Part shown: positions 1 through 64,000 of the stretch, piece by piece
Layout: each line of letters opens with the position of its first letter
Position numbering within the stretch: the first letter of the stretch is position 1
From: Roseinatronobacter domitianus
Lineage (GTDB): Bacteria > Pseudomonadota > Alphaproteobacteria > Rhodobacterales > Rhodobacteraceae
Length of the DNA stretch: 64,000 bases
Assembly: GCF_023336755.1 (NCBI RefSeq)
Contig: NZ_JALZWP010000010.1
Coordinates: forward strand, 1 to 64,000
Reading direction: 5' to 3'
Made by a program: the position numbers and the translations under genes
Notes under the pieces: model-generated
What the model saw: only the letters and a program-made list of their open reading frames with translations
Databases searched by the model: none
Told to the model about the DNA's origin: nothing

Positions 1-172
1 GGAAATGGCTACCCTCGGCTGGGTCGACTGGTTCAACAACCGGCGCCTGCTTGGCCCCATCGGAAACATCCCGCCAGCAGAGGCTGAAGAGAACTTCTAT
101 GCACAGCACGACGTGCTCGATATGGTCGCGTGAAATGAAGCTATAGGTCTCCGGTGAAACCGGGGCGATTCA
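1..172 (+). mobile_element. Right end of an IS3-family insertion sequence (truncated by the window edge)
   Basis: The segment holds the 3' end of a transposase frame followed by a short spacer and a terminal inverted-repeat-like sequence at 146-172 that ends in GGGGCGATTCA. The IS3 group characteristically ends in ...TCA with a conserved GGTCTCC...GGGGCGATTCA block, which is what is seen. The left end and any target duplication lie outside the window. Confidence 0.8.
2..133 (+). CDS. IS3-family transposase OrfB, C-terminal fragment
   Basis: Forty-three codons remain before the TGA at 131-133, read from a frame that is open to the window start. The peptide contains WVDWFNNRRLLGPIGNIPPA, the very characteristic end of the DDE integrase domain of IS3-group OrfB transposases, followed by AEAEENFYA. 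The enzyme would cut and join the IS ends. The catalytic DDE residues lie outside the window, so activity cannot be judged. The element sits directly upstream of phage structural genes and probably removed or separated the left part of that phage region. Confidence 0.85.
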   Translation, partial: EMATLGWVDWFNNRRLLGPIGNIPPAEAEENFYAQHDVLDMVA

Positions 173-441
173 AAGAACTCACCCGCGGGGGAAAGGCTTG
201 CCGCGCATGAGTAAATCAAAACGCCGTCAAAACTTTCGCGCAGCACGGTTGCGCCGTAAACTAAGGCTTGCGAGAGCCGCGCAAAATGGGGTATTATATT
301 ACCAGTATGATTGCGCAAATACTGATGCGCCCCAACCGGTAAATCCCGGTTCACCCTTCGCCTTAGCGCAAGGAGAAAGCACACCCCCCAAAACCGGGGC
401 GGCTTTCCATAATTCGCGCCCCAAGGATATAGGCGAAAAAA
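173..441 (+). other. Junction between the IS end and the capsid gene; no convincing gene
   Basis: After the IS end, a short open stretch reads LTRGGKACRA and stops at 208-210. This could be the last codons of the phage gene interrupted by the IS. An overlapping basic open frame from 207 to 515 (start MSKSKRRQNF) overruns the capsid start by 74 bases and has no recognisable domain, so I do not call it as a gene. Confidence 0.3.
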
Positions 442-1695
442 ATGACACCAATCGAACTGCAAGAAGAACGCCGCGCGAAATTGAAAACCGCGCGGGAATT
501 GTCTCGGTCTATTAACGACAAGACGCCGGAAAAGCGCGCCCGCGAAATCGAACGCGAATTTGATACGCTGATGGCCGAGGTTGACGAACTGGCAGACCAG
601 ATCGAAACCGCGAAAGAGGCGCGCGACAGTGCATCGCAACGTATCGCAAACCGTCCCGGCTTTGACGCTGCTGATACGTCCGAAACCACAGCAACCGAAC
701 AAAACCCCGCATTGAAGCCCGAACAACGCATGACCGCGTGGGCACAAGCGCGGCACCACGGCGCAGACGAATTGCGCGGCTTGGGCTTGGGGCAATACCT
801 TCGCAGCATGGTCGTAGGTGGTAAGTCGGATCTGGAACGCCGCGCCCTGTCCGAAGGTTCCGACAGCGCCGGGGGCTATACCGTGCCCGATGTTCTGTCT
901 GCACAGTTGATCGACCTTGCCCGCGCCCGTAGCGTTTGCATCGCGGCTGGTGCGCAAACCGTGCCCTTGTCCAGTGACCAGAACCGGATTGCAAAACTGC
1001 TGACCGATCCTGTCCCGGCATGGCGTAACGAGGGCGGCGCGGTTGCGGAGTCCGATCCGACCTTTGCGCCGGTTGACCTGACCCCGCGCAGCTTGGCCGT
1101 GCAAACGCTAATCAGTGCGGAACTGCTAGAAGATACGCTCAATCTTGCGGTTGAACTCCCCCGCGTGATGGCCGCTGCTATGGCGGTTGAATTGGACCGC
1201 GTGGCGCTTATCGGTTCTGGTGTCGCACCTGATCCGCGCGGCATTGCAGCTACATCGGGCATCGGCACCTTTGCGCAGGATGCAACGATTGCCAGCTATG
1301 CCAACCTGAGCCGCGCGCGCACGGGTATTCTATCGGCAAACCATATGCCGACTGCATATGTGATGCACCCGCGCGATGAGGGCAACTTTACTGACCTAAC
1401 AGACGGTGACGGGCAACCGCTAATGGCCCCGCGTGCCGTGGCAGATATTCCCATGCTGACCACGACTAGCCTGCCCATCGACGGGGGCACGGGCGATGAT
1501 GAAAGCACCATTATCGCGGGCGACTTCACCCGCCTGCTGCTGGGCATTCGTTCCGATGTGCGTATCGAAATCCTGAAAACGTCCACCTACGCAAGCAACC
1601 TGCAATACTGCCTGTTGGCACATATGCGCGCTGACGTGGCCGTGACCCATCCGGGGGCGTTCTACACGCTCACAGGCGTAGGCCGCGCAGCATAA
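442..1695 (+). CDS. Phage major capsid protein, HK97 fold
   Basis: The 417-residue product forms the icosahedral shell of tailed phages of the HK97 type. Residues 1-65 are charged and helical (EERRAKLKTARELSR..., VDELADQIETAKEA), like the delta/scaffold domain that is removed during maturation. From about residue 130 the family core follows: SEGSDSAGGYTVPD, then the insertion and P-domain region with TLISAELLEDT and AAMAVELDRVALIGSG. Length and order match the family. The ATG follows an A-rich, weak ribosome site. It is followed by a possible terminator and a P27 small terminase; no protease or portal gene is visible because an IS lies just upstream. It is part of a remnant rather than an intact prophage. 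Confidence 0.9.
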   Translation: MTPIELQEERRAKLKTARELSRSINDKTPEKRAREIEREFDTLMAEVDELADQIETAKEARDSASQRIANRPGFDAADTSETTATEQNPALKPEQRMTAWAQARHHGADELRGLGLGQYLRSMVVGGKSDLERRALSEGSDSAGGYTVPDVLSAQLIDLARARSVCIAAGAQTVPLSSDQNRIAKLLTDPVPAWRNEGGAVAESDPTFAPVDLTPRSLAVQTLISAELLEDTLNLAVELPRVMAAAMAVELDRVALIGSGVAPDPRGIAATSGIGTFAQDATIASYANLSRARTGILSANHMPTAYVMHPRDEGNFTDLTDGDGQPLMAPRAVADIPMLTTTSLPIDGGTGDDESTIIAGDFTRLLLGIRSDVRIEILKTSTYASNLQYCLLAHMRADVAVTHPGAFYTLTGVGRAA

Positions 1696-1797
1696 GAGAT
1701 AGGCGCGTTGAAGGGATACAGCGCGTCTTAGGGCAAGCCTGCTACTCGCAGGGCGGGCTTGCCTGCAAACCACAAGGGGCAGGGGGTAGTCAAAGGT

Positions 1798-1839
1798 CTA
1801 CCCGGACCAGACAGAAACCGGGCGGGTAGCCACTTTTTT
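1798..1839 (+). terminator. Possible stem-loop terminator after the capsid gene
   Basis: CTACCCG (1798-1804) pairs with CGGGTAG (1823-1829), and six T residues follow at 1834-1839. A second inverted repeat, GGCAAGCC/GGCTTGCC, lies just upstream at 1732-1763. The T-run is four bases past the stem, so this is a moderate call. Confidence 0.4.
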
Positions 1840-1862
1840 GCACGGTCAAAACGGAGAAGAAA

Positions 1863-2318
1863 ATGCCGAGACGCAAAACACCTACACACCTTAAGGCTGT
1901 TGCGGGCACTTTGCGCCGTGACCGTGCAAACCCGAATGAGCCGCAAGCGCGATCTGGCATCGCCGATGCGCCTGCATGGCTATCAGAGCGGGCCGCAGAT
2001 CACTTTACCCGGCTAGGTCATATTCTGCATGGGCTGGGCATTGCATCGCCGGATGATGGCGACATGCTGGCAATGCTGGCCAGCCGCTTAGAGGAAATCG
2101 AAATCTTGACCGCCGTTTTAGAGGATGGCGGGCGCAGCTATGAAACGGAAAACGGAATGCGCCGTGCCGTGCCCGAGGTCGCAATGCGAAACGAGGCGCT
2201 GAGGCATACGCAATCGCTGCTAGGAGAATTCGGCCTTTCGCCAAGCACCCGCGCCAAGGTTACGGAATCTGCGCCAGCTGAGGAAAACCCGTTTGCAGCC
2301 CTAGACCGCATGGCATGA
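1863..2318 (+). CDS. P27-family phage terminase small subunit
   Basis: The 151-residue protein matches the P27 small terminase family, which recognises the packaging site on phage DNA and hands it to the large terminase. Visible features are the N-terminal basic segment MPRRKTPTHLKAVAGTLRRD, PAWLSERAADHFTRLGHIL near residues 38-56, a helical core (DGDMLAMLASRLEEIEILTAVLEDGG), and the C-terminal RHTQSLLGEFGLSPSTRAKV block that ends most family members. A GGAGA ribosome site lies a few bases before the ATG. The gene follows the capsid gene, the reverse of the usual terminase-portal-capsid order, and no large terminase is present downstream. Confidence 0.88.
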   Translation: MPRRKTPTHLKAVAGTLRRDRANPNEPQARSGIADAPAWLSERAADHFTRLGHILHGLGIASPDDGDMLAMLASRLEEIEILTAVLEDGGRSYETENGMRRAVPEVAMRNEALRHTQSLLGEFGLSPSTRAKVTESAPAEENPFAALDRMA

Positions 2319-2331
2319 CCGGGGGCGGGCA

Positions 2332-2646
2332 ATGGTTGACTGCATAACGCCACCGCAAACCCGCGTCACGGTTGCGCCTGCTGGGCATCATGTAGCTTTG
2401 ACGGTTGCCAGCTTGCGCCCTGCCATATGCACCTTGTCACCTTCACAGGCCAAGGCATTGGCGGGCGATCTGCTGGACGTTGCAGGCGTGTCATGTGATC
2501 TGGTGACAGTCCGACCCGGCCCTGTTTTGCACCTATGGCGTGCCGGGCTGGAAGCTGGCCGCGTGACGCTATCCACAGGAGCGGCGCTTGCCCTGCTGGC
2601 ATCGTTTGCCGAGGCTATAAGGGGGTCTGGTGGCGATCTGCGCTAA
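2332..2646 (+). CDS. Hypothetical protein in phage remnant
   Basis: I do not recognise this 104-residue protein. It begins MVDCITPPQTRVTVAPAGHH and is rich in Ala, Leu and Gly with a helical C-terminal half (GAALALLASFAEAIRG). No signal peptide or membrane segment is clear. It starts 13 bases after the small terminase stop, and its 3' end overlaps the next small gene by 17 bases, an arrangement typical of compact phage operons. Its codon use matches its neighbours. The call rests mainly on context and on the open frame. Confidence 0.5.
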   Translation: MVDCITPPQTRVTVAPAGHHVALTVASLRPAICTLSPSQAKALAGDLLDVAGVSCDLVTVRPGPVLHLWRAGLEAGRVTLSTGAALALLASFAEAIRGSGGDLR

Positions 2647-2830
2647 TACCGTGCTATGGCGTGCCGTTCTGGTGCAGGCGTTGCGCGATAAGGACGCGCC
2701 TGCATGGATACACACACAAGACGCCGAGACCGTTTGCAGCTTGGCCGGGCTGGATCACGAGGGCGTCATGCGCGCATATCGGGCCGGATTGCCACCGCAG
2801 GGCAGGCTACAGCGCAAGCGCGCGGCATAG
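2630..2830 (+). CDS. Small hypothetical protein in phage remnant
   Basis: This is a 66-residue frame that starts with GTG at 2630 behind the purine-rich site AAGGGGG (2619-2625). The product (MAICANTVLWRAVLVQAL..., ending GRLQRKRAA) is a soluble helical protein with a basic tail; the stretch DAETVCSLAGLDHEGVMRAY resembles a helix-turn-helix-like segment but I cannot assign a family. It overlaps the preceding gene by 17 bases and is the last gene before tRNA-Thr. Confidence 0.5.
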   Translation: MAICANTVLWRAVLVQALRDKDAPAWIHTQDAETVCSLAGLDHEGVMRAYRAGLPPQGRLQRKRAA

Positions 2831-2950
2831 GTTGCAGCGGTCGATTCGAGCGCGCCAAGCGGCTTTTGAGCCGAACCTGACCCGATTGAACCAAATTTGA
2901 ACCATCGGGGCCGGTAGGGTGGCGATATACTGTCTAACCTATTGATTTTA

Positions 2951-3025
<75 letters not shown>

Positions 3026-3110
3026 AACATGGCGCGCTGAGTAGTCCGAAATTTCCGGGCGTGCAACCCCTATCTGGACCCATTTTCAAACTTGGGCTAA
3101 CACTCGGGGC

Positions 3111-3278
3111 ATGACCAAATCCACGCCGCGCACGCCACCCAAGCCAGCCCCCAAGCCAGACCCGCGCGCAGCGCGGTTGAAAGCTGCGCTGAAAGCGAAT
3201 ATCGCCAAGCGCAAGGCGCAAGCGCGCGCCCGCGACGAGCAATGCGTCGCGGAAGCGGATGACGCGAAGAACATGTGA
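3111..3278 (+). CDS. Small basic protein of unknown function upstream of murA
   Basis: This 55-residue protein is very basic: it begins MTKSTPRTPPKPAPKPDP, a Pro/Lys-rich tail, and then continues as a helix rich in Lys, Arg and Ala (AARLKAALKANIAKRKAQAR). No known domain is recognised. The stop lies 15 bases before the murA start, so the two are probably cotranscribed. The regular composition and the close coupling to murA support a real gene even though it is short. Confidence 0.6.
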   Translation: MTKSTPRTPPKPAPKPDPRAARLKAALKANIAKRKAQARARDEQCVAEADDAKNM

Positions 3279-3293
3279 CAAAGGGCAGAGTGA

Positions 3294-4562
3294 ATGGATT
3301 CAATCGTCATCCGGGGCAATGGCCCACTAAAAGGGCAAATCCCGATTGCGGGGGCTAAGAATGCGTGTCTGACGCTCATGCCGGCCACGTTGCTGACCGA
3401 TCAGCCTTTGACCCTCACCAACGCCCCGCGCCTGTCGGATATCCGCACCATGGCCGAGTTGCTGGAATCGCTGGGCGCGGAAGTGGCCAGCTTGCAAGGC
3501 GGGCAGGTTCTGGCGCTGTCCAGCCATGATCTGACCAGCCACCGCGCCGATTATGACATTGTGCGCAAGATGCGCGCCTCCATCCTTGTGCTGGGGCCAA
3601 TGCTGGCACGCGACGGTCATGCCATTGTGTCACTGCCCGGCGGCTGTGCCATTGGCGCGCGGCCGGTGGACCTGCATCTGCGCGCGCTCGAAGCGCTTGG
3701 GGCCGAGTTGGACCTGCGCGACGGCTATGTGCATGCCAAGGCACCGGGCGGATTGCGCGGCGCGCGGTTCGAATTTCCCATCGTGTCGGTCGGGGCGACG
3801 GAAAACGCGTTGATGGCCGCAACGCTGGCCCGCGGCACAACAATTCTGGAAAACGCGGCGCGAGAGCCAGAGATCGTGGATCTGGCGCATTGCCTGCAAC
3901 GCATGGGCGCGCAGATCACGGGCGAGGGCACATCGACCATCACCATCGAAGGGGTGAACAGCCTTGCCGGCGCCACCCACCCGGTTGTCACCGACCGCAT
4001 AGAGCTGGGCACCTATATGCTGGCCCCCGCCATTGCCGGCGGGTCGGTCGAATGCCTTGGTGGACGGCTGAACCTTGTGCAGGCTTTTGTCGACAAGCTG
4101 GAACAGGCCGGGGTCGAGGTGGTCGAGACCGCGCGCGGTCTGACCGTGACGCGGCAGGTGGACCGTTTGCATGCGGTCGATGTGACGACCGAACCCTTCC
4201 CCGGTTTCCCCACCGACCTGCAAGCGCAATTCATGGCCGCGATGTGCACGGCCGATGGCGTGTCGGTGCTGGATGAACGCATTTTCGAAAACCGGTTCAT
4301 GCATGCCCCCGAACTGACGCGGATGGGTGCACAGATTGATGTGCATGGCGGCACTGCCAAGGTGACAGGCGTCGAAAAACTGCGCGGTGCGCCGGTTATG
4401 GCGACCGATCTGCGGGCTTCTGTCTCGCTTATTCTGGCTGCTTTGGCCGCCGAGGGGGAAACCACGGTCGCCCGCGTGTATCATCTGGACCGTGGCTATG
4501 AACGGGTGGAAGAAAAGCTGGGTGCCTGTGGCGCTATGATTGAACGGGTTTACGGCAAATGA
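3294..4562 (+). CDS. murA: UDP-N-acetylglucosamine 1-carboxyvinyltransferase
   Basis: MurA transfers enolpyruvate from phosphoenolpyruvate to UDP-GlcNAc, the first committed cytoplasmic step of peptidoglycan synthesis. The 422-residue length is standard. Lys22 lies in the conserved AGAKNA motif. Cys118 sits in the active-site loop [16 protein letters not shown] and corresponds to the catalytic, fosfomycin-reactive cysteine. The two inside-out alpha/beta domains are complete, with the C-terminal [17 protein letters not shown] motif. The start follows a small basic-protein gene by 15 bases, and the stop overlaps the DUF2948 gene by 4 bases (ATGA), indicating translational coupling. Confidence 0.97.
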
Positions 4563-5038
4563 CCGAAGATGCGCGCTTTGAGGATGGGGCCGAACGCCCG
4601 GTGCGGCTCGCCGCACTCGATGCCGAGGATCTGCGCGTGATTTCGGCGCTGGTGCAGGATGCGGTCCTGACCGGGACCGATATGACATTCGATGCCCCGC
4701 GCCGCCGCTTCGCATTGCTGCTCAATCGCTTCCGGTGGGAGGACCGCGCCCGTGCTGAGAAGGCGGGCGATTATGAGCGCGTGCGCAGCCTGCTGGTGAT
4801 ACATGACGTGCTGTCGGTTGCGCGACAGGGGATCGACCCGACAGACCGCGACGCTGTGCTGTCGCTTCTGGCGGCAGATTTCGCGCCCGGCCCCGATGGC
4901 ACCGGCGAGATCACGCTGGTTTTCGCAGGCGACGGAGCGGTGAAACTGTCGGTTGAATGTGTGGATGTCGTGCTATCTGACGTCACGCGCCCCTACCGCG
5001 CGCCTGCGCGCCGCGCGCCCGACCACAAGACCGAATAG
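4559..5038 (+). CDS. DUF2948 family protein
   Basis: This 159-residue soluble protein has the features of DUF2948: [20 protein letters not shown] near the N-terminus, [14 protein letters not shown], then [15 protein letters not shown] and [11 protein letters not shown], with a C-terminal acidic beta-rich part ending in a basic tail. The family is largely alphaproteobacterial and uncharacterised, and it is usually found between murA and hisD, as here. It overlaps murA by 4 bases and is followed 8 bases later by hisD. No function is proposed. Confidence 0.88.
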
Positions 5039-5046
5039 GACCAGAC

Positions 5047-6348
5047 ATGCCGGTTTTTCTGAATGCCGCCGCGCCCGATTTCGAGGCGTCCTTTGCCGCG
5101 CTGCTATCGGCCAAACGCGAAGACGCGGTAGATGTCGATGACACGGTCGCGGCCATCATTGCCGATGTGCGCGCGCGCGGCGATGTGAGCGTGATCGAGC
5201 TGACTGCGAAATTCGACAAGCTGGAACTGACGCCCGAAACTCTGGCGTTCAGCTCCAAGGAAATTGCCGCCGAAATCGCCAAAGTGCCAAACGACGAGCG
5301 CGCGGCACTGGAACTGGCTGCCGAGCGCATTCGCGCTTATCACACCCGCCAACGCCCTGAAGATGCGCGCTGGACGGACGCAACCGGTGCAGAGCTGGGC
5401 TGGCGTTGGGGGCCGGTCGCGGCGGCGGGGCTGTATGTGCCCGGCGGCTTGGCAAGCTACCCGTCCTCTGTGCTGATGAACGCCATTCCTGCGCAGGTCG
5501 CAGGCGTGGAGCGCTTGGTGATCTGCGCGCCCACACCGGGCGGTGTGGTCAACCCGCTGGTATTGCTGGCAGCCCAGATTGCAGGCGTAGACACGGTTTA
5601 CCGCATTGGCGGCGCGCAGGCCGTGGCCGCCATGGCCTATGGGACCGACACGATCGCGCCGGTGGATAAGATCACCGGCCCCGGCAATGCCTTTGTAGCG
5701 GCGGCAAAACGGCGGGTCTTCGGGCGCGTTGGCATAGACATGATCGCAGGACCGTCGGAAATTCTGGTCATCGCGGATGCCGATAATGATCCCGACTGGA
5801 TCGCGCTGGACCTGCTGTCTCAGGCCGAACACGACGAAAGCGCGCAATCCATCCTGATTACCACGGATGCAGAGTTTGGGCGCGCTGTGGCGGCGGCGGT
5901 TGAGAAGCGGCTGGAAACGCTGGAACGCCGTGCCATTGCAGGACCAAGCTGGCGCGATTATGGCGCGGTGATCGTGGTGCAAGACCTTGCGCAAGCCGCC
6001 GCCCTGTCGGACCGCATAGCCCCCGAACATCTGGAGCTGTGCGTCGCCGACCCTGACGCGCTTTTGACCCAGATCAAGCACGCAGGCGCGGTATTCCTTA
6101 GCCATTGGACACCAGAAGCCATTGGCGATTACATTGGCGGGCCGAACCATGTTCTGCCCACCGCACGCTCGGCGCGGTTTTCCAGCGGGCTTTCGGTTCT
6201 GGATTTCATGAAACGCACCACGCTGGCGAAAATGACCCCCGAAGCGCTGCGAGCGGTTGGCCCTGCCGCCGAACGCTTGGCGATCAGCGAAAGCCTGGAG
6301 GCGCACGGGCTGAGCGTGCGCGCCCGACTGGACCGCCTGAACCGCTAA
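5047..6348 (+). CDS. hisD: Histidinol dehydrogenase
   Basis: HisD carries out the last two steps of histidine synthesis, oxidising L-histidinol to histidine with two NAD+. The 433-residue product shows the family signature ITGPGNAFVAAAKRRVFG, followed by IDMIAGPSEILVIAD and the catalytic pair Glu327-His328 in PEHLELC. LLSQAEHDESAQ provides the region of zinc ligands. It follows DUF2948 by 8 bases in the murA cluster, a common arrangement in this bacterial family. The next gene is separated by 114 bases that contain a repeated motif. Confidence 0.97.
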   Translation: MPVFLNAAAPDFEASFAALLSAKREDAVDVDDTVAAIIADVRARGDVSVIELTAKFDKLELTPETLAFSSKEIAAEIAKVPNDERAALELAAERIRAYHTRQRPEDARWTDATGAELGWRWGPVAAAGLYVPGGLASYPSSVLMNAIPAQVAGVERLVICAPTPGGVVNPLVLLAAQIAGVDTVYRIGGAQAVAAMAYGTDTIAPVDKITGPGNAFVAAAKRRVFGRVGIDMIAGPSEILVIADADNDPDWIALDLLSQAEHDESAQSILITTDAEFGRAVAAAVEKRLETLERRAIAGPSWRDYGAVIVVQDLAQAAALSDRIAPEHLELCVADPDALLTQIKHAGAVFLSHWTPEAIGDYIGGPNHVLPTARSARFSSGLSVLDFMKRTTLAKMTPEALRAVGPAAERLAISESLEAHGLSVRARLDRLNR

Positions 6349-6378
6349 GGTTCGCGCCCGTGGCAACTGCCGGATTTT

Positions 6379-6400
6379 GAGTATTTTTGGCAAGATGAAG
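6379..6400 (+). repeat. Intergenic motif copy 1
   Basis: Copy of a motif beginning GAGTATTTTTGGCAAGATGA, on the plus strand, between hisD and the dehalogenase gene. Three further copies occur at 9713-9734, 30717-30737 and 40186-40207. Here it lies 62 bases before the downstream start codon. Confidence 0.85.
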
Positions 6401-6462
6401 GGCAGGGGCTTTTCTTGGAATGCCCCGCGTGCAAGGTTCCGGGCGTAGACTGGGAGGCTGTC

Positions 6463-7146
6463 ATGGTCGCGCTGTGTGTTTTCGACGCTTATGGCACTTT
6501 GTTCGATGTTGATGCTGCCGCGCGGCGGGCGGCGTCTGAACCGGGCGCTGGCGCTTTGGCGGCGCATTGGCCGACCCTTTCGACTGACTGGCGGCGCAAG
6601 CAATTGGAATATACATGGTTGCGGTCCTTGGCTGGCGCGTATGTCGATTTCTGGCAGGTCACGCAAGATGCGTTGGACTGGGCGCTGGACGCGGCGGGTC
6701 TGGATGACCCCGGTCTGCGCGCGCGCCTGTTGGACCTGTATCTGCGGCTGGACCCGTTCGAGGAGGTGCCGCAGGTTTTGAACGCTTTGCAAGAGCAGGG
6801 CGTCAGGCTGGCGATTCTGTCGAATGGCAGTTCGGGGATGCTGTCAGAGGCCGTCACCTCCGCCGGGTTGGACGGCGTGTTCGACGCGGTTCTGTCGGTC
6901 GATGAGGTGGGCATCTACAAGCCTGCGCCTGCGGTTTATGACATGGTTGGCGCGCGGTTCGGGATCGCGCCGAAGGAGGTGCTCTTCGTGTCCTCGAACG
7001 GATGGGACATCTGTTCTGGTGCGGCTTATGGGTTTCGCACATTGTGGGTGAACCGCGCAAGCGCGCCGCAAGACCGATTGCATGGTGCGCCAGAGCATGT
7101 CGCACGCGATCTGCGCGCGCTGCCTGACCTGATTGGGGGCCTGTGA
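6463..7146 (+). CDS. (S)-2-haloacid dehalogenase (HAD type II)
   Basis: The 227-residue protein matches L-2-haloacid dehalogenases, which replace the halogen of short 2-haloacids with hydroxyl. Visible key residues are the nucleophile Asp8 in CVFDAYGTLFDV, the Arg in DWRRKQLEYTWLRSL, Ser in LSNGSSG, Lys and Tyr in YKPAPAVYD, and Ser/Asn/Asp in VSSNGWDICSG. I chose the ATG at 6463, since the conserved fold begins there; an in-frame start at 6415 adds only a non-conserved extension. It begins a cluster with three other catabolic-type enzymes, the next starting 1 base after its stop. The natural substrate may not be halogenated. Confidence 0.88.
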   Translation: MVALCVFDAYGTLFDVDAAARRAASEPGAGALAAHWPTLSTDWRRKQLEYTWLRSLAGAYVDFWQVTQDALDWALDAAGLDDPGLRARLLDLYLRLDPFEEVPQVLNALQEQGVRLAILSNGSSGMLSEAVTSAGLDGVFDAVLSVDEVGIYKPAPAVYDMVGARFGIAPKEVLFVSSNGWDICSGAAYGFRTLWVNRASAPQDRLHGAPEHVARDLRALPDLIGGL

Positions 7147-7147
7147 C

Positions 7148-7966
7148 ATGCCGTTTTTCACCGCACCCGATGGCGCAGAGCTGCATTATACCGACGAAGG
7201 CCATGGCCGCCCGCTTTTGTGCCTGGCGGGGCTGACACGCAACGGGACCGACTTTGACTATCTGGCCCCGCATCTGCCGCCCTTGCGCCTGATCCGGCTG
7301 GATTATCGCGGGCGTGGGCGCTCGCAATGGACCGGGGCGGACACATATACGGTCATGCGGGAAGGCGCCGATGTGCTGTCGCTGCTGGACCATCTGGGGT
7401 TGGAGCAGGCGGCGGTGCTTGGCACCTCGCGCGGCGGGCTGATCGGGATGTATCTGGCCGCTATTGCCAAAGACCGGCTGCGGGGGCTGTGCCTGAACGA
7501 TATCGGCCCGGTGATAGAGCCGGAAGGTCTGGACCGGATTGATGCCTATATTGGACGAAACCCCTCGGCGCGCAGCTTTGGCGAGGCGGCCTTGGCGCTG
7601 GCCCGCGCTTTTCCGGAATTCGATGTGCCCGCCAGCCGTTGGGCGCAAGAAGCGCGCAAGCATTTCGCGCCATCGGACCAAGGCTTGCAGATCAATTACG
7701 ACCCGGCGTTGCGCGATGCCTATCTGGCGGCCCGCGCGGGTGGGGCGGGCGATCTGTGGCCAATGTTCGCGGCCTGCGAAGGGCTGCCCTTGGCGGTCCT
7801 TCGTGGCGCAGAATCGCCGTTGCTGAGTGCTGCGACCGTCGCTGAAATGGCGCGCCTGCGCCCTGACATGGTGGTCGCAGATGTGCCGGGGCGCGGCCAT
7901 GTGCCGTTTCTGGACGAACCCGAATCATTGCGGGCGATCCACACATGGCTGGGGATGTGCCTGTGA
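7148..7966 (+). CDS. Alpha/beta hydrolase
   Basis: The 272-residue protein has the alpha/beta-hydrolase fold: oxyanion region near LCLAGLTRNG, the sharp turn RLDYRGRGRSQW, the nucleophile elbow GTSRGG with Ser94, and the terminal histidine His251 in GRGHVPFLDEPES. The start at 7148 follows the dehalogenase stop by 1 base, and its stop overlaps the next gene's GTG. It groups with epoxide/haloalkane-hydrolase and lactonase-like enzymes, but the substrate cannot be read from sequence. It is probably part of the same short-chain acid or ester catabolic operon as its neighbours. Confidence 0.85.
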   Translation: MPFFTAPDGAELHYTDEGHGRPLLCLAGLTRNGTDFDYLAPHLPPLRLIRLDYRGRGRSQWTGADTYTVMREGADVLSLLDHLGLEQAAVLGTSRGGLIGMYLAAIAKDRLRGLCLNDIGPVIEPEGLDRIDAYIGRNPSARSFGEAALALARAFPEFDVPASRWAQEARKHFAPSDQGLQINYDPALRDAYLAARAGGAGDLWPMFAACEGLPLAVLRGAESPLLSAATVAEMARLRPDMVVADVPGRGHVPFLDEPESLRAIHTWLGMCL

Positions 7967-8952
7967 CCGATACGCCTGTGACTATCGACATGATCGACGC
8001 GGCTGCGGCGCGCATCAAGGGCCATGCGCTGGTAACGCTGCTCCTGTCCTCGCCGTTTCTGGATGCGGTCGCGGGGCGGCGCGTGCTGGTCAAGGCGGAA
8101 TGTCTGCAACATACCGGCAGCTTCAAATATCGCGGGGCACGGGCGGCGCTGTCGGCCTTGCCTGCGGGCACTCTGGGTGTGCTGGCCTGTTCGTCGGGCA
8201 ACCACGCGCAAGGGGTTGCGCGTGCGGCAGGGGAACTGGGGCTGGAGGCCGTAATTATTATGCCCGCCGATGCGCCACGGGTGAAGCTGGAGAATACGCG
8301 CGCGCTCGGGGCAGAGGTCGTGACCTATGATCGCGCCACAACTGACCGCGACGCCTTGGCGGCGGAACTGGCGCAAAAGCGCGGTTTGGAGCTGATCCTG
8401 CCCTTCGACAACGCCGAAGTGATCGCGGGTCAAGGAACAGTCGGGCTGGAAATCGCAGCGCAAGCTGGGGTGGCACGGGCGGATGTGCTGGTCTGCTGCG
8501 GCGGCGGTGGGCTGACCGCGGGGATCGCGCTGGCGTTGGACGCCCGCGCGCCGGGCCTGCGCGTGCGGCCTGTCGAGCCAGAGGGCTTTGACGACACCGC
8601 AAAATCACTTGCGGCAGGCCGGATCATCCGGCACCCGCCGAACGCAGGGCTGTGCGACGCGATCCTGACGCAAGCGCCCGGCAAGCTGACCTTTCCGATC
8701 ATGCAGCGCCTGTGCGGCCCCGGTCTGGTTGTGTCGGATGCGCAGGTTCTGGCCGCAATGGCACTGGCGCAGGACCGCCTGAAACTGGTGCTGGAACCGG
8801 GCGGCGCGGTGGCGCTGGCCGCGGCCTTGTTCCTGCCCGAAGCTGTCACGGGCGACACGGTGATTGCCGTCGCCACTGGCGGCAATGTCGACCGTAATCT
8901 GTTCATCCGCGCCCTTCAGGAAGGAGAGACCGATGCCCATCGCCCGTCTTGA
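7963..8952 (+). CDS. Threonine/serine dehydratase-like PLP enzyme
   Basis: The 329-residue fold type II PLP enzyme shows the Schiff-base lysine Lys55 in TGSFKYRGA, SSGNHAQG for phosphate and substrate binding, and the glycine-rich loop CCGGGGLTAG. It would deaminate threonine, serine or a hydroxy-amino acid (threo-3-hydroxyaspartate dehydratases look similar). There is no C-terminal ACT regulatory domain, so this is a short catabolic type rather than biosynthetic IlvA. I prefer the GTG at 7963, which overlaps the preceding stop as GTGA; an ATG at 7945 is an alternative. The stop lies downstream of the next start, a 20-base overlap. Confidence 0.85.
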   Translation: MTDTPVTIDMIDAAAARIKGHALVTLLLSSPFLDAVAGRRVLVKAECLQHTGSFKYRGARAALSALPAGTLGVLACSSGNHAQGVARAAGELGLEAVIIMPADAPRVKLENTRALGAEVVTYDRATTDRDALAAELAQKRGLELILPFDNAEVIAGQGTVGLEIAAQAGVARADVLVCCGGGGLTAGIALALDARAPGLRVRPVEPEGFDDTAKSLAAGRIIRHPPNAGLCDAILTQAPGKLTFPIMQRLCGPGLVVSDAQVLAAMALAQDRLKLVLEPGGAVALAAALFLPEAVTGDTVIAVATGGNVDRNLFIRALQEGETDAHRPS

Positions 8953-9778
8953 GGGTGTTGAGCGCTATTACGAGTTGACCGGCCCAGAGGACGGGCTGCC
9001 CTTGGTGCTGTCGAACTCGCTGGGCTGCACGCTGAACATGTGGGACCCGCTCTTGCCGCATCTGCCCGACGGTTTGCGCGTTTTGCGCTATGACCGGCGC
9101 GGGCATGGGTTGTCTTCGGTGCCGCAACCGCCCTATTCCATGGGCCAGCTTGTGCGCGACACAGAACAACTTCTTGACCATCTGGCGCTTGGGCCGTGTG
9201 TCTTTCTTGGCCTCAGCATTGGCGGCATGGTGGCGCAAGGGCTGGCGGTAAAACGTCCCGACCTGCTGCGCGCGTTGATCCTGTCGAACACCGCCGCGCG
9301 CATTGCGACCGCCGAAATCTGGCAGGAGCGCGCCGCCACCGCACGCGCCCAAGGGCTGGGCGCGCTGGCCGATGCGACGATGGAACGCTGGTTCACCGCC
9401 CAATTCCGCGCCACGCCAGAGTTTGCCCCATGGCGCGAGATGTTCCTATCCACCCCGCTTGACGGCTGGATCGGCTGCGCGCAGGCTATCGCAGGCACAG
9501 ATTTCTACACCACAACAGCCGCGCTGCGCCTGCCCACGCTGGGCATTGCCGGCGACCGCGACGGCTCGACCCCACCCGACCTTGTGCGTGAAACGATCAA
9601 GCTGATCCCCGGTGCAGACTTCGCGCTGTTGCGCCGTGCTGGTCATCTGCCACATGTCGAAAAACCGGCGGAATATGCAGCGCTGATCGTGGATTTCTTG
9701 ACCCGTCACCAACTTCATCTTGCCAAAAATACTCACTGTTGCGGCACCGGCCACGCAGATCACGGGTCGCAAGCGTAA
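8933..9778 (+). CDS. 3-oxoadipate enol-lactonase-like alpha/beta hydrolase
   Basis: The product of 281 residues resembles PcaD, which opens 3-oxoadipate enol-lactone in the beta-ketoadipate pathway. Motifs are SNSLGCTLNMWDP for the oxyanion hole, LRYDRRGHGLSS, the nucleophile Ser95 in GLSIGGMVAQG, and His238 in GHLPHVEKP. The start ATG at 8933 has an AAGGAGAG site; a longer frame upstream lies inside the dehydratase gene. No other pca gene is nearby, so the exact substrate is uncertain. The last 20-odd codons run through a copy of the repeated intergenic motif (9713-9734), so the C-terminus past about residue 260 is probably a run-on. Confidence 0.8.
   Translation: MPIARLEGVERYYELTGPEDGLPLVLSNSLGCTLNMWDPLLPHLPDGLRVLRYDRRGHGLSSVPQPPYSMGQLVRDTEQLLDHLALGPCVFLGLSIGGMVAQGLAVKRPDLLRALILSNTAARIATAEIWQERAATARAQGLGALADATMERWFTAQFRATPEFAPWREMFLSTPLDGWIGCAQAIAGTDFYTTTAALRLPTLGIAGDRDGSTPPDLVRETIKLIPGADFALLRRAGHLPHVEKPAEYAALIVDFLTRHQLHLAKNTHCCGTGHADHGSQA
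9713..9734 (-). repeat. Intergenic motif copy 2 (inside the end of a coding frame)
   Basis: Minus-strand copy of the motif beginning GAGTATTTTTGGCAAGATGA, identical over 22 bases to the copy at 6379-6400. It lies within the 3' end of the enol-lactonase-like frame, about 105 bases before dnaX. Confidence 0.85.
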
Positions 9779-9838
9779 AACGCCGTTTCCCTTATGCGCC
9801 CGCCGCGCTAGACTGCCGCGAAACACAACGGAACAGGC

Positions 9839-11572
9839 ATGAGCGAACAGTATCAGGTTCTGGCGCGCAAATACCGCCCCGAAAGTTTTGCCGATCTGAT
9901 CGGGCAAGACGCGATGGTGCGCACTTTGCGCAACGCCTTTGCCGCCGACCGCATTCACCATGCCTTCATCATGACCGGCATTCGCGGCACTGGCAAAACC
10001 ACGACCGCGCGGATCATTGCCAAGGGGCTGAACTGCATCGGGCCGGACGGGCAGGGCGGGCCCACCACCGAACCTTGCGGCGTGTGCGAGCATTGCCGCG
10101 CCATCATCGAAGGCCGCCATGTCGATGTGATGGAGATGGACGCCGCGTCGCGCACGGGCGTGGGCGATATTCGCGAGATCATCGACAGCGTGGCCTATCG
10201 CGCGGCCTCTGCGCGCTACAAGATTTACATCATCGACGAAGTTCACATGCTGTCGAACAACGCGTTCAACGCGCTGCTGAAAACGCTGGAAGAACCACCC
10301 GCGCATGTGAAATTCATCTTTGCGACGACCGAGATTCGCAAAGTGCCGGTCACCGTGTTGTCGCGCTGCCAACGGTTCGATCTGCGCCGGATCGAACCCG
10401 AAGTGATGATTACCCATCTGGACCGTGTGGCGAAAGCCGAAGGCGGGCAGGTGGCCGAAGATGCCTTGGCGCTGATTACGCGTGCCGCCGAAGGTTCAGT
10501 GCGCGATGCCATGTCCCTTCTGGACCAAGCCATCAGCCACGGTGCGGGGGAAACTACCGCCGACCAGGTGCGCGCCATGCTGGGGCTGGCGGACCGCGCG
10601 CGGGTGCTGGACCTGTTCGACCATATCATGCGCGGCGATGCGGCGGCGGCGCTGTCGGAACTGGCCGCGCAATATGCCGACGGGGCGGACCCGATGGCGG
10701 TGCTGCGCGATCTGGCAGAGATCACGCATTGGTTAAGCGTCACGCAGATCACGCCGGACGCCGGCAATGACCCGACCATCAGCCCCGAAGAACGCGACCG
10801 GGGTGCCACGATGGCGGGCGCACTGCCCATGCGGGTGCTGACGCGGACATGGCAAATGCTCCTGAAGGCGCTGGAAGAGGTGGCAGCTGCGCCCAACGCC
10901 ATGATGGCGGCTGAAATGGCGATCATCCGGCTGACCCATATTGCCGATCTGCCCAGCCCGGAAGAAATCTTGCGCAAATGGCACGATCAGATACCGCCCA
11001 CAGGGGGCGGTGGTGCGCCTGCGCCGCGCGCGCCCGCAAGCGGCGGCGCCGCGCCTCGGGCGTTGTCTTCGGGTGGACCAAGCCACGGCCCTCAAGCGGC
11101 GCTTGCCGGGGCCGCGCCTGCGCTGTCGGATTATCCCGATTTCGACAGCGTCGTAGCGCTGATCCGCGCGCGGCGCGATATGACTTTGCTGGTGGAAGTT
11201 GAAACGAACCTGCGGCTGGTGCGCTATAGCCCCGGCCGGATAGAGTTTCAGCCGACAGAGAGTGCGCCCGTCGATCTTGCGCAACGCCTTGGCGCGCGGC
11301 TGCAAGGCTGGACTGGCGCAAGGTGGGCTGTGTCGGTCGCCAATCAGGGCGGCGGCGCGACACTTGCGGAAGCAAAGCAGGCGCAGCATAGCGCTCAAGA
11401 AGAAGACGCCTTGCAGAACAGCCTTGTAGCGGCGGTTCTTGAAGTGTTTCCCAAGGCCAAGATTACAGAAATCCGCCCGCTTGCCACGCCAGAGGAAGAG
11501 GCCGCGAGCGCCGCTTTGCCAGAGGTGGAAGACGAATTCGATCCCGATTGGGACCCGTTTGACGATGCATGA
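9839..11572 (+). CDS. dnaX: DNA polymerase III subunits gamma and tau
   Basis: DnaX is the AAA+ clamp-loader ATPase that also ties polymerase cores and helicase together at the replication fork. The 577-residue protein has the Walker A motif GIRGTGKTT with Lys53, a zinc module (CGVCEHC and a preceding cysteine), Walker B IIDEVHMLSNNAFNALLKTLE, and the sensor region ATTEIRKVPVTVLSRCQRFD. After about residue 380 comes a Pro/Ala-rich linker and a C-terminal tau-specific domain ending in an acidic tail. I saw no A-rich slippery site that would make gamma by frameshift. It leads the dnaX-ybaB-recR cluster. Confidence 0.97.
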   Translation: MSEQYQVLARKYRPESFADLIGQDAMVRTLRNAFAADRIHHAFIMTGIRGTGKTTTARIIAKGLNCIGPDGQGGPTTEPCGVCEHCRAIIEGRHVDVMEMDAASRTGVGDIREIIDSVAYRAASARYKIYIIDEVHMLSNNAFNALLKTLEEPPAHVKFIFATTEIRKVPVTVLSRCQRFDLRRIEPEVMITHLDRVAKAEGGQVAEDALALITRAAEGSVRDAMSLLDQAISHGAGETTADQVRAMLGLADRARVLDLFDHIMRGDAAAALSELAAQYADGADPMAVLRDLAEITHWLSVTQITPDAGNDPTISPEERDRGATMAGALPMRVLTRTWQMLLKALEEVAAAPNAMMAAEMAIIRLTHIADLPSPEEILRKWHDQIPPTGGGGAPAPRAPASGGAAPRALSSGGPSHGPQAALAGAAPALSDYPDFDSVVALIRARRDMTLLVEVETNLRLVRYSPGRIEFQPTESAPVDLAQRLGARLQGWTGARWAVSVANQGGGATLAEAKQAQHSAQEEDALQNSLVAAVLEVFPKAKITEIRPLATPEEEAASAALPEVEDEFDPDWDPFDDA

Positions 11573-11587
11573 AGAAAGGACGCTAAG

Positions 11588-11932
11588 ATGTTCAAAGGTT
11601 TAGGCGGCATGGGCGACATGGCCAAGATGATGAAGGCCGCGCAAGACATGCAGGGCAAGATGGCGCAGCTTCAGGAGGACCTGAAGGCGATCACTGTCAC
11701 CGGCGAATCCGGGGCCGGGTTGGTCAAGGCCACGGCCACCGCCAAGGGCGAGTTGACGGCGCTGGATATCGACCCGTCAATCTTCAACTCGGATGACAAG
11801 GAAGTGGTCGAAGACCTTATTCTGGCTGCAATAAAAGACGCACAGGCCAAGGCCGAAGACCGCTCACGCGAGGAAATGGGCAAGATCGCGGAAAGCATGG
11901 GTCTGCCACGCGACATGAACCTGCCGATGTAA
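11588..11932 (+). CDS. ybaB: YbaB/EbfC family nucleoid-associated protein
   Basis: The 114-residue protein is a member of the YbaB/EbfC family of small dimeric DNA-binding proteins that coat the nucleoid. It shows the Met/Gly/Lys-rich start MFKGLGGMGDMAKMMKAAQ, the helix MQGKMAQLQEDLKAITV, a beta hairpin (GLVKATATAKGELTALDIDP) and a helical end. It lies 15 bases after dnaX and 6 bases before recR, the conserved bacterial order, which suggests a role linked to replication or repair. Confidence 0.95.
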   Translation: MFKGLGGMGDMAKMMKAAQDMQGKMAQLQEDLKAITVTGESGAGLVKATATAKGELTALDIDPSIFNSDDKEVVEDLILAAIKDAQAKAEDRSREEMGKIAESMGLPRDMNLPM

Positions 11933-11938
11933 CTTCGC

Positions 11939-12550
11939 ATGGCCGATGCTCGGGACGAAATTGACGCGTTAATCAGCCAGTTCGCGCGGTTGCCGGGGCT
12001 TGGGCCGCGGTCGGCGCGGCGTATGGTGTTGCACCTGTTGCAGCGCCGCGACACAACGTTGCGCCCCTTGGTTGTCGCGTTGGACCGTGTGGCGCAGACG
12101 GCGCAACTCTGCACGCAGTGCGGCAATATCGCCACCGCCCCGATTTGCGACATTTGCGCCGACCCAAAACGCGCCACCGGCGAGATTTGCGTGGTCGAGG
12201 ATGTCGCCGATCTTTGGGCCATGGAGCGCGGGCAGGCGTTTTCCGGGCGCTACCATGTGCTGGGCGGCACGCTTTCGGCGCTCGATTCCGTCGGGCCGGA
12301 GGATCTGAGCATTCCGCAACTGGTGGACCGCATTGCATCCGAGAATATCCGCGAGGTGATCCTGGCGCTTGGGGCGACGGTCGATGGCCAGACCACGGCG
12401 CATTATATCGCCGAAGCGGTCGAGCAGACCGGCGTTACGCTCAGCGCATTGGCGCAAGGTGTTCCGGTCGGGGGCGAGCTGGATTTTCTGGATGATGGCA
12501 CCATTGGGGCCGCGCTGCGGTCGCGCCGCGCATTCTTACACGCACTTTGA
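11939..12550 (+). CDS. recR: Recombination mediator RecR
   Basis: RecR works with RecF and RecO to load RecA on gapped DNA. The 203-residue protein shows an N-terminal helix-hairpin-helix ([20 protein letters not shown]), the four-cysteine zinc finger [18 protein letters not shown], and a Toprim domain with [14 protein letters not shown] and the C-terminal [19 protein letters not shown]-like end (here [18 protein letters not shown]). It follows ybaB by 6 bases in the usual order. Confidence 0.96.
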
Positions 12551-12565
12551 CGCCCGGCAGGGGCG

Positions 12566-12581
12566 TTAAGCATTCCTTAAC
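12566..12581 (+). promoter_or_regulatory. CtrA-type binding site
   Basis: TTAA (12566-12569), seven bases GCATTCC, then TTAAC (12577-12581) matches the full CtrA consensus TTAA-N7-TTAAC exactly. The same bases with the preceding G also form the inverted repeat GTTAAG-CATTC-CTTAAC. It lies about 58 bases before the glycosyltransferase start, a suitable promoter position. Confidence 0.6.
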
Positions 12582-12639
12582 CAAAACCATGTTTCCGTGA
12601 TCGCCTTGTCCGACTGGCGCGCGGAGGATGTGGTTGGTG

Positions 12640-14547
12640 ATGGGAAATCTTGCGGTTCAGCAACAGACGACAGTGCCGCCCCTGCGCAGCACCGCATTGC
12701 GTGTGCTATCCGGCAACGGCCCGCCACGCCAGCCGCTTGGTGAAATTCTGCGCGACATGGGCGTTCTGAGCGCAACGCAACTGATGCAGGCCACGCGCCA
12801 GCAAGACGGGCGCTCGGCCCTGCTTGGAGAGATATTGCGTGCGCGCCGTTGGATAACAGAGGCACAGCTGACGCAGGCTTTGTCGCGACAATACGGGGCG
12901 CGGTTCATGACCGATGCGTCCTTGCCCCCGGACCCGCGCCTGTTGGACAGGCTCGGCGTTGTCCGGGCCTTGTCGCTCAAATGCCTGCCATGGCGCGCTG
13001 CCGGTGGCCTAACCGTGGTGGCCACTGCGCGGCCGGCGGAATTTGAACGCCAACGCCCGGAACTGGAAGCGGTGTTCGGCCCTGTGGTCATGGTGCTGAT
13101 TTCGGAAACCCATTTGCACGAGCGTGTTCTGAACCTGCGCCGGAACCGCTTGCGGCTTTGGGCCGAAAGCTGCGTCGCCGATGACGAAAGCTGCCGCATG
13201 TTGCAAAACCGCTGGTTCAGCCGCACGCTTGCGGTTCTGCTTGCCGTAATCGTGGTTCTGGCTGTGCTGTGGCCGATGGGGGTGCTGGTGGCGCTGACCG
13301 GGCTGGTTGTGCTGGCCCTGACTGTGTCGACCCTGCTGAAGCTGGCTGCGGCTTTCGCCGCCTTGCGGCGCGTGCCAGACCCTGCGACCCCGCCGCATAA
13401 CTGGGTGCCAGACCCGATCGTGTCGATCATGGTGCCGCTCTATCGGGAGCCAGACGTGGTGCCACGCCTTGTCAACCGGTTGGCGCGGCTGACATGGCCG
13501 CGTGAATTGACCGATATTCTTTTGGTGGTCGAGGAAAACGACCATCTGACCCGCGACGCGCTGGCCGCGCAGGTTTTGCCCGCGTGGGTCCGCATTATTC
13601 CGGTGCCCGATGCCAAGCTGAAAACCAAACCTCGCGCGCTGAATTACGCGATGACCTTCGCGCGGGGCAGTATTGTCGGGGTCTATGACGCAGAGGATGC
13701 GCCAGAGCCGGACCAGATTCACCGTGTTGTCGCGGCGTTTACGACAGGGCCTGAAAACCTTGCCTGCGTTCAGGGAGTTCTGGATTTCTACAATCCCGAG
13801 GTGAACTGGCTGTCACGTTGTTTTACCATCGAATATGCGACATGGTTTCGCGTCATTCTGCCCGGAATGCAGCGGCTTGGGCTGGCCGTGCCCTTGGGTG
13901 GTACGACCCTGTTCTTTCGCCGTGATGTGTTGGAGGATTTGGGCGGTTGGGACGCCCATAACGTGACCGAAGATGCCGATCTGGGCATTCGTCTGGCCCG
14001 GCACGGGTTTGTCACGCATCTGCTGCCCACTGTCACCTATGAGGAGGCGAATTGCCATGTTCTGCCCTGGATCAAGCAGCGGTCGCGCTGGCTGAAAGGG
14101 TATGCGATTACCTGGCTGGTTCATATGCGCCAACCCAAGCTGTTATGGGCGCAACTTGGGGCATGGCGCTTCTTTGGGGTGCAGGTGTTGTTCCTGGGCA
14201 CGCTGGTTCAGTTCCTTCTGGCACCCCTGTTATGGAGCTTCTGGCTGATGATCTTCGGGCTGGGCCATCCGCTACAAGACAGCCTGCCACGGCAAGCGTT
14301 TGGGGCGCTGGCTGCGGTGTTTTTGCTGGCAGAAGCCACAACGCTCGGGCTTGGGGCGGTGGCGTTGCGGTCGCGGCATCATTCCGGGCTGTGGCGTTGG
14401 TTGCCGGCGCTGCATGTCTATTTCCCGCTCGCAGTTCTGGCCGTCTACAAGGCTCTTTGGGAGCTTATCTCTGCCCCGTTCTATTGGGACAAGACCGCCC
14501 ATGGAAAATATGCCGGGGCGCAAGAAGCGTCAGTCGTTCAGGCTTAG
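12640..14547 (+). CDS. Membrane glycosyltransferase (GT2) with N-terminal MshEN c-di-GMP-binding-type domain
   Basis: The 635-residue protein fuses two modules. Residues 32-84 hold two tandem MshEN-type motifs (PLGEILRDMGVLSATQLMQ... and LLGEILRARRWITEAQLTQ...), the type that binds cyclic di-GMP in GspE/MshE ATPases; the second motif has Arg70 where Gly is usual. Two membrane segments lie at about 196-234. A processive GT2 domain follows, with Asp350/Asp353 (YDAEDAPEPD), EDAD at 444-447 and QRSRW at 480-484, then several C-terminal membrane helices. It should polymerise a sugar at the inner membrane under c-di-GMP control. The start is uncertain: GGAGG at 12623-12627 suits GTG 12637 or ATG 12640 better than ATG 12628. 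E. coli NfrB combines the same domains in another order. Confidence 0.85.
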   Translation: MGNLAVQQQTTVPPLRSTALRVLSGNGPPRQPLGEILRDMGVLSATQLMQATRQQDGRSALLGEILRARRWITEAQLTQALSRQYGARFMTDASLPPDPRLLDRLGVVRALSLKCLPWRAAGGLTVVATARPAEFERQRPELEAVFGPVVMVLISETHLHERVLNLRRNRLRLWAESCVADDESCRMLQNRWFSRTLAVLLAVIVVLAVLWPMGVLVALTGLVVLALTVSTLLKLAAAFAALRRVPDPATPPHNWVPDPIVSIMVPLYREPDVVPRLVNRLARLTWPRELTDILLVVEENDHLTRDALAAQVLPAWVRIIPVPDAKLKTKPRALNYAMTFARGSIVGVYDAEDAPEPDQIHRVVAAFTTGPENLACVQGVLDFYNPEVNWLSRCFTIEYATWFRVILPGMQRLGLAVPLGGTTLFFRRDVLEDLGGWDAHNVTEDADLGIRLARHGFVTHLLPTVTYEEANCHVLPWIKQRSRWLKGYAITWLVHMRQPKLLWAQLGAWRFFGVQVLFLGTLVQFLLAPLLWSFWLMIFGLGHPLQDSLPRQAFGALAAVFLLAEATTLGLGAVALRSRHHSGLWRWLPALHVYFPLAVLAVYKALWELISAPFYWDKTAHGKYAGAQEASVVQA

Positions 14548-14648
14548 GGTGTGTAATTATAGACGCAATCTGCTCTGGGTGGTGGACCGGGGCCAAAAAC
14601 TTTGCTACTTTCAACCGTGAAGGGCAATACAACGCAGGAGCGCACGGC

Positions 14649-15293
14649 TTGCTGGTATTTTTGAAGCATCGCCTTGTGGTGTTCTCTACGCCCAAATGTG
14701 GCAGCACCGCTTTGGAACAGGCTTTGGCGCCCGCGTCAGACATTGTGTTGCAGGGCGATCCGCGCATCAAGCATTGCACATTTCATCGCTACAAATGGCG
14801 TTTTGAGAAATTCCTTCAGATATTCGACCAAACCCCTATGACCACCGCCGCGCTGATCCGCCACCCGCAAGATTGGCTGGGCAGCTGGTATCGGTATCGG
14901 CACGGGTCCTGGTTGGATGGCACGCCACAAAGCACAAAGGGGCTGAGTTTTGATGAGTTTGTCGAAGGGTATCTGGCAGAGACGCAGCCCGCCTTTGCCG
15001 CCGTTGGGTCGCAGGCGCGTTTTCTGACCCATCCGAAAACTGGCGAAACAGTGGATCATCTGTATTGTTATGACGCGTTTGACGGGTTTCAGGCGTTTCT
15101 GGAGGATCGTCTGGGCCAGAGCTTTGCGCTGGACCGTGTCAATACCTCGACCGAATTGCAACTGACGCTGTCGCCGTCTTTGGCGCGACGGTTGGAAGCG
15201 GCCTATGCGGCTGATTTTGCCTTGTATGAAACCGCCTATGCCCCCAAACCCAAAAGCCGTATGCGCGCGCTGTTCCAATCCCTTGCAAGCTGA
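14649..15293 (+). CDS. Sulfotransferase family protein
   Basis: The 214-residue P-loop protein begins, after a TTG start, with VFSTPKCGSTALEQAL (residues 11-26), the 5'-phosphosulfate-binding loop of PAPS-dependent sulfotransferases. A likely 3'-phosphate-binding region is AALIRHPQDWLGSWYRYR, the usual R-x-P-x-x-W/S arrangement. It would transfer sulfate to a carbohydrate or other hydroxyl. TTG at 14649 is preceded by AGGAG with 8-base spacing, and no closer ATG exists. It lies 101 bases after the MshEN glycosyltransferase on the same strand, so the polymer made by that enzyme is a plausible acceptor, though this is inference. Confidence 0.78.
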   Translation: MLVFLKHRLVVFSTPKCGSTALEQALAPASDIVLQGDPRIKHCTFHRYKWRFEKFLQIFDQTPMTTAALIRHPQDWLGSWYRYRHGSWLDGTPQSTKGLSFDEFVEGYLAETQPAFAAVGSQARFLTHPKTGETVDHLYCYDAFDGFQAFLEDRLGQSFALDRVNTSTELQLTLSPSLARRLEAAYAADFALYETAYAPKPKSRMRALFQSLAS

Positions 15294-15346
15294 CCGGTTT
15301 CGGGGTCAGTCTGGCCATAGGCTGACGCAGCAGGAAAGGGCAGAAC

Positions 15347-17035
15347 ATGGGGTTGGAAGAACGGATCGCGGTTGCGCGGGGCGAGGGTGTGGCCGATCTG
15401 GTGCTGCGGGGGGCGCAGACGCTATGTATGGTCACGGGCGCGCGGCTTGGCGGTGATGTCGCCATCCATGACGGGCAGATCGTGGGCGTGGGCGAAGCCT
15501 ATGAGGGCGCGCGCGTCATAGACCTGAGCGGCCATGTTCTGGTGCCGGGTTTCATCGACACACATCTGCATATCGAATCCTCGCTTGTTACGCCCTATGA
15601 ATTTGACCGCTGTGTGGCCCCGCGCGGGGTCACGACCGCCATATGTGACCCGCATGAGATTGCCAATGTCGCGGGGGCAGAGGGTATTCGGTATTTCCAG
15701 CGCGCCTCGGAACACACGGTTATGGATATTCGCGTAAACCTGTCCTCTTGCGTGCCCTCTACCCATATGGAAACCTCTGGGGCTTCGCTGGATGCCGACG
15801 CGCTTCTGGCCTTGCGCGATCACCCGTCTGTCATCGGGCTGGCAGAGTTCATGAACTTCCCCGGCGTCATTCACCGCGACCCCGGTTGCATGGCCAAACT
15901 GCATGCCTTTGCGGGCGGCCATATCGACGGGCACGCGCCGCTTCTGTCGGGGCGTGATCTGAACGCCTATTGCGCAGCCGGTATCCGCACCGAGCATGAG
16001 GCCACCTCTGCCGAAGAAGCCCGCGAGAAGCTGCAAAAGGGTTTGCGCGTGCTGATCCGCGAAGGGTCCGTCAGCAAGGACATGGTTGCACTTGCGCCGT
16101 TGCTGTCGCCCACGACCGCGCCTTATATGTGTCTGTGCACCGATGACCGTAACCCGTTGGATATTGCCGAACACGGCCATATTGACCACATCATCCGCAG
16201 CCTGATCGCCATGGGGTGCGATATGCTGGCGGTGTATCGCGCGGCGACCCTGTCGGCCGCAGAAGCCTTTGGGCTGAAGGATCGCGGCCAGATTGCGCCG
16301 GGCAAGCGCGCGGATATCGTGGCGCTGCCCGATCTTGCAACATGTCGGGCGGCGATGGTCATCTGTGGCGGGCAGGTGGTCGATGACGCGGCTTTTGCCG
16401 GGCGGCAGGTGATTGACCCGGTTGCGCGCGAGTCTGTGCGCGCGCCGAAGGTCAGCGCACAGGATTTTCGCCATGCCGGGAATGCGCCAGAGACGCCCGT
16501 GATCGGCATTATAGAGGGCAAGATCATTACAGAGCATCTGCGGCTCGACATTGCGCCAGACGGTGGCGACAAACGCCCCGACCCGGCGCGCGATCTGGCG
16601 CGTGTGGCCGTCATTGAACGGCATGGCAAGAACGGCAATATTGCCACCGGTTTCGTGCGCGGCTTTGGCCTGAGGCAGGGCGCGATTGCGGCGACCGTCG
16701 CGCATGACCACCACAATATTGTGGCCGTTGGAATAGAGTATGACGATCTTGCGCTGGCCGCCAACCGTTTGGCAGAGATCGAAGGCGGTTTCGTTGTGGC
16801 GCAAGGCGGCAAGATTATAGCGGAATTGCCGCTGCCGGTCGCAGGGCTGATGGCGCTCGACAGCTACGAAGAGGTCCACAGGCGGCTGGTAGCGTTGCGC
16901 GCGGCGGCAAAATCGCTGGGCGTTACTCTGGAAGAGCCGTTCCTGCAATTGGCCTTCATCGCATTGCCGGTTATTCCGCACCTGAAGATCACGGATTACG
17001 GGATGGTCGATGTCGATAAGTTCGAGGTGATCTAA
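15347..17035 (+). CDS. ade: Adenine deaminase
   Basis: The enzyme hydrolyses adenine to hypoxanthine and ammonia in purine salvage. The 562-residue protein belongs to the amidohydrolase-fold adenine deaminases: metal ligands in [18 protein letters not shown] with GVTTAI before it, the GHAPLLSG histidine motif, RTEHEATS, and CTDDRNP. The family-specific C-terminal domain with [17 protein letters not shown] and [12 protein letters not shown] is present. It is preceded by a 53-base gap without a recognisable riboswitch and stands as a single transcription unit. Confidence 0.96.
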
Positions 17036-17174
17036 CCACCGCGACAGACCCGGCCGCGTGTCTGTGGACGCCGCACGCGACAACCGCAGCGGGGTTTGGC
17101 CGTGTTCCGCGTAAAACGACCGCATTCTAGGGGCAAAACCGCGCCATTGGCACGCTTGCGCCCCTTCCCCTGTA

Positions 17175-17203
17175 TTGGAATTCTGGGTATCAGACACAAT
17201 ATA
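17175..17203 (+). promoter_or_regulatory. Possible sigma-70-type promoter for fabF
   Basis: TTGGAA at 17175-17180 and AATATA at 17198-17203 are separated by 17 bases, and the -10 element lies 28 bases before the fabF start codon. The match is moderate. The rest of the 196-base gap before fabF shows nothing else I can name. Confidence 0.35.
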
Positions 17204-17231
17204 GGGACCGTATCACGAATTGAGGGGCCAG

Positions 17232-18494
17232 ATGCGCAGGGTAGTCGTAACAGGGTTGGGAATGGTCACGCCACTGGCCTGCGGGGTCGAGGCGTCTTGG
17301 CAGCGTTTGTTGGAGGGGCAATCCGGCGCCGGGCCGATCACCCGGTTCGATGCCAGCCGCCTGGCGACCACCTATGCTTGCGAAGTGCCACGGGGCGACG
17401 GGTCGGATGGCACTTTCAACCCCGATGACTGGATGGAAGCGAAAGAAGCCCGCAAGGTTGATGAATTTATTCTGTATGGCGTCGCCGCCGCCGAACAGGC
17501 AATCCACGATTCCGGCTGGATGCCACAGGATGAAGAATCGCGTTGCCGCACCGGCGTGATGATCGGGTCCGGCATTGGCGGGCTGCAATCCATTGCCGAT
17601 ACATCCATTCTGTTGCGCGACCGTGGGCCACGCCGGGTGTCGCCGTTTTTCATTCCTTCCGCGCTGATTAACCTTGTGTCGGGGCAGGTCAGCATTCGTC
17701 ACGGGTTCAAAGGGCCGAACCATGCGGTTGTGACAGCCTGTTCCACCGGCGCGCATGCCATTGGCGATGCGGCGCGGCTCATCCAGTGGGGCGATGCAGA
17801 TGTGATGGTCGCTGGCGGTGCGGAAAGCCCGATTTGCGAAATTGGCATTGCCGGGTTCAACGCTTGCAAAGCGTTGTCCACCAAGCGTGGCGATGACCCG
17901 AAAGCGGCCTCGCGCCCCTATGACATTGACCGGGACGGGTTTGTGATGGGCGAAGGCGCGGGCGTTGTGGTGCTGGAGGATTACGAGCACGCCAAAGCGC
18001 GTGGCGCGAAGATTTACGCCGAAATCATCGGCTATGGCATGTCGGGCGACGCCTATCACATCACGGCACCCGCCGAAGACGGCGATGGCGCGCTGCGGTC
18101 CATGCAGGCGGCGGTCAAGCGTGCCGGGATCGACGCATCGGAAATAGACTACATCAACGCGCATGGCACCTCTACCATGGCCGATACGATCGAACTGGGC
18201 GCGGTCGAACGCTTGCTGGGGGATGCGGCGGGCACGGCGACCATGTCTTCGACCAAATCGGCTATCGGGCATTTGCTGGGGGCGGCCGGCGCGGTGGAGG
18301 CGATCTTCTCTATCCTCGCCATCCGTGACCAGATTGCCCCGCCAACGCTGAATCTGGACAACCCCGCAGTGGAAACTCCGCTGAACCTGGCCGCGAATGC
18401 GGCCCATAAACGCAAAATCGACGTCGCATTGTCCAATAGCTTCGGCTTTGGCGGCACCAATGCCAGCCTGATCCTGCGCAAACTGGAAAGCTGA
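17232..18494 (+). CDS. fabF: Beta-ketoacyl-ACP synthase II
   Basis: FabF condenses malonyl-ACP with the growing acyl-ACP during fatty-acid elongation. The 420-residue thiolase-fold protein shows the catalytic triad: Cys170 in TACSTGAHAIG, His311 in NAHGTSTMADTIE, and His347 in SAIGHLLGAAGA. The C-terminal SNSFGFGGTNASL motif is present. I use the ATG at 17232 behind GAGGGG rather than an upstream TTG. The stop overlaps mltG (TGATG). fabG and acpP are about 28 kb away, so elongation genes are dispersed here. Confidence 0.96.
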   Translation: MRRVVVTGLGMVTPLACGVEASWQRLLEGQSGAGPITRFDASRLATTYACEVPRGDGSDGTFNPDDWMEAKEARKVDEFILYGVAAAEQAIHDSGWMPQDEESRCRTGVMIGSGIGGLQSIADTSILLRDRGPRRVSPFFIPSALINLVSGQVSIRHGFKGPNHAVVTACSTGAHAIGDAARLIQWGDADVMVAGGAESPICEIGIAGFNACKALSTKRGDDPKAASRPYDIDRDGFVMGEGAGVVVLEDYEHAKARGAKIYAEIIGYGMSGDAYHITAPAEDGDGALRSMQAAVKRAGIDASEIDYINAHGTSTMADTIELGAVERLLGDAAGTATMSSTKSAIGHLLGAAGAVEAIFSILAIRDQIAPPTLNLDNPAVETPLNLAANAAHKRKIDVALSNSFGFGGTNASLILRKLES

Positions 18495-19648
18495 TGATCC
18501 GTCATATCGTCGCCAATGCATTCACCCTGATGATCGTGGGTTTGATCGCGCTTGCTGTCGTCATTGCGGCTGGCCAGCGTCACTTTACCGGGCCAGGCCC
18601 GCTGACGCAGGCGATCTGCTACCGGGTTGCACCGGGGGCCAACCTGCAACAGGTCTCTGGCCAACTGGCGGAAATGGGGGCGATCGGCTCGCCGCAAGTG
18701 TTCCGCATTGGCGCGCGCTATACCGAACGCGCCGACCAGTTGCGCTTTGGGTCTTATCTGGTGCCCGAAGCGGCCTCTATGGATGAGATCATGGATATCC
18801 TGACCCGTGGTGGCGCGTCCACCTGCGGCTCGGAAATTCAGTATCGCATCGGGGTCACACGCATCGACACGCTGGTGCGCGAATTGGACCCGGCAACGCA
18901 GCGTTTTGAAACGGTTGTGCAGTTCGACGCGGGCGAAACCCCGCCCGATGATTATGCGCGCTTCATTGCCATGCCCGATATCAGCCTGCGCATCACCGTG
19001 GCCGAGGGCGTGACAAGCTGGCAGATATGGGATGGCTTGCGGCAGGCCGAATTCCTGTCGGGCGACATGGGCGCGCAACCGGACGAAGGCTGGCTGGCCC
19101 CCGATAGCTATGCCGTGACGCGTGGTCAGGACCGGGCAGAGTTGTTGACCGAGATGCGCGCGCGGCAGGAAGCGATCCTAGCAGACTTGTGGGAAACCCG
19201 CGCCGATGACCTGCCCTATGAGACGCCATATGAGGCGCTCATCATGGCCTCTATTGTGGAAAAGGAAACCGCCGACCCGGAAGAGCGCCCACAAGTGGCG
19301 GGTGTGTTCGTCAACCGCCTGAACACGCCGATGCGGCTTCAGACCGACCCGACCGTGATCTACGGCATCACCTTGGGGCAGGGTATCTTGGGCAGGGGGC
19401 TGCGGCGTTCGGAACTTGACGCGGTCACGCCCTATAACACATACCGCATTGACGGGCTGCCGCCCACGCCGATTGCCAACCCCGGCCGGCAAGCGATTGC
19501 GGCGGCGCTGAACCCGGATGACACGCCCTACCTTTATTTTGTCGCCGACGGCACGGGTGGTCATAGTTTTAGCACAAATTTAGCGGATCATAATCGCGCC
19601 GTGGCCCGCTGGCGCGAAATCGAAGCGGAGCGCGCGCGCGAAAACTGA
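18494..19648 (+). CDS. mltG: Endolytic transglycosylase MltG
   Basis: MltG is an inner-membrane lytic transglycosylase that cuts nascent glycan strands and sets their length. The 384-residue protein has one N-terminal membrane helix (LMIVGLIALAVVIAAG), a LysM-like part, and the YceG catalytic domain with ASIVEKETADPEERPQ at about 252-267, containing the catalytic glutamate, then FVNRLNTPMRLQTDPTVIYG and YLYFVADGTGGHSFS. Its start overlaps the fabF stop by 1 base; fabF-mltG coupling is common in bacteria. Confidence 0.95.
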   Translation: MIRHIVANAFTLMIVGLIALAVVIAAGQRHFTGPGPLTQAICYRVAPGANLQQVSGQLAEMGAIGSPQVFRIGARYTERADQLRFGSYLVPEAASMDEIMDILTRGGASTCGSEIQYRIGVTRIDTLVRELDPATQRFETVVQFDAGETPPDDYARFIAMPDISLRITVAEGVTSWQIWDGLRQAEFLSGDMGAQPDEGWLAPDSYAVTRGQDRAELLTEMRARQEAILADLWETRADDLPYETPYEALIMASIVEKETADPEERPQVAGVFVNRLNTPMRLQTDPTVIYGITLGQGILGRGLRRSELDAVTPYNTYRIDGLPPTPIANPGRQAIAAALNPDDTPYLYFVADGTGGHSFSTNLADHNRAVARWREIEAERAREN

Positions 19649-19669
19649 GCATTTGTAAGGGGTTTTGTG

Positions 19670-20137
19670 ATGTCCGCCCAACCAACGCTAACGCGCTTGT
19701 TTGCCATGATCGCCTTCGCGGGATTCGCTGTGCATATCGCCACCAATGTCCAACTGCTGCAAGAGGGGGCACGCGTGTCGGGCATGTTCAACACCGTGGC
19801 CGCCGTCATGGCGGCGCTGTCGGGGTGGATGGTGGCGGGGCCGCGGATCGAAACGCGGCTTGTCAAATCTGTCTTTGCCATGGTGCAAGGCGTTATTGCT
19901 GCGGCCTTTCTGGCCTTGGCCGCAGGGGCCACGGTCGAAACCTTTCGCCTTGGCTACAAGATCCGGTATGATGATCTGGGCGAAGCGATGCAGGGCTTTT
20001 TCGGCTATGTCGCAGAGGGCGCGCAACAGCTTGCAACCCCCGATATTCTGCCCGCCATTGGTATATTCTGCGTGGTCGGCGGTGTGATCCTGTCACTTCT
20101 GTTCCGCATGTTCGAAGCGCGGCGCAACGCGCGATGA
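19670..20137 (+). CDS. trgA: TrgA family membrane protein (tellurite resistance)
   Basis: The 155-residue integral membrane protein has four hydrophobic segments at roughly residues 11-31, 36-56, 68-92 and 126-147 and a basic cytoplasmic end (RMFEARRNAR). It matches TrgA, first described with TrgB as a tellurite-resistance determinant in Rhodobacter sphaeroides. The ATG at 19670 is preferred over the GTG just before it. The stop overlaps trgB by 4 bases, the same arrangement as in the described pair. Its molecular role is unknown. Confidence 0.85.
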   Translation: MSAQPTLTRLFAMIAFAGFAVHIATNVQLLQEGARVSGMFNTVAAVMAALSGWMVAGPRIETRLVKSVFAMVQGVIAAAFLALAAGATVETFRLGYKIRYDDLGEAMQGFFGYVAEGAQQLATPDILPAIGIFCVVGGVILSLLFRMFEARRNAR

Positions 20138-21246
20138 GCGATCCGGTCTTTCTGTTCGGAACGCTGCGCCATGCCCCCTTACGCGCAGCCGTGTTGGGTG
20201 GGGATGCTCCGGCGCAGGTCGGGCAATTGCCGGGATATATCGTTCTGGAACACGCGGGCTATCCGGTGCTTGTGGCGCGGGACGGTGCGTCTGCCTTCGG
20301 TAGTCTGTTGCGTCCCAATGCCACACAGCTTGCCCGGCTGGACCTCTATGAATCGCTCTTCGACTACACACGACACTCTGTGCCAGACGGGCAGGGCGGC
20401 CATGTCTGGCTCTATCGCCCGGCGCAAGCGCTCACACTGATCGACGCGGCGCCCTGGGTGCTGGCGGATTGGGTTGCGCAGATGGGCGAGGCTGCTATTC
20501 TGGCCAGCACAGAGATCATGGCGCTTGCCCGCGTGCACAGCACAGAGGCGCTGTCTGTGCGGTATCCAATGCTGCTGGCACATGCCTGTGCGCGGCTGCG
20601 CGGACGCTCTGAACCCGCACCGCATAATTTGCGCCGCGCCGCGCAGCGCGACGATGTGGACAGCGTATCGACTGCGCAGCCCTATGCCTATTTCTTCGGG
20701 GTGCAGTCCGATGATCTGCGCTTTCGCCGCTTTGATGGCACGCTTAGCCCGGTTGTGCGCCGCGCGGGTTTCGTGATGACCGATGCGGTCACGGTGCTGC
20801 CCTATGACCCGGTGCGCGATTGCGTGCTGCTGGTGGAACAGTTCCGCTATGGCCTGTATCTGCGCGACGTTGCGAATTGCTGGTCGCTCGAAGCGATTGC
20901 CGGTCGCATCGATGCCGGGGAACGGCCCGAAGGCGCCGCCCTGCGTGAGGCGCAGGAAGAGGCCTCTCTGAAACTGTCCGCCGGCGCCCTGCGGTTTGTC
21001 GGGCAATCCTACCCATCGCCCGGTTCGATCAGCGAATGTCTGTTCCAATATGTCGCGCTCTGCAAATTGCCGGAAGACGACCGCGCCATCGGCGGGCTAG
21101 AGTCAGAGCACGAGGACATCCGCCGCCACGTCATCAGCTTTGCGCGGTTGATGCAGCTTGTGGAAAGCGGCGAAATCCAGAACGGCCCGTTGCTGACAAC
21201 CGCCTATTGGCTGGCGCTCAACCGCGACCGGCTGCGTGCAGTTTAG
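20134..21246 (+). CDS. trgB: TrgB-like two-domain protein: gamma-glutamylcyclotransferase-like fold plus Nudix hydrolase
   Basis: The 370-residue protein has two parts. Residues 1-110 start with VFLFGTLRHAPLRAAVLG, the BtrG/AIG2-type gamma-glutamylcyclotransferase-like fold. Residues 170-370 form a Nudix hydrolase with the box G257-x5-E-x7-REAQEEAS, close to ADP-ribose pyrophosphatases (EQFRYGLYLRD, LEAIAGRIDAGE and SEHEDI motifs). The likely reaction of the second part is cleavage of ADP-ribose or a related nucleotide sugar. It is coupled to trgA and ends tail to tail with yciB, overlapping it by 4 bases. Confidence 0.85.
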   Translation: MSDPVFLFGTLRHAPLRAAVLGGDAPAQVGQLPGYIVLEHAGYPVLVARDGASAFGSLLRPNATQLARLDLYESLFDYTRHSVPDGQGGHVWLYRPAQALTLIDAAPWVLADWVAQMGEAAILASTEIMALARVHSTEALSVRYPMLLAHACARLRGRSEPAPHNLRRAAQRDDVDSVSTAQPYAYFFGVQSDDLRFRRFDGTLSPVVRRAGFVMTDAVTVLPYDPVRDCVLLVEQFRYGLYLRDVANCWSLEAIAGRIDAGERPEGAALREAQEEASLKLSAGALRFVGQSYPSPGSISECLFQYVALCKLPEDDRAIGGLESEHEDIRRHVISFARLMQLVESGEIQNGPLLTTAYWLALNRDRLRAV

Positions 21247-21839
21247 CTTGGGTCGGATTTGTAGCGCTCGAACAACCGCGCTTGCAGCAGGAAGAACCCG
21301 AATAGCGCGACCGGAAGCCCGAATGTGCGGAAATTCACCCACATATCGGTCGAGAAATTGCGCCAGACCAGTTCATTTGCGCAGGCCATGGCAAAGAACA
21401 TCAGCGCCAATCGCTTGGTCAGCAAAATCCAGCCCTCATGCGTCAGCGGCAGCGCGCCTTCCATCACCAGTTCCAGCCAGCTTTGCCCGCGCAGCAGCCC
21501 GATCCCCAGCAACAGGGCGAAAATGCCATAAATGGCCGTCGGCTTGGTTTTGAAGAACCGGTCATCATTCAGCCAGACCGTCAGCCCGCCGAACACCACC
21601 ACCATGACCAGCGTGACAAGCTGCATCTTGCTTAGCCGTCCCGACAAGCGCCACAGCAGGAAGGTCGCCAGCGCCATCACCGGGATGAAAGCGGCGGTCA
21701 GAAGGATGAAGGCGGCATATTCGGTGCCGCCGATCGTATAGCTTTGCCCGCGGGTCAGGACATAGCCCACGAAGAACAGAAAGACGGGGCCAAGCTCCAG
21801 CCCGATCTTGACGGCGGGAGAAACGGTTTTTTCTTGCAT
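21243..21839 (-). CDS. yciB: YciB/IspZ family inner membrane-spanning protein (septation protein A)
   Basis: The 198-residue protein has about five to six membrane helices and the family hallmarks: GPVFLFFVGYVL near the start, TFLLWRLSGRLSKMQL, FGGLTVWLNDDRFFKTKPT, LLRGQSWLELVMEGALPLT and ANELVWRNFSTDMWVNFR. YciB proteins act in envelope homeostasis and cell division in the inner membrane. I chose the ATG at 21839; an upstream start would add a non-conserved 38-residue extension. Transcribed towards trgB. Confidence 0.93.
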   Translation of the reverse strand: MQEKTVSPAVKIGLELGPVFLFFVGYVLTRGQSYTIGGTEYAAFILLTAAFIPVMALATFLLWRLSGRLSKMQLVTLVMVVVFGGLTVWLNDDRFFKTKPTAIYGIFALLLGIGLLRGQSWLELVMEGALPLTHEGWILLTKRLALMFFAMACANELVWRNFSTDMWVNFRTFGLPVALFGFFLLQARLFERYKSDPS

Positions 21840-21867
21840 GTCTGGCTCGATCTTGTTGGCGCGTCCC

Positions 21868-24450
21868 TCAGGACGCAATGCGCAGCACGACATCGCGCCC
21901 ACGCTTGTTATATCGCAATTCGCTTTCGCCGATGGCGGTAACTTCGCCGCCATCCAGTCGCTCGCCCACCTCTACGGTTACGACGCGCCCATTGTCCAGC
22001 CGCACCAAGGCGCGCCGGGCAGAGGGCGTGCCCATCACCCCCAACAGGTTGATCTGGCGCAGGTTTATGGCGCGTGTCTGGGTCGCAGCGCGCGTAACAG
22101 AGGCAGAGCTGGGGATGCGCGGTGCAGCGGATGCAGCGGATGCCTGAACGATTTCGGCCTGCGGTTCGGCAACCGCGCGGATGCGGGCCGTGGCCAGCGT
22201 GCGCTGCACGATCTCCGAGAATTCGCCGGGCCGTGCCGAAGGGCGCAAAGATGCGGCAACCGCCTGCGGTGTCGCGCTGGCAAACTGCTCTGCCTGCGCC
22301 ACGGCGCGTTCGACAATCTCGGCAGGGCGTGATCGGGGCGCAAGCAGGGTAAGCGCAACGCCGCCCGGAGGCGGCGTCAGGCTAGCCTGATCGTCAGATG
22401 TCTCTGCATCGGGCGCAGCATCCGGCCCGGTTTCCACATTGGCGGGCGGTTCGGGCGCAATATCCTCTGGTCGGGTGGGCGGCACGATGGGCGGCGTGCC
22501 TTCGGTGACACCAACTTCCACCGCGCTTTCATCTTGTGGCGCGACCTCCTCAGCCGGTGGTTCCGGGGCGGGCTCTGGTTCTGGCGCAAGCCCTTCGGGA
22601 CGCGCGGGCGGCACAACGGCCGGGCGGCTTTGGGTGACGCTGATCTCCAGCAAGTCCTCTCCCGGTGGCAGGGTTGGCTCGGCTGCGGCCACGTCAGCCT
22701 CGTCTATCACCTGCGGCAGCTCTGCGCCGCGCAAAGGTGGTAACGGTGTTGTGCCGAAGGGGGCAGGCGCAGCCTGAACAGAGGGCAACTCCCCCGGCGC
22801 ATTGGGGGCTATGGCCCGAACCGACCGCAACGCGGCGAGCCTGCCCGCAGTTTGCGCCGGGGCGTCGATGGCCGGGGCCGTGCCGTCCGAAGCGATGCTC
22901 TCCGGTGCCGCGCTCTCGACCGATTCGGTGCCGCCTTGTTGTTGCGCGGCATCGGTCACACCAAGGGCCGCTTCGACCGGGTCTTCTTCCTCCGTGCCGG
23001 GCAGGGCCAACGCGTCCGGAGCGGCGATGTCGCTGGCCGCGTCTTCGGGCAGGACTGGCTGCGCCAGCTCTGGTTCCTGGTTACTTGTAAAGTAGAACAC
23101 CCAGACAACCACCGCCAGCACCAGAAGAAGTGCCGCGCCGCTGATGGCAAGCGCGCGCCGTGGAAGCCTTGGTTCGCTTAGCGTTTCATGGCGGCGTGCG
23201 CCGAAAACTGTCAGACGATCTGCCTCTGTGTCTGCCGCAGCTTTACGAGGCGCCGCGGAGCTGGCTGGTTTGGCGGGTGGCGCCGATTTGGCAGGCGCTT
23301 TCGGAGCAGACTTTGACGCATCCACACGCGCCAATGCCGCTTGGGCCGGCGTCGCAGCTTTCGAGTCTGACGCCGTTCTACTTTTCAAAAGGCCTGTTGC
23401 GCCGCGCAAACTGCTGGTGGCGCGGCTAACCGGCGTGGCGACAGAGGCGCGCAACCGTTCTGCCAAGACGGCCCCACCCAGACTGCCCAGCGACAGGCTG
23501 CGCGATTTCGCCAAGGCGGTCAGGGCTTTGTTGACAGGGGCGGCTTTGGGCGAGGGCGGCGTTGCGGGCGCGGAAGACGCGCCGGGCACAGCCCGCCGTG
23601 ACCGGAACGCCGCCGGTGCCGCAACGTCTTTCTCTTTGGTCGCCTCTGTTGTCAGGGCTTTCGCAGGCGCTGTTGGCGGTTTCGCCGCATCGGCTTTGGC
23701 GGGCTTGGGCGTTTCGCTGGACACAGTCCGCTTGCCGAAATCGAACTTGTCCGGTTCCGGCTTTGTTGCCGTTTTGGCAGCCTTTTCCGGCGTCTCCGCA
23801 GGCTTGTCTTTGGCCAAAGGGGACGGCGCGGTTTCAGCCTTGGGCGAGGGCGTTTTCTTCTCCGGCGTGGCGGCGGGTGCAGGGCCAGTCTTGACGCCGG
23901 GTGTCGGCGTGGGCTTTTCCAGCTTGGCCAGGCCCGTTTCGCGCAGGATGGGGCCGCCGCGGCCCAAATCCTCTGGGTTGTCGGACACCCCGTCCACACG
24001 GCCAAAAAACGGTTCTGTGTCAAACCTGCCCGACTGCGGCGCGGCCACGAAACACACCGGGTTCAGACCCTGCGCGCGCGCAAATTCCTCGGCCTCTACC
24101 AGCGTCTCTCGTGCGACCACGGCCACGCTCAGGGTGCCGTCACTTTTCTGCCAGTCGAACTCCAGCTCTTCGACAGGATAGGGTGTCCTGCCCTCCAGTG
24201 CTGCGCGGATGGCGTGGTCATCCTGCTGCGTGGGCATGTCGGTATACAAGATCTGGTCATCGGGAATGACCAGCTTGGTCGCGATCCCATCGGGCGCTAG
24301 CGCGCGGGCTTTGGCCACAAGCGCCTGCATCTGCGCATCAATGTCGCCCGCGTCCATCGGCACCGCGCCGACGCGCAACCATCCGGCGTCATCCCGCTGC
24401 CATAGCGTGATGCCATCCTCTGTCAGACCAAGAGCAAAATTTGGTTTCAT
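21868..24450 (-). CDS. Large membrane protein with GspL/PilM-like N-terminus and GspC/PilP-like C-terminus
   Basis: The 860-residue protein has no name I recognise but a clear layout. Residues 1-150 resemble the cytoplasmic actin-like domain of GspL/PilM (GLTEDGITLWQRDDAGW, ALEGRTPYPVEELEFDW). Residues 180-430 are a low-complexity Ala/Lys/Pro-rich linker. One membrane helix lies at about 434-456 (LAISGAALLLVLAVVVWVFY). A long acidic, proline-rich periplasmic stretch follows, with repeated REE/PPTRPE-like units, and residues 790-860 form a small beta domain (INLLGVMGTPSARRALVRLD...VTVEVGERLDGGEVTAIG) like the homology region of GspC/PilP. No other secretion or pilus gene is adjacent. Its role is unknown; a scaffold across the inner membrane is the simplest reading. 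Confidence 0.75.
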   Translation of the reverse strand: MKPNFALGLTEDGITLWQRDDAGWLRVGAVPMDAGDIDAQMQALVAKARALAPDGIATKLVIPDDQILYTDMPTQQDDHAIRAALEGRTPYPVEELEFDWQKSDGTLSVAVVARETLVEAEEFARAQGLNPVCFVAAPQSGRFDTEPFFGRVDGVSDNPEDLGRGGPILRETGLAKLEKPTPTPGVKTGPAPAATPEKKTPSPKAETAPSPLAKDKPAETPEKAAKTATKPEPDKFDFGKRTVSSETPKPAKADAAKPPTAPAKALTTEATKEKDVAAPAAFRSRRAVPGASSAPATPPSPKAAPVNKALTALAKSRSLSLGSLGGAVLAERLRASVATPVSRATSSLRGATGLLKSRTASDSKAATPAQAALARVDASKSAPKAPAKSAPPAKPASSAAPRKAAADTEADRLTVFGARRHETLSEPRLPRRALAISGAALLLVLAVVVWVFYFTSNQEPELAQPVLPEDAASDIAAPDALALPGTEEEDPVEAALGVTDAAQQQGGTESVESAAPESIASDGTAPAIDAPAQTAGRLAALRSVRAIAPNAPGELPSVQAAPAPFGTTPLPPLRGAELPQVIDEADVAAAEPTLPPGEDLLEISVTQSRPAVVPPARPEGLAPEPEPAPEPPAEEVAPQDESAVEVGVTEGTPPIVPPTRPEDIAPEPPANVETGPDAAPDAETSDDQASLTPPPGGVALTLLAPRSRPAEIVERAVAQAEQFASATPQAVAASLRPSARPGEFSEIVQRTLATARIRAVAEPQAEIVQASAASAAPRIPSSASVTRAATQTRAINLRQINLLGVMGTPSARRALVRLDNGRVVTVEVGERLDGGEVTAIGESELRYNKRGRDVVLRIAS

Positions 24451-24565
24451 GGCTTGGCCTTAACAAATTCCAGACAGTATCGGGAGTCGGAAAACCCGTG
24501 CCGAGGGCCGGTATAGCGAAAAATTGCTTGGCCGCGCGCCCGGCGTAAGGCGCGCGGCCAATATA

Positions 24566-25855
24566 TCAGGCCGTTGCCTTGGCCAAAGCCTGTTCCAGAT
24601 CGGCGATGATATCATCTGCGTTTTCGGTGCCGATGGACACGCGCACCACGTTCGGGGCAGCCCCGGCGGCGATCTGCTGTTCTTCGGTCAATTGCCGGTG
24701 CGTGGTCGACGCCGAGTGGATAATCAGCGAACGCGTGTCACCAAGATTGGCAACATGGCTGAACAGGTCCACGGAATCGATCAGCTTTACGCAGGTTTCA
24801 TAGCCACCCTTCAGCGCGAAGGTGAACAACGAGGACGCGCCCCTGGGGCATATCTTGGCCACACGGTCGTAATAGGGCGAGGATTTCAGCCCGGCATAGG
24901 TCACATGATCGACCGCCGGGTGGTTTTCCAACCATTCCGCAACCTTGATCGCGTTTTCGCAATGGCGCTCCATCCGCAAGGACAGGGTTTCAATCCCCAT
25001 CAGCGTATAATGCGCGGCTTGCGGATTCAGCGTCATGCCCAGGTCGCGCATGCCCACGGCAATCGCATTGAACATGAAGGCCAGCGGTCCAAGCGCTTCG
25101 TGGAATTTCAGCCCGTGATAGGCTGGTTCCGGCTGCGAGAGCGCGGGGAACTTGTCGTTGGCGGACCAGTCGAACTTGCCCGAATCGACAATACAGCCGC
25201 CGGTGACGGTGCCGTTGCCGGTCAGGTATTTGGTCAAGGAATGGATAACCAAAGTCGCGCCATGTTCGATCGGGCGGCACAGATAGGGCGTGGCGGTCGT
25301 ATTATCTACAATCAGCGGAATGCCGTGCTTGTCGGCAATCGCCGCCAGTGCCGGCAGATCGGCAATATGGCCGCCGGGATTGGCGATGGATTCGCAGAAC
25401 ACCGCGCGCGTATTCTCGTCGATTGCGGCTTCGACAGCGGCGGCATCGTCGATATCGACAAAAGTGGCCGACCAACCGAAACGCTTGATCGTCTGGGAAA
25501 ACTGCGTGACCGTCCCGCCATAAAGCCGGTTTGACGCCACGATGTTCAGCCCCGGCCCCATAATGGTAAACAGCGCCAGAATCTGCGCCGCGTGGCCAGA
25601 GGAACAGGCCACCGCGCCTGCGCCGCCTTCAAGGGCGGCCATCCGGTCTTGCAGCGCGAACACCGTCGGGTTCGTCAGCCGCGAATAAATGAAGCCCACC
25701 TCTTGCAGGTTGAACAGCGCCGCCGCGTGGTCGGCATCGCGAAACACATAGGCCGTGGTCTGATAGATCGGCACCTGCCGCGCGCCGGTGGCCGGGTCTG
25801 CATTCGCCCCGGCATGGACCTGCAACGTTTCGAAGGCTTGCGGTTTATCGCTCAT
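24566..25855 (-). CDS. metY: O-acetylhomoserine aminocarboxypropyltransferase (sulfhydrylase)
   Basis: MetY joins O-acetylhomoserine with sulfide to give homocysteine. The 429-residue PLP enzyme of the Cys/Met metabolism family shows TLQVHAGANADPATGARQVP, the YSRLTNPT phosphate-binding motif, ACSSGHAAQ, and the PLP lysine Lys209 in HSLTKYLTGNGT. The length, longer than cystathionine gamma-synthase types, fits MetY. A GGAGGA site precedes the start. The short upstream gap shows no SAM riboswitch that I can recognise. Confidence 0.95.
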   Translation of the reverse strand: MSDKPQAFETLQVHAGANADPATGARQVPIYQTTAYVFRDADHAAALFNLQEVGFIYSRLTNPTVFALQDRMAALEGGAGAVACSSGHAAQILALFTIMGPGLNIVASNRLYGGTVTQFSQTIKRFGWSATFVDIDDAAAVEAAIDENTRAVFCESIANPGGHIADLPALAAIADKHGIPLIVDNTTATPYLCRPIEHGATLVIHSLTKYLTGNGTVTGGCIVDSGKFDWSANDKFPALSQPEPAYHGLKFHEALGPLAFMFNAIAVGMRDLGMTLNPQAAHYTLMGIETLSLRMERHCENAIKVAEWLENHPAVDHVTYAGLKSSPYYDRVAKICPRGASSLFTFALKGGYETCVKLIDSVDLFSHVANLGDTRSLIIHSASTTHRQLTEEQQIAAGAAPNVVRVSIGTENADDIIADLEQALAKATA

Positions 25856-25924
25856 TGGCGGTCATCCTCCCATTGGTTCGGGTGTGACGCTACGACACAG
25901 GCGCGCAATGGGCAAGCGGCAGGA

Positions 25925-26155
25925 TCAGTCCTTGGACGCTGCGGGCGCGGGCAGGGCCTTGGCCTCGTCCGGCATCTGTTCGGGCAGGTCAATGGTGAAG
26001 CTGCCTTCCTCGGGGTAGATTGTGATGCGCGGCTTGGGGCTGAGCGTGGCGAGGATCTCATTTATTTCAGATTGAGCGCGCTCTATCGTCTCACGTTGCG
26101 TCTCGCGCTTGACTTGCGGCGTTTCGGCCTTGTTTCCGAACAAAAATTTGAACAT
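25925..26155 (-). CDS. Small hypothetical protein
   Basis: This 76-residue soluble protein (start MFKFLFGNKAETPQVKRETQ) has a charged helical first half and a short beta-like stretch, RITIYPEEGSFTIDLPEQ, then an Ala/Pro-rich tail. I do not recognise a characterised family. It lies between metY and the asparaginase on the same strand, about 70 bases upstream of metY, with its own GGAG-type ribosome site. Codon use matches neighbours. Confidence 0.7.
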   Translation of the reverse strand: MFKFLFGNKAETPQVKRETQRETIERAQSEINEILATLSPKPRITIYPEEGSFTIDLPEQMPDEAKALPAPAASKD

Positions 26156-26244
26156 CTGGAATCTCCTCTGGCAACGGTTGGCTGTGTCTAGCCGAAAGGC
26201 CGCATGGGGGAAAGCCGCTTTGCCGCGCTGCGGCGAAACCCTGC

Positions 26245-27270
26245 TCAGGCAAAGCCTGCAGCAAGCCGCGTGTCGCCCACCATCATGTTGCGACGGTTGT
26301 GTAGCGGGCCAATATATTGCGTAACCACCGGGTCCGCAGCATCCAGCACGCCATACCGCAAAAGCAGTCCGGTCATCGCGGCCTCTGATGCGCGTATGCC
26401 GCCATCCGCGATTTTCAGCGCAATGCCCAAACCCTGTTCCGGCAACATCGCCACGAACACCGCCTCTGCGCCGGTCTTGACTGCGGCGCGGCCCTTGGTG
26501 GCGCGCATCAGGTTGGTGCAGGCTTTGGCCTCTCCTGCGACCATCTCTGGATGCGCCATCATCGCGTTGCGCAACTGTGCCAAGGCCTGCGCGCGCAAGT
26601 CGCCCACGCCCTCACGGGCAGCAGCATATCGCGCCATCGCCAGCCCCAGACCTTGCAATTCGGTGGCAAAATTCGGCGCCGAACACCCGTCAATGCCATA
26701 TCCCGGAGAGCGTTGACCGGTCACATCCTCGAACGCATCCCGCACGGCGCGTTGCACGGGGTGATCGGGGTCGACATATTCGGACCCGCCGCGCAAATGG
26801 TGGTTCAGCGTCAGAAAGCCTGCATGTTTGCCCGAACATTCATGGTGGCTTTGGCAAGGTTCGGCATGGGTGCAGATCAGCCGGTCGCGCTCTGCAATGT
26901 CGCCCGGAGGGGCGCTGCCGCAGCGCAGGTCGTCATCCGACAGGCCCAGATCGTCCAACCAGCGCGTGACCATCCCGACATGCAGCGCGCTTGCCTGATG
27001 CGACGCGCAGGCCAGCGCCAATTGCGCTGTGCTCAGCCCCTTGGCCGCGCCCGATTCGACCAGCGGCAGCGCCTGCACCATCTTGCAACTGGAGCGCGGG
27101 TAGATCACCACATCGGGCCGCCCCCACGACTCTACAATCTTGCCATCCGCACGCATGACAACCGCATGGCCCTGATGGACCGATTCCAGCCTGTCGCCGC
27201 GCCACAGTTCAACCATGGGCACCGCGCCCTGTGCGATTATGGCGGGTCCGGGGCTGTCTTGCTTCGGCAT
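26245..27270 (-). CDS. Asparaginase, thermolabile type (Rhizobium AnsA/ReAV-like)
   Basis: The 341-residue enzyme belongs to the second, serine-lactamase-like asparaginase family known from Rhizobium etli, unrelated to the E. coli AnsA/AnsB fold. It hydrolyses asparagine to aspartate and ammonia in the cytoplasm. Visible are the SxxK-like motif PRSSCKMVQALP (residues 58-69) and the metal-site residues Cys145 and Lys148 (ECSGKHAGF) and Cys196 (DGCSAPNFA), which match the zinc-binding Cys/Lys/Cys of the studied member. It has no signal peptide. Confidence 0.9.
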   Translation of the reverse strand: MPKQDSPGPAIIAQGAVPMVELWRGDRLESVHQGHAVVMRADGKIVESWGRPDVVIYPRSSCKMVQALPLVESGAAKGLSTAQLALACASHQASALHVGMVTRWLDDLGLSDDDLRCGSAPPGDIAERDRLICTHAEPCQSHHECSGKHAGFLTLNHHLRGGSEYVDPDHPVQRAVRDAFEDVTGQRSPGYGIDGCSAPNFATELQGLGLAMARYAAAREGVGDLRAQALAQLRNAMMAHPEMVAGEAKACTNLMRATKGRAAVKTGAEAVFVAMLPEQGLGIALKIADGGIRASEAAMTGLLLRYGVLDAADPVVTQYIGPLHNRRNMMVGDTRLAAGFA

Positions 27271-27466
27271 GATCTTGCTTATCCTGTCCTAATTGCGCAG
27301 ATCGATTCACGCTTGCGCGATTTTTTAACGCTAGGGCTTTGAACTTCGACTATCGAAAGGTTATGAAAACCAATGAAAAGGTGACAGCCCAAATCGCACT
27401 TGCGTGTGAAACGGGCGCGAACAGGCCCGATCTAACGGATCGAACAGCTCGGAGGCAAGCTAGCAG

Positions 27467-28006
27467 ATGGTGTTCCACGCACGAAACCAAGCCGGGATGG
27501 CACTGGGCGCAGCACTCGCCCTTTCACTTGCAGGCGGCGCGGTGCAGGCGCAGGTGTCGACAAATCGCGTGGCAGCGGACACCGCCTGGAGCGTGTTTGT
27601 CGCAGAAGACCCCAAAGAATGCTGGGCCGTGTCTGCCCCGCGCGAAACCGTCAACACGCGCGGCGGCAGCCCGGTTCAGGTGCGGCGCGGCGATATCCTG
27701 TTGTTTGCCACCTACCGCTCTGGCAACACAATGCCCGTCATTTCCTTTACCGGCGGCTACCCTTTCGCCCCCGATTCGACCGTGGGCCTGACCGTGGGCG
27801 ACACTCAATACCAGCTTTTCGTGAATGGCGAATGGGCGTGGTCGGGCTCTGAAGAGGAAGACGCGCGCATCCTCGCCACATTGCGCGCCGGGGCAGAGGC
27901 CGTGCTGACCGCCCGGTCCTCGCGCGGGACCGACACGCGCGACACATTCTCGCTGTTCGGCTTTACCGCCGCAACCGAAGAAGCACTGCGCCAATGCGCT
28001 AACTGA
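27467..28006 (+). CDS. Invasion-associated locus B (IalB) family secreted protein
   Basis: The 179-residue protein starts with a signal peptide (ALGAALALSLAGGAVQAQ) and continues with the IalB fold: WSVFVAEDPKECWAVSAPRE, GDILLFATYRSG, FTGGYPFAPDSTVGLTVGD and a final cysteine CAN that can pair with the first. IalB-type proteins are periplasmic or envelope proteins named from Bartonella; in free-living bacteria their role is unknown. GGAGG lies at 27451-27455. The 196 bases upstream hold no other gene. A clear terminator follows. Confidence 0.85.
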   Translation: MVFHARNQAGMALGAALALSLAGGAVQAQVSTNRVAADTAWSVFVAEDPKECWAVSAPRETVNTRGGSPVQVRRGDILLFATYRSGNTMPVISFTGGYPFAPDSTVGLTVGDTQYQLFVNGEWAWSGSEEEDARILATLRAGAEAVLTARSSRGTDTRDTFSLFGFTAATEEALRQCAN

Positions 28007-28032
28007 TTTCACGGGTTTTGCCCGCTGCAATG

Positions 28033-28066
28033 GCCGCCCGGACTGTCTTTTCCGGGCGGCTTTATT
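28033..28066 (+). terminator. Rho-independent terminator after ialB-like gene
   Basis: GCCGCCCGGA (28033-28042) pairs perfectly with TCCGGGCGGC (28051-28060) around an 8-base loop, followed by TTTATT. Confidence 0.85.
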
Positions 28067-28102
28067 ATATACTAGGCCAAGTCCGAAACGAAAGCCCGCC
28101 CC

Positions 28103-29281
28103 ATGACCGCCAATGCCCCCATCACCCAAGACGTGCTGACCCTGCCGCGCAAGCTGCCAGAGGGTGGGAAACGCTCTCTTGTCGGTCTGACCCGCGCGCA
28201 AATGGCAGAGGCGTTGGCGCAAATCGGCACCCCCGAACGCCAAGCCAAGATGCGCGTGGGCCAGATCTGGCAATGGGTCTACCATTGGGGCGTGCAGGAT
28301 TTCGCCTCTATGACCAACCTTGCCAAGGGCTACCGCGACCAGCTGGACGCGGCCTTTACTCTGGACCGACCGGAAATTGTTTCGCGGCAGGTGTCCGAGG
28401 ACGGCACGCGCAAATACCTGCTGCGCATTGCTGGCGGGCACGAGGTTGAGGCCGTCTATATCCCCGAAGAAAACCGCGGCACCTTGTGTGTTTCCAGCCA
28501 GGTGGGTTGCACGCTGACCTGTTCCTTTTGCCATACCGGCACCCAGAAACTGGTGCGCAACCTGACAGCGGCGGAAATTGTCGGGCAGGTGCTGGTTGCC
28601 CGCGATGACTTGGGCGAATGGCCTGAACCCGGCGCCCCCAAGAACGAAACCCGCCTTGTCAGCAATGTCGTGCTGATGGGCATGGGAGAGCCGCTTTACA
28701 ATTTCGACAATGTGCGTGACGCGATGAAAGTCGTGATGGATGGCGAAGGGCTGTCCATTTCGCGCCGTCGGATCACGCTGTCCACGTCGGGCGTGGTGCC
28801 TGAAATTGCGCGCACGGCAGAAGAAATCGGCTGCCTTCTGGCGATCAGCTTTCACGCCACCACAGATGAGGTGCGCGACAAACTGGTGCCCATCAACAAG
28901 CGTTGGAATATCAAGACCTTGCTGGACGTTTTGCGCGATTACCCGCGCATATCGAATTCCGAGCGGATCACCTTTGAATATGTCATGCTGAAAGACGTAA
29001 ACGACAGCGATGCCGATGCGCGCCGTCTTGTGCGGCTGATCGCGGGGATTCCGGCCAAGATTAACCTGATCCCATTCAATGAATGGCCCGGCGCGCCCTA
29101 CCAACGGTCGGACTGGGCGCGGATCGAAAGTTTCGCCGATATCGTCCATAAGGCAGGCTATGCCAGCCCCATCCGCACCCCGCGTGGCGAAGATATCATG
29201 GCCGCCTGTGGGCAGCTTAAATCCGCGACCGAACGCGGGCGGCAATCGCGCGCGGAAATCGCGGCACAGACGGGGGCCTAG
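28103..29281 (+). CDS. rlmN: 23S rRNA/tRNA adenine C2-methyltransferase RlmN
   Basis: RlmN methylates C2 of A2503 in 23S rRNA and A37 of some tRNAs by a radical-SAM mechanism. The 392-residue protein has the iron-sulfur motif Cys136-x3-Cys140-x2-Cys143 ([12 protein letters not shown]), the RNA-binding N-terminal domain with [14 protein letters not shown], the [12 protein letters not shown] and [10 protein letters not shown] motifs, and the C-terminal catalytic Cys369 in AACGQLK. It starts downstream of a terminator and is followed directly by a small membrane protein. Confidence 0.97.
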
Positions 29282-29521
29282 ATGCCCGTCGTCCTCCTCA
29301 TCGTGGTCGGTGCACTTGCCGGTGTCATCGCCACACGGCTGATGCGGATGAATACCGACCTGCCAACCGCGATGGTTATCGGGGTCTTGGGCGCGGTCGT
29401 CGGCGGCCTTGGGTTTCGGTTCATGATGGCGTCAGCGGGGTGGGTCGGCGGGTTCGTGCTGGCGCTTCTGGGGTCGCTGGCGCTGCTGTGGCTCTATCAA
29501 CTTTGGCAAGGCCGCCGCTGA
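29282..29521 (+). CDS. GlsB/YeaQ/YmgE-like small membrane protein
   Basis: The 79-residue protein is almost entirely membrane: three hydrophobic stretches (VVLLIVVGALAGVIATRL, AMVIGVLGAVVGGLGFRF, VGGFVLALLGSLALLWLY) and a basic end, the layout of transglycosylase-associated GlsB/YeaQ/YmgE proteins linked to stress. The ATG follows the rlmN stop with no gap, so they are cotranscribed. Confidence 0.75.
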   Translation: MPVVLLIVVGALAGVIATRLMRMNTDLPTAMVIGVLGAVVGGLGFRFMMASAGWVGGFVLALLGSLALLWLYQLWQGRR

Positions 29522-29594
29522 TATTGCGCCAGATCAAGGCGGTTGCGGCGCAATCCCTTACACTCTTCTCGTAAGCAATGACAGGAGAGCGAAC

Positions 29595-29834
29595 ATGTCC
29601 CACACCCCACATGAACTGGCCGAGGAATTTCCGCAGCAGGTAGAGGAATTGCATCGCCTGAAGCAGGAAAACGCCCATTTCGCCAAGCTCTTTGACAGCT
29701 ACCACAACGTGAACCGTGCCATTCACCGCGCCGAGACACATGTTGAACCTGTCTCCGAAGACGAAGAATCCCGTATGCGTCGCGAGCGGTTGGCGCTCAA
29801 AGACGAAATCGCGCATATGCTGAACGGGGGCTGA
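29595..29834 (+). CDS. YdcH family protein (DUF465)
   Basis: The 79-residue helical protein matches DUF465/YdcH: ELAEEFPQQVEELHRLKQEN, HFAKLFDSYHNVNRAIHRAE and the end RRERLALKDEIAHML, predicted to form a helical hairpin. Its function is unknown. It has a good ribosome site (AGGAGAG) and is convergent with the FAH-family gene; the stem GTGGCGG/CCGCCAC between them (29845-29868) may stop both transcripts. Confidence 0.88.
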   Translation: MSHTPHELAEEFPQQVEELHRLKQENAHFAKLFDSYHNVNRAIHRAETHVEPVSEDEESRMRRERLALKDEIAHMLNGG

Positions 29835-29856
29835 GCGCGCGCGCGTGGCGGTCTGT

Positions 29857-30699
29857 TCAGGCCGCCACCACCTTCGACACTTGCCGTCCAAGCCCGTCCA
29901 CCTCCAGCACGACCGTGTCGCCAGCGGTTAGAAATTGCGGCGGCACCATGCCCAAGCCAACCCCCGAAGGCGTGCCCGTGGCGATCACGTCACCCGGCAT
30001 CAACCGCATGAAGGTCGACATGTAAGCCACGATTTCCGAGACCGAAAAGATCATGTCGGATGTGTTCGAGCCTTGCCGCGCGTCCCCGTTCACCACCAGC
30101 GACACATCCAGCGCCTGCGGGTCCGGCACCTCGTCGCGGGTCACGAACCAAGGCCCGATCTTGCCGAAGGATGGCGCGGATTTGCCCTTTATCCACTGGC
30201 CGCCCCGGTCCTTCTGGAAGGTCCGTTCCGACACGTCATTCACCGCAACATAGCCCGCAACATAGTCCAGTGCCTCGGCTTCGGGAATGTTCAGCGCCGG
30301 GGCCCCGATCACCACGCCCAGTTCCACCTCCCAATCCACGCGCGACGCGCCTTGGGGGATGATGATGTCATCTTCTGGCCCCGCCAAAGACGAGCTGGCC
30401 TTGGAAAACACCAACGGCTCGCTTGGCTTTGTAGCACCCGTCTCTGCGGCATGGGCGGCATAGTTCAACCCGATGCAGTAGAAATTCGGCACCCAGGCCA
30501 AGGGCGCGCCCAGCCGCACCAACCCTTCAACCAAGGGCGCCGCGGTCAGATCGCGCGCGGCCAGCTCCGCCAGCGCGGTAAGTGCGACCGTCTTGCCCGC
30601 GAAATCCGGCACCATCCCGGACAGATCGCGCAACCGCCCCTCTGCATCCAGAAACCCAGGCTTTTCCTGCCCCACAGCCCCAAAGCGCACCAGTTTCAT
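29857..30699 (-). CDS. Fumarylacetoacetate hydrolase (FAH) family protein
   Basis: The 280-residue protein has the FAH C-terminal fold with metal ligands in VDWEVELGVVIG (Glu-x-Glu), Asp in VAVNDVSERTFQKD, and the GDVIATGTPSGVG loop; the N-terminus (LVRFGAVGQEKPGFLD) is the short cap of bacterial members. Such enzymes cleave or hydrate 2-keto acids (ureidoglycolate lyase, 2-keto-4-pentenoate hydratase, acylpyruvases); the substrate cannot be chosen here. A copy of the repeated intergenic motif lies 17 bases before its start. Confidence 0.88.
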   Translation of the reverse strand: MKLVRFGAVGQEKPGFLDAEGRLRDLSGMVPDFAGKTVALTALAELAARDLTAAPLVEGLVRLGAPLAWVPNFYCIGLNYAAHAAETGATKPSEPLVFSKASSSLAGPEDDIIIPQGASRVDWEVELGVVIGAPALNIPEAEALDYVAGYVAVNDVSERTFQKDRGGQWIKGKSAPSFGKIGPWFVTRDEVPDPQALDVSLVVNGDARQGSNTSDMIFSVSEIVAYMSTFMRLMPGDVIATGTPSGVGLGMVPPQFLTAGDTVVLEVDGLGRQVSKVVAA

Positions 30700-30716
30700 C
30701 CGTGCGTCCTTTCCAT

Positions 30717-30737
30717 TTCATCTTGCCAAAAATACTC
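30717..30737 (-). repeat. Intergenic motif copy 3
   Basis: Minus-strand copy of the motif beginning GAGTATTTTTGGCAAGATGA. It lies 17 bases upstream of the FAH-family start on the same strand. Confidence 0.85.
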
Positions 30738-30766
30738 ACGACACGACATCTGCCAGACGCGATGGA

Positions 30767-31228
30767 TCAACCCTTGGAGATCGCTTCCAGCCGTTCGCGT
30801 GTCAACTCACCGGGAACGATGGTAATCGGCACCGGCAGCGTGCCCGAAGATCGCGTCAGTTGCGTCACCAACGGGCCGGGATTGTTGCCTTCGGTGCCGG
30901 CGCCCAGAACCAGAATACCAATCTCTGGATCATCCTGAATTTGCGCCAGAATTTCGGCCACCGCCTCGCCCTCGCGGATGACCAGCTCGGGGTTCACCCC
31001 TTGGCGGTCGCGCATCCATTTGGCGAACACCTCGTAATGCGCCTCTATGCGCTCGCGGGCCTCGGCACGCATGACATCCGCCACGCCCATGAAGCCGTGA
31101 AATTCTTCCGGAGAGATGATCGACAGAATCTGCACCTGCCCCTTGGTATGCGAAGCGCGCATCGCGGCAAAGCGCATGGCGTTCAGGCATTCGCGGCTGT
31201 CATCAAGGATGACAAGGAATTTGCGCAT
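30767..31228 (-). CDS. Universal stress protein family
   Basis: The 153-residue protein has the UspA Rossmann-like fold: MRKFLVILDDSRECLNAMRF at the N-terminus, a central VQILSIISPEEFHG, and the C-terminal nucleotide-loop region ILVLGAGTEGNNPGPLVTQL followed by PVPITIVPG. The usual ATP-binding G-x2-G-x9-G(S/T) pattern is only loosely matched. I chose the ATG at 31228 with a GGAGGGCAC ribosome site; the frame stays open further upstream but without similarity. It is transcribed away from the CO-dehydrogenase-like operon. Confidence 0.85.
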   Translation of the reverse strand: MRKFLVILDDSRECLNAMRFAAMRASHTKGQVQILSIISPEEFHGFMGVADVMRAEARERIEAHYEVFAKWMRDRQGVNPELVIREGEAVAEILAQIQDDPEIGILVLGAGTEGNNPGPLVTQLTRSSGTLPVPITIVPGELTRERLEAISKG

Positions 31229-31375
31229 GTGCCCTCCGGTCTGGTTGTCACCCGCGCATATTGGCGTGTCGGTGCCGCACTGTAAAGCGCCGCAACAGGC
31301 TACACCCAAGGTCGTATAGGCGTGCGCGCGGTTCCATGGTTCACTCTGGTCAAAGCCAATGATGGGAGGAGCCAC

Positions 31376-31861
31376 ATGAGCAAAGTAACAATGACGGTAA
31401 ATGGCCGCGAAAGAAGTGCAGAGGTCGAAGGACGCACGCTGCTGTCGGGTTTTCTGCGCGAAGGGTTGGAACTGACCGGCACCCATGTCGGCTGTGACAC
31501 CAGTCAATGCGGCGCTTGCGTGGTGTTGGTGAACGGGCAGGCGATCAAATCCTGCACCGCGTTTGCCCATGATCTGGACGGCGCAGAGGTCACGACCATC
31601 GAAGGCGTGGCCAACGCAGATGGCAGCCTTGGCCGCATCCAGCAAGCGTTCAAGGATTATCATGGGCTACAATGCGGCTTTTGCACGCCGGGCATGGTGA
31701 TGAGCACGGCGGCACTCTTGGCCGAGAACCCCAAGCCCTCAGAGGAGGAGGTGCGCCATTATCTGGAAGGCAATATCTGCCGTTGCACCGGGTATCAGAA
31801 CATTGTGCGGGCCGTGATGGCCGCATCAGGGCAGGAAGCAGGCGCGCTGGCGGCTGAATAA
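31376..31861 (+). CDS. coxS: Molybdenum hydroxylase small subunit, 2Fe-2S (CoxS-like)
   Basis: The 161-residue protein carries the two [2Fe-2S] clusters of xanthine-oxidase-family enzymes. The N-terminal ferredoxin-type cluster uses Cys40, Cys45, Cys48 and Cys60 ([14 protein letters not shown]). The C-terminal helical cluster uses Cys100, Cys103, Cys135 and Cys137 ([16 protein letters not shown]). It passes electrons from the Mo site to FAD. A GGGAGGA ribosome site precedes the ATG at 31376. First gene of a three-gene S-L-M operon. Confidence 0.93.
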
Positions 31862-31889
31862 GACCAGCAGATTTTCAGGGAGGACTGAC

Positions 31890-34262
31890 ATGCCAAAAGA
31901 TGACGGCATCGGCGCCAGCGTGAAGCGGCGCGAAGATACGCGTTTCCTGACCGGGAACGGCAAATACACCGACGATATCAACCTGCGCGGGCAAACCTAT
32001 GTGCATTTCCTGCGCTCTGACATCGCGCATGGACGCATAAAGGGGATCGACAGTTCCGCCGCCGAGGCGATGGATGGCGTGCTGAAAGTGTTCACCGCCG
32101 CCGATTTCGACAGCGCGGGCGGTATTCCCTGCGGTTGGCAGGTGACCGACAAGCACGGCCAGCCGATGCAGGAACCCAAACACCCCATTCTGGCCGAAGG
32201 CAAAGTGCGCCATGTGGGCGACCCGATCTGCGCCGTGGTGGCCGAAACCTACGCGCAGGCCCGCGATGCCGCCGAGGCGATTGAGGTGGATATCGAAGAG
32301 CTGGACCCCGTCGTCGACATGAAAGCCGCGCTGGCGGACGGTGCGCCATTGGTGCATGACGACCTGACCTCGAACCTTTGCTACGATTGGGGCTTTGTCG
32401 AGGAAAACAAGGATGCAGTGAATGCGGCCTTTGACAGCGCCGCGCATGTGGTCAGTCTGGAACTGACCAATAACCGCCTTGTCGCCAACCCCATGGAGCC
32501 GCGCGTTGCCGTGGGCGATTACGACCCGTGGGGCGACAATCACACGCTCTATACCACCAGCCAGAACCCGCATGTCATTCGCTTGCTGATGGGCGCGTTC
32601 GTGCTGAACATTCCCGAACACAAGCTGCGGGTCGTGGCCCCTGATGTGGGCGGCGGGTTCGGCTCGAAAATCTATCACTACGCGGAAGAAGCGTTCTGCA
32701 CCTATGCCGCCAAGGTCTTGAAACGCCCGGTGAAATGGACCTCGTCGCGGTCGGAAGCCTTCATTTCTGACGCGCATGGGCGCGATCACAAGACAAAGAT
32801 CGAACTGGCGCTGGATGCGGATCACAACTTCACCGCGCTGCGCACGGAAACCTACGCCAATATGGGCGCGTATCTGTCCACCTTCGCGCCATCAATCCCG
32901 ACATGGTTGCACGGCACGCTGATGGCCGGGAACTATAAAACCCCGCTGATTTACGTCAACGTCAAAGCGGTCTTCACAAACACCGTGCCCGTCGATGCCT
33001 ATCGCGGGGCCGGGCGGCCAGAGGCCACGTTCCAACTGGAACGGCTGGTTGACAAGGCCGCGCGCGAATTGGGTGTGGACCCGATCGAATTGCGCCGCCA
33101 GAACTTCATCAAGCCCGAAGAATTCCCGTATCAGACCCCGGTCGCGGTGGTCTATGATACCGGCAATTATCACGCCACGATGGATAAAATGCTGGAGCTT
33201 GCCGATTACGCGGGCTTTGAAGCGCGCCGGGCCGAAAGCGCAAAGAACGGCAAGCTGCGCGGCTTTGGTATTGCGCATTACATCGAGGCTTGCGGCATTG
33301 CGCCCTCGAACCTTGTGGGCCAGTTGGGCGCGCGGGCGGGGCTTTACGAATCGGCGTCTGTGCGGGTGAATGCCACCGGGTCTATCAGCGTCTATACCGG
33401 CAGCCACAGTCACGGGCAGGGGCACGAAACCACCTTCGCCCAAGTGGTCGCAGACATGATCGGGGTGGATGCCAACAGCATCGAAATTCACCATGGCGAC
33501 ACGTCCAACACACCAATGGGCATGGGCACCTATGGCTCTCGCTCCTTGGCCGTTGGTGGTTCGGCTATTGTCAAAGCCACCAACAAGATCATCGACAAGG
33601 CCAAGAAGATCGCCGCCCATCTGCTGGAAGCCGCGCCCGAGGATATCGAGTTGAAGGACGGCAAATTCAGCGTGGCGGGCACCGACAAATCCGTGGATTG
33701 GTCGGGTGTCACGCTTGCGGCCTATGTGCCGCATAACTACCCGCTGGAGGAACTGGAGCCGGGGCTTGAGGAAACGGCCTTCTACGACCCGTCGAACTTC
33801 ACCTACCCCTCGGGCGCTTACGGCTGCGAGATTGAGCTGGACCCGGACACCGGCAAGATCGACATCCTGCGCTTCATCGCCGCTGATGATTTCGGCAATA
33901 TCGTGAACCCGATGATCGTTGAGGGGCAGGTGCATGGGGGGCTTGCCCAAGGCATCGGGCAGGCGTTGCTGGAAAACTGTGTCTATGATGACCAAGGTCA
34001 GCTTTTGTCGGGCAGCTACATGGATTACACCATGCCACGCGCCGATGACATGCGCGGCTTCACGGTCGATCATAGCTGCGTCACGCCTTGCACGCACAAC
34101 CCGCTGGGGGTGAAAGGCTGTGGCGAGGCCGGGGCGATTGGCTCACCCCCCGCGGTGGTCAATGCCGCCATTGATGCGCTGCACCGCGCAGGCCACACGC
34201 AGATCACCCATATCGACATGCCGCTGACGCCATCGCGCGTCTGGGCCGCGATGCAAGGGTAA
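31890..34262 (+). CDS. coxL: Molybdenum hydroxylase large subunit, form II CO-dehydrogenase type (CoxL-like)
   Basis: The 790-residue protein binds the molybdopterin-cytosine-dinucleotide cofactor and holds the active site. It begins with the family motif [19 protein letters not shown] and includes [10 protein letters not shown] and the active-site loop AYRGAGR at residues 370-376. That sequence defines form II (CoxL-like) enzymes; true high-affinity CO dehydrogenase of form I has AYx[14 protein letters not shown] and [18 protein letters not shown] near the end complete the cofactor pocket. CO oxidation is therefore uncertain; another aldehyde or N-heterocycle could be the substrate. Confidence 0.92.
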
Positions 34263-34275
34263 AGGAGGGAAACCC

Positions 34276-35064
34276 ATGTATAATTTCGACTTCGTGAAAC
34301 CCGGATCGGTCGCAGATGCGGTCGCGGTGCTGGCGGATGACGACGCACAGCCGCTGTCGGGCGGGCAAACCCTGATCCCGTCGATGAAGGCGCGGCTGAA
34401 CGCGCCTGGCACTTTGGTCAGCCTGACGGGCATTCCCGACCTTGTCGGCGTCTGCCGTGAAAGCGATACGCTGGTGATCGGGGCCGCCACGACCCATGCG
34501 CAGGTTGCGCGCGATGCAGCGGGCGACTTCCCCGGTCTAGCGGCCTTGGCTGGCCAGATCGGAGACCCCGCTGTGCGCAATCGCGGCACCATCGGCGGCA
34601 GCCTTGCCAATAACGACCCGTCCGCCTGCTACCCGGCGGCGGCCCTTGGCACGGGCGCGACCATCGTGACCGACCGACGCGAGATTGGCGCAGATGACTA
34701 CTTTCAGGGCATGTTCGCGACCGCCCTGGAGGAAGGCGAGATCATCACCTCGGTGCGCTTCCCCATCCCGCAAGCGTCGGCCTATGCGAAATTCGTGCAA
34801 CCCGCCTCGCGCTTCGCGCTGACCGCAGCGTTCGTGGCGCGCTACGCCAGCGGCGTGCGTGTGGCGATTACGGGCGCGTCGGAAAACGGCGTCTTCCGCT
34901 GGGCAGAGGCAGAGGCGGCGCTGTCATCCAATTTCAGCGCCGACGCGCTCGCATCGCTGGGTTGTTCACCGCATGAAATGATCGCGGACCTGCACGGCAC
35001 GGCGGCATACCGCGCGCATCTGGTGGGGGTGATGACACGCCGCGCGGTCACAGCCGCCGGATAA
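34276..35064 (+). CDS. coxM: Molybdenum hydroxylase medium subunit, FAD-binding (CoxM-like)
   Basis: The 262-residue flavoprotein accepts electrons from the small subunit and passes them to quinone or oxygen. FAD motifs are LSGGQTLIPSMKARL (about residues 32-46) and the TIGGSLANNDPSACYPAA loop near 105. It follows the large subunit by 13 bases with a GGAGGG site. The S-L-M order is that seen for form II clusters. A 12-base-pair perfect stem-loop follows the gene. Confidence 0.92.
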   Translation: MYNFDFVKPGSVADAVAVLADDDAQPLSGGQTLIPSMKARLNAPGTLVSLTGIPDLVGVCRESDTLVIGAATTHAQVARDAAGDFPGLAALAGQIGDPAVRNRGTIGGSLANNDPSACYPAAALGTGATIVTDRREIGADDYFQGMFATALEEGEIITSVRFPIPQASAYAKFVQPASRFALTAAFVARYASGVRVAITGASENGVFRWAEAEAALSSNFSADALASLGCSPHEMIADLHGTAAYRAHLVGVMTRRAVTAAG

Positions 35065-35071
35065 CGCCATG

Positions 35072-35105
35072 CAGCACGCCCCGACCGCAAGGCCGGGGCG
35101 TGCTG
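35072..35105. terminator. Strong stem-loop between convergent coxM and doc
   Basis: CAGCACGCCCCG (35072-35083) pairs perfectly with CGGGGCGTGCTG (35094-35105) around a 10-base loop. It sits exactly between the two convergent stop codons and can act on both strands, although no long T-run follows. Confidence 0.6.
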
Positions 35106-35492
35106 TCAGATCGCAGTCATCCCTTGACAGAGCCACTCTGCGAAACGCGCCTCATCGATTGCACTCGCGGCCAAGTCTTCCATCATCCGCACACCCAATA
35201 CCGGGTTTGTCTGAAACGCATGCCCGTTCAGGCGCAGAAATGTCAGCGCGGTCACAAAGGCGCTGCGCTTGTTGCCATCAACAAACGCATGCGCCTTGCT
35301 GATCCCGAACGCGTAAGCGGCTGCAATCTGCGCCTGCGTCGCATCGGAATAGGCAGCGCGATTCATCGCCCGCGCGCAGCCCGCTTCCAGCAAAGCACGG
35401 TCCCGCAAACCAGCGGCCCCGCCATGGCGGGCGATTTGTCGGTCATGAATAGCGATTATGGCGGCAAGAGGAACCCAGACAGGCCCCGTCAC
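35106..35492 (-). CDS. doc: Doc family toxin (death on curing)
   Basis: The 128-residue protein has the Fic/Doc motif HAFVDGNKRSA with His68, Asp72 and Lys75-Arg76. Doc toxins phosphorylate elongation factor EF-Tu and stop translation; the canonical Fic Gly-rich variant differs, so Doc-type kinase activity is likely. The upstream gene on the same strand overlaps its start by 4 bases and encodes an AbrB-type antitoxin instead of the Phd antitoxin of phage P1. Confidence 0.9.
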   Translation of the reverse strand: MTGPVWVPLAAIIAIHDRQIARHGGAAGLRDRALLEAGCARAMNRAAYSDATQAQIAAAYAFGISKAHAFVDGNKRSAFVTALTFLRLNGHAFQTNPVLGVRMMEDLAASAIDEARFAEWLCQGMTAI

Positions 35493-35713
35493 GCAAGCGC
35501 CTGAAGCAGGTCGCGATTTTCATCCATCACGATTTCTGCGGCGGCCAAGGCCTCCGCCAGTGCCGGGTCATGCAGCGTAATCTTTAAACTGCCATCATCC
35601 CCGCGCAGAACAAACAGCGTGTCGCCTTCCTTGGCATCAAGGAGTGTCAGCATTTCTGTGGTCAATGTCATGACCGCCGAATTGCCAACTTTACGGATTT
35701 TTGTTTCGATCAT
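35489..35713 (-). CDS. AbrB/MazE-type antitoxin
   Basis: The 74-residue protein starts MIETKIRKVGNSAVMTLTTE, the swapped-hairpin DNA-binding fold of AbrB/MazE, and has a helical acidic C-terminal tail that would bind and neutralise Doc. It overlaps the toxin gene by 4 bases. A perfect palindrome lies 23 bases upstream of the start, the expected place for autoregulation. I chose the ATG at 35713; a longer frame would cover that operator. Confidence 0.88.
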   Translation of the reverse strand: MIETKIRKVGNSAVMTLTTEMLTLLDAKEGDTLFVLRGDDGSLKITLHDPALAEALAAAEIVMDENRDLLQALA

Positions 35714-35736
35714 GTCGCCCACCATCTGGATACATG

Positions 35737-35750
35737 TTCGTATATACGAA
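35737..35750. promoter_or_regulatory. Probable operator of the toxin-antitoxin operon
   Basis: TTCGTATATACGAA is a perfect 14-base palindrome just upstream of the antitoxin gene. AbrB-type antitoxins usually bind such sites to repress their own operon. Confidence 0.65.
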
Positions 35751-35871
35751 AGGGCCACTGAAATTCAAGGGTGGGAAAATATCGCCGCATGATATCTTTT
35801 TTCGCGCAGCCCTTGGACAGCGCGCCTAGACCCCTTAGCTTGTGAAGCAACGCACACGCAAAGGACGCATC

Positions 35872-36573
35872 ATGACCATTGATCTGCACTATTGGCCCAC
35901 GCCGAATGGCTGGAAAATCTCTATCGCGCTGGAAGAAATGGGGCTGCCCTATGATGTGCATTTCGTCAATATCGGCGCAGGCGACCAGTTCAAGCCAGAG
36001 TTTCTGAAGATCGCGCCGAACAATCGGATGCCTGCCATTGTGGACCCGGACGGGCCGGATGGCGCGCCGATTTCGATCTTCGAGTCGGGTGCGATCCTGC
36101 AATATCTGGCGCGCAAGACCGGCCAGTTCGGTGGCCCGACCGAACGCGACCGCATTGCGGTGGACCAATGGTTGATGTGGCAAATGGGCGGGCTTGGCCC
36201 GATGGCGGGGCAAGCGCATCATTTCCTGAAATACGCCCCCGCGATGGACCCGCCCAATGATCTGCCCTATGCCAAGGACCGCTACCGCAATGAAACCGGG
36301 CGCCTGTTGGGCGTGCTGAACAAGCAACTTGCCGAGAACCGCTATGTTGCCGGTGATTTTTACTCGATTGCCGATATGGCGATCTGGCCCTGGGCCACGC
36401 TGTGGGAAGGGCAAGAGCAAACGCTCGACGACAAGCCGCATCTGAACCGATGGTTGGAGGAGGTCGGCGCACGCCCGGCGGTGCAAAAGGGGCGCGCCTT
36501 GGCCGCCGATCAGCGCAGCGATGTGACAACCGACAAGGACGCGCAGAAAGTGCTGTTCGGCAAGCGCGACTAG
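35872..36573 (+). CDS. Glutathione S-transferase, YfcG/YghU-like
   Basis: The 233-residue protein has an N-terminal thioredoxin-fold domain (IDLHYWPTPNGWKISIALEE, with the NRMPAIVD cis-proline loop and IFESGAILQYLARKTG glutathione site) and a helical C-terminal domain (DRIAVDQWLMWQMGGLGPM, YSIADMAIWPW). The TPNGWK start matches the nu-class enzymes YfcG/YghU, which act as glutathione-dependent disulfide reductases. I use the ATG at 35872. Its stop and the stop of the downstream minus-strand gene overlap by 4 bases. Confidence 0.9.
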   Translation: MTIDLHYWPTPNGWKISIALEEMGLPYDVHFVNIGAGDQFKPEFLKIAPNNRMPAIVDPDGPDGAPISIFESGAILQYLARKTGQFGGPTERDRIAVDQWLMWQMGGLGPMAGQAHHFLKYAPAMDPPNDLPYAKDRYRNETGRLLGVLNKQLAENRYVAGDFYSIADMAIWPWATLWEGQEQTLDDKPHLNRWLEEVGARPAVQKGRALAADQRSDVTTDKDAQKVLFGKRD

Positions 36574-37148
36574 TTTTCTGCTCTCCAAGCCGCCCAGGCC
36601 TCTGGCGTGTCCAGATCGGTCAGGGCGCGCTGACCGGGCAGGGGGTGCAGCTGCGGCGGGTGGTCTTTCAGGATTGCCCGCGCGCCTTCGTCCCCTTGCA
36701 GGCCGCTTAATTTGGCCAACACTTTGCGCGGCAGAATAACAGGGTGGCCGGGCTGTCCATCATCCGTCGCCGCGCGCAACGGGGTGTCGGGGATCTCGGT
36801 CTGCCTGTCGAACAGCGCCTGCATGTCTTGTGTCGTGATGTCGGGCATGTCGGGCAGGGCGATCATCAGCGCCTGCGCGCCTGTCTGCAACGCCCAAGCC
36901 GCCCCCGCACGCAGGCTGGCGGCCATGCCTTCGGTTGCGTCAAGTTCTAACAATGTCAGGTCCAGCCCGTCCAACGCATCACGGCGCGGGCTACCAAGGG
37001 GCAACGTGACGGCCACCGCCACCCCCGTGGCCTTTGCCCGCAACGCAGACCGGCGCAGCAGCGACACACCGTCCACCTGCTCCAGCAGCTTGTCGCGCCC
37101 CCGCATCCGCGAGGACGCGCCCGCCGCCGGAAGCAGGATCGCATGCAT
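36570..37148 (-). CDS. MobA/MocA-like nucleotidyltransferase
   Basis: The 192-residue protein has the NTP-transferase start AILLPAAGASSRMRGRDKLL, the LMIALPDMPDITTQDMQAL metal-binding region, and GHPVILPRKVLAKL. It resembles MocA, the molybdenum-cofactor cytidylyltransferase that makes MCD for xanthine-oxidase-family enzymes such as the CoxSLM proteins encoded 1.5 kb away. It is the last gene of the branched-chain amino-acid transporter operon; its ATG overlaps the livM stop. Assignment to MocA rather than another NTP transferase rests on motif and context. Confidence 0.8.
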   Translation of the reverse strand: MHAILLPAAGASSRMRGRDKLLEQVDGVSLLRRSALRAKATGVAVAVTLPLGSPRRDALDGLDLTLLELDATEGMAASLRAGAAWALQTGAQALMIALPDMPDITTQDMQALFDRQTEIPDTPLRAATDDGQPGHPVILPRKVLAKLSGLQGDEGARAILKDHPPQLHPLPGQRALTDLDTPEAWAAWRAEN

Positions 37149-38446
37149 CAGCGTTCCGGGATCAACCCGCGCGGGGCAAAGCGCAGCATCAGCAGAAGCG
37201 CCACGCCCATGGTCAGAAGCCGCATATAGCTGGCAGAGCCAAGCAAATGCGCCTTCAGGTCCGACCCGTCCGCCATGCCCGATGTGACCAGTTCCATGAA
37301 CCAGCGCCCGGCGGGTTCGACCTGCACCCACAAGAACCAGATCACAAACCCGCCCAGCACCGCGCCCCAGTTGTTGCCAGACCCTCCGACAATGACCATG
37401 ACCCAGATCAGGAAGGTGAAGCGCAAAGGTTCATAGCTGCCCGGTGTAAGCTGGCCGTCCATAGACACCATCATCGCACCTGCCAGCCCGCACACGGCAG
37501 AGCCAAGCACGAAAATGGCAAGATGGCGCTGTTTCACGTCCTTGCCCATCGCGCGGGCCGACACTTCATTGTCGCGGATCGCGCGCATCATCCGGCCCCA
37601 GGGCGAATTCCACGCGCGTTCCGACAGCCAGATCAGCACGCCCAGCACCAGAATGAACAGCCCGGCATAGCCAAGACCAGACACGACAGAGGCGGTCTGG
37701 CCCACGCCCCAGCCCAGCGTTTCGGCCAGCGATTGCACCCAAGGCGCGGCTTGCAGGTCCACCGGGCGGGTGACGGGGCGGTCAATGCCGGTCACGTTAT
37801 TGACGCCGCGCGACATCCAGCCCTCAAACTTCAGCACGGCGATGACGATTTCGGAAATGCCAAGCGTGGCAATGGCCAGATAGTCGGACCGCAGGCCCAG
37901 GCTGACCTTGCCCACCAGCCACGCGACACCGGCGGCAAACAGCGCGCCCACGGGCCAAGCCAGAACCACCGGCAGGCCCAGCCCGCCCAAGTAGCCCTCG
38001 GACGCGGGGTTCACCGCCTCGATCGCTTGCGTGGCCGGGCCGAACACGGCAGAGGTTATGAAATATCCCACCACCAGCACAGCGAACACGGCCAAGCCCC
38101 GCAACCGCCCCTTGGGCAAGCGCTGATACACGACCACGGCGGCCAGAATACTGGCCACACCCAAAAGCAGCCCCAGAAGCGCGCCCAGACCGCCTGCGGC
38201 CCATGCCTCTGGCACCGGGGGTTGCGCGACCAGCACCACGGCCAAGCCGCCCACGGCGGTAAAGCCCATGATGCCCACGTTGAACAGGCCCGCATAGCCC
38301 CATTGCATGTTCACGCCCAAGGCCATGATGGCGGAAATCAGGCTCATATTCAGGATCGTGATGGCCAGTTGCCAGCTTTGGAACGCACCCACACCGGCCA
38401 ATGCCAGCGCCATCAGAGCGAACAAAATATATCCGCGCGCCGTCAT
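37148..38446 (-). CDS. livM: Branched-chain amino-acid ABC transporter permease (LivM type)
   Basis: The 432-residue protein has about ten membrane helices and the LivM motifs NMQWGYAGLFNVG, RSDYLAIATLGISEI, the EAA-like loop GRMMRAIRDNEVSARAMGKD and MVIVGGSGNNWGAVLGG. It forms the inner-membrane channel with LivH. It is longer than usual because of an insertion around residues 60-130 that adds membrane segments. Its ATG overlaps the livH stop as ATGA. Confidence 0.92.
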   Translation of the reverse strand: MTARGYILFALMALALAGVGAFQSWQLAITILNMSLISAIMALGVNMQWGYAGLFNVGIMGFTAVGGLAVVLVAQPPVPEAWAAGGLGALLGLLLGVASILAAVVVYQRLPKGRLRGLAVFAVLVVGYFITSAVFGPATQAIEAVNPASEGYLGGLGLPVVLAWPVGALFAAGVAWLVGKVSLGLRSDYLAIATLGISEIVIAVLKFEGWMSRGVNNVTGIDRPVTRPVDLQAAPWVQSLAETLGWGVGQTASVVSGLGYAGLFILVLGVLIWLSERAWNSPWGRMMRAIRDNEVSARAMGKDVKQRHLAIFVLGSAVCGLAGAMMVSMDGQLTPGSYEPLRFTFLIWVMVIVGGSGNNWGAVLGGFVIWFLWVQVEPAGRWFMELVTSGMADGSDLKAHLLGSASYMRLLTMGVALLLMLRFAPRGLIPER

Positions 38447-39453
38447 AGAACTTTCCCCTTGAAGATACCCGTGGGCCGGAACAGCAACACGATAACAAGG
38501 ATCATGAAGGTTACGGCGAATTTGTAATCCACCGGCAAAAGCTGAACCATGCCCGAAGGCTCAAAACCGTCCGGCAGCAGGTAACTTGCCACGCGCCGCC
38601 ACGCGAAGGTCACGCCCATTTCGGCAAACGCGACCACATAGGCACCGACAATCGCGCCCAAGGGGTTGCCCAGCCCGCCCAGAATGGCGGCCGCGAACAT
38701 CGGCAGCAGAAGCTGGAAATAGTTGAAAGCGCGAAAGCCCTTGTCCAACCCGTAAAGCGTGCCGGCCAGCACCAGCAGAATGCCGGTAATCACCCATGTG
38801 ATCGTGACCACCCGTTCGGGGTTTATGCCCGACAGAAGCGCCAGATCCTCGTTATCGGAATAGGCGCGCATGGATTTTCCGGCGCGGGTGCGGTTCAGGA
38901 ACCAGAACAGCGCAACCATCACGATCAGCGCGGTGACGATGGTAATGGCTTGGGCATTGCGCAAGGCCAGACCCTCTGAGAGCCCGGTGAAGGCGCGGAA
39001 ATCGCGCACGCTGAACACAAAGCGCGCGCCATCCTCGAAGCGGGTTTCGCCCACGCCCATGAACAGGCGGGTGATACCGTTGGTCACGAACATAACGCCA
39101 AGCGAGGCCATGACGAAGATCATCGGCTTCGCGCGCACCCGGCGGTAGTAGCGATACACCAAGCGGTCGGCGGCCAGCAGATACAGCACCATCGCCACAA
39201 CCCCGATGGGCACGGCCAAAAGCGCCGTCGGTAATGGCGCAATGCTGACACCCGCGCCTTGCAGCGCGAAGGTGCCACCGATCACAGCCGCCGTGCCAAG
39301 CGCCATCGTGTCGCCATGGGCAAAATGGGCAAAGCGCAGGATGGAATAGATCAGCGTAATCCCCAAAGCGCCAAGCGCCAACTGGCTGCCATAGGCCAAA
39401 GCCGGGATCAGCATGAAATTCGACAGGCTGACGAGCGCGTTCAGAAATTCCAT
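38443..39453 (-). CDS. livH: Branched-chain amino-acid ABC transporter permease (LivH type)
   Basis: The 336-residue polytopic protein has the LivH pattern: GITLIYSILRFAHFAHGDTM near residue 35, RAKPMIFVMASLGVMF, GKSMRAYSDNEDLALLSGIN (the EAA loop that contacts the ATPases) and MFAAAILGGLGNPLGAIVGAY. It pairs with LivM in the inner membrane. It starts 5 bases after the livF stop. Confidence 0.94.
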   Translation of the reverse strand: MEFLNALVSLSNFMLIPALAYGSQLALGALGITLIYSILRFAHFAHGDTMALGTAAVIGGTFALQGAGVSIAPLPTALLAVPIGVVAMVLYLLAADRLVYRYYRRVRAKPMIFVMASLGVMFVTNGITRLFMGVGETRFEDGARFVFSVRDFRAFTGLSEGLALRNAQAITIVTALIVMVALFWFLNRTRAGKSMRAYSDNEDLALLSGINPERVVTITWVITGILLVLAGTLYGLDKGFRAFNYFQLLLPMFAAAILGGLGNPLGAIVGAYVVAFAEMGVTFAWRRVASYLLPDGFEPSGMVQLLPVDYKFAVTFMILVIVLLFRPTGIFKGKVL

Positions 39454-39458
39454 GGCCG

Positions 39459-40169
39459 TCAGCCCCCCAAGAAGGATTTGCGCACATCCGGGTCGGCCAA
39501 CAGGGCCTGCCCGGTGTCGGTGTAGCGGTTGGCACCTTGCACCAGAACATAGCCCTTATCGGCAATCTCCAGCGCTTGGCGGGCGTTCTGTTCGACCATC
39601 AGAATGGAAATTCCGGTGCGCGCGATCTCGATAATGCGGTCAAACAACTCATCCATCACGATGGGGCTGACGCCTGCGGTTGGCTCGTCCAGCATCAACA
39701 CCTTTGGCTGGGTCATCAGCGCGCGGCCCACGGCGACCTGTTGGCGCTGACCGCCGCTGAGTTCGCCCGCAGCCTGTCCGCGCTTGTCGCGCAGGATGGG
39801 GAACAACGTGTAAACCTGCTCCATCGTGGCGGCGATATCGTCGCGGCGGATGAACGCGCCCATCTCAAGGTTTTCCTCGACCGTCATGGACGGAAAGATA
39901 TTGCTTGTTTGCGGCACAAAGCCCATGCCCTTGGCCACGCGTGCTTGTGGGGTCAGGGCGGTAATATCCTCGCCCTCCAGCCGCACCGCGCCCATCCGCA
40001 GCTTCAGCATGCCGAACACGGCCTTCATGGCGGTTGATTTGCCCGCGCCATTTGGGCCAACGATGACTGCGATCTGGCCTTTTTCCACGGCAATTGTGCA
40101 ATCATGCAGAATATCCGCGCCGCCATAACCGCCGGTCATGGCGTCACCGATCAGGAAAGGCTCAGCCAT
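39459..40169 (-). CDS. livF: Branched-chain amino-acid ABC transporter ATP-binding protein (LivF type)
   Basis: The 236-residue ATPase has Walker A GPNGAGKST, the Q-loop FVPQTSNIFPSMTVEENLEMG, signature LSGGQRQQVAVG and Walker B VLMLDEPTAGVSP. FVPQ...NIFPSMTVEENL is typical of LivF. A copy of the repeated motif lies 16 bases before its start, inside the livG-livF gap. Confidence 0.95.
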   Translation of the reverse strand: MAEPFLIGDAMTGGYGGADILHDCTIAVEKGQIAVIVGPNGAGKSTAMKAVFGMLKLRMGAVRLEGEDITALTPQARVAKGMGFVPQTSNIFPSMTVEENLEMGAFIRRDDIAATMEQVYTLFPILRDKRGQAAGELSGGQRQQVAVGRALMTQPKVLMLDEPTAGVSPIVMDELFDRIIEIARTGISILMVEQNARQALEIADKGYVLVQGANRYTDTGQALLADPDVRKSFLGG

Positions 40170-40185
40170 GTTCTAACCCCAGCCA

Positions 40186-40207
40186 CTTCATCTTGCCAAA
40201 AATACTC
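40186..40207 (-). repeat. Intergenic motif copy 4
   Basis: Minus-strand copy of the motif beginning GAGTATTTTTGGCAAGATGA, located between livG and livF, 16 bases before the livF start. Confidence 0.85.
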
Positions 40208-40238
40208 AAATCCGCCGAACAACCACAAGCGACCGCGC

Positions 40239-41030
40239 TCATGCCGCGCCATCCTTGACCTTATTCTTCAACCCGGTGCCCAAATAAGCCTCGATCACCT
40301 GCTCATTGGCCTTGATCTGGTCCAGCGTGCCTTCGGCCAAGACCTTGCCTTCGGCCATACAGATCACCGGGTCGCAAATGCGGCCGATGAAATCCATGTC
40401 ATGTTCAATCACGACGAAGGTGTAGCCCTGTTCCTTGTTCAACCGCACAATGGCATCGGCAATGGTGTTCAGAAGCGTGCGGTTCACGCCGGCGCCGACC
40501 TCGTCCAGAAAGACGATCTTGGCGTCGGTCATCATGGTGCGACCCAGTTCCAGCAGCTTTTTCTGCCCGCCCGAAATCTGGCCCGCTTTCTCATCGGCAA
40601 TGTGGTCGATGGTCAGAAATTCCAGCACTTCATTGGCGCGCCGCCGAATGGCCTCTTCTTCCTGCGCGACCTTTGCACCCTTAAACCAAGCATCCCACAG
40701 GTTTTCGCCCGACTGGCGCGGCGGCACCATCATCAGGTTCTCGCGCACCGTCATGGAATGAAATTCATGCGCGATCTGAAAGGTGCGCAACAGCCCTTTG
40801 TGAAACAATTCATGCGGGGGCAGGCCGGTAATGTCCTCACCCTTCATGATGACCTTGCCCGATGTCGGCGGCAGCACGCCCGCAATCACGTTGAACAGCG
40901 TCGTCTTGCCCGCGCCGTTCGGGCCGATCAGCCCGGTTATGGACCCTTCGGCAATTTCCAATGTGGCGCCATCGACAGCATGAAACCCGCCGAAATGCTT
41001 GTGCAGGTTTTCCACCCGGATCATGGACAT
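40239..41030 (-). CDS. livG: Branched-chain amino-acid ABC transporter ATP-binding protein (LivG type)
   Basis: The 263-residue ATPase has Walker A GPNGAGKTT, the LivG-type Q-loop FQIAHEFHSMTVRENLMM, signature ISGGQKKLLELG and Walker B IVFLDEVGAGVN, plus the C-terminal QVIEAYLG helix. DEVGAGVN replaces the common DEPxAGLN, so the residue after the catalytic Glu is Val. Starts at 41030 (MSMIRVENL) or 41024 are both possible. Confidence 0.94.
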   Translation of the reverse strand: MSMIRVENLHKHFGGFHAVDGATLEIAEGSITGLIGPNGAGKTTLFNVIAGVLPPTSGKVIMKGEDITGLPPHELFHKGLLRTFQIAHEFHSMTVRENLMMVPPRQSGENLWDAWFKGAKVAQEEEAIRRRANEVLEFLTIDHIADEKAGQISGGQKKLLELGRTMMTDAKIVFLDEVGAGVNRTLLNTIADAIVRLNKEQGYTFVVIEHDMDFIGRICDPVICMAEGKVLAEGTLDQIKANEQVIEAYLGTGLKNKVKDGAA

Positions 41031-41103
41031 GTGGCTGGCCCCCAATATGGCTTGCGGCCCAAGGGTATGCCCTTAGGCCGCAAAACGATTTTATACCAAT
41101 TGC

Positions 41104-42285
41104 TTAGTGGAACTTGACCGTGGTGTATTCGCCACCTTCTACGATGTATTCACGGAAGCTGCCAGAGGCTTCGCCGGGGCCGACCAGCTCGACATTGGTC
41201 GCGCCGACATAGTCGATCTCGCCGCCATTGGCCAAGATTTCCAGACCCTTGGCCAATTCGCCGGGCAGGATTGGCTCGCCCGGTGCGTTGGCAACAGCCA
41301 GCACATTGGCGGCAATACCGGCAGGTGTGGCTTCGCCTGCGGCCTGCGCAGCCAGCGCAAGAATCGCGGCAGCGTCGTAGCTTTCGCGGGTGTAGCTGCT
41401 GTCGCCGCGGACGCCTGCGGCTTCGGCCAAGGCGGCAAATGCTTCTGCGCCATCACCCTGCGCCCACGGAATGGTGCCCACGGTGCCTTCCAGCGCTTCG
41501 CCGGTATTGGCGATAAGCGCATCGCCATACATCCCGTCACCCATGAAGAACTGCTCGAACGCGCCCAGCTCGTAAGCCGTGCGCAGGGTCGAGCCGCCGC
41601 CATCAGTGTAGCCCAAGATGACTAGCGCATCGCCACCAGCGGCAGCCAGCGTGCCAACTTCGGCGGAATAGTCGCCCTTGGCTTCTTCATGCGGGACGGT
41701 GGTGGTGATGGTGCCACCCGCAGCGGTGTAGGCTTCGGCAAAGGCCGTCGCAAAACCAGAGCCGTAATCGTTGTTGGTATGCGTCAGCGCCACGGTGTCA
41801 AAGCCACGCTCCAGCACGATATTGGCCAGGATCACCCCTTGGCGCGCATCGGACGGTGCAGTCCGGAAGAACAGACCGTTCGAGTCTGTCGTGGTGAACG
41901 CAGGCGAGGTCGCAGAGGGCGAGATCATCGGCACACCCGCCGACATCGCCACGTTTTGCAACACGGCCATGGTTACGCCGGAACAATCAGCCCCCACCAT
42001 GGCGACAATGCCATCGGAAGAGATCAGACGCTCGGCTGCGGCTTGCGCGGCAGAGCTGTCGACACAGGTCGAATCGGCGCGCACGGGCGTGATGGTTGCC
42101 CCGCCCAGAAACAGGCCGCTGTCGCTGATTTCCTTCATGGCCAGTTCGGCGCTGTCAGCCATGTAAGGCGTGATGTCTTCGATCGGGCCAGTATAGCCCA
42201 GAAGCACGCCCATTTTGACCTCTTGGGCCGAGGCTATGCCAGCGGACAAGACCAGCGCGGTGCTGGCGAGAAGCAAATTCTTCAT
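41104..42285 (-). CDS. Branched-chain amino-acid ABC transporter substrate-binding protein
   Basis: The 393-residue protein begins with a signal peptide (NLLLASTALVLSAGIASAQ) and continues as a type I periplasmic binding fold: EVKMGVLLGYTGPIED, ADSAELAMKEI, VGADCSGVTMAVLQN, and a ligand loop SPSATSPAFTTTDSNG. It captures the substrate and delivers it to LivHM. It is the first gene of the operon, with GGAGAAC before the ATG; expression of the whole transporter probably starts from the 100-base gap at 42286-42383. Confidence 0.93.
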   Translation of the reverse strand: MKNLLLASTALVLSAGIASAQEVKMGVLLGYTGPIEDITPYMADSAELAMKEISDSGLFLGGATITPVRADSTCVDSSAAQAAAERLISSDGIVAMVGADCSGVTMAVLQNVAMSAGVPMISPSATSPAFTTTDSNGLFFRTAPSDARQGVILANIVLERGFDTVALTHTNNDYGSGFATAFAEAYTAAGGTITTTVPHEEAKGDYSAEVGTLAAAGGDALVILGYTDGGGSTLRTAYELGAFEQFFMGDGMYGDALIANTGEALEGTVGTIPWAQGDGAEAFAALAEAAGVRGDSSYTRESYDAAAILALAAQAAGEATPAGIAANVLAVANAPGEPILPGELAKGLEILANGGEIDYVGATNVELVGPGEASGSFREYIVEGGEYTTVKFH

Positions 42286-42383
42286 AATGTTCTCCCTAGA
42301 TGAATTCGGTTTCAATCGGTCACTCCGATTGGCCGAACCTGATTTTTCTCGGCAGCTTCAACTGCCTTGTCGAAAACTGTAGC

Positions 42384-43061
42384 ATGGCCGCAAAAGCCGC
42401 GAAAGAGCTTTTGAAACAGCACATGCCCCCGATAAAATCGCAAGATCAGGGCGAATCGACGCCGAACCATGATGTGTTGCGCGATCTTTTTCTGGAGCAT
42501 CGGTTTCCGTCCGCATGGGCACGTTCCCTGCATTGGGACCGGGCCGGTATTGCCAAGATGCTCCAGCGCGAAAAGCGCATCCTGTTCAATTCGCGCATTT
42601 CGAATGGGCTGAAGCAAGACGCGCAGGGCTGGATTACCTTGCGGGGCTTCGTGCAACCGTCCGGACAACCCTCGGTGGCGGCCTTCGGCTACAAGCTGTG
42701 CCGCAAGATGACGCGGGCCGATATGACCCGCTTGCGTTACCAACTTGCCATCGGCGGCAAGGATTATGCCTCGAACTTGCCATGGCTGTTGCATTCCAAC
42801 TGCCTTGTAGTGTCGCAGGAGTTGGACTGCCTTGTCTGCTTTTGTGGCGCGCTTACGGCCTGGGAACATTATGTGCCGCTGGCCAATGATCTGTCGGACC
42901 TGAGCGACAAGCTGGCATGGGCCCGCGCGAACCCTGTCAGTTGCAAGGCGACCATCGCGCAGGCCAACGCCCGCGCGACCGAATTGGCAGACCCCGCGCT
43001 GGAAACAACGCTGCGCCGGGCTGTGCTGGATCGATATCGCCAGACTATGGACGCAGCCTAA
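42384..43061 (+). CDS. GT90/CAP10-like glycosyltransferase, short form
   Basis: The 225-residue protein resembles the C-terminal half of GT90 (CAP10) O-glycosyltransferases: RMTRADMTRLRYQLAIGG-like strand-helix, KDYASNLPWLLHSNCLVVS, WEHYVPLANDLSDLSDKLAWA and CKATIAQANARATELADP. Family members are usually 300 residues or more, with an N-terminal Rossmann half; here only about 100 residues precede the conserved part, so it may be truncated or a minimal form. The frame is open to 42300, almost touching the divergent transporter gene, so the ATG at 42384 is preferred but not certain. Confidence 0.7.
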   Translation: MAAKAAKELLKQHMPPIKSQDQGESTPNHDVLRDLFLEHRFPSAWARSLHWDRAGIAKMLQREKRILFNSRISNGLKQDAQGWITLRGFVQPSGQPSVAAFGYKLCRKMTRADMTRLRYQLAIGGKDYASNLPWLLHSNCLVVSQELDCLVCFCGALTAWEHYVPLANDLSDLSDKLAWARANPVSCKATIAQANARATELADPALETTLRRAVLDRYRQTMDAA

Positions 43062-43073
43062 GCGCGGTGGCGA

Positions 43074-44633
43074 TCATTCCAGTTCGATTGTGCCCGGCGG
43101 TTTGCTGGTGCAATCGTAGAAGACCCGGTTAATGCCGCGCACTTCATTGATAATGCGGGTCGAGGTTTCCCCAAGGAATTCATGCGTGAACGGGTAGTAA
43201 TCCGCCGTCATGCCATCGACACTTGTGACCGCCCGCAGCGCCAGCGCGAAATCATAGGTCCGCCCATCGCCCATCACGCCCACGGTGCGCATGGGCAAAA
43301 TGGCGGCAAAGGCCTGCCAGATCTCATCATACAGGCCATGTTTGCGGATCTGGTCGATATAGACCGCATCGGCGCGGCGCAGGATATCCAGCTTCTCGCG
43401 CGTGATCTCTCCGGGGCAGCGGATGGCCAGACCCGGACCGGGGAAGGGGTGGCGGCCAATGAAGCTGGCGGGCAGGCCCAACTCGCGGCCCAAGGCGCGC
43501 ACTTCATCCTTGAACAGCTCACGCAAGGGTTCAACCAGTTTCAGCCCCATCTTTTCGGGCAAACCGCCCACATTATGGTGCGATTTGATCGTGACAGAGG
43601 GGCCACCGCTGAACGACACCGATTCGATCACATCGGGATAGAGCGTGCCCTGGGCCAGAAACTCTGCGCCATCGATCTGGCTGGCGTATTTCTGGAACAC
43701 GTCGATGAACAGCCGCCCGATGATCTTGCGCTTGGTTTCGGGGTCGCTGACGCCCTCTAGCTCGCCAAGGAACAGGTCGGATTCGTCGGCATGGATAAGC
43801 GGAATGTTGTAATTGTCGCGGAACATGGTCACGACCTCGTCGGCCTCGTTCTGCCGCAGCAAGCCGTGGTCCACGAACACGCAGGTTAGCTGGTCGCCAA
43901 TCGCCTCATGGATCAGCACGGCGGCGACAGACGAATCCACGCCCCCCGACAGCCCGCAGATGACTTGCTTGTCGCCCACTTGTTCGCGGATTTTGGCAAT
44001 CGCCTCAGTGCGGTAAGCGCCCATGGTCCAATCACCGGTAAAGCCCGCAAGCGTCAGGAAATTGCCCAGCATCTGCGCGCCTTTCGGCGTGTGGTGAACT
44101 TCGGGGTGGAACTGCACGGCATAAAAGCGGCGGTCATGGTTGCCGACAATGGCAAAGGGCGCGTTGGGCGAGGTAGAGATCACCTCGAACCCCGGCGCAA
44201 GGGCGGTGACGCGGTCACCATGGCTCATCCAGACCTGTTCGCGGCCTTGGTCAAACAGACCCTTAAAGATGCTGTCCTGCGCATGGCCCGACGCGGGTTC
44301 GATATAGGCGCGGCCAAATTCGGCGTGGTGGCCGGATTCGACCTGTCCACCCAACTGCTGCATCATCACCTGCTGGCCATAGCAAATGCCAAAGACGGGC
44401 ACACCCATGTCGAACACCATTTGCGGCGCGCGCGGGCTGCCCGGTGCGGGCACAGAACCGGGACCGCCCGACAGGATGATCGCTTTCGGCGCACGGGCGG
44501 TCAAAAACGCATCATCCACCGTGTTGAACGGGTGAATTTCGCAATAGACATTCCACTCGCGCAGGCGCCGCGCAATCAGCTGTGTGACCTGAGAGCCGAA
44601 GTCGATGATGAGGCAGAAATCATGCTGTGTCAT
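43074..44633 (-). CDS. guaA: GMP synthase (glutamine-hydrolysing)
   Basis: GuaA converts XMP to GMP using glutamine and ATP. The 519-residue protein has the class I amidotransferase domain with Cys84 in [10 protein letters not shown] and the downstream His/Glu pair (QFHPEVHHT), the ATP-pyrophosphatase P-loop [12 protein letters not shown], and the dimerisation domain with [12 protein letters not shown] and [16 protein letters not shown] at the end. I chose the ATG at 44633. Confidence 0.97.
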
Positions 44634-44675
44634 GGGCAAAGCGCATAGGGCAAAGCCCGCAGCTCGGCAAGAGGG

Positions 44676-44701
44676 TAGGGTGCGTGCAAACACCCACCCT
44701 A
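44676..44701. repeat. Short hairpin element between guaA and glycerate kinase
   Basis: TAGGGTGCGTG (44676-44686) and CACCCACCCTA (44691-44701) pair over 10 of 11 bases around the loop CAAA. It resembles small repeated hairpins and may also terminate the glycerate kinase transcript. No second copy was seen in the window. Confidence 0.5.
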
Positions 44702-44728
44702 TGCACCATCTGCCGTTGCATCCAGAGC

Positions 44729-45961
44729 TCAGCCCTGCACGGCCAAAATCTGCACATCGGCAACATTGGTGCCGGTTCCACCCGTTATCAGCAGGTCGTT
44801 TGCAAGTGCCAAGGCGGCATAGCTGTCATTATTGGCCAGCAATGCGTCGGCATCGCCCCCGGCGGCTTGGATGCGCGCAATCGTCTCGCCATCGACCACG
44901 GCGCCTGCGGCATCGGTTGGCCCGTCGCGCCCGTCCGTGCCGCCGGACAATAAGCGCCAGCCGGGCCGCCCGTGCAACGCCAGAGCGACGCGCAGGGCCA
45001 GTTCCTGATTGCGACCGCCCGCGCCGGTGCCGCGCAGGGTTACGGTTGTTTCCCCGCCCAGCACGGTCACGCCGGGGCGGTCGGCCAAGGCCACGATCCG
45101 CGCGGCGGCTTCGGCCACATCGCCCACCAGCGGCACCGGGTCGGCCAGCGCACCGGGCAGGGCGCGCGCCGCAGCCGCCACCGATTGCGCGTTGGACCCG
45201 ACCAGATAATTCGCCGCCTCTGGCAAGCTGTGCGGCGCGTCATCACGGCGCAGAACCGTGCGCACCGATTCTGGCACGCGCGCCCAAAGCCCGTGATCTT
45301 CCAGCAGTCGCATCGCGTCGGCCCGCGTGCCAATTGGCGCAACGGTCGGGCCAGAGGCGATCACGTGCAGATCGTCGCCCACCACATCGGACAGGATAAG
45401 GGCGGTTACAGGGGCGGGGCTTGCGGTCTGCAACAGCCCGCCGCCTTTCAGCCGCGACAGGTGCTGCCGGACCATGTTCATCTGTGTAATGTCCAGCCCG
45501 GCGCCCAGCAGCAGGCGGTTCACCTCTGCCTTTTCCTCCAGCGTCACGCCTGACACGGGCGCAGGCAAAAGCGCCGAGCCACCGCCCGAAACCAGCACCA
45601 GAACCGCATCGTCCCGCGTGGTGCGCGCCAGCATCTTTTGCACCGCAAGCCCGGCCTGAAGCCCGTTCTCATCCGGCACAGGATGCCCTGCCGCCATCAC
45701 GCGCGCGCCGTCAACCCGGCCGGCATTCTCATAATTCGTGACCACAAGCGCGGCATGAGGCTTGGGCAAAGCAGCTAATGCCGCATCCATCATCGCGCCT
45801 GCGGCCTTGCCAACAGACAGCACGAAAACACGCCCCTTGGGCATGGTGAAGGCCGCGTCTGCAAAGGCCCGCGCAACACCGCCCGCGGGGTCGGCTGCCG
45901 CGACTGCGGCCTGAAATGCTGCCTGCATTTGCGAAACGGAAAGTAGAGTTTGGTTGGTCAT
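44729..45961 (-). CDS. Glycerate 2-kinase (DUF4147/TtuD type)
   Basis: The 410-residue protein matches the bacterial glycerate 2-kinase family that phosphorylates D-glycerate to 2-phosphoglycerate, used after glyoxylate or hydroxypyruvate assimilation. Motifs are [79 protein letters not shown] and [19 protein letters not shown]. It lies upstream of guaA on the same strand but is separated from it by a hairpin element, so coupling is uncertain. Confidence 0.93.
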
Positions 45962-46052
45962 AAAGGTGCTTTCGTCTTGGCCTGCCCTCTAGGTGCTTGT
46001 TATAGGGGCCAAGGACAAGATGAACTCTCAACTTTTGCTCGAAAGGCCCGCC

Positions 46053-46790
46053 ATGTTTGATCTGACAGGAAAACGCGCACTTATTACCGGGGCTTCGGGC
46101 GGGATTGGCGCGGCGATCGCGCGCGCGCTGCATGGGGCAGGGGCCACGGTCGCGCTGTCGGGCACACGCGAGGCACCGCTAAGCGCCTTGGCCGCAGAGC
46201 TAGGCGAACGCGCGCATGTTGTGCCGTGTAACCTGTCGGACCCAGAGGCTGTGGCCGGGCTGATAAAGGCCGCCACCGATGCAATGGGCGGCGTCGACAT
46301 TCTGGTGAATAACGCCGGCATCACCCGCGACAACCTTGCCATGCGCATGTCCCACGCCGAATGGCAGGACGTGATCGACGTTAACCTCAGCGCGTCCTCC
46401 AAGCTGATGCGCGCGGCCATGCGCGGCATGATGAAGGCGCGCTGGGGCAGGGTGGTGAACATTACCTCTGTGGTGGGTGCAACCGGCAATCCCGGCCAGA
46501 TGAACTATGCTGCGGCCAAAGCCGGGCTTGTGGGCGCGTCCAAGGCGCTGGCGCAGGAAGTCGCCTCGCGCGGGATTACAGTCAATTGCGTGGCGCCCGG
46601 TTTCATTGCCACACCGATGACCGACGCGCTGACCGATGACCAGAAAGCCGCGATCAACACGCGCATTCCCGCAGGCCGCATGGGCACCCCCGAAGAGATT
46701 GCAAGCGCGGTGCTATATCTGGCCAGCCCAGAGGCAGGATACAGCACAGGCGCCGTGCTGCATGTGAATGGCGGTATGGCGATGGTCTAA
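46053..46790 (+). CDS. fabG: 3-oxoacyl-ACP reductase
   Basis: FabG reduces 3-oxoacyl-ACP with NADPH in fatty-acid elongation. The 245-residue SDR has the cofactor loop GASGGIG (residues 13-19), NNAG, VVNITSVVG with the catalytic Ser, and Tyr152-x3-Lys156 (NYAAAKAG); the C-terminus GYSTGAVLHVNGGMAMV is typical of FabG. I use the ATG at 46053 because the SDR fold begins there. acpP follows on the same strand after 125 bases with its own promoter-like sequence. fabD is not adjacent. Confidence 0.96.
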   Translation: MFDLTGKRALITGASGGIGAAIARALHGAGATVALSGTREAPLSALAAELGERAHVVPCNLSDPEAVAGLIKAATDAMGGVDILVNNAGITRDNLAMRMSHAEWQDVIDVNLSASSKLMRAAMRGMMKARWGRVVNITSVVGATGNPGQMNYAAAKAGLVGASKALAQEVASRGITVNCVAPGFIATPMTDALTDDQKAAINTRIPAGRMGTPEEIASAVLYLASPEAGYSTGAVLHVNGGMAMV

Positions 46791-46809
46791 GCCTGCGCGC
46801 ACGCGGGGC

Positions 46810-46838
46810 TTGACGCAAGCGCGCAATAACCCTATTGG
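46810..46838 (+). promoter_or_regulatory. Probable sigma-70-type promoter of acpP
   Basis: TTGACG (46810-46815) and TATTGG (46833-46838) with a 17-base spacer lie about 78 bases before the acpP start. The -35 element is close to the TTGACA consensus. A separate promoter would allow the high acpP expression typical of bacteria. Confidence 0.5.
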
Positions 46839-46915
46839 GCGCGCAACGCATGCCCGCCGGGGCGGGCGAGGGACATTTTCGGGCCAAGGCTGGCCATAAC
46901 AACATGAGGACTATC

Positions 46916-47149
46916 ATGAGCGATATCTCGGATCGGGTGAAGAAGATCGTTGTCGAGCATTTGGGCGTCGACGAAGCCAAGATCACAGAAGGCGCGTCCT
47001 TCATCGATGATTTGGGCGCGGACAGCCTGGACACGGTCGAGCTGGTCATGGCCTTTGAAGAGGAATTCGGGATCGAGATCCCCGATGACGCCGCCGAAAA
47101 CATCCAGACCTTTGGCGATGCAGTGAAGTTCATCACCGAAGCCTCTTAA
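46916..47149 (+). CDS. acpP: Acyl carrier protein
   Basis: The 77-residue acidic helical protein carries acyl chains on phosphopantetheine attached to Ser37 in [26 protein letters not shown] and the [11 protein letters not shown] helix are standard. The ATG at 46916 follows AGGACT; longer frames upstream are non-coding. A strong terminator follows. Confidence 0.97.
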
Positions 47150-47183
47150 AAGGCTTAGTTTAAGATGTTGGCGCAAGCCATTG

Positions 47184-47214
47184 AAAACGCCACCCCTTTT
47201 GGGGTGGCGTTTTT
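47184..47214 (+). terminator. Rho-independent terminator of acpP
   Basis: AAAACGCCACCCC (47184-47196) pairs with GGGGTGGCGTTTT around a four-base TTTT loop and runs into TTTTTCG. Confidence 0.92.
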
Positions 47215-47228
47215 CGTTCTGGCACGTG

Positions 47229-47762
47229 TTACTTGCGTGCGGGCAAAATGCGGGTCATCGCGCCATCGCGCTTGATGCGTTGGTGCCAGATCGCGGCGGC
47301 CACATGCAGCACCACGAGGGCGATCATCAGTCTTGCGCCCAGCCCATGCGGAATGCGCGGCAGATAATCGCCGAACTCGGGCAGGGGCGCGGTGCTGCCG
47401 AAGAACACGACCTCTCCGCCACCGGACAGCGCCATCAGGGCCACGCCCGACAGCGTCATCACCAATAGCAGCGCATAAAGTGCGGCATGGCCCGCCTTGG
47501 CGGCCAGACCCTGCCAGCCGCTGGCCAAGGGCGCGGGGTGGCGGTCAGCAAAGATCCACCACGCTATGCGCGCCAGCGTCAGCAAAAGCACCGCCAGCCC
47601 CATCGGCACATGCCATTGCAAAATAGCGATCTGGCGGGCGTCGTCTTGTAGCCCGTCCATCATCTGGCCCGTGACCATCAGCGCCAGAATGGCCAAGGCG
47701 GTCAGCCAGTGAAACATCATGGCAACGCTGCCATATCGGGAAGCTGTGCTTTTCAGCGACAT
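47229..47762 (-). CDS. Cytochrome b561 family protein
   Basis: The 177-residue protein has four membrane helices with haem-ligand histidines: MMFHWLTALAILALMVTG, ILQWHVPMGLAVLLLTLARIAWW, KAGHAALYALLLVMTLSG and ALVVLHVAAAIWHQRIKRDG. It matches the bacterial CybB/b561 family, inner-membrane di-haem proteins that move electrons to or from quinone (some act as superoxide oxidase). I use the ATG at 47762. It lies upstream of nothing on its strand and is convergent with acpP. Confidence 0.9.
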   Translation of the reverse strand: MSLKSTASRYGSVAMMFHWLTALAILALMVTGQMMDGLQDDARQIAILQWHVPMGLAVLLLTLARIAWWIFADRHPAPLASGWQGLAAKAGHAALYALLLVMTLSGVALMALSGGGEVVFFGSTAPLPEFGDYLPRIPHGLGARLMIALVVLHVAAAIWHQRIKRDGAMTRILPARK

Positions 47763-47837
47763 CGGATTGGTCCTTTGGTTTAACGGGTGCGCGCGTGTTC
47801 CCTGCAAACGCGGCAGGACCGGGTTTCCGTCGCGCCC

Positions 47838-49598
47838 TTATGCAGAGCGCAACAACGTGTCGCAGCGTTCTTCATTGGCGCAGGCGCTTGTCAGGTCCGG
47901 CGACAGCTTCACCATTGCGTCGAACTGGGTCAAAAAGACCTCTCCCGTTAGGTCATCCATGAAATGGCCACGTTCTAGCTGGTCCATGACCGGGCCTTTC
48001 ACTTCCGACAGGTGAAACTGCACACCACCATCTTTCAGCCGGGTGTTGATCGCTTCCAGACTTTCCAGCGCCGAGGCGTCTATATAGTTTACAGCCGTGC
48101 ATTGCAGCACAACATGACGCAGCCCCGGCTGGTCGGACAGCGCTTGCACAATCCGATCCTCTAACGCGCGGGCATTGGGGAAATAGAGCGACTCGTCCAC
48201 CCGGATCGCGAAAACCGTAGGGTCGGTGGCAACCTTGTGGCGCGCGACATTGCGGAAATGCTCGGTCCCGGCCACTTGGCCCACGACCGCCATATGCGGG
48301 CGCGAGGTGCGGAACAGGAACAGCCCCAGCGACAGGCCAACACCTGCCAACAAGCCTTGCTCTACGCCGACCAGCAGCGTGAACAGCATGGTTGCCGCCA
48401 TCGCAGCCCCATCGGCGCGGGAATAGGACCAGGTTCGGGGCAGGGCGCGGAAATCCAGCAGCGACAGCACCGCCACAATGATGATCGCGGCCAGCGTGGC
48501 GCGCGGCAGGAAATACATCAGCGGCGTCAACACCATGATCGCCGCCGCGATTGACAATGCCGTCATGGCGCCCGCCGCCGGGGTCGTGGCCCCCGCATCA
48601 TGGTTGACGATGGTGCGCGCCAAACCACCCGTGACCGGCATGGCATTCGACACGCCTGCGCCGATATTGGCCAGTCCGAGCGCGATCAACTCGTTATCCG
48701 GGTTGACCGATTCGCGTTTCTTGGCGGCCAGCGTTTGCCCGATGGAAATGCTTTCCACATAGCCCACGATCGAAATCATGATGGCGGGCACAATTAGCAG
48801 TTGCATCAGGTCCAGATCGACCGTCGGCAAGCCAAAATCGGGCAATCCGCGCGGGATCTCTCCCAATATCGCGACGCCGAAGCGTTCCAGCCCAAAGACC
48901 CATACCAGCAGGGTAGAGACGACGACCGCCACCAGAAGTGCTGCCTTGGCCAGAAGCCGCGCGCTTGGTGCCGACAGGCCCAGACGCATCAGGACCGGGG
49001 CGGCACCCTTTCGCGACCAGAACAAAAACACCAGCAAGACCGATGACAGGATCACCGTGGCCGGGGTCATGTTGCCAAGATTTCCGACAATAGAAGGCAC
49101 CACTTGCGGCAATGTCTTGCCGCTGATTGGTGCGCCCAGCAAATGGCGCAACTGGCTGGCTGCGATCAGGATGCCAGAGGCCGTGATGAACCCCGACATC
49201 ACCGGATGCGACAGAAAACTTGCAATAAAGCCCAGACGGAACAGGCCCATCAACAGCATCATGGCGCCAGACATCAGCGCCAGCCACAACGCGGCGAAGT
49301 GAAATTCTGCGCTGCCTGTTTCGGCAACGACACCTGCCGCTGCGGCTGTCATAAGCGCAATCACCGCCGCTGGCCCGACCGCAAGACTGCGCGACGTGCC
49401 AAACAGTGCATAAAGCAACAACGGCAGGATTGCCGCGTAAAGCCCCGCTTGCGGCGGCAGGCCCGCCAGCATTGCATAGGCCATGCCTTGCGGGATCAGC
49501 ATGATCGTCACAACCGCGGCGGCGATCGCGTCATTGGTCAGATCGGCGCGAGAGTAACCGGGAAGCCATGACAGGATCGGAAAATAACGCTTCAGCAT
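47838..49598 (-). CDS. SulP family anion transporter with STAS domain
   Basis: The 586-residue protein has the SulP transport domain (LPGYSRADLTNDAIAAAVVTI, IPQGMAYAMLAGLPPQAGLY, the SAVGPAAVIALM-like stretch and VGYVESISIGQTLAAKKRE) with about 10-14 helices, then a C-terminal STAS domain from about residue 460 (VFAIRVDESLYFPNARALED, VVLQCTAVNYIDASALESLE). SulP proteins import sulfate, bicarbonate or organic anions; the substrate is not readable. Adjacent genes give no clue. Confidence 0.93.
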   Translation of the reverse strand: MLKRYFPILSWLPGYSRADLTNDAIAAAVVTIMLIPQGMAYAMLAGLPPQAGLYAAILPLLLYALFGTSRSLAVGPAAVIALMTAAAAGVVAETGSAEFHFAALWLALMSGAMMLLMGLFRLGFIASFLSHPVMSGFITASGILIAASQLRHLLGAPISGKTLPQVVPSIVGNLGNMTPATVILSSVLLVFLFWSRKGAAPVLMRLGLSAPSARLLAKAALLVAVVVSTLLVWVFGLERFGVAILGEIPRGLPDFGLPTVDLDLMQLLIVPAIMISIVGYVESISIGQTLAAKKRESVNPDNELIALGLANIGAGVSNAMPVTGGLARTIVNHDAGATTPAAGAMTALSIAAAIMVLTPLMYFLPRATLAAIIIVAVLSLLDFRALPRTWSYSRADGAAMAATMLFTLLVGVEQGLLAGVGLSLGLFLFRTSRPHMAVVGQVAGTEHFRNVARHKVATDPTVFAIRVDESLYFPNARALEDRIVQALSDQPGLRHVVLQCTAVNYIDASALESLEAINTRLKDGGVQFHLSEVKGPVMDQLERGHFMDDLTGEVFLTQFDAMVKLSPDLTSACANEERCDTLLRSA

Positions 49599-49706
49599 AG
49601 CAGGGTCCCGTTGGTTCAGGCGGCCCGTGTCCGAAGCAGGGCGGGCGGCATTACATGGCCCCTATATATTTGTCAGATAATATATTGCAAGTTATGAATA
49701 TAACTT

Positions 49707-50474
49707 TCAGCCCGATAACCGCGCCCAGACATCGCGCACCGGGAGCAATTCGGCACCCAAAGCGGTCGCGTCATCCAGCAGGCTTTCCAGTATCTCTGGG
49801 GTCACGCCGTAGGGGCTGGGGTGTGGACGCACATCATGGGTGAACATAACCAGCCAACCACCTGTAGTTGCAGCATGTTTCATCATGCGCCGAGCTGCGG
49901 CGACATAGTCGGGACGATGGCTGCCAAGGTCGCAGGCAAATAGTTGCATCCGGTCTGCAAAAGCTCTGTTGACACCGCTCCGCACGCCACGCGCCGTCGT
50001 CACATGCGGCACAAGCGCCCGTTTCAGCGTCAGCGTTGTCTCGCCATAGGGATAGGCGAAATGCGGGCTTGGAGGCTCTCCAAGAATATCCTGCAACGCT
50101 TTGATATTGCGCTCGATATCGGAAATCGCTTCGGCCATTGGCACATGTGTCAGATCGCCATGTGCATGGGTGTGCAGCGCGATCTCATGCCCCCGCGCGG
50201 CAAGCTCGCGCAAGCGGCTTGGCGTGGTGATCGGCCCGGACACGCCATCTTGCCCCAGCAGCCCGGTCGCAATGAAAAAGGTTGCCTGTAGCGACCGTTC
50301 TTCAAGAATTTCTATTCCGCGTGTGCAGGCACTGTCGGGGCAATCATCAAACGCGAAAGACAGATGGAACCGCGTATCCGACCGCAAAAACGGCGCGACG
50401 CGCACCATGCCGGTCAGGCGCCGCGCCACCCGGCGCGAAAAAGTCCGCCGCTGTTCGTGGTCGCTGTCATTCAT
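49707..50474 (-). CDS. Polysaccharide deacetylase (NodB fold)
   Basis: The 255-residue protein has the carbohydrate esterase 4 fold: the FAFDDCPDSACTRGIEILEE motif with metal/catalytic Asp-Asp, the HTHAHGDLTH histidine motif, and FAYPYGETT. It would remove acetyl groups from N-acetylated sugars. There is no signal peptide, so it may act in the cytoplasm. Its start overlaps the stop of the upstream glycosyltransferase gene by 8 bases, so the two form one operon. An AT-rich 7-base-pair hairpin touches its stop codon. Confidence 0.88.
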   Translation of the reverse strand: MNDSDHEQRRTFSRRVARRLTGMVRVAPFLRSDTRFHLSFAFDDCPDSACTRGIEILEERSLQATFFIATGLLGQDGVSGPITTPSRLRELAARGHEIALHTHAHGDLTHVPMAEAISDIERNIKALQDILGEPPSPHFAYPYGETTLTLKRALVPHVTTARGVRSGVNRAFADRMQLFACDLGSHRPDYVAAARRMMKHAATTGGWLVMFTHDVRPHPSPYGVTPEILESLLDDATALGAELLPVRDVWARLSG

Positions 50475-51363
50475 GATACACCCAAGCATATTTGGACGCG
50501 CGGTAGAATTTCAACGCGTATAACCGCACCGCAATGGGCAAGCCGGCGAATAGGGCAAGCCGTTTGAAGCCGCGTCCCAGAACCTGCTGAAAGGGCAGAA
50601 AAGACAGCAGATACGACACGCGCGCAATCGGCATACGCCGCACATTATCGGGATACAAGCGGCGAATACGCCGAAAATTCTCGACGGATTCGGCATATTT
50701 CGTAATCAGCACTGCATCGGGTTCCAGCCCACGATGGCGCGCAGGATTGTCGATATGATGCACCGGGCTGTCGCGCACAATGCGCCATCCCCATTCCACA
50801 TCTTCCCATCCCCAAGCCTGAAATTGCGGGTCAAAGAGGTGGCGCTCGACGATGGTGCGGTGAACGAAAACCGACGAGCTATAGACATAGCGACCGGGAT
50901 CGCGGGCGCGGTGACGGGCGGGTTTACATTCGGATTTCACAGATTGCGCGGCGTGCAGACGATTTGCGGGGGTGATGTCGGACGCGTCGATCCGAAATCC
51001 GCCAACAACGCAACAGGCATCGCCATGGCGCTGCGCCGCCGCACGATACGTTTCGATGAAATCGGGCCGGTCCAGAGACATATCTGCATCGAGCATCAGC
51101 ACCCAGTCCGACCGGATCTCCTGCAACATCACATTGCGGGCCTGCGCGCGACCAGAATTGGCGGGCAGCGTGAACAGAGTGGCCGGGCCGGGATGTTCTG
51201 CCAGCGCCTTGGCCAGACGGCGCGACAAATCCGGCAAATCCGACCCGTCATCGCATAGCAGCAGGCGGTAGCGATCTGCGCCATTCTGGCAGGCCAGCTC
51301 CATGACAAGGGGGACAGGGTCATCCTTGAAAAACGGGATGCAGACATCCACGCTCGCTGACAT
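50467..51363 (-). CDS. Glycosyltransferase family 2
   Basis: The 298-residue protein is a GT-A glycosyltransferase: VDVCIPFFKDDPVPLVMELA, LLLCDDGSDLPDLSRR, SGRAQARNVMLQ, the metal motif LMLDADMSLDRPDF, and GWEDVEWGWRIV for the acceptor side. The C-terminus (SYLLSFLPFQQVLGRG...) has an amphipathic or short membrane part. It forms an operon with the NodB-type deacetylase and may make a deacetylated surface glycan. I chose the ATG at 51363 because the conserved fold begins there. Confidence 0.88.
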   Translation of the reverse strand: MSASVDVCIPFFKDDPVPLVMELACQNGADRYRLLLCDDGSDLPDLSRRLAKALAEHPGPATLFTLPANSGRAQARNVMLQEIRSDWVLMLDADMSLDRPDFIETYRAAAQRHGDACCVVGGFRIDASDITPANRLHAAQSVKSECKPARHRARDPGRYVYSSSVFVHRTIVERHLFDPQFQAWGWEDVEWGWRIVRDSPVHHIDNPARHRGLEPDAVLITKYAESVENFRRIRRLYPDNVRRMPIARVSYLLSFLPFQQVLGRGFKRLALFAGLPIAVRLYALKFYRASKYAWVYHE

Positions 51364-51589
51364 CGTGTCGCGCCAGTCCTGTCTGGAGACAATGGGTAAA
51401 ATAATGAAACCCCTTTGATACTTAATCCAAAGATAGGGTAGCAAAAGAGCGGAACCATGGCGACCGATCTATTTTGCCCATAATCAGTATTATGTTAAAT
51501 TTATAGTATGCAAAAGACCGCTGCCTTGCAGCACCCGCAGCAAGCGGCTATCAGGCACGCAACCGCGTTCCACGAAAAGGCCCTGTCGC

Positions 51590-52894
51590 ATGATCCCGCG
51601 TTATTCCCGCCCCGAAATGGTTGCCATCTGGTCGCCGGAAACAAAGTTCCGCATTTGGTATGAGATTGAGGCCCATGCCTGTGATGCGCAAGCAAAATTG
51701 GGTGTGATCCCGGCGGAAAGTGCCGCTGCGGTCTGGAAAGCCAAAGATGTAGAATTCGATGTCGCCCGCATTGATGAGATCGAAGCCGTCACCAAGCATG
51801 ACGTGATCGCGTTCCTGACGCATCTGGCAGAGATCATCGGCAATGACGAAGCGCGCTTCGTGCATCAGGGTATGACAAGTTCCGACGTTCTGGACACCAC
51901 CTTCAACGTGCAGCTTGTGCGCGCCGCCGATCTGCTTCTGGCCGATATGGATGCCCTGCTGGATGCTTTGAGGCGTCGCGCCCATGAGCATAAATTCACC
52001 ATCCGCATGGGCCGCAGCCACGGCATTCATGCCGAACCGACCACCATGGGCCTGACGCTGGCCCGGTTTTATGCCGAAATGGCCCGCAACCGCGACCGGC
52101 TGGTGGCTGCGCGCGCCGAAGTGGCAACAGGCGCGATTTCCGGCGCGGTCGGCACCTTTGCCAATATCGACCCTGCGGTCGAAGAACATGTCTGCGCGCA
52201 GATGGGCTTGGCCCCCGAACCGATCAGCACGCAGGTCATTCCGCGCGACCGCCATGCGATGTTCTTTGCCACGCTGGGCGTGATCGCCAGCAGCATTGAA
52301 AACGTGGCCATTGAAATTCGCCACATGCAGCGCACCGAAGTGCTGGAAGCGGAAGAGTTTTTCAGCAAGGGCCAAAAGGGTTCCTCGGCCATGCCACATA
52401 AGCGCAACCCGGTGCTGACTGAAAACCTGACCGGTCTGGCCCGGCTGGTGCGTATGGCGGTGGTCCCGGCTATGGAAAACGTGGCGCTCTGGCATGAACG
52501 CGACATTTCGCATTCCTCTGTCGAACGCATGATCGGCCCGGACGCGACCGTCACACTGGATTTCGCCCTCGCCCGTTTGACTGCCGTGATCGACAAGCTG
52601 GTGGTCTACCCCGACAACATGATCGCCAACATGAACAAGTTCCGCGGCCTGATCCACAGCCAGCGTGTTCTATTGGCCCTGACGCAAGCCGGTGTCAGCC
52701 GAGAGACCGCCTACACGCTGGTGCAGCGCAATGCGATGAAGGTCTGGGAACACGGCGCAGATTTCCTCGATGAACTGCTGGCCGACGCAGAGGTTCGCGC
52801 AGCGCTCAGCGAAGAGGCAATCCGCGCAAAATTCGACCTTGATTACCACACCAAGCATGTCGACACGATCTTCGCCCGCGTCTTTGGTGCGTAA
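51590..52894 (+). CDS. purB: Adenylosuccinate lyase
   Basis: PurB cleaves SAICAR and adenylosuccinate in purine synthesis. The 434-residue protein has the fumarase-superfamily signature KGSSAMPHKRNPVLTEN, the TSSDVLDTTFNVQL region with catalytic His nearby (KHDVIAFLTH, GRSHGIHAEPTT) and the KVWEHGADFLDELLAD C-terminal part. Its 226-base upstream gap is AT-rich (TTATGTTAAATTTATAGTAT around 51490) and probably carries the promoter. Confidence 0.97.
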   Translation: MIPRYSRPEMVAIWSPETKFRIWYEIEAHACDAQAKLGVIPAESAAAVWKAKDVEFDVARIDEIEAVTKHDVIAFLTHLAEIIGNDEARFVHQGMTSSDVLDTTFNVQLVRAADLLLADMDALLDALRRRAHEHKFTIRMGRSHGIHAEPTTMGLTLARFYAEMARNRDRLVAARAEVATGAISGAVGTFANIDPAVEEHVCAQMGLAPEPISTQVIPRDRHAMFFATLGVIASSIENVAIEIRHMQRTEVLEAEEFFSKGQKGSSAMPHKRNPVLTENLTGLARLVRMAVVPAMENVALWHERDISHSSVERMIGPDATVTLDFALARLTAVIDKLVVYPDNMIANMNKFRGLIHSQRVLLALTQAGVSRETAYTLVQRNAMKVWEHGADFLDELLADAEVRAALSEEAIRAKFDLDYHTKHVDTIFARVFGA

Positions 52895-52963
52895 TTTCAA
52901 AACATGTATTGAAAACGCAATATTCATGCTACCCTTTCAGACACCCAAGATGAAAGGTGACGC

Positions 52964-53125
52964 ATGAAACTGAAGATGACTCTCGCAGCACTCGTTCTCG
53001 GCTTTCTTCCGGGGATGGCCGCAGCCGCGTGCAATTGGCACCAGGATCAGACGGCAAATGCCTGCGCCGAAGGACAAACATACGATACAGCGACAGAAAG
53101 CTGTATCACACCAGCCACAAGCTGA
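52964..53125 (+). CDS. Tiny secreted cysteine-containing protein
   Basis: This 53-residue protein has a clear signal peptide (LAALVLGFLPGMAAAA) and a mature part of about 30 residues with three cysteines (AACNWHQDQTANACAEGQTY, ESCITP). The cysteine pattern loosely recalls tiny chitin-binding-like modules but is too short to assign. It has an AAGGTGA ribosome site and is followed by a terminator, so it is probably expressed with or after purB. Confidence 0.65.
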   Translation: MKLKMTLAALVLGFLPGMAAAACNWHQDQTANACAEGQTYDTATESCITPATS

Positions 53126-53128
53126 CGC

Positions 53129-53156
53129 AAACGCCCCTCTTGCAGGAGCGTTTTTT
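53129..53156 (+). terminator. Rho-independent terminator after the tiny secreted protein gene
   Basis: ACGCCCCT (53131-53138) pairs with AGGAGCGT, one mismatch, around a 5-base loop, and six T residues follow at 53151-53156. Confidence 0.75.
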
Positions 53157-53230
53157 CACACCTACACGCTTTATTGACGGTTTATCGGCCAAGCTGCGAG
53201 CATGTCTTTTCAGAACGCAACCGGCTTGCC

Positions 53231-54298
53231 ATGACCAAAACGAACACCGCAGTTGCTGGCGCGCGCGCCGCGACCATTGCTGCGCCGCGGGCGCGCACCG
53301 ATCATCTTAGCGGCACTCAGAAAGCGGCTATAATCTTGCGGGTTCTGTTGGCCGAAGGGGTGGATTTGCCGCTCTCCAGCCTGCCCGAACACGAGCAGAC
53401 GGCGCTGACCCGCGCGCTGGCCTCTTTGCGGCTCATCGACCGCCCCACCATGTGGGCCGTGGTTGAAGAATTTGTCGAAATGCTGGAACAGGTCGGCATG
53501 TCCTTCCCAGAGAGTATGGAGGAAGCGCTGGCCTTGCTCGATGGCAAGCTGGATGCCCGGGTCAGCACCAAACTGCGGGCAATTGCACGCGGCGGGCCGG
53601 GCGACGACCCGTGGACGGCGATCGAACTTGCAGACCTGCCTGCCCTGACGGCTGTTCTGCAACGCGAAAGCACGGTTGTCGGGGCCGTTGTCTTGTCCAA
53701 GCTCAGCACCGAAAAAGCGGCTGCCCTGCTAACCGCCCTGCCCGGTGATCTGGCGCAAACCCTTGCTCTTGCGGTCGCGCGCACCGACAGCATTTCCCCG
53801 GACGCGGTGTCACGCATTGGCCTGTCGCTGGCAGACCAGTTGCGCGACAAGCCGCCGCGCGCGTTCGCCAGCCCTTCAGCTCAACGGATTGGCGATATTC
53901 TGAATTCCTCGTCCTCGGCCCTGCGCGACCGGCTGTTATCCGGGCTGGAGCAGTCGGACCAAACCTTTGCAAGCGGCGTGCGTCGGTCAATCTTCACCTT
54001 TCAGGATATTCCGAATCGTGTCGGCGCGCGCGATGTGGCAGCGATCCTGCGCAATCTCGCGGATGAGGATCTGCACGTGATCCTTGCCGCCGATGACCCC
54101 GGCAGTCGCGCCACGATGGATTTCATGCTGGAAAACACCAGCAAACGCCTTGCGGAAGGACTGCGCGAAGACGCGGCCACCCTGCCCCGCCCCTCAGCCG
54201 AAGACCTTGATGCGGCCCAAAGCCGCGTTTCGGCCGCAATCCGCGCCATGGCCGATGCGGGTGATCTGCAACTGGTATCGGCGGCTGGCGCGACCTAG
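53231..54298 (+). CDS. FliG-like motor switch protein (orphan)
   Basis: The 355-residue protein aligns along its length with FliG, the cytoplasmic rotor protein on which stator units push. It shows LSGTQKAAIILRVL at about residues 26-39, DPWTAIELADLPALTAVLQRE with KLSTEKAAALLTALP (armadillo part), then RIGDILNSSSSALRDRLLSG and the C-terminal domain IFTFQDIPNRVGARDVAAIL...ENTSKRLAEGLREDAATLPR. The torque-helix region reads DEDLHVILAADDPG, where flagellar FliG has LxxALKGA. No flagellar gene is next to it; the nearest neighbours, convergent, encode MotA- and MotB-like proteins. It may be the flagellar FliG or a paralogue. Confidence 0.8.
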   Translation: MTKTNTAVAGARAATIAAPRARTDHLSGTQKAAIILRVLLAEGVDLPLSSLPEHEQTALTRALASLRLIDRPTMWAVVEEFVEMLEQVGMSFPESMEEALALLDGKLDARVSTKLRAIARGGPGDDPWTAIELADLPALTAVLQRESTVVGAVVLSKLSTEKAAALLTALPGDLAQTLALAVARTDSISPDAVSRIGLSLADQLRDKPPRAFASPSAQRIGDILNSSSSALRDRLLSGLEQSDQTFASGVRRSIFTFQDIPNRVGARDVAAILRNLADEDLHVILAADDPGSRATMDFMLENTSKRLAEGLREDAATLPRPSAEDLDAAQSRVSAAIRAMADAGDLQLVSAAGAT

Positions 54299-54336
54299 AA
54301 CGTGTCGCGTTCATTTGCAGTCACGCGATACGCTCT
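54297..54336. repeat. Inverted repeat between the fliG-like and motB-like genes
   Basis: AGAACGTGTCGCGT (54297-54310) pairs with ACGCGATACGCTCT (54323-54336): 12 of 14 bases are Watson-Crick and the other two are G/A-type wobbles. The loop is 12 bases. It begins at the fliG-like stop codon and lies between convergent genes. Confidence 0.6.
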
Positions 54337-54398
54337 AACCTATTGATAACGCGCGACTGGGAAGCGTGAAACCGGTTCCCGAATTTGCGCGGCACACT

Positions 54399-56486
54399 CT
54401 AGCGTTCCGTCAGTTTCAGCTCAATCCGGCGGTTCTGCGCCCGCGCTTCGGGCGTGTTGGCGCGGTTTACAGGTCGGTATTCGCCAAACCCCGTTGCAGC
54501 CAGGCGTTCAGGTGGAAAACCCAACTGATCCGTCATAAAACGCACGACAGAGAGCGCCCTTGCCTGGCTTAGCTCCCAGTTGTCCGCAAATTCTGCGCCC
54601 GGTGACAGCGCCAGATTGTCGGTATGGCCATCGACCCGCAATATCCAGTCGATATCGGAGGGGATGCGGTCAGAGACTTCGCGCAGAATCCGCACCACAT
54701 TGGCAATCTGGGCTTGCCCGGCTTCGGACAGTTCGGCAGATCCAAGTTCGAACAACACCTCGGATGAAAACACGAAACGGTCGCCCACGACTTGTATTTC
54801 GTCGCGCCCTTCCAGCAGGTCACGCAACCGCCCGAAGAATTCCGATTGGAATCGCTCCAGCCGCCGGCGTTCTGCTGCTTCCAGATCAGCGCGCGCCTTT
54901 TGCTCTGCGGCCAGTTCCGCCAGCGCAAGGTTCAACTCTGCGCCAAGGGCTTCAATCTGGGTGTCGCTGGCATCGGCACGGGCGCGGGCCTCACCCAACA
55001 GGTCTTGCAAACCGCCCACCTGACCGCGCAAGGCGGCGACCTGCTGGTTCAGCACTTCCAGACGGCGGGCATCTTCGGTGCTTGCGGCGTCTTGGTCTGC
55101 CACGCGATCGCGTGCAAGCGCCAGAAGTGCCCCGACCCGCTCGCGCTCGGTCATCTCGCGGTCAAGATCGGCTTGCAGGTCGCTTTGAGCAAGGCGCGCG
55201 GCGGCCAATAGCGTCAGCGTTTCTTCAGCCCGCGCGCGCTCTTGCTCCAGCGCCAAGGTCAAGGCGGTCAACTCGGCATCGGCGTCTTGCAGGCGGGCGC
55301 GCAGCGCCTCGGCGGCGGCGGCTTCGGCCAGCCGCGTGCGTTCTTCCTCGTTCAACGCGCCTTCGGCATCGGCCAGCCGCGCGCGCAACGCCTCTGCCGC
55401 CGCCGCTTCTGCCAAACGTGCGCGTTCCGCGTCTGACAACTCTGCCTCAAGCGTGTTGATCTGCGTTTGCCCGGCCTCCAGTTCGTCAGACAAGGCTTCG
55501 GCCCGCGCTTGCGCCGCAACGCGCAGCGCCTCTTCTTCGCTCAACCTGTTCTCTTTGGCGGCAAGCTCACGCGCAAGATCCTCGGCGCGCGCCAAGGCGG
55601 CGATCCGTGCGGCCTCTTCCAGCGACAGCTCGGATTGAGCCGCGTCCAGATCGGCGCGCAAGCCCGCGCCTTCGGTTTCCGCCTGCGCAAGGCTGTCAAG
55701 CGTGGCCACAAGACGCGCCTGCAATTCGGCCTCGCTCTCAGAGGTTTGCGCCAGTAAATCCTGCAAACGCGCGCGCTCCACCGTCAAGCTGGTGCGCGCA
55801 TCCTCTGCATTTTGTAATTGCGCGGCCAGTTGCGCCAGGGACACCTCTTGCGCCGCCGCCTCTGCCTGCGCGTCTGCCAATGCCGCCTCGACCGCATCCG
55901 CGCGGGCGGCCGCCAGTCGCGCCGCCTCTGTTTCTGCGTCCAGTTCGTCGCGCATATTGGCAAGCGCCAGTTGCAGCGCCTCTTGCTCGTCGATCAGCAC
56001 TCTTTGCGCCGCTTCCAGATCGGCCAGATCTGCGCTAAGCGTCGCGCCTTCGGCAAGGGCCGTGTCTCGTTCCGCGATCAGACTGGCGACTTGCGCTTCA
56101 AAATTCGTGATCTGCGCACGGGCATCTGCAAGCGACTGGTCGCGCGCTGCAAGATCGCGGGACAGGCCGGAAATCGTGGCAAGCTGCGCTGCGATCTGCG
56201 CCTCTGCCCCGCTAAGGTCGTCCTGCAACCCGGCCACCTGCCCTTCCAGCGCGCCAACCCGGTCGCGCGACAACCCAAGGGCGTTGGCCAGTTCTGCCAC
56301 TTCCGCGCTGAGCCCCTGCAACTGCGTGTCCTGCGTGCTGATCGTGTCGCGCAACACGAATTGCACGATCATGAAAATGGACAGCACGAACATAAGCACC
56401 AGCAAGAGCGCCGTCATCGCATCGACAAAGCCTGGCCAGATCGCGCCGCTGACATCGCGTTGGGTGCCCCTGCGCGACAAGCCCAT
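54399..56486 (-). CDS. MotB-like protein with very long coiled coil and OmpA domain
   Basis: The 695-residue protein has three parts. Residues 1-45 hold one membrane helix with IWPGFVDAMTALLLVLMFVL; Asp22 sits where MotB has its proton-binding aspartate. Residues about 50-560 are almost uninterrupted heptad-type coiled coil rich in Ala, Glu, Leu and Arg, with internal repeats such as RLAEAAAAEALRARL twice. Residues about 575-695 are an OmpA-type peptidoglycan-binding domain (DGHTDNLALSPGAEF, ELSQARALSVVRFM, GFGEYRPV, NRRIEL). It is expressed with the MotA-like gene immediately upstream (2 bases). Motor proteins of flagella or TolR are far shorter. Confidence 0.88.
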   Translation of the reverse strand: MGLSRRGTQRDVSGAIWPGFVDAMTALLLVLMFVLSIFMIVQFVLRDTISTQDTQLQGLSAEVAELANALGLSRDRVGALEGQVAGLQDDLSGAEAQIAAQLATISGLSRDLAARDQSLADARAQITNFEAQVASLIAERDTALAEGATLSADLADLEAAQRVLIDEQEALQLALANMRDELDAETEAARLAAARADAVEAALADAQAEAAAQEVSLAQLAAQLQNAEDARTSLTVERARLQDLLAQTSESEAELQARLVATLDSLAQAETEGAGLRADLDAAQSELSLEEAARIAALARAEDLARELAAKENRLSEEEALRVAAQARAEALSDELEAGQTQINTLEAELSDAERARLAEAAAAEALRARLADAEGALNEEERTRLAEAAAAEALRARLQDADAELTALTLALEQERARAEETLTLLAAARLAQSDLQADLDREMTERERVGALLALARDRVADQDAASTEDARRLEVLNQQVAALRGQVGGLQDLLGEARARADASDTQIEALGAELNLALAELAAEQKARADLEAAERRRLERFQSEFFGRLRDLLEGRDEIQVVGDRFVFSSEVLFELGSAELSEAGQAQIANVVRILREVSDRIPSDIDWILRVDGHTDNLALSPGAEFADNWELSQARALSVVRFMTDQLGFPPERLAATGFGEYRPVNRANTPEARAQNRRIELKLTER

Positions 56487-56488
56487 GG

Positions 56489-57679
56489 TTACGCCCCGTC
56501 CTTGCGCGCCGTTCCAAAGCCTGCGCGCGACAATTGCCGCACGGCCAGTGTCAGGGTGGACAGGTCAGAGCGCAGATCGGCGGTCGTTTCCAGCCGTCCG
56601 GCCGACAATTCTTCCGAAATGCGCAAAAGCTGGCCGTCGATATTGCGCAGCCGCAAGCGAATTTCAGCATCCGAATGCGGCCCGCCCTGCCCTTCATCGC
56701 GCTGATAATAGCCCAGAATTTGTTCCTGAGCAGTTGCAATCCGCTCCATTGCCGGGTCGCCTGCGCCCATGTTGCTGCCGGCCAGCCGGTCGATCGCCTC
56801 TACCAGCAGCCCAAGCGCCTGATCCAGTTGCGCGCGCTCGGTATCGGCCTGCATCTGCTGGCGGCGCATCGCTTCCATCTGCTCGGCCATCGAGTCGAGC
56901 ACCTGGACAACCGCGCCCAGCTCTTGCCCCTGTTCGACATCGCCCCCGGCAAAGCCCAGCCGGGTGATCGAGGATAGCCACTCTTCCAACTGGCGGTAAA
57001 AGCGGTTTTGCCCATGACCTGCGAACAGCTCCAGCAGGCCCACGACCAGCGATCCCGCCAGCCCCAGCAAGGACGACGAAAACGCCGTGCCCATTCCGCC
57101 CAATTGCGCTTCCAAACCCGACATAAGGTTCGAGAAGACATCGATCCCGGTCTGGTTTTCCTCTGGCGCAAGCGAGCGGATGGTTTCGACCACGGCCGGA
57201 ACCGTCGTCGCCAGCCCGTAAAACGTTCCCAACAAACCAAGGAAAATCAATAGGTTGATGATATATCGGGTGATGTCGCGCAACTCATCCAGCCGTGTCG
57301 CGACAGAGTCGAGGATGGATTGCGCCGAGGCCGAGCCAATCTGCGCCCCCCTGCCCCGCCCACGCAGCAAGGCCGCCAGCGGCATCAGCAATCCGGGCGG
57401 CACTGTCGCCTCATGTCCGGCGCGCTCTGCGGCGAAACCTTCGATCCAGACGATAGAGCGGTTAAGCTGGATGACCTGCCAGAACGTGGCCAGCACACCA
57501 ATCACGAACACGCAAAAGATCACGCCGTTCAACCAGACATTGGCAAGGAAAATGCCAGAAACGCGCGGGTAAGCGACATAGGACGCGGCAGCGACCAGAC
57601 CGATAACGAGCAGCATCATCACTATCTGGCGCACGGGCCGCGAAAACTGTGTTTTTACCCCAAATTGGGACCGGGCCAT
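56489..57679 (-). CDS. MotA/TolQ/ExbB-like proton-channel family protein
   Basis: The 396-residue membrane protein has four hydrophobic helices at about 17-36, 48-70, 139-163 and 199-219. The third carries LIFLGLLGTFYGLATTVP and the fourth GTAFSSSLLGLAGSLVVG, the conserved pore helices of the MotA/TolQ/ExbB family. Residues 75-135 form the cytoplasmic loop and 220-396 a long cytoplasmic, partly coiled tail. Paired with the MotB-like gene, it should form an ion-driven stator-type complex. It lacks the MotA PEGAE-type motor loop that I could recognise. Confidence 0.88.
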   Translation of the reverse strand: MARSQFGVKTQFSRPVRQIVMMLLVIGLVAAASYVAYPRVSGIFLANVWLNGVIFCVFVIGVLATFWQVIQLNRSIVWIEGFAAERAGHEATVPPGLLMPLAALLRGRGRGAQIGSASAQSILDSVATRLDELRDITRYIINLLIFLGLLGTFYGLATTVPAVVETIRSLAPEENQTGIDVFSNLMSGLEAQLGGMGTAFSSSLLGLAGSLVVGLLELFAGHGQNRFYRQLEEWLSSITRLGFAGGDVEQGQELGAVVQVLDSMAEQMEAMRRQQMQADTERAQLDQALGLLVEAIDRLAGSNMGAGDPAMERIATAQEQILGYYQRDEGQGGPHSDAEIRLRLRNIDGQLLRISEELSAGRLETTADLRSDLSTLTLAVRQLSRAGFGTARKDGA

Positions 57680-57800
57680 GATGCTTTGCCTTGCTCCTTA
57701 GGTGCGGCGCAATCTTACGGTGGCATCCCGCCCCTGCCAACCACCATTCGCGGTTTGACACCCAAAATATTGTGTTTTGCGGCAGAGTGACCACAACACG

Positions 57801-57826
57801 AAAACCGCCCCGATGGGGGCGGTTTT
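57801..57826 (-). terminator. Rho-independent terminator of the DUF2852 gene
   Basis: AAAACCGCCCC (57801-57811) pairs with GGGGCGGTTTT (57816-57826) around a short loop. Read on the minus strand it follows the DUF2852 stop by about 20 bases and ends in TTTT. It separates that gene from the MotA-like gene downstream. Confidence 0.85.
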
Positions 57827-57847
57827 GCAGCAGATCCGGCAAGGCTG

Positions 57848-58249
57848 TCAGTCAAGCGACGGTGCGGCCTGACCCTCACTCTCGTGGCGCTTGCGATTGT
57901 CGGCCATGAATTGATCGAACTCCGCCTTGTCTTTGGCCTCTCGCAGGCGGGTCAGGAAGGCATCGAAGGCGGCTTGTTCGTCTTCTAGTCGGCGCAGCGT
58001 GTCGGCCTTGTAAGCGTCGAAGGCGCTGTTGCCAGACGACTGGCCCGCGAAACCGATGGCACGGGACGTGCGGTAAGATGATTTGAACATGTGCTTTCCC
58101 CAGATCATATAAGCAAGAAGTGCAAGGCCGATTGGCCAGAACAGGATGAAACCAAGGACCATCGTGGCGATCCAAGCCGGTTTTCCATAGCCGTCAAGCC
58201 ACTGTTCGGCGCGGCGAAACCAGTTTGACGGAGCTGCGAGTGTTGTCAT
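57848..58249 (-). CDS. DUF2852 family membrane protein
   Basis: The 133-residue protein has one or two membrane segments (AWIATMVLGFILFWPIGLALLAYMIWG) followed by a cytoplasmic helical part with the family motif AFDAYKADTLRRLEDEQAAFDAFLTRLREAKDKAEFDQFM and a short tail. DUF2852 is common in Alphaproteobacteria and uncharacterised. The promoter region upstream contains a perfect inverted repeat (58283-58299). Confidence 0.9.
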   Translation of the reverse strand: MTTLAAPSNWFRRAEQWLDGYGKPAWIATMVLGFILFWPIGLALLAYMIWGKHMFKSSYRTSRAIGFAGQSSGNSAFDAYKADTLRRLEDEQAAFDAFLTRLREAKDKAEFDQFMADNRKRHESEGQAAPSLD

Positions 58250-58592
58250 GTTGTTCCCTTTCCAGAGTGTGTCTAGCTGCGTTGTAAATGTTATTTACAT
58301 TAACATATTTGGGGAGTGTGCGGCCATGTTCAAGAGTTTTGTTGGAAAAATCTGATACTGGGGCCTTGGCCGAATAAACTGCACGACCAGGAAAATGGGG
58401 CGCAGCTGTGGCGCACCGCCTGCGCATCAAGAGCGCAGCGGATGGCCGGAGCTTGGCGCAAGGCGTTTCAGTGTGGCCGATTTATGGTGGCGACGTCCGA
58501 AGCACCGAGGATCGCGCGCTGGCATCTGCCTCAGATACTGATGCGCCAGTGTGAGCGGAAAAATGCTAGCGTCAGAATGAAAGACTATATCT
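58250..58592. other. 343-base gap without a supported gene
   Basis: The left part holds AT-rich, dyad-symmetric DNA that probably contains the promoter and operator of the minus-strand DUF2852 gene. A weak open frame on the plus strand (58316-58618) has poor codon use, no ribosome site and no recognisable domain. Nothing else is seen. Confidence 0.5.
58283..58299. promoter_or_regulatory. Perfect inverted repeat, probable operator upstream of DUF2852
   Basis: TGTAAAT-GTT-ATTTACA is a perfect 7+3+7 dyad, and an overlapping dyad ATGTTA...TAACAT extends to 58306. It lies 34-50 bases upstream of the DUF2852 start. The TGT...ACA ends resemble PpsR/CrtJ-type sites, but the spacing is 11 rather than 12 bases. 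Confidence 0.5.
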
Positions 58593-59537
58593 TCACCCCA
58601 CCTCCCGCAAAACCCTAGGCACCTTGAACTCCACCCGTTCTTTCGCGGTTTCCACCAGTTCCACTGTCACGTCATAACGGGCGTGGAAGGCGTCGATCAC
58701 CTCGTTTATCAGCACTTCGGGGGCCGATGCCCCGGCGGTGATGCCCACTGACCGCACGCCATCCAACGCGCGCCAGTCGATATCGGCGGCGCGCTGCACC
58801 AGTTGCGCATAGGCACACCCTTTGGCGCGGCCCACTTCGACCAGCCGCTGCGAGTTCGAGGAATTCGGCGCGCCGATGACCAGCAGCGCGTCGATCAGCG
58901 GCGCGATGGCCTTGACCGCTTCCTGACGGTTGGTGGTGGCGTAGCAGATGTCTTCCTTATGCGGGCCGACGATCGTGGGAAAGCGCGCCTTGAGCGCAGC
59001 GACCACATCCGCCGTATCATCAACAGAGAGCGTGGTCTGGGTGATATAGGCCAGTTTTGACGGGTCGCGCACCTTTAGCCCCGCCACATCGTCGGCGGTT
59101 TCCACCAGCAGCACTTCGCCATCGGGCAGTTGCCCCATCGTGCCCACGGTTTCGGGGTGGCCCGCATGACCGATCATGACCATTTGCAACCCGTTTTCAT
59201 TGTGGCGCTCGGCTTCTATATGCACCTTGCTGACCAGCGGGCAGGTGGCATCGACAAATAGCATCTGCCGCGCTTGGGCCGCTTCAGGCACCGATTTCGG
59301 CACGCCATGGGCGGAAAAGATCACCGGGCGGTCATCGGGGCAGTCGTCCAACTCCTCGACAAAGACCGCGCCCTTGTCGCGCAGGCTGTCGACGACGAAT
59401 TTGTTATGCACGATTTCATGCCGCACATAAACCGGTGCGCCCCATTTTTCCAACGCCATCTCGACGATTTTGATCGCGCGGTCCACGCCCGCGCAAAACC
59501 CGCGCGGGGCGGCCAGATACAGGGTCAATGCGGTCAT
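58593..59537 (-). CDS. ispH: 4-hydroxy-3-methylbut-2-enyl diphosphate reductase
   Basis: IspH makes IPP and DMAPP in the last step of the non-mevalonate isoprenoid pathway, using a 4Fe-4S cluster. The 314-residue protein shows the three cluster cysteines: Cys15 in [12 protein letters not shown], the one in [11 protein letters not shown], and the one in [50 protein letters not shown] and GASAPEVLI complete the family pattern. Confidence 0.97.
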
Positions 59538-59599
59538 GTCAGGGCGCTTTCAGGTCCGGGACTATTTGTCCCAGACCTAACCTTTGGGCGCTGTTTCGT

Positions 59600-60697
59600 C
59601 TAGCCCTGCGCGCAGTCGGCAATCGCTTGCGCCATATTGCGCATCAGCGTGCCGTAAAGCCCGGCACCCGGTTCCAGCAGGCTGCCGGCGGGGTCAAGCG
59701 TGGCGCCAAGGCGCACGCCGGTGCCGTCTATCATGGTTGTGACCAGCGCGGGGTCATGCGCCGCTTCGGGGAAGATGCAGACGGCGGCATCGGCCTGCAT
59801 GTCGGCGCGCAAGGCGGCCAGACGTTGCGCACCGGGGCTGGCGGCATCCCCCAGCGCGATGGACCCGGCCTGCATCAGGTCGAACTGGTTGACGAAATAG
59901 CCGTAAGCATCGTGGAACGTGACAAAGGCCATGTCGCGGGCCGGGGCGAGGAGGGTGTCGATCTCGGCGGTGAGTGCTGCGATTTCGGCCTTGGCGCTAT
60001 CTGCATTCGCCGCGAAATCTGCGGCATGGTCGGGCATATGTTCGGCCAGTTCGGTGGCGATGGCGTCTACCCAATTGATAGCGATTCGTGTGTCGAGCCA
60101 CGCATGCGGGTCAAGCCCGGAATGGGCATGGTCGTCTCCATGGTCATGGCCATGATCGTCGTGCCCGTGGTCGTCGTGCCCGTGGTCGTGAGAGGCGTGT
60201 TCATGCCCATGATCGTCATGCGAGTGCGCGTCATGGCCGTGCTCGCCCGTATGCGCGTCATCGCCGTGATGATCGTGCTCGTGCCCATGGTCGTCTTCAT
60301 GCGCGTGCCCATGGTCGTCTTCATGCGCGTGCTCATCATGCGCCTTCGCATCTTTGGCCTGCCCAAACTCACGCAGCAAAACGCCGTCCACCTCCAACAA
60401 AGCCACCGAATGCGCGTCGCCGCCAAGGCCCGAAATTGCGCGGCCCATCCATGGCGTCATCTCTTCGCCGATCCACACCACCACATCCGCTTGTGACAAA
60501 GCCTGCGCCTGGCTTGGGCGTAACTGGTAGGAATGTGCGTTTGCGCCCCGGTCCAGCATCAGGTCAGCGGTGCCGTGATCGCCCAGCACCATCGATACCA
60601 GCGAATGCGCCACCGGAATATCGGTCACAACGCGGAGTTCATGGGCGGCAAGCGGGGTGCCAAGCATTGCGGCGGCCAAAGCGATGGAGTAGCGCAT
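59600..60697 (-). CDS. znuA: Zinc ABC transporter substrate-binding protein
   Basis: The 365-residue periplasmic protein starts with a signal peptide (SIALAAAMLGTPLAA) and has the ZnuA/TroA fold with HSLVSMVLGD, GANAHSYQLRPSQA and DPHAWLDTRIA, the zinc-ligand histidines. Between about residues 115 and 198 lies an exceptionally long histidine/aspartate-rich loop (repeats of HGHDDHGHDD type) that gathers zinc. It is divergent from zur-znuC-znuB, and one Zur box lies in between. Confidence 0.96.
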   Translation of the reverse strand: MRYSIALAAAMLGTPLAAHELRVVTDIPVAHSLVSMVLGDHGTADLMLDRGANAHSYQLRPSQAQALSQADVVVWIGEEMTPWMGRAISGLGGDAHSVALLEVDGVLLREFGQAKDAKAHDEHAHEDDHGHAHEDDHGHEHDHHGDDAHTGEHGHDAHSHDDHGHEHASHDHGHDDHGHDDHGHDHGDDHAHSGLDPHAWLDTRIAINWVDAIATELAEHMPDHAADFAANADSAKAEIAALTAEIDTLLAPARDMAFVTFHDAYGYFVNQFDLMQAGSIALGDAASPGAQRLAALRADMQADAAVCIFPEAAHDPALVTTMIDGTGVRLGATLDPAGSLLEPGAGLYGTLMRNMAQAIADCAQG

Positions 60698-60738
60698 CTC
60701 TGTCTCCTTGTGTTACAAAGTTACACACCCTATCATAC

Positions 60739-60751
60739 GTTATATCATAAC
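60739..60751. promoter_or_regulatory. Zur operator
   Basis: GTTATATCATAAC is a perfect palindrome (GTTAT-ATC-ATAAC) and matches the alphaproteobacterial Zur box. It lies between the divergent znuA and zur genes, 41 bases from the znuA start codon and 16 bases from the zur start, so one box can control both. Confidence 0.85.
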
Positions 60752-60767
60752 AGTCAAGGCCCGACGC

Positions 60768-61262
60768 ATGAGCGAACACATCCACGGCGCGTTTTGTTGT
60801 CCGGATCATTCTGGCCAACAGGGCGCACGCACGATCCTGTCCCAAGCCGAGGCCCGCGCCACGCGCATGGGGCTGCGCCTGACCCCGGTGCGGTTGCGCA
60901 CGCTGGAGTTGTTGATCGCGGCCCATGGCGCGCTTGGGGCGTATGACGTGCTGGAAAAACTGGCCGCCGAGGGCTACGGCACCCAGCCGCCGGTGGCTTA
61001 CCGGGCATTGAACTGGCTGGTCGAGCATGGCTTCGCCCATCGTATCCGGCGGCTGAACGCCTTTACCGCCTGCGCGCACCCAAGCGACGATCACGCGGCG
61101 GCGTTTCTGATCTGCACCGGCTGCGATAGCGTGACCGAAGCACCGGCCGGGGCCGTGACCGCGGCGCTGACCCAAGCCGCAGATAGCGCCGGTTTCAGTA
61201 TGGATCGCGCCACGATAGAGGCCGTGGGCCAATGCCGCGCCTGCCAAGGGGCAAACGCATGA
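60768..61262 (+). CDS. zur: Zinc uptake regulator Zur (Fur family)
   Basis: The 164-residue repressor has the Fur-family winged helix (RMGLRLTPVRLRTLELLIA, PPVAYRALNWLVEHGFAHR) and zinc-binding cysteines in LICTGCDSV and QCRACQG, plus an N-terminal His/Cys cluster MSEHIHGAFCCPDH. With zinc it should bind the adjacent box and repress the transporter and itself. I use the ATG at 60768. Its stop overlaps znuC by 4 bases. Confidence 0.95.
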   Translation: MSEHIHGAFCCPDHSGQQGARTILSQAEARATRMGLRLTPVRLRTLELLIAAHGALGAYDVLEKLAAEGYGTQPPVAYRALNWLVEHGFAHRIRRLNAFTACAHPSDDHAAAFLICTGCDSVTEAPAGAVTAALTQAADSAGFSMDRATIEAVGQCRACQGANA

Positions 61263-61987
61263 GCCTGATTGCAACTGAACATCTTGCCGTGCGCCTTGGC
61301 GGGCGCGAAGTTCTGCATCATATCGACCTGAGCGTCGCGCCGGGAGAGATTGTGACCATCGTCGGCCCCAATGGCTCTGGCAAAAGCACATTGTTGCGCG
61401 CACTTTTGGGGGTGGTCGCGCCGTCGAAGGGGCGCGTGACGCGGCAGCCAGGTCTGCGCATTGGTTATGTGCCGCAAAAGCTGCATATCGACCCGACCAT
61501 GCCTTTGCCCGTCGCGCGGTTCCTGTCGCTGCCCGACCGCCAAAGCAACGCGCGGATTGGCGAAGTGCTGGCCCGTGTCGGCGTGCCCGATGTGGCCGGG
61601 CAAGACATGACCACGCTGTCGGGGGGGCAATTTCAACGGGTGCTTTTGGCACGCGCGCTGCTGTCGCATCCCGACATCCTGATCCTGGATGAAGCCACGG
61701 CGGGGCTGGACCAACCCGGCACCGCCGCCTTTTACCGGCTGATCGAAGATGTCCGCCGCGAGTTGGGCTGCGCCGTGCTGTCGGTCAGTCATGATCTGCA
61801 TGTGGTGATGAGCGCATCGGACCGCGTGATCTGTCTGAACGGGCATATCTGCTGTTCCGGTGCGCCGCATGTGGTGCGCGCGGCGCCGGAATATCGCGCG
61901 CTGTTCGGGTATGGCACCGGCGGCGCGCTGGCGTTGTATCAGCATGAACATGACCACGAACACGAGGATCACGCCCATGCTGGATGA
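61259..61987 (+). CDS. znuC: Zinc ABC transporter ATP-binding protein
   Basis: The 242-residue ATPase has Walker A VGPNGSGKST, Q-loop IGYVPQKLHIDPTMP, signature TLSGGQFQRVLLARALL and Walker B ILILDEATAGLDQP, with a C-terminal His-rich tail (HEHDHEHEDHAHAG) typical of ZnuC. DEATAGLD has Ala where Pro is usual. The ATG at 61259 overlaps the zur stop (ATGA), and the stop overlaps znuB by 11 bases. Confidence 0.95.
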   Translation: MSLIATEHLAVRLGGREVLHHIDLSVAPGEIVTIVGPNGSGKSTLLRALLGVVAPSKGRVTRQPGLRIGYVPQKLHIDPTMPLPVARFLSLPDRQSNARIGEVLARVGVPDVAGQDMTTLSGGQFQRVLLARALLSHPDILILDEATAGLDQPGTAAFYRLIEDVRRELGCAVLSVSHDLHVVMSASDRVICLNGHICCSGAPHVVRAAPEYRALFGYGTGGALALYQHEHDHEHEDHAHAG

Positions 61988-62780
61988 TTTCCTGATGCGC
62001 GCCCTTATTGCGGGGCTGATGGTCGCGCTGGCGGCTGGTCCCTTGGGTTGTTTTGTCGTCTGGCGGCGCATGGCCTATTTCGGAGACGCAACCGCCCATG
62101 CCGCCATTCTGGGTGTGGCGCTGGCGCTTGGTTTTGCTCTGAACCTGTATGTCGGCATTATCCTGGTCGCGCTGGCCATGGCGATGACGGTCGCGGCCTT
62201 GGCGGGCCGTGGCTGGGCAATGGATACCACGCTGGGCGTTCTGGCGCATTCGGCGCTGGCCTGCGGTTTGGTCGCAGTGTCCTATCTGCCCGGTGTTCGG
62301 GTGGACCTGACCTCATATTTATTCGGTGACATTCTTGCGGTCACGCGCGCTGATCTGGCCGTGATAGCACTTGGCGCTGGCGCGGTTCTGGCACTGCTGG
62401 CATGGCGCTGGCGCGCGCTGCTGACCGCTACCCTGTCCGAAGACCTTGCCCATGCGGCTGGCATAAATCCGGCGCGCGAACGGCTGGTGCTGACCGTGGC
62501 GCTGGCGATTGTCGTGGCCGTGTCGCTGAAAATTGTGGGCGCTTTGCTGATTGCTGCCATGCTTATCATCCCTGCCGCAGCCGCGCGGAATGTGGCGCGC
62601 ACGCCAGAGGCGATGGCGGTGGGCGCAATCGCGCTTGGCGCGCTGTCGGTCTGGGGCGGGCTGCAACTGTCGCTGTTGCAAGATACGCCCTCTGGCCCGT
62701 CCATCGTGGTCGTGGCAGCGGGACTGTTCCTCGCGACAACGCTTGGGCGCGTGGCGCTTCAGAAGCGGTCCACGCGGTAA
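61977..62780 (+). CDS. znuB: Zinc ABC transporter permease
   Basis: The 267-residue permease has about eight membrane helices and the ZnuB family pattern: GPLGCFVVWRRMAYFGDATAHAA, DTTLGVLAHSALACG, SYLFGDILAVTRADL, LAHAAGINPARERLVL and IVGALLIAAMLIIPAAAARN. It forms the inner-membrane zinc channel with ZnuC. Its 3' end overlaps the convergent DadA-like gene by 22 bases. Confidence 0.95.
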   Translation: MLDDFLMRALIAGLMVALAAGPLGCFVVWRRMAYFGDATAHAAILGVALALGFALNLYVGIILVALAMAMTVAALAGRGWAMDTTLGVLAHSALACGLVAVSYLPGVRVDLTSYLFGDILAVTRADLAVIALGAGAVLALLAWRWRALLTATLSEDLAHAAGINPARERLVLTVALAIVVAVSLKIVGALLIAAMLIIPAAAARNVARTPEAMAVGAIALGALSVWGGLQLSLLQDTPSGPSIVVVAAGLFLATTLGRVALQKRSTR

Positions 62781-63976
62781 GGGGCTGGGTCCAGCATCGG
62801 CGCGCGCCCTGCTACCATATCGACCACCATTTGCGCGGTCACAGGGGCCAGTGTCAGGCCCAGATGACCGTGGCCATAGGCGTGGATCACATCGGCCCCA
62901 CCGCGCGAAGGGCCAATCACGGGCTTAGAGTCCGGGATCGACGGGCGAAACCCCATCCAGCGGCGGGATGGTTCGGGCAGGTCGGGCAAAATGGCCCGCG
63001 CGCCGCGGTCCATCATGGCCCAACGATGCGGTGCAGGCGGGGCGCTTAGCCCCCCAAGTTCCACCGTGCCCGCCACGCGCAGCCGCCCTTGCATAGGGCA
63101 AAAGAAAAACCCGCGCGCGATCGGGCTGGTCTGGCGCGTGAGTGGGTTTTCGGGCAAGTCATATTCCAGATGATAGCCGCGTTCCGTATCCAAAGGCACC
63201 CGGTCGCCTGCCATGGCGGCAAGCCGTTTCGACCACGCGCCAGCCGCCAGCACAACGCGCGCCGCGCGTAGGGTCAGACCGGGACCGGAAAGGGTAATCC
63301 CGCTGGGGTCGCGCGCCAACCGCTCTACCCCAGCCGTGATACGCGGGATATCCGCCACAGCCACGCGCAGGGCGCGCAAAAGCGTGGCAGGGTCATTGAT
63401 CGTGAGTGTGTTGGGAAAGAACGCACCGCCCGCATGGCCGCGCAACGCGGGTTCCAACTGGCCCAATTCGGCATCACTCAGGCTTTCAACACTCACGCCC
63501 AAGTTGCGATAGGGCGCAAGATTCTCCGCCTGTTTCGGCGTCTCATAAAGGTAAATAGAGCCATGCGCTTTAAGCTGCGCGCGGGCGTCAATCTCGTCCG
63601 CGAGGGCGCGCCACATCTGCGCGGACGGGGCCAGAAGGGCTGCAATCGCCTGTGCATTTGCGTGGGCGCGACCGGGCAGACACTCGCGGGCAAAGCGGAT
63701 CAGCCACGGGGCAAGCGTGACCATCGCGGCGTGACGAATGGCCAACGGGCTGTCGCGGTCCAACAGCAGGCGCGGCAGGTTCCGCAGCACATCGGGCGTG
63801 CCGACAGGCATGACGGCGTAATCCGCGATAACCCCGGCATTTCCATAGCTTGCGCCAGTTTCTTCATCTTCTGGTGCAACAAGAACCACCTCATGCCCGG
63901 CTTGATGCAGCCGTAAAGCACAGACCAGCCCCACAACCCCCGCGCCGATCACGGCGATTTCGGCCTGCCGGATCAT
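62759..63976 (-). CDS. D-amino-acid dehydrogenase-like FAD oxidoreductase
   Basis: The 405-residue protein has the N-terminal FAD loop EIAVIGAGVVGLVCALRL (GxGxxG at residues 11-16) and the DadA-type pattern: TGASYGNAGVIADYAVMP, LLRALRVAVADI, VVLAAGAWSKRLAA, and the C-terminal GFRPSIPDSKPVIGPS and HAYGHGHLGLTLAP. DadA oxidises D-amino acids such as D-alanine or D-hydroxyproline to keto acids at the membrane. It ends inside the znuB end, overlapping by 22 bases. Confidence 0.9.
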   Translation of the reverse strand: MIRQAEIAVIGAGVVGLVCALRLHQAGHEVVLVAPEDEETGASYGNAGVIADYAVMPVGTPDVLRNLPRLLLDRDSPLAIRHAAMVTLAPWLIRFARECLPGRAHANAQAIAALLAPSAQMWRALADEIDARAQLKAHGSIYLYETPKQAENLAPYRNLGVSVESLSDAELGQLEPALRGHAGGAFFPNTLTINDPATLLRALRVAVADIPRITAGVERLARDPSGITLSGPGLTLRAARVVLAAGAWSKRLAAMAGDRVPLDTERGYHLEYDLPENPLTRQTSPIARGFFFCPMQGRLRVAGTVELGGLSAPPAPHRWAMMDRGARAILPDLPEPSRRWMGFRPSIPDSKPVIGPSRGGADVIHAYGHGHLGLTLAPVTAQMVVDMVAGRAPMLDPAPYRVDRF

Positions 63977-63977
63977 G

Positions 63978-64000
63978 TCAGACCGGGTTCAGCAGCGGCA
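63978..64000 (-). CDS. Possible 3' end of an upstream minus-strand gene
   Basis: A TGA stop at 63978-63980 closes a frame (…PLLNPV) open to the right edge of the window, 1 base before the DadA-like start. The spacing suggests an operon partner, but only seven codons are visible. Confidence 0.25.

Follow-up and report, generated by a model that had tools for sequence, protein, structure and literature searches.

The window, a stretch of 64,000 nucleotides from Roseinatronobacter domitianus (contig NZ_JALZWP010000010.1), carries a gene whose product joins a putative c-di-GMP receptor to a glycosyltransferase, and next to it a sulfotransferase-like gene. The question is whether the first protein is a c-di-GMP-controlled synthase of a surface glycan and whether the second sulfates its product, as a preliminary description had proposed. 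The fusion gene (12628..14547, + strand, alternative start ATG 12640) encodes 639 amino acids. Its N-terminus holds MshEN motif I (residues 36-59, PLGEILRDMGVLSATQLMQATRQQ; 12733..12804, +) and MshEN motif II (residues 65-88, LLGEILRARRWITEAQLTQALSRQ; 12820..12891, +), followed by the C-terminal part of the MshEN domain (12892..13119, +; Pfam PF05157 match). In the predicted model, two long helices at residues 195-214 and 216-246 (13210..13365, +) stand ahead of the GT2 catalytic domain, and C-terminal helices at residues 503-615 (14134..14472, +) follow it; both sets probably span the membrane. The catalytic domain itself (residues 263-490; 13414..14097, +) contains DAED (354-357), TED (447-449) and QRSRW (484-488). 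Toward the start of the window lies an HK97-type phage major head protein (442-1689, +; PF05065 118 bits, phrog_10 172 bits), about 1.3 kb from a tRNA-Thr gene (2951-3025), a possible prophage or gene-transfer-agent gene.

A motif match alone was rejected as proof of an MshEN domain: when the protein was shuffled 2000 times, 112 of the shuffled sequences matched its score under the published relaxed motif. Spotting the two motifs by eye is thus not conclusive, and the case is carried by profile scores, predicted fold and family conservation. The domain lies above the curated cut-offs of both NF053729 (45.1 versus 38) and PF05157 (27.8 versus 23.1), profile matches give the order MshEN 36-163, then GT2 263-490, and the MshEN fold is present in full in the predicted structure. 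In alignment A1, which combines the window protein with 60 of 79 usable locus proteins (61 in total), 58 of the 61 match the c-di-GMP motif model. The processive-GT2 motifs DAED, TED and QRSRW are conserved in 89-90 of the 91 rows of a family alignment; the Asp-x-Asp position of the GT2 reads Asp-Ala-Glu. The MshEN domain is an N-terminal fusion to a processive-type GT2, and on this point the preliminary description was right. MshEN-glycosyltransferase fusions have already been published (excerpts of PMC5013675 and PMC8669469) and NCBIfam provides an annotation of the domain. A promoter scan gave a result at chance level.

How intact are the receptor motifs? In the motif alignment, where the MshE residue number equals the window residue number minus 27, the window MshEN keeps 9 of the 12 c-di-GMP contact residues, the two contact Gly and the two Gln being in place and one of the six Leu being lost. 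Motif I has Pro36 for its first Arg (Arg9) and Thr56 for its second contact Leu (Leu29), and motif II has Leu65 for its first Arg (Arg38). The turn Gly of motif II, Gly47 of MshE, is Arg74 in the window protein. According to excerpts of PMC5013675, this Gly is required for the helix turn, perfect motif conservation is possibly unnecessary for MshEN, and XpsE lost c-di-GMP binding via several such changes.

For the wider family, 109 proteins were collapsed to an alignment of 91 rows (L003 is a gap row; L107 was left out for a stop), in which the consensus of motif I reads P-L-G...L...L..Q/R and that of motif II R-L-G-D-I-L-L-A-H-G...L...L..Q. Pro replaces the first Arg of motif I in 63 of the 91 rows, the window's among them, while the turn Gly of motif II is conserved in 65 and its Arg in 62. 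The Arg at the turn position, which the preliminary description had picked out, is indeed a departure from the conserved Gly; it occurs in 5 of the 91 rows, the window's included, and is not a peculiarity of the window protein. Within the clade of the window it is unique: the nine rows L032-L040 have Gly, as does G179 (the genome of L003, examined directly outside the alignment). The motif II Arg is absent throughout this clade, in nine of nine rows and in G179, and R. ekhonensis (L032) has another contact change, Gly to Cys. The apparent motif wear is not restricted to the window, since motif II satisfies the relaxed published pattern in full in just 34 of 91 rows, and both motifs do so in 13; the L053 protein retains 22 of 22 relaxed sites. 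When the Leu sites are scored as L/I/V/M, at least 11 of the 12 contact sites are conserved in 11 of the 61 aligned proteins and exactly 10 in another 24; the remaining 26 have no more than 9, and 16 proteins have just 4-8. Because the second half-site is partly worn, c-di-GMP binding in the window species is expected to be weaker than in its relatives, or possibly absent. Within the genus, dN/dS is about 0.13-0.28 for the motif part, 0.19-0.26 for the C-terminal part of MshEN and 0.04-0.08 for the GT2, rough values with synonymous changes near saturation; they indicate that MshEN is under constraint, weaker than that on the GT2 enzyme.

The fusion is a near-core gene of the family and no local curiosity. 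A homologue (E up to 1e-60) was found in 357 of 394 Rhodobacteraceae genomes, 10 with two matches and the others with one, among the best 3 candidates per genome. Absence here means no match at that threshold among those candidates; 17 of the 37 genomes lacking the GT2 were named by elimination and 12 are less than 90% complete. Of 190 genomes sampled across the class, 25 have a match at E up to 1e-30; 22 of the 25 lie outside the family, and several of the matches run from the MshEN part onward. We recognised no paper on the front-end MshEN-GT2 of Rhodobacteraceae in the literature.

The window's genome encodes three GGDEF domains, each with GGEEF, and its single Pfam MshEN match is the fusion protein. 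PilZ is also matched twice, and one of these matches lies in a frame for a BcsA-like cellulose synthase (L231:1288-3717, - strand), a second candidate for a c-di-GMP-controlled synthase. Across the family, GGDEF is absent from 19 of 394 genomes (G157, counted among the 375 with GGDEF, falls below Pfam's cut-off), and the GT2 is missing in 18 of these 19 versus 19 of the 375 others (Fisher p 6e-20, uncorrected for relatedness). The sole GGDEF-less genome with the GT2, G322, is 71% complete, has no rpoB match and is off the tree. For that tree 79 genomes were sought, of which 69 had an rpoB match and 67 were used, two partial matches being dropped. On the best tree the presence of GGDEF switches 12 times or, counting supported branches alone, no fewer than 4 times; in the only 4 independent pairs on supported branches the GT2 changes in the same direction in 2.7 on average and never in the opposite one, and a sign test on these pairs is not significant.

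Other genes show how specific this co-loss is. The neutral control PhaC is kept in 13 of 19 GGDEF-less and 19 of 20 GT2-bearing genomes. The polysaccharide priming transferase (PF02397) is kept in 4 of the 19 GGDEF-less genomes and gone in 15, while it is kept in 37 of 41 sampled GT2-bearing genomes and in 12 of the 19 GT2-less genomes with GGDEF; the loss rates of GT2 and priming transferase do not differ (p 0.34). The co-loss was thus rejected as specific evidence for a GGDEF-GT2 link. With PhaC retained in 13 of the 19 genomes and the priming transferase in only 4, loss of the GT2 goes with the surface-polysaccharide repertoire generally. The sulfotransferase is likewise absent from all 15 GGDEF-less genomes in its own survey of 295 (11 of these 15 named by elimination). 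The loss of all GGDEF proteins, mostly together with priming transferases, recurs in several lineages and includes four genomes of 4.7-5.6 Mb.

The fusion gene follows recR (11939..12550, +) and precedes the sulfotransferase-like gene (14649..15293, +; 214 amino acids, TTG start) and an adenine deaminase gene (15347..17035, +). This is not the usual setting. Among 80 named loci, 77 extend far enough to show the upstream gene, and 66 of these have carA directly before the GT2 gene on its own strand; downstream, 54 of 66 have a GntR-type regulator. Neither a recurring polysaccharide operon among the neighbour clusters nor an export gene linked to the GT2 was found in the loci examined. Of the 74 loci that extend 800 bases or more past the GT2, 7 have the GT2-sulfotransferase pair (L032-L034 and L037-L040), all in the window's clade; in L035, of the same clade, it is partly visible at a contig end. 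The preliminary description had suggested checking whether relatives conserve the pair: the closest clade does keep it, and none of the remaining 67 of these loci has it. Elsewhere in the window, a sulfate permease, a polysaccharide deacetylase and a second GT2 lie side by side at 47844-51444 (-), about 33 kb from MshEN-GT2, possibly a separate surface-polysaccharide spot, and the flagellar motor gene fliG is at 53174-54292 (+).

That the GT2 and the sulfotransferase form one pathway for a c-di-GMP-controlled, sulfated surface polysaccharide appears improbable. The order GT2-sulfotransferase-adenine deaminase is kept in all seven clade loci with enough sequence even where the upstream gene differs (recR in the window and L032-L034, carA in L037-L040), and the three genes apparently moved together, but the linkage to adenine deaminase is equally tight. 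There is also an APS kinase match, which indicates a probable source of PAPS. Residues K16, R71 and S79 of the neighbour, invariant in 31 aligned sequences, occupy what we take to be the positions of the PAPS-loop Lys and the 3'-phosphate Arg/Ser; its Pfam sulfotransferase score, however, is 19.3-19.6 bits, below the cut-off of 22. Members of the sulfotransferase family occur in 204 of 295 genomes, and of 30 loci around them only the window's own and that of G179 include the GT2, all 28 loci from other genera lacking it within about 1.5 kb. Coming from a widespread family of its own, the sulfotransferase does not have to use the GT2 product as its substrate, and adjacency was rejected as a ground for inferring a sulfated product, the pair being confined to one clade.

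Our best explanation, which we consider probable, is that the window protein belongs to a widespread cellulose/hyaluronan-synthase-type GT2, a probable surface-glycan polymerase, with MshEN as a c-di-GMP receptor that is worn in the window species. The GT2 would probably polymerise a surface glycan and pass it through the inner membrane. In members with intact motifs, the N-terminal MshEN would serve as the regulatory receptor, holding c-di-GMP between its two 24-residue motifs, and the bound nucleotide would switch the GT2 on by analogy with NfrB of Escherichia coli. Computation shows the identity of the domains, the predicted fold, the conservation, the GGEEF cyclase domains of the genome and, for the loci examined, the lack of any conserved polysaccharide operon; c-di-GMP binding, the direction of control, the polymer and an export partner are inferred. 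That the GT2 instead transfers single sugars to a lipid or protein acceptor and is not a polymer synthase we regard as distinctly unlikely.

Weak or absent c-di-GMP binding in the window species is a serious alternative. A rival reading holds that in this species and its clade MshEN survives as a structural relic, or has some other binding partner, with the GT2 constitutive or controlled by protein contact. Both motif-start Arg are gone, the turn Gly and a contact Leu are changed, R. ekhonensis has its separate Gly to Cys exchange, and low contact counts recur in the family, all of which would fit such decay. Yet the domain has been retained with low dN/dS and a full predicted fold, most of its contact residues are in place, and the congener G179 has the turn Gly; we therefore think this reading unlikely, while giving it some weight. 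Beyond the probable reading of a worn receptor on a glycan polymerase, we offer tentatively, and with some doubt, that Rhodobacteraceae may share a near-core, undescribed c-di-GMP-gated surface-glycan synthase with its MshEN receptor ahead of the GT2 and not behind it, lost in nearly every lineage that has shed its GGDEF proteins, and that in Roseibaca-type species wear of the second half-site may have retuned the switch to a lower affinity or another ligand. If c-di-GMP binding is confirmed, most of a large family would have in common a surface-glycan effector of c-di-GMP on which we found no paper for Rhodobacteraceae. The natural series from intact to worn sites would then also lend itself to testing which MshEN residues signalling requires.

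The closest functional parallel is NfrB of E. coli, described in excerpts of PMC8669469 as a c-di-GMP-activated GT2 with MshEN. The parallel, drawn in the preliminary description, holds for the two domains, a membrane GT2 and an MshEN domain in one protein with TED and QxxRW motifs, and fails for their arrangement: MshEN is C-terminal in NfrB and N-terminal here. The whole-length NfrB model gives 33.8 bits against a cut-off of 1170, with its best stretch at residues 33-133, the MshEN part only. Moreover, no nfrA/ybcH-type pair is adjacent; the neighbours are recR and the sulfotransferase here, and carA and the GntR regulator in most relatives. In Vibrio cholerae MshE (PDB 5htl; excerpts of PMC5013675), MshEN sits on a pilus ATPase, whereas here it sits on a glycosyltransferase; the window's domain lacks both motif-start Arg and has Arg for the turn Gly and Thr for one contact Leu. 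For the neighbour, Pfam similarity to Sulfotransfer_1 and Sulfotransfer_2 is weak and seen in some members of its family (6 and 10 of 31 sequences at E up to 0.01); it shares with them a Lys and Arg/Ser, presumably at PAPS-type places, but falls below the Pfam cut-off, and no solved relative turned up at a convincing E-value. Among the best 50 entries of a VIA-align comparison, the top match to the window protein is the archaeal mannosyltransferase PcManGT (6yv7), which is not a polymer synthase; the alignment covers residues 217-617 only, with the MshEN part outside. Cellulose synthase BcsA/CelA is also distant (TIGR03030 50.4 versus a cut-off of 699), and where BcsA (4p00, 9fnn) has PilZ at the back, the window protein has MshEN at the front instead.
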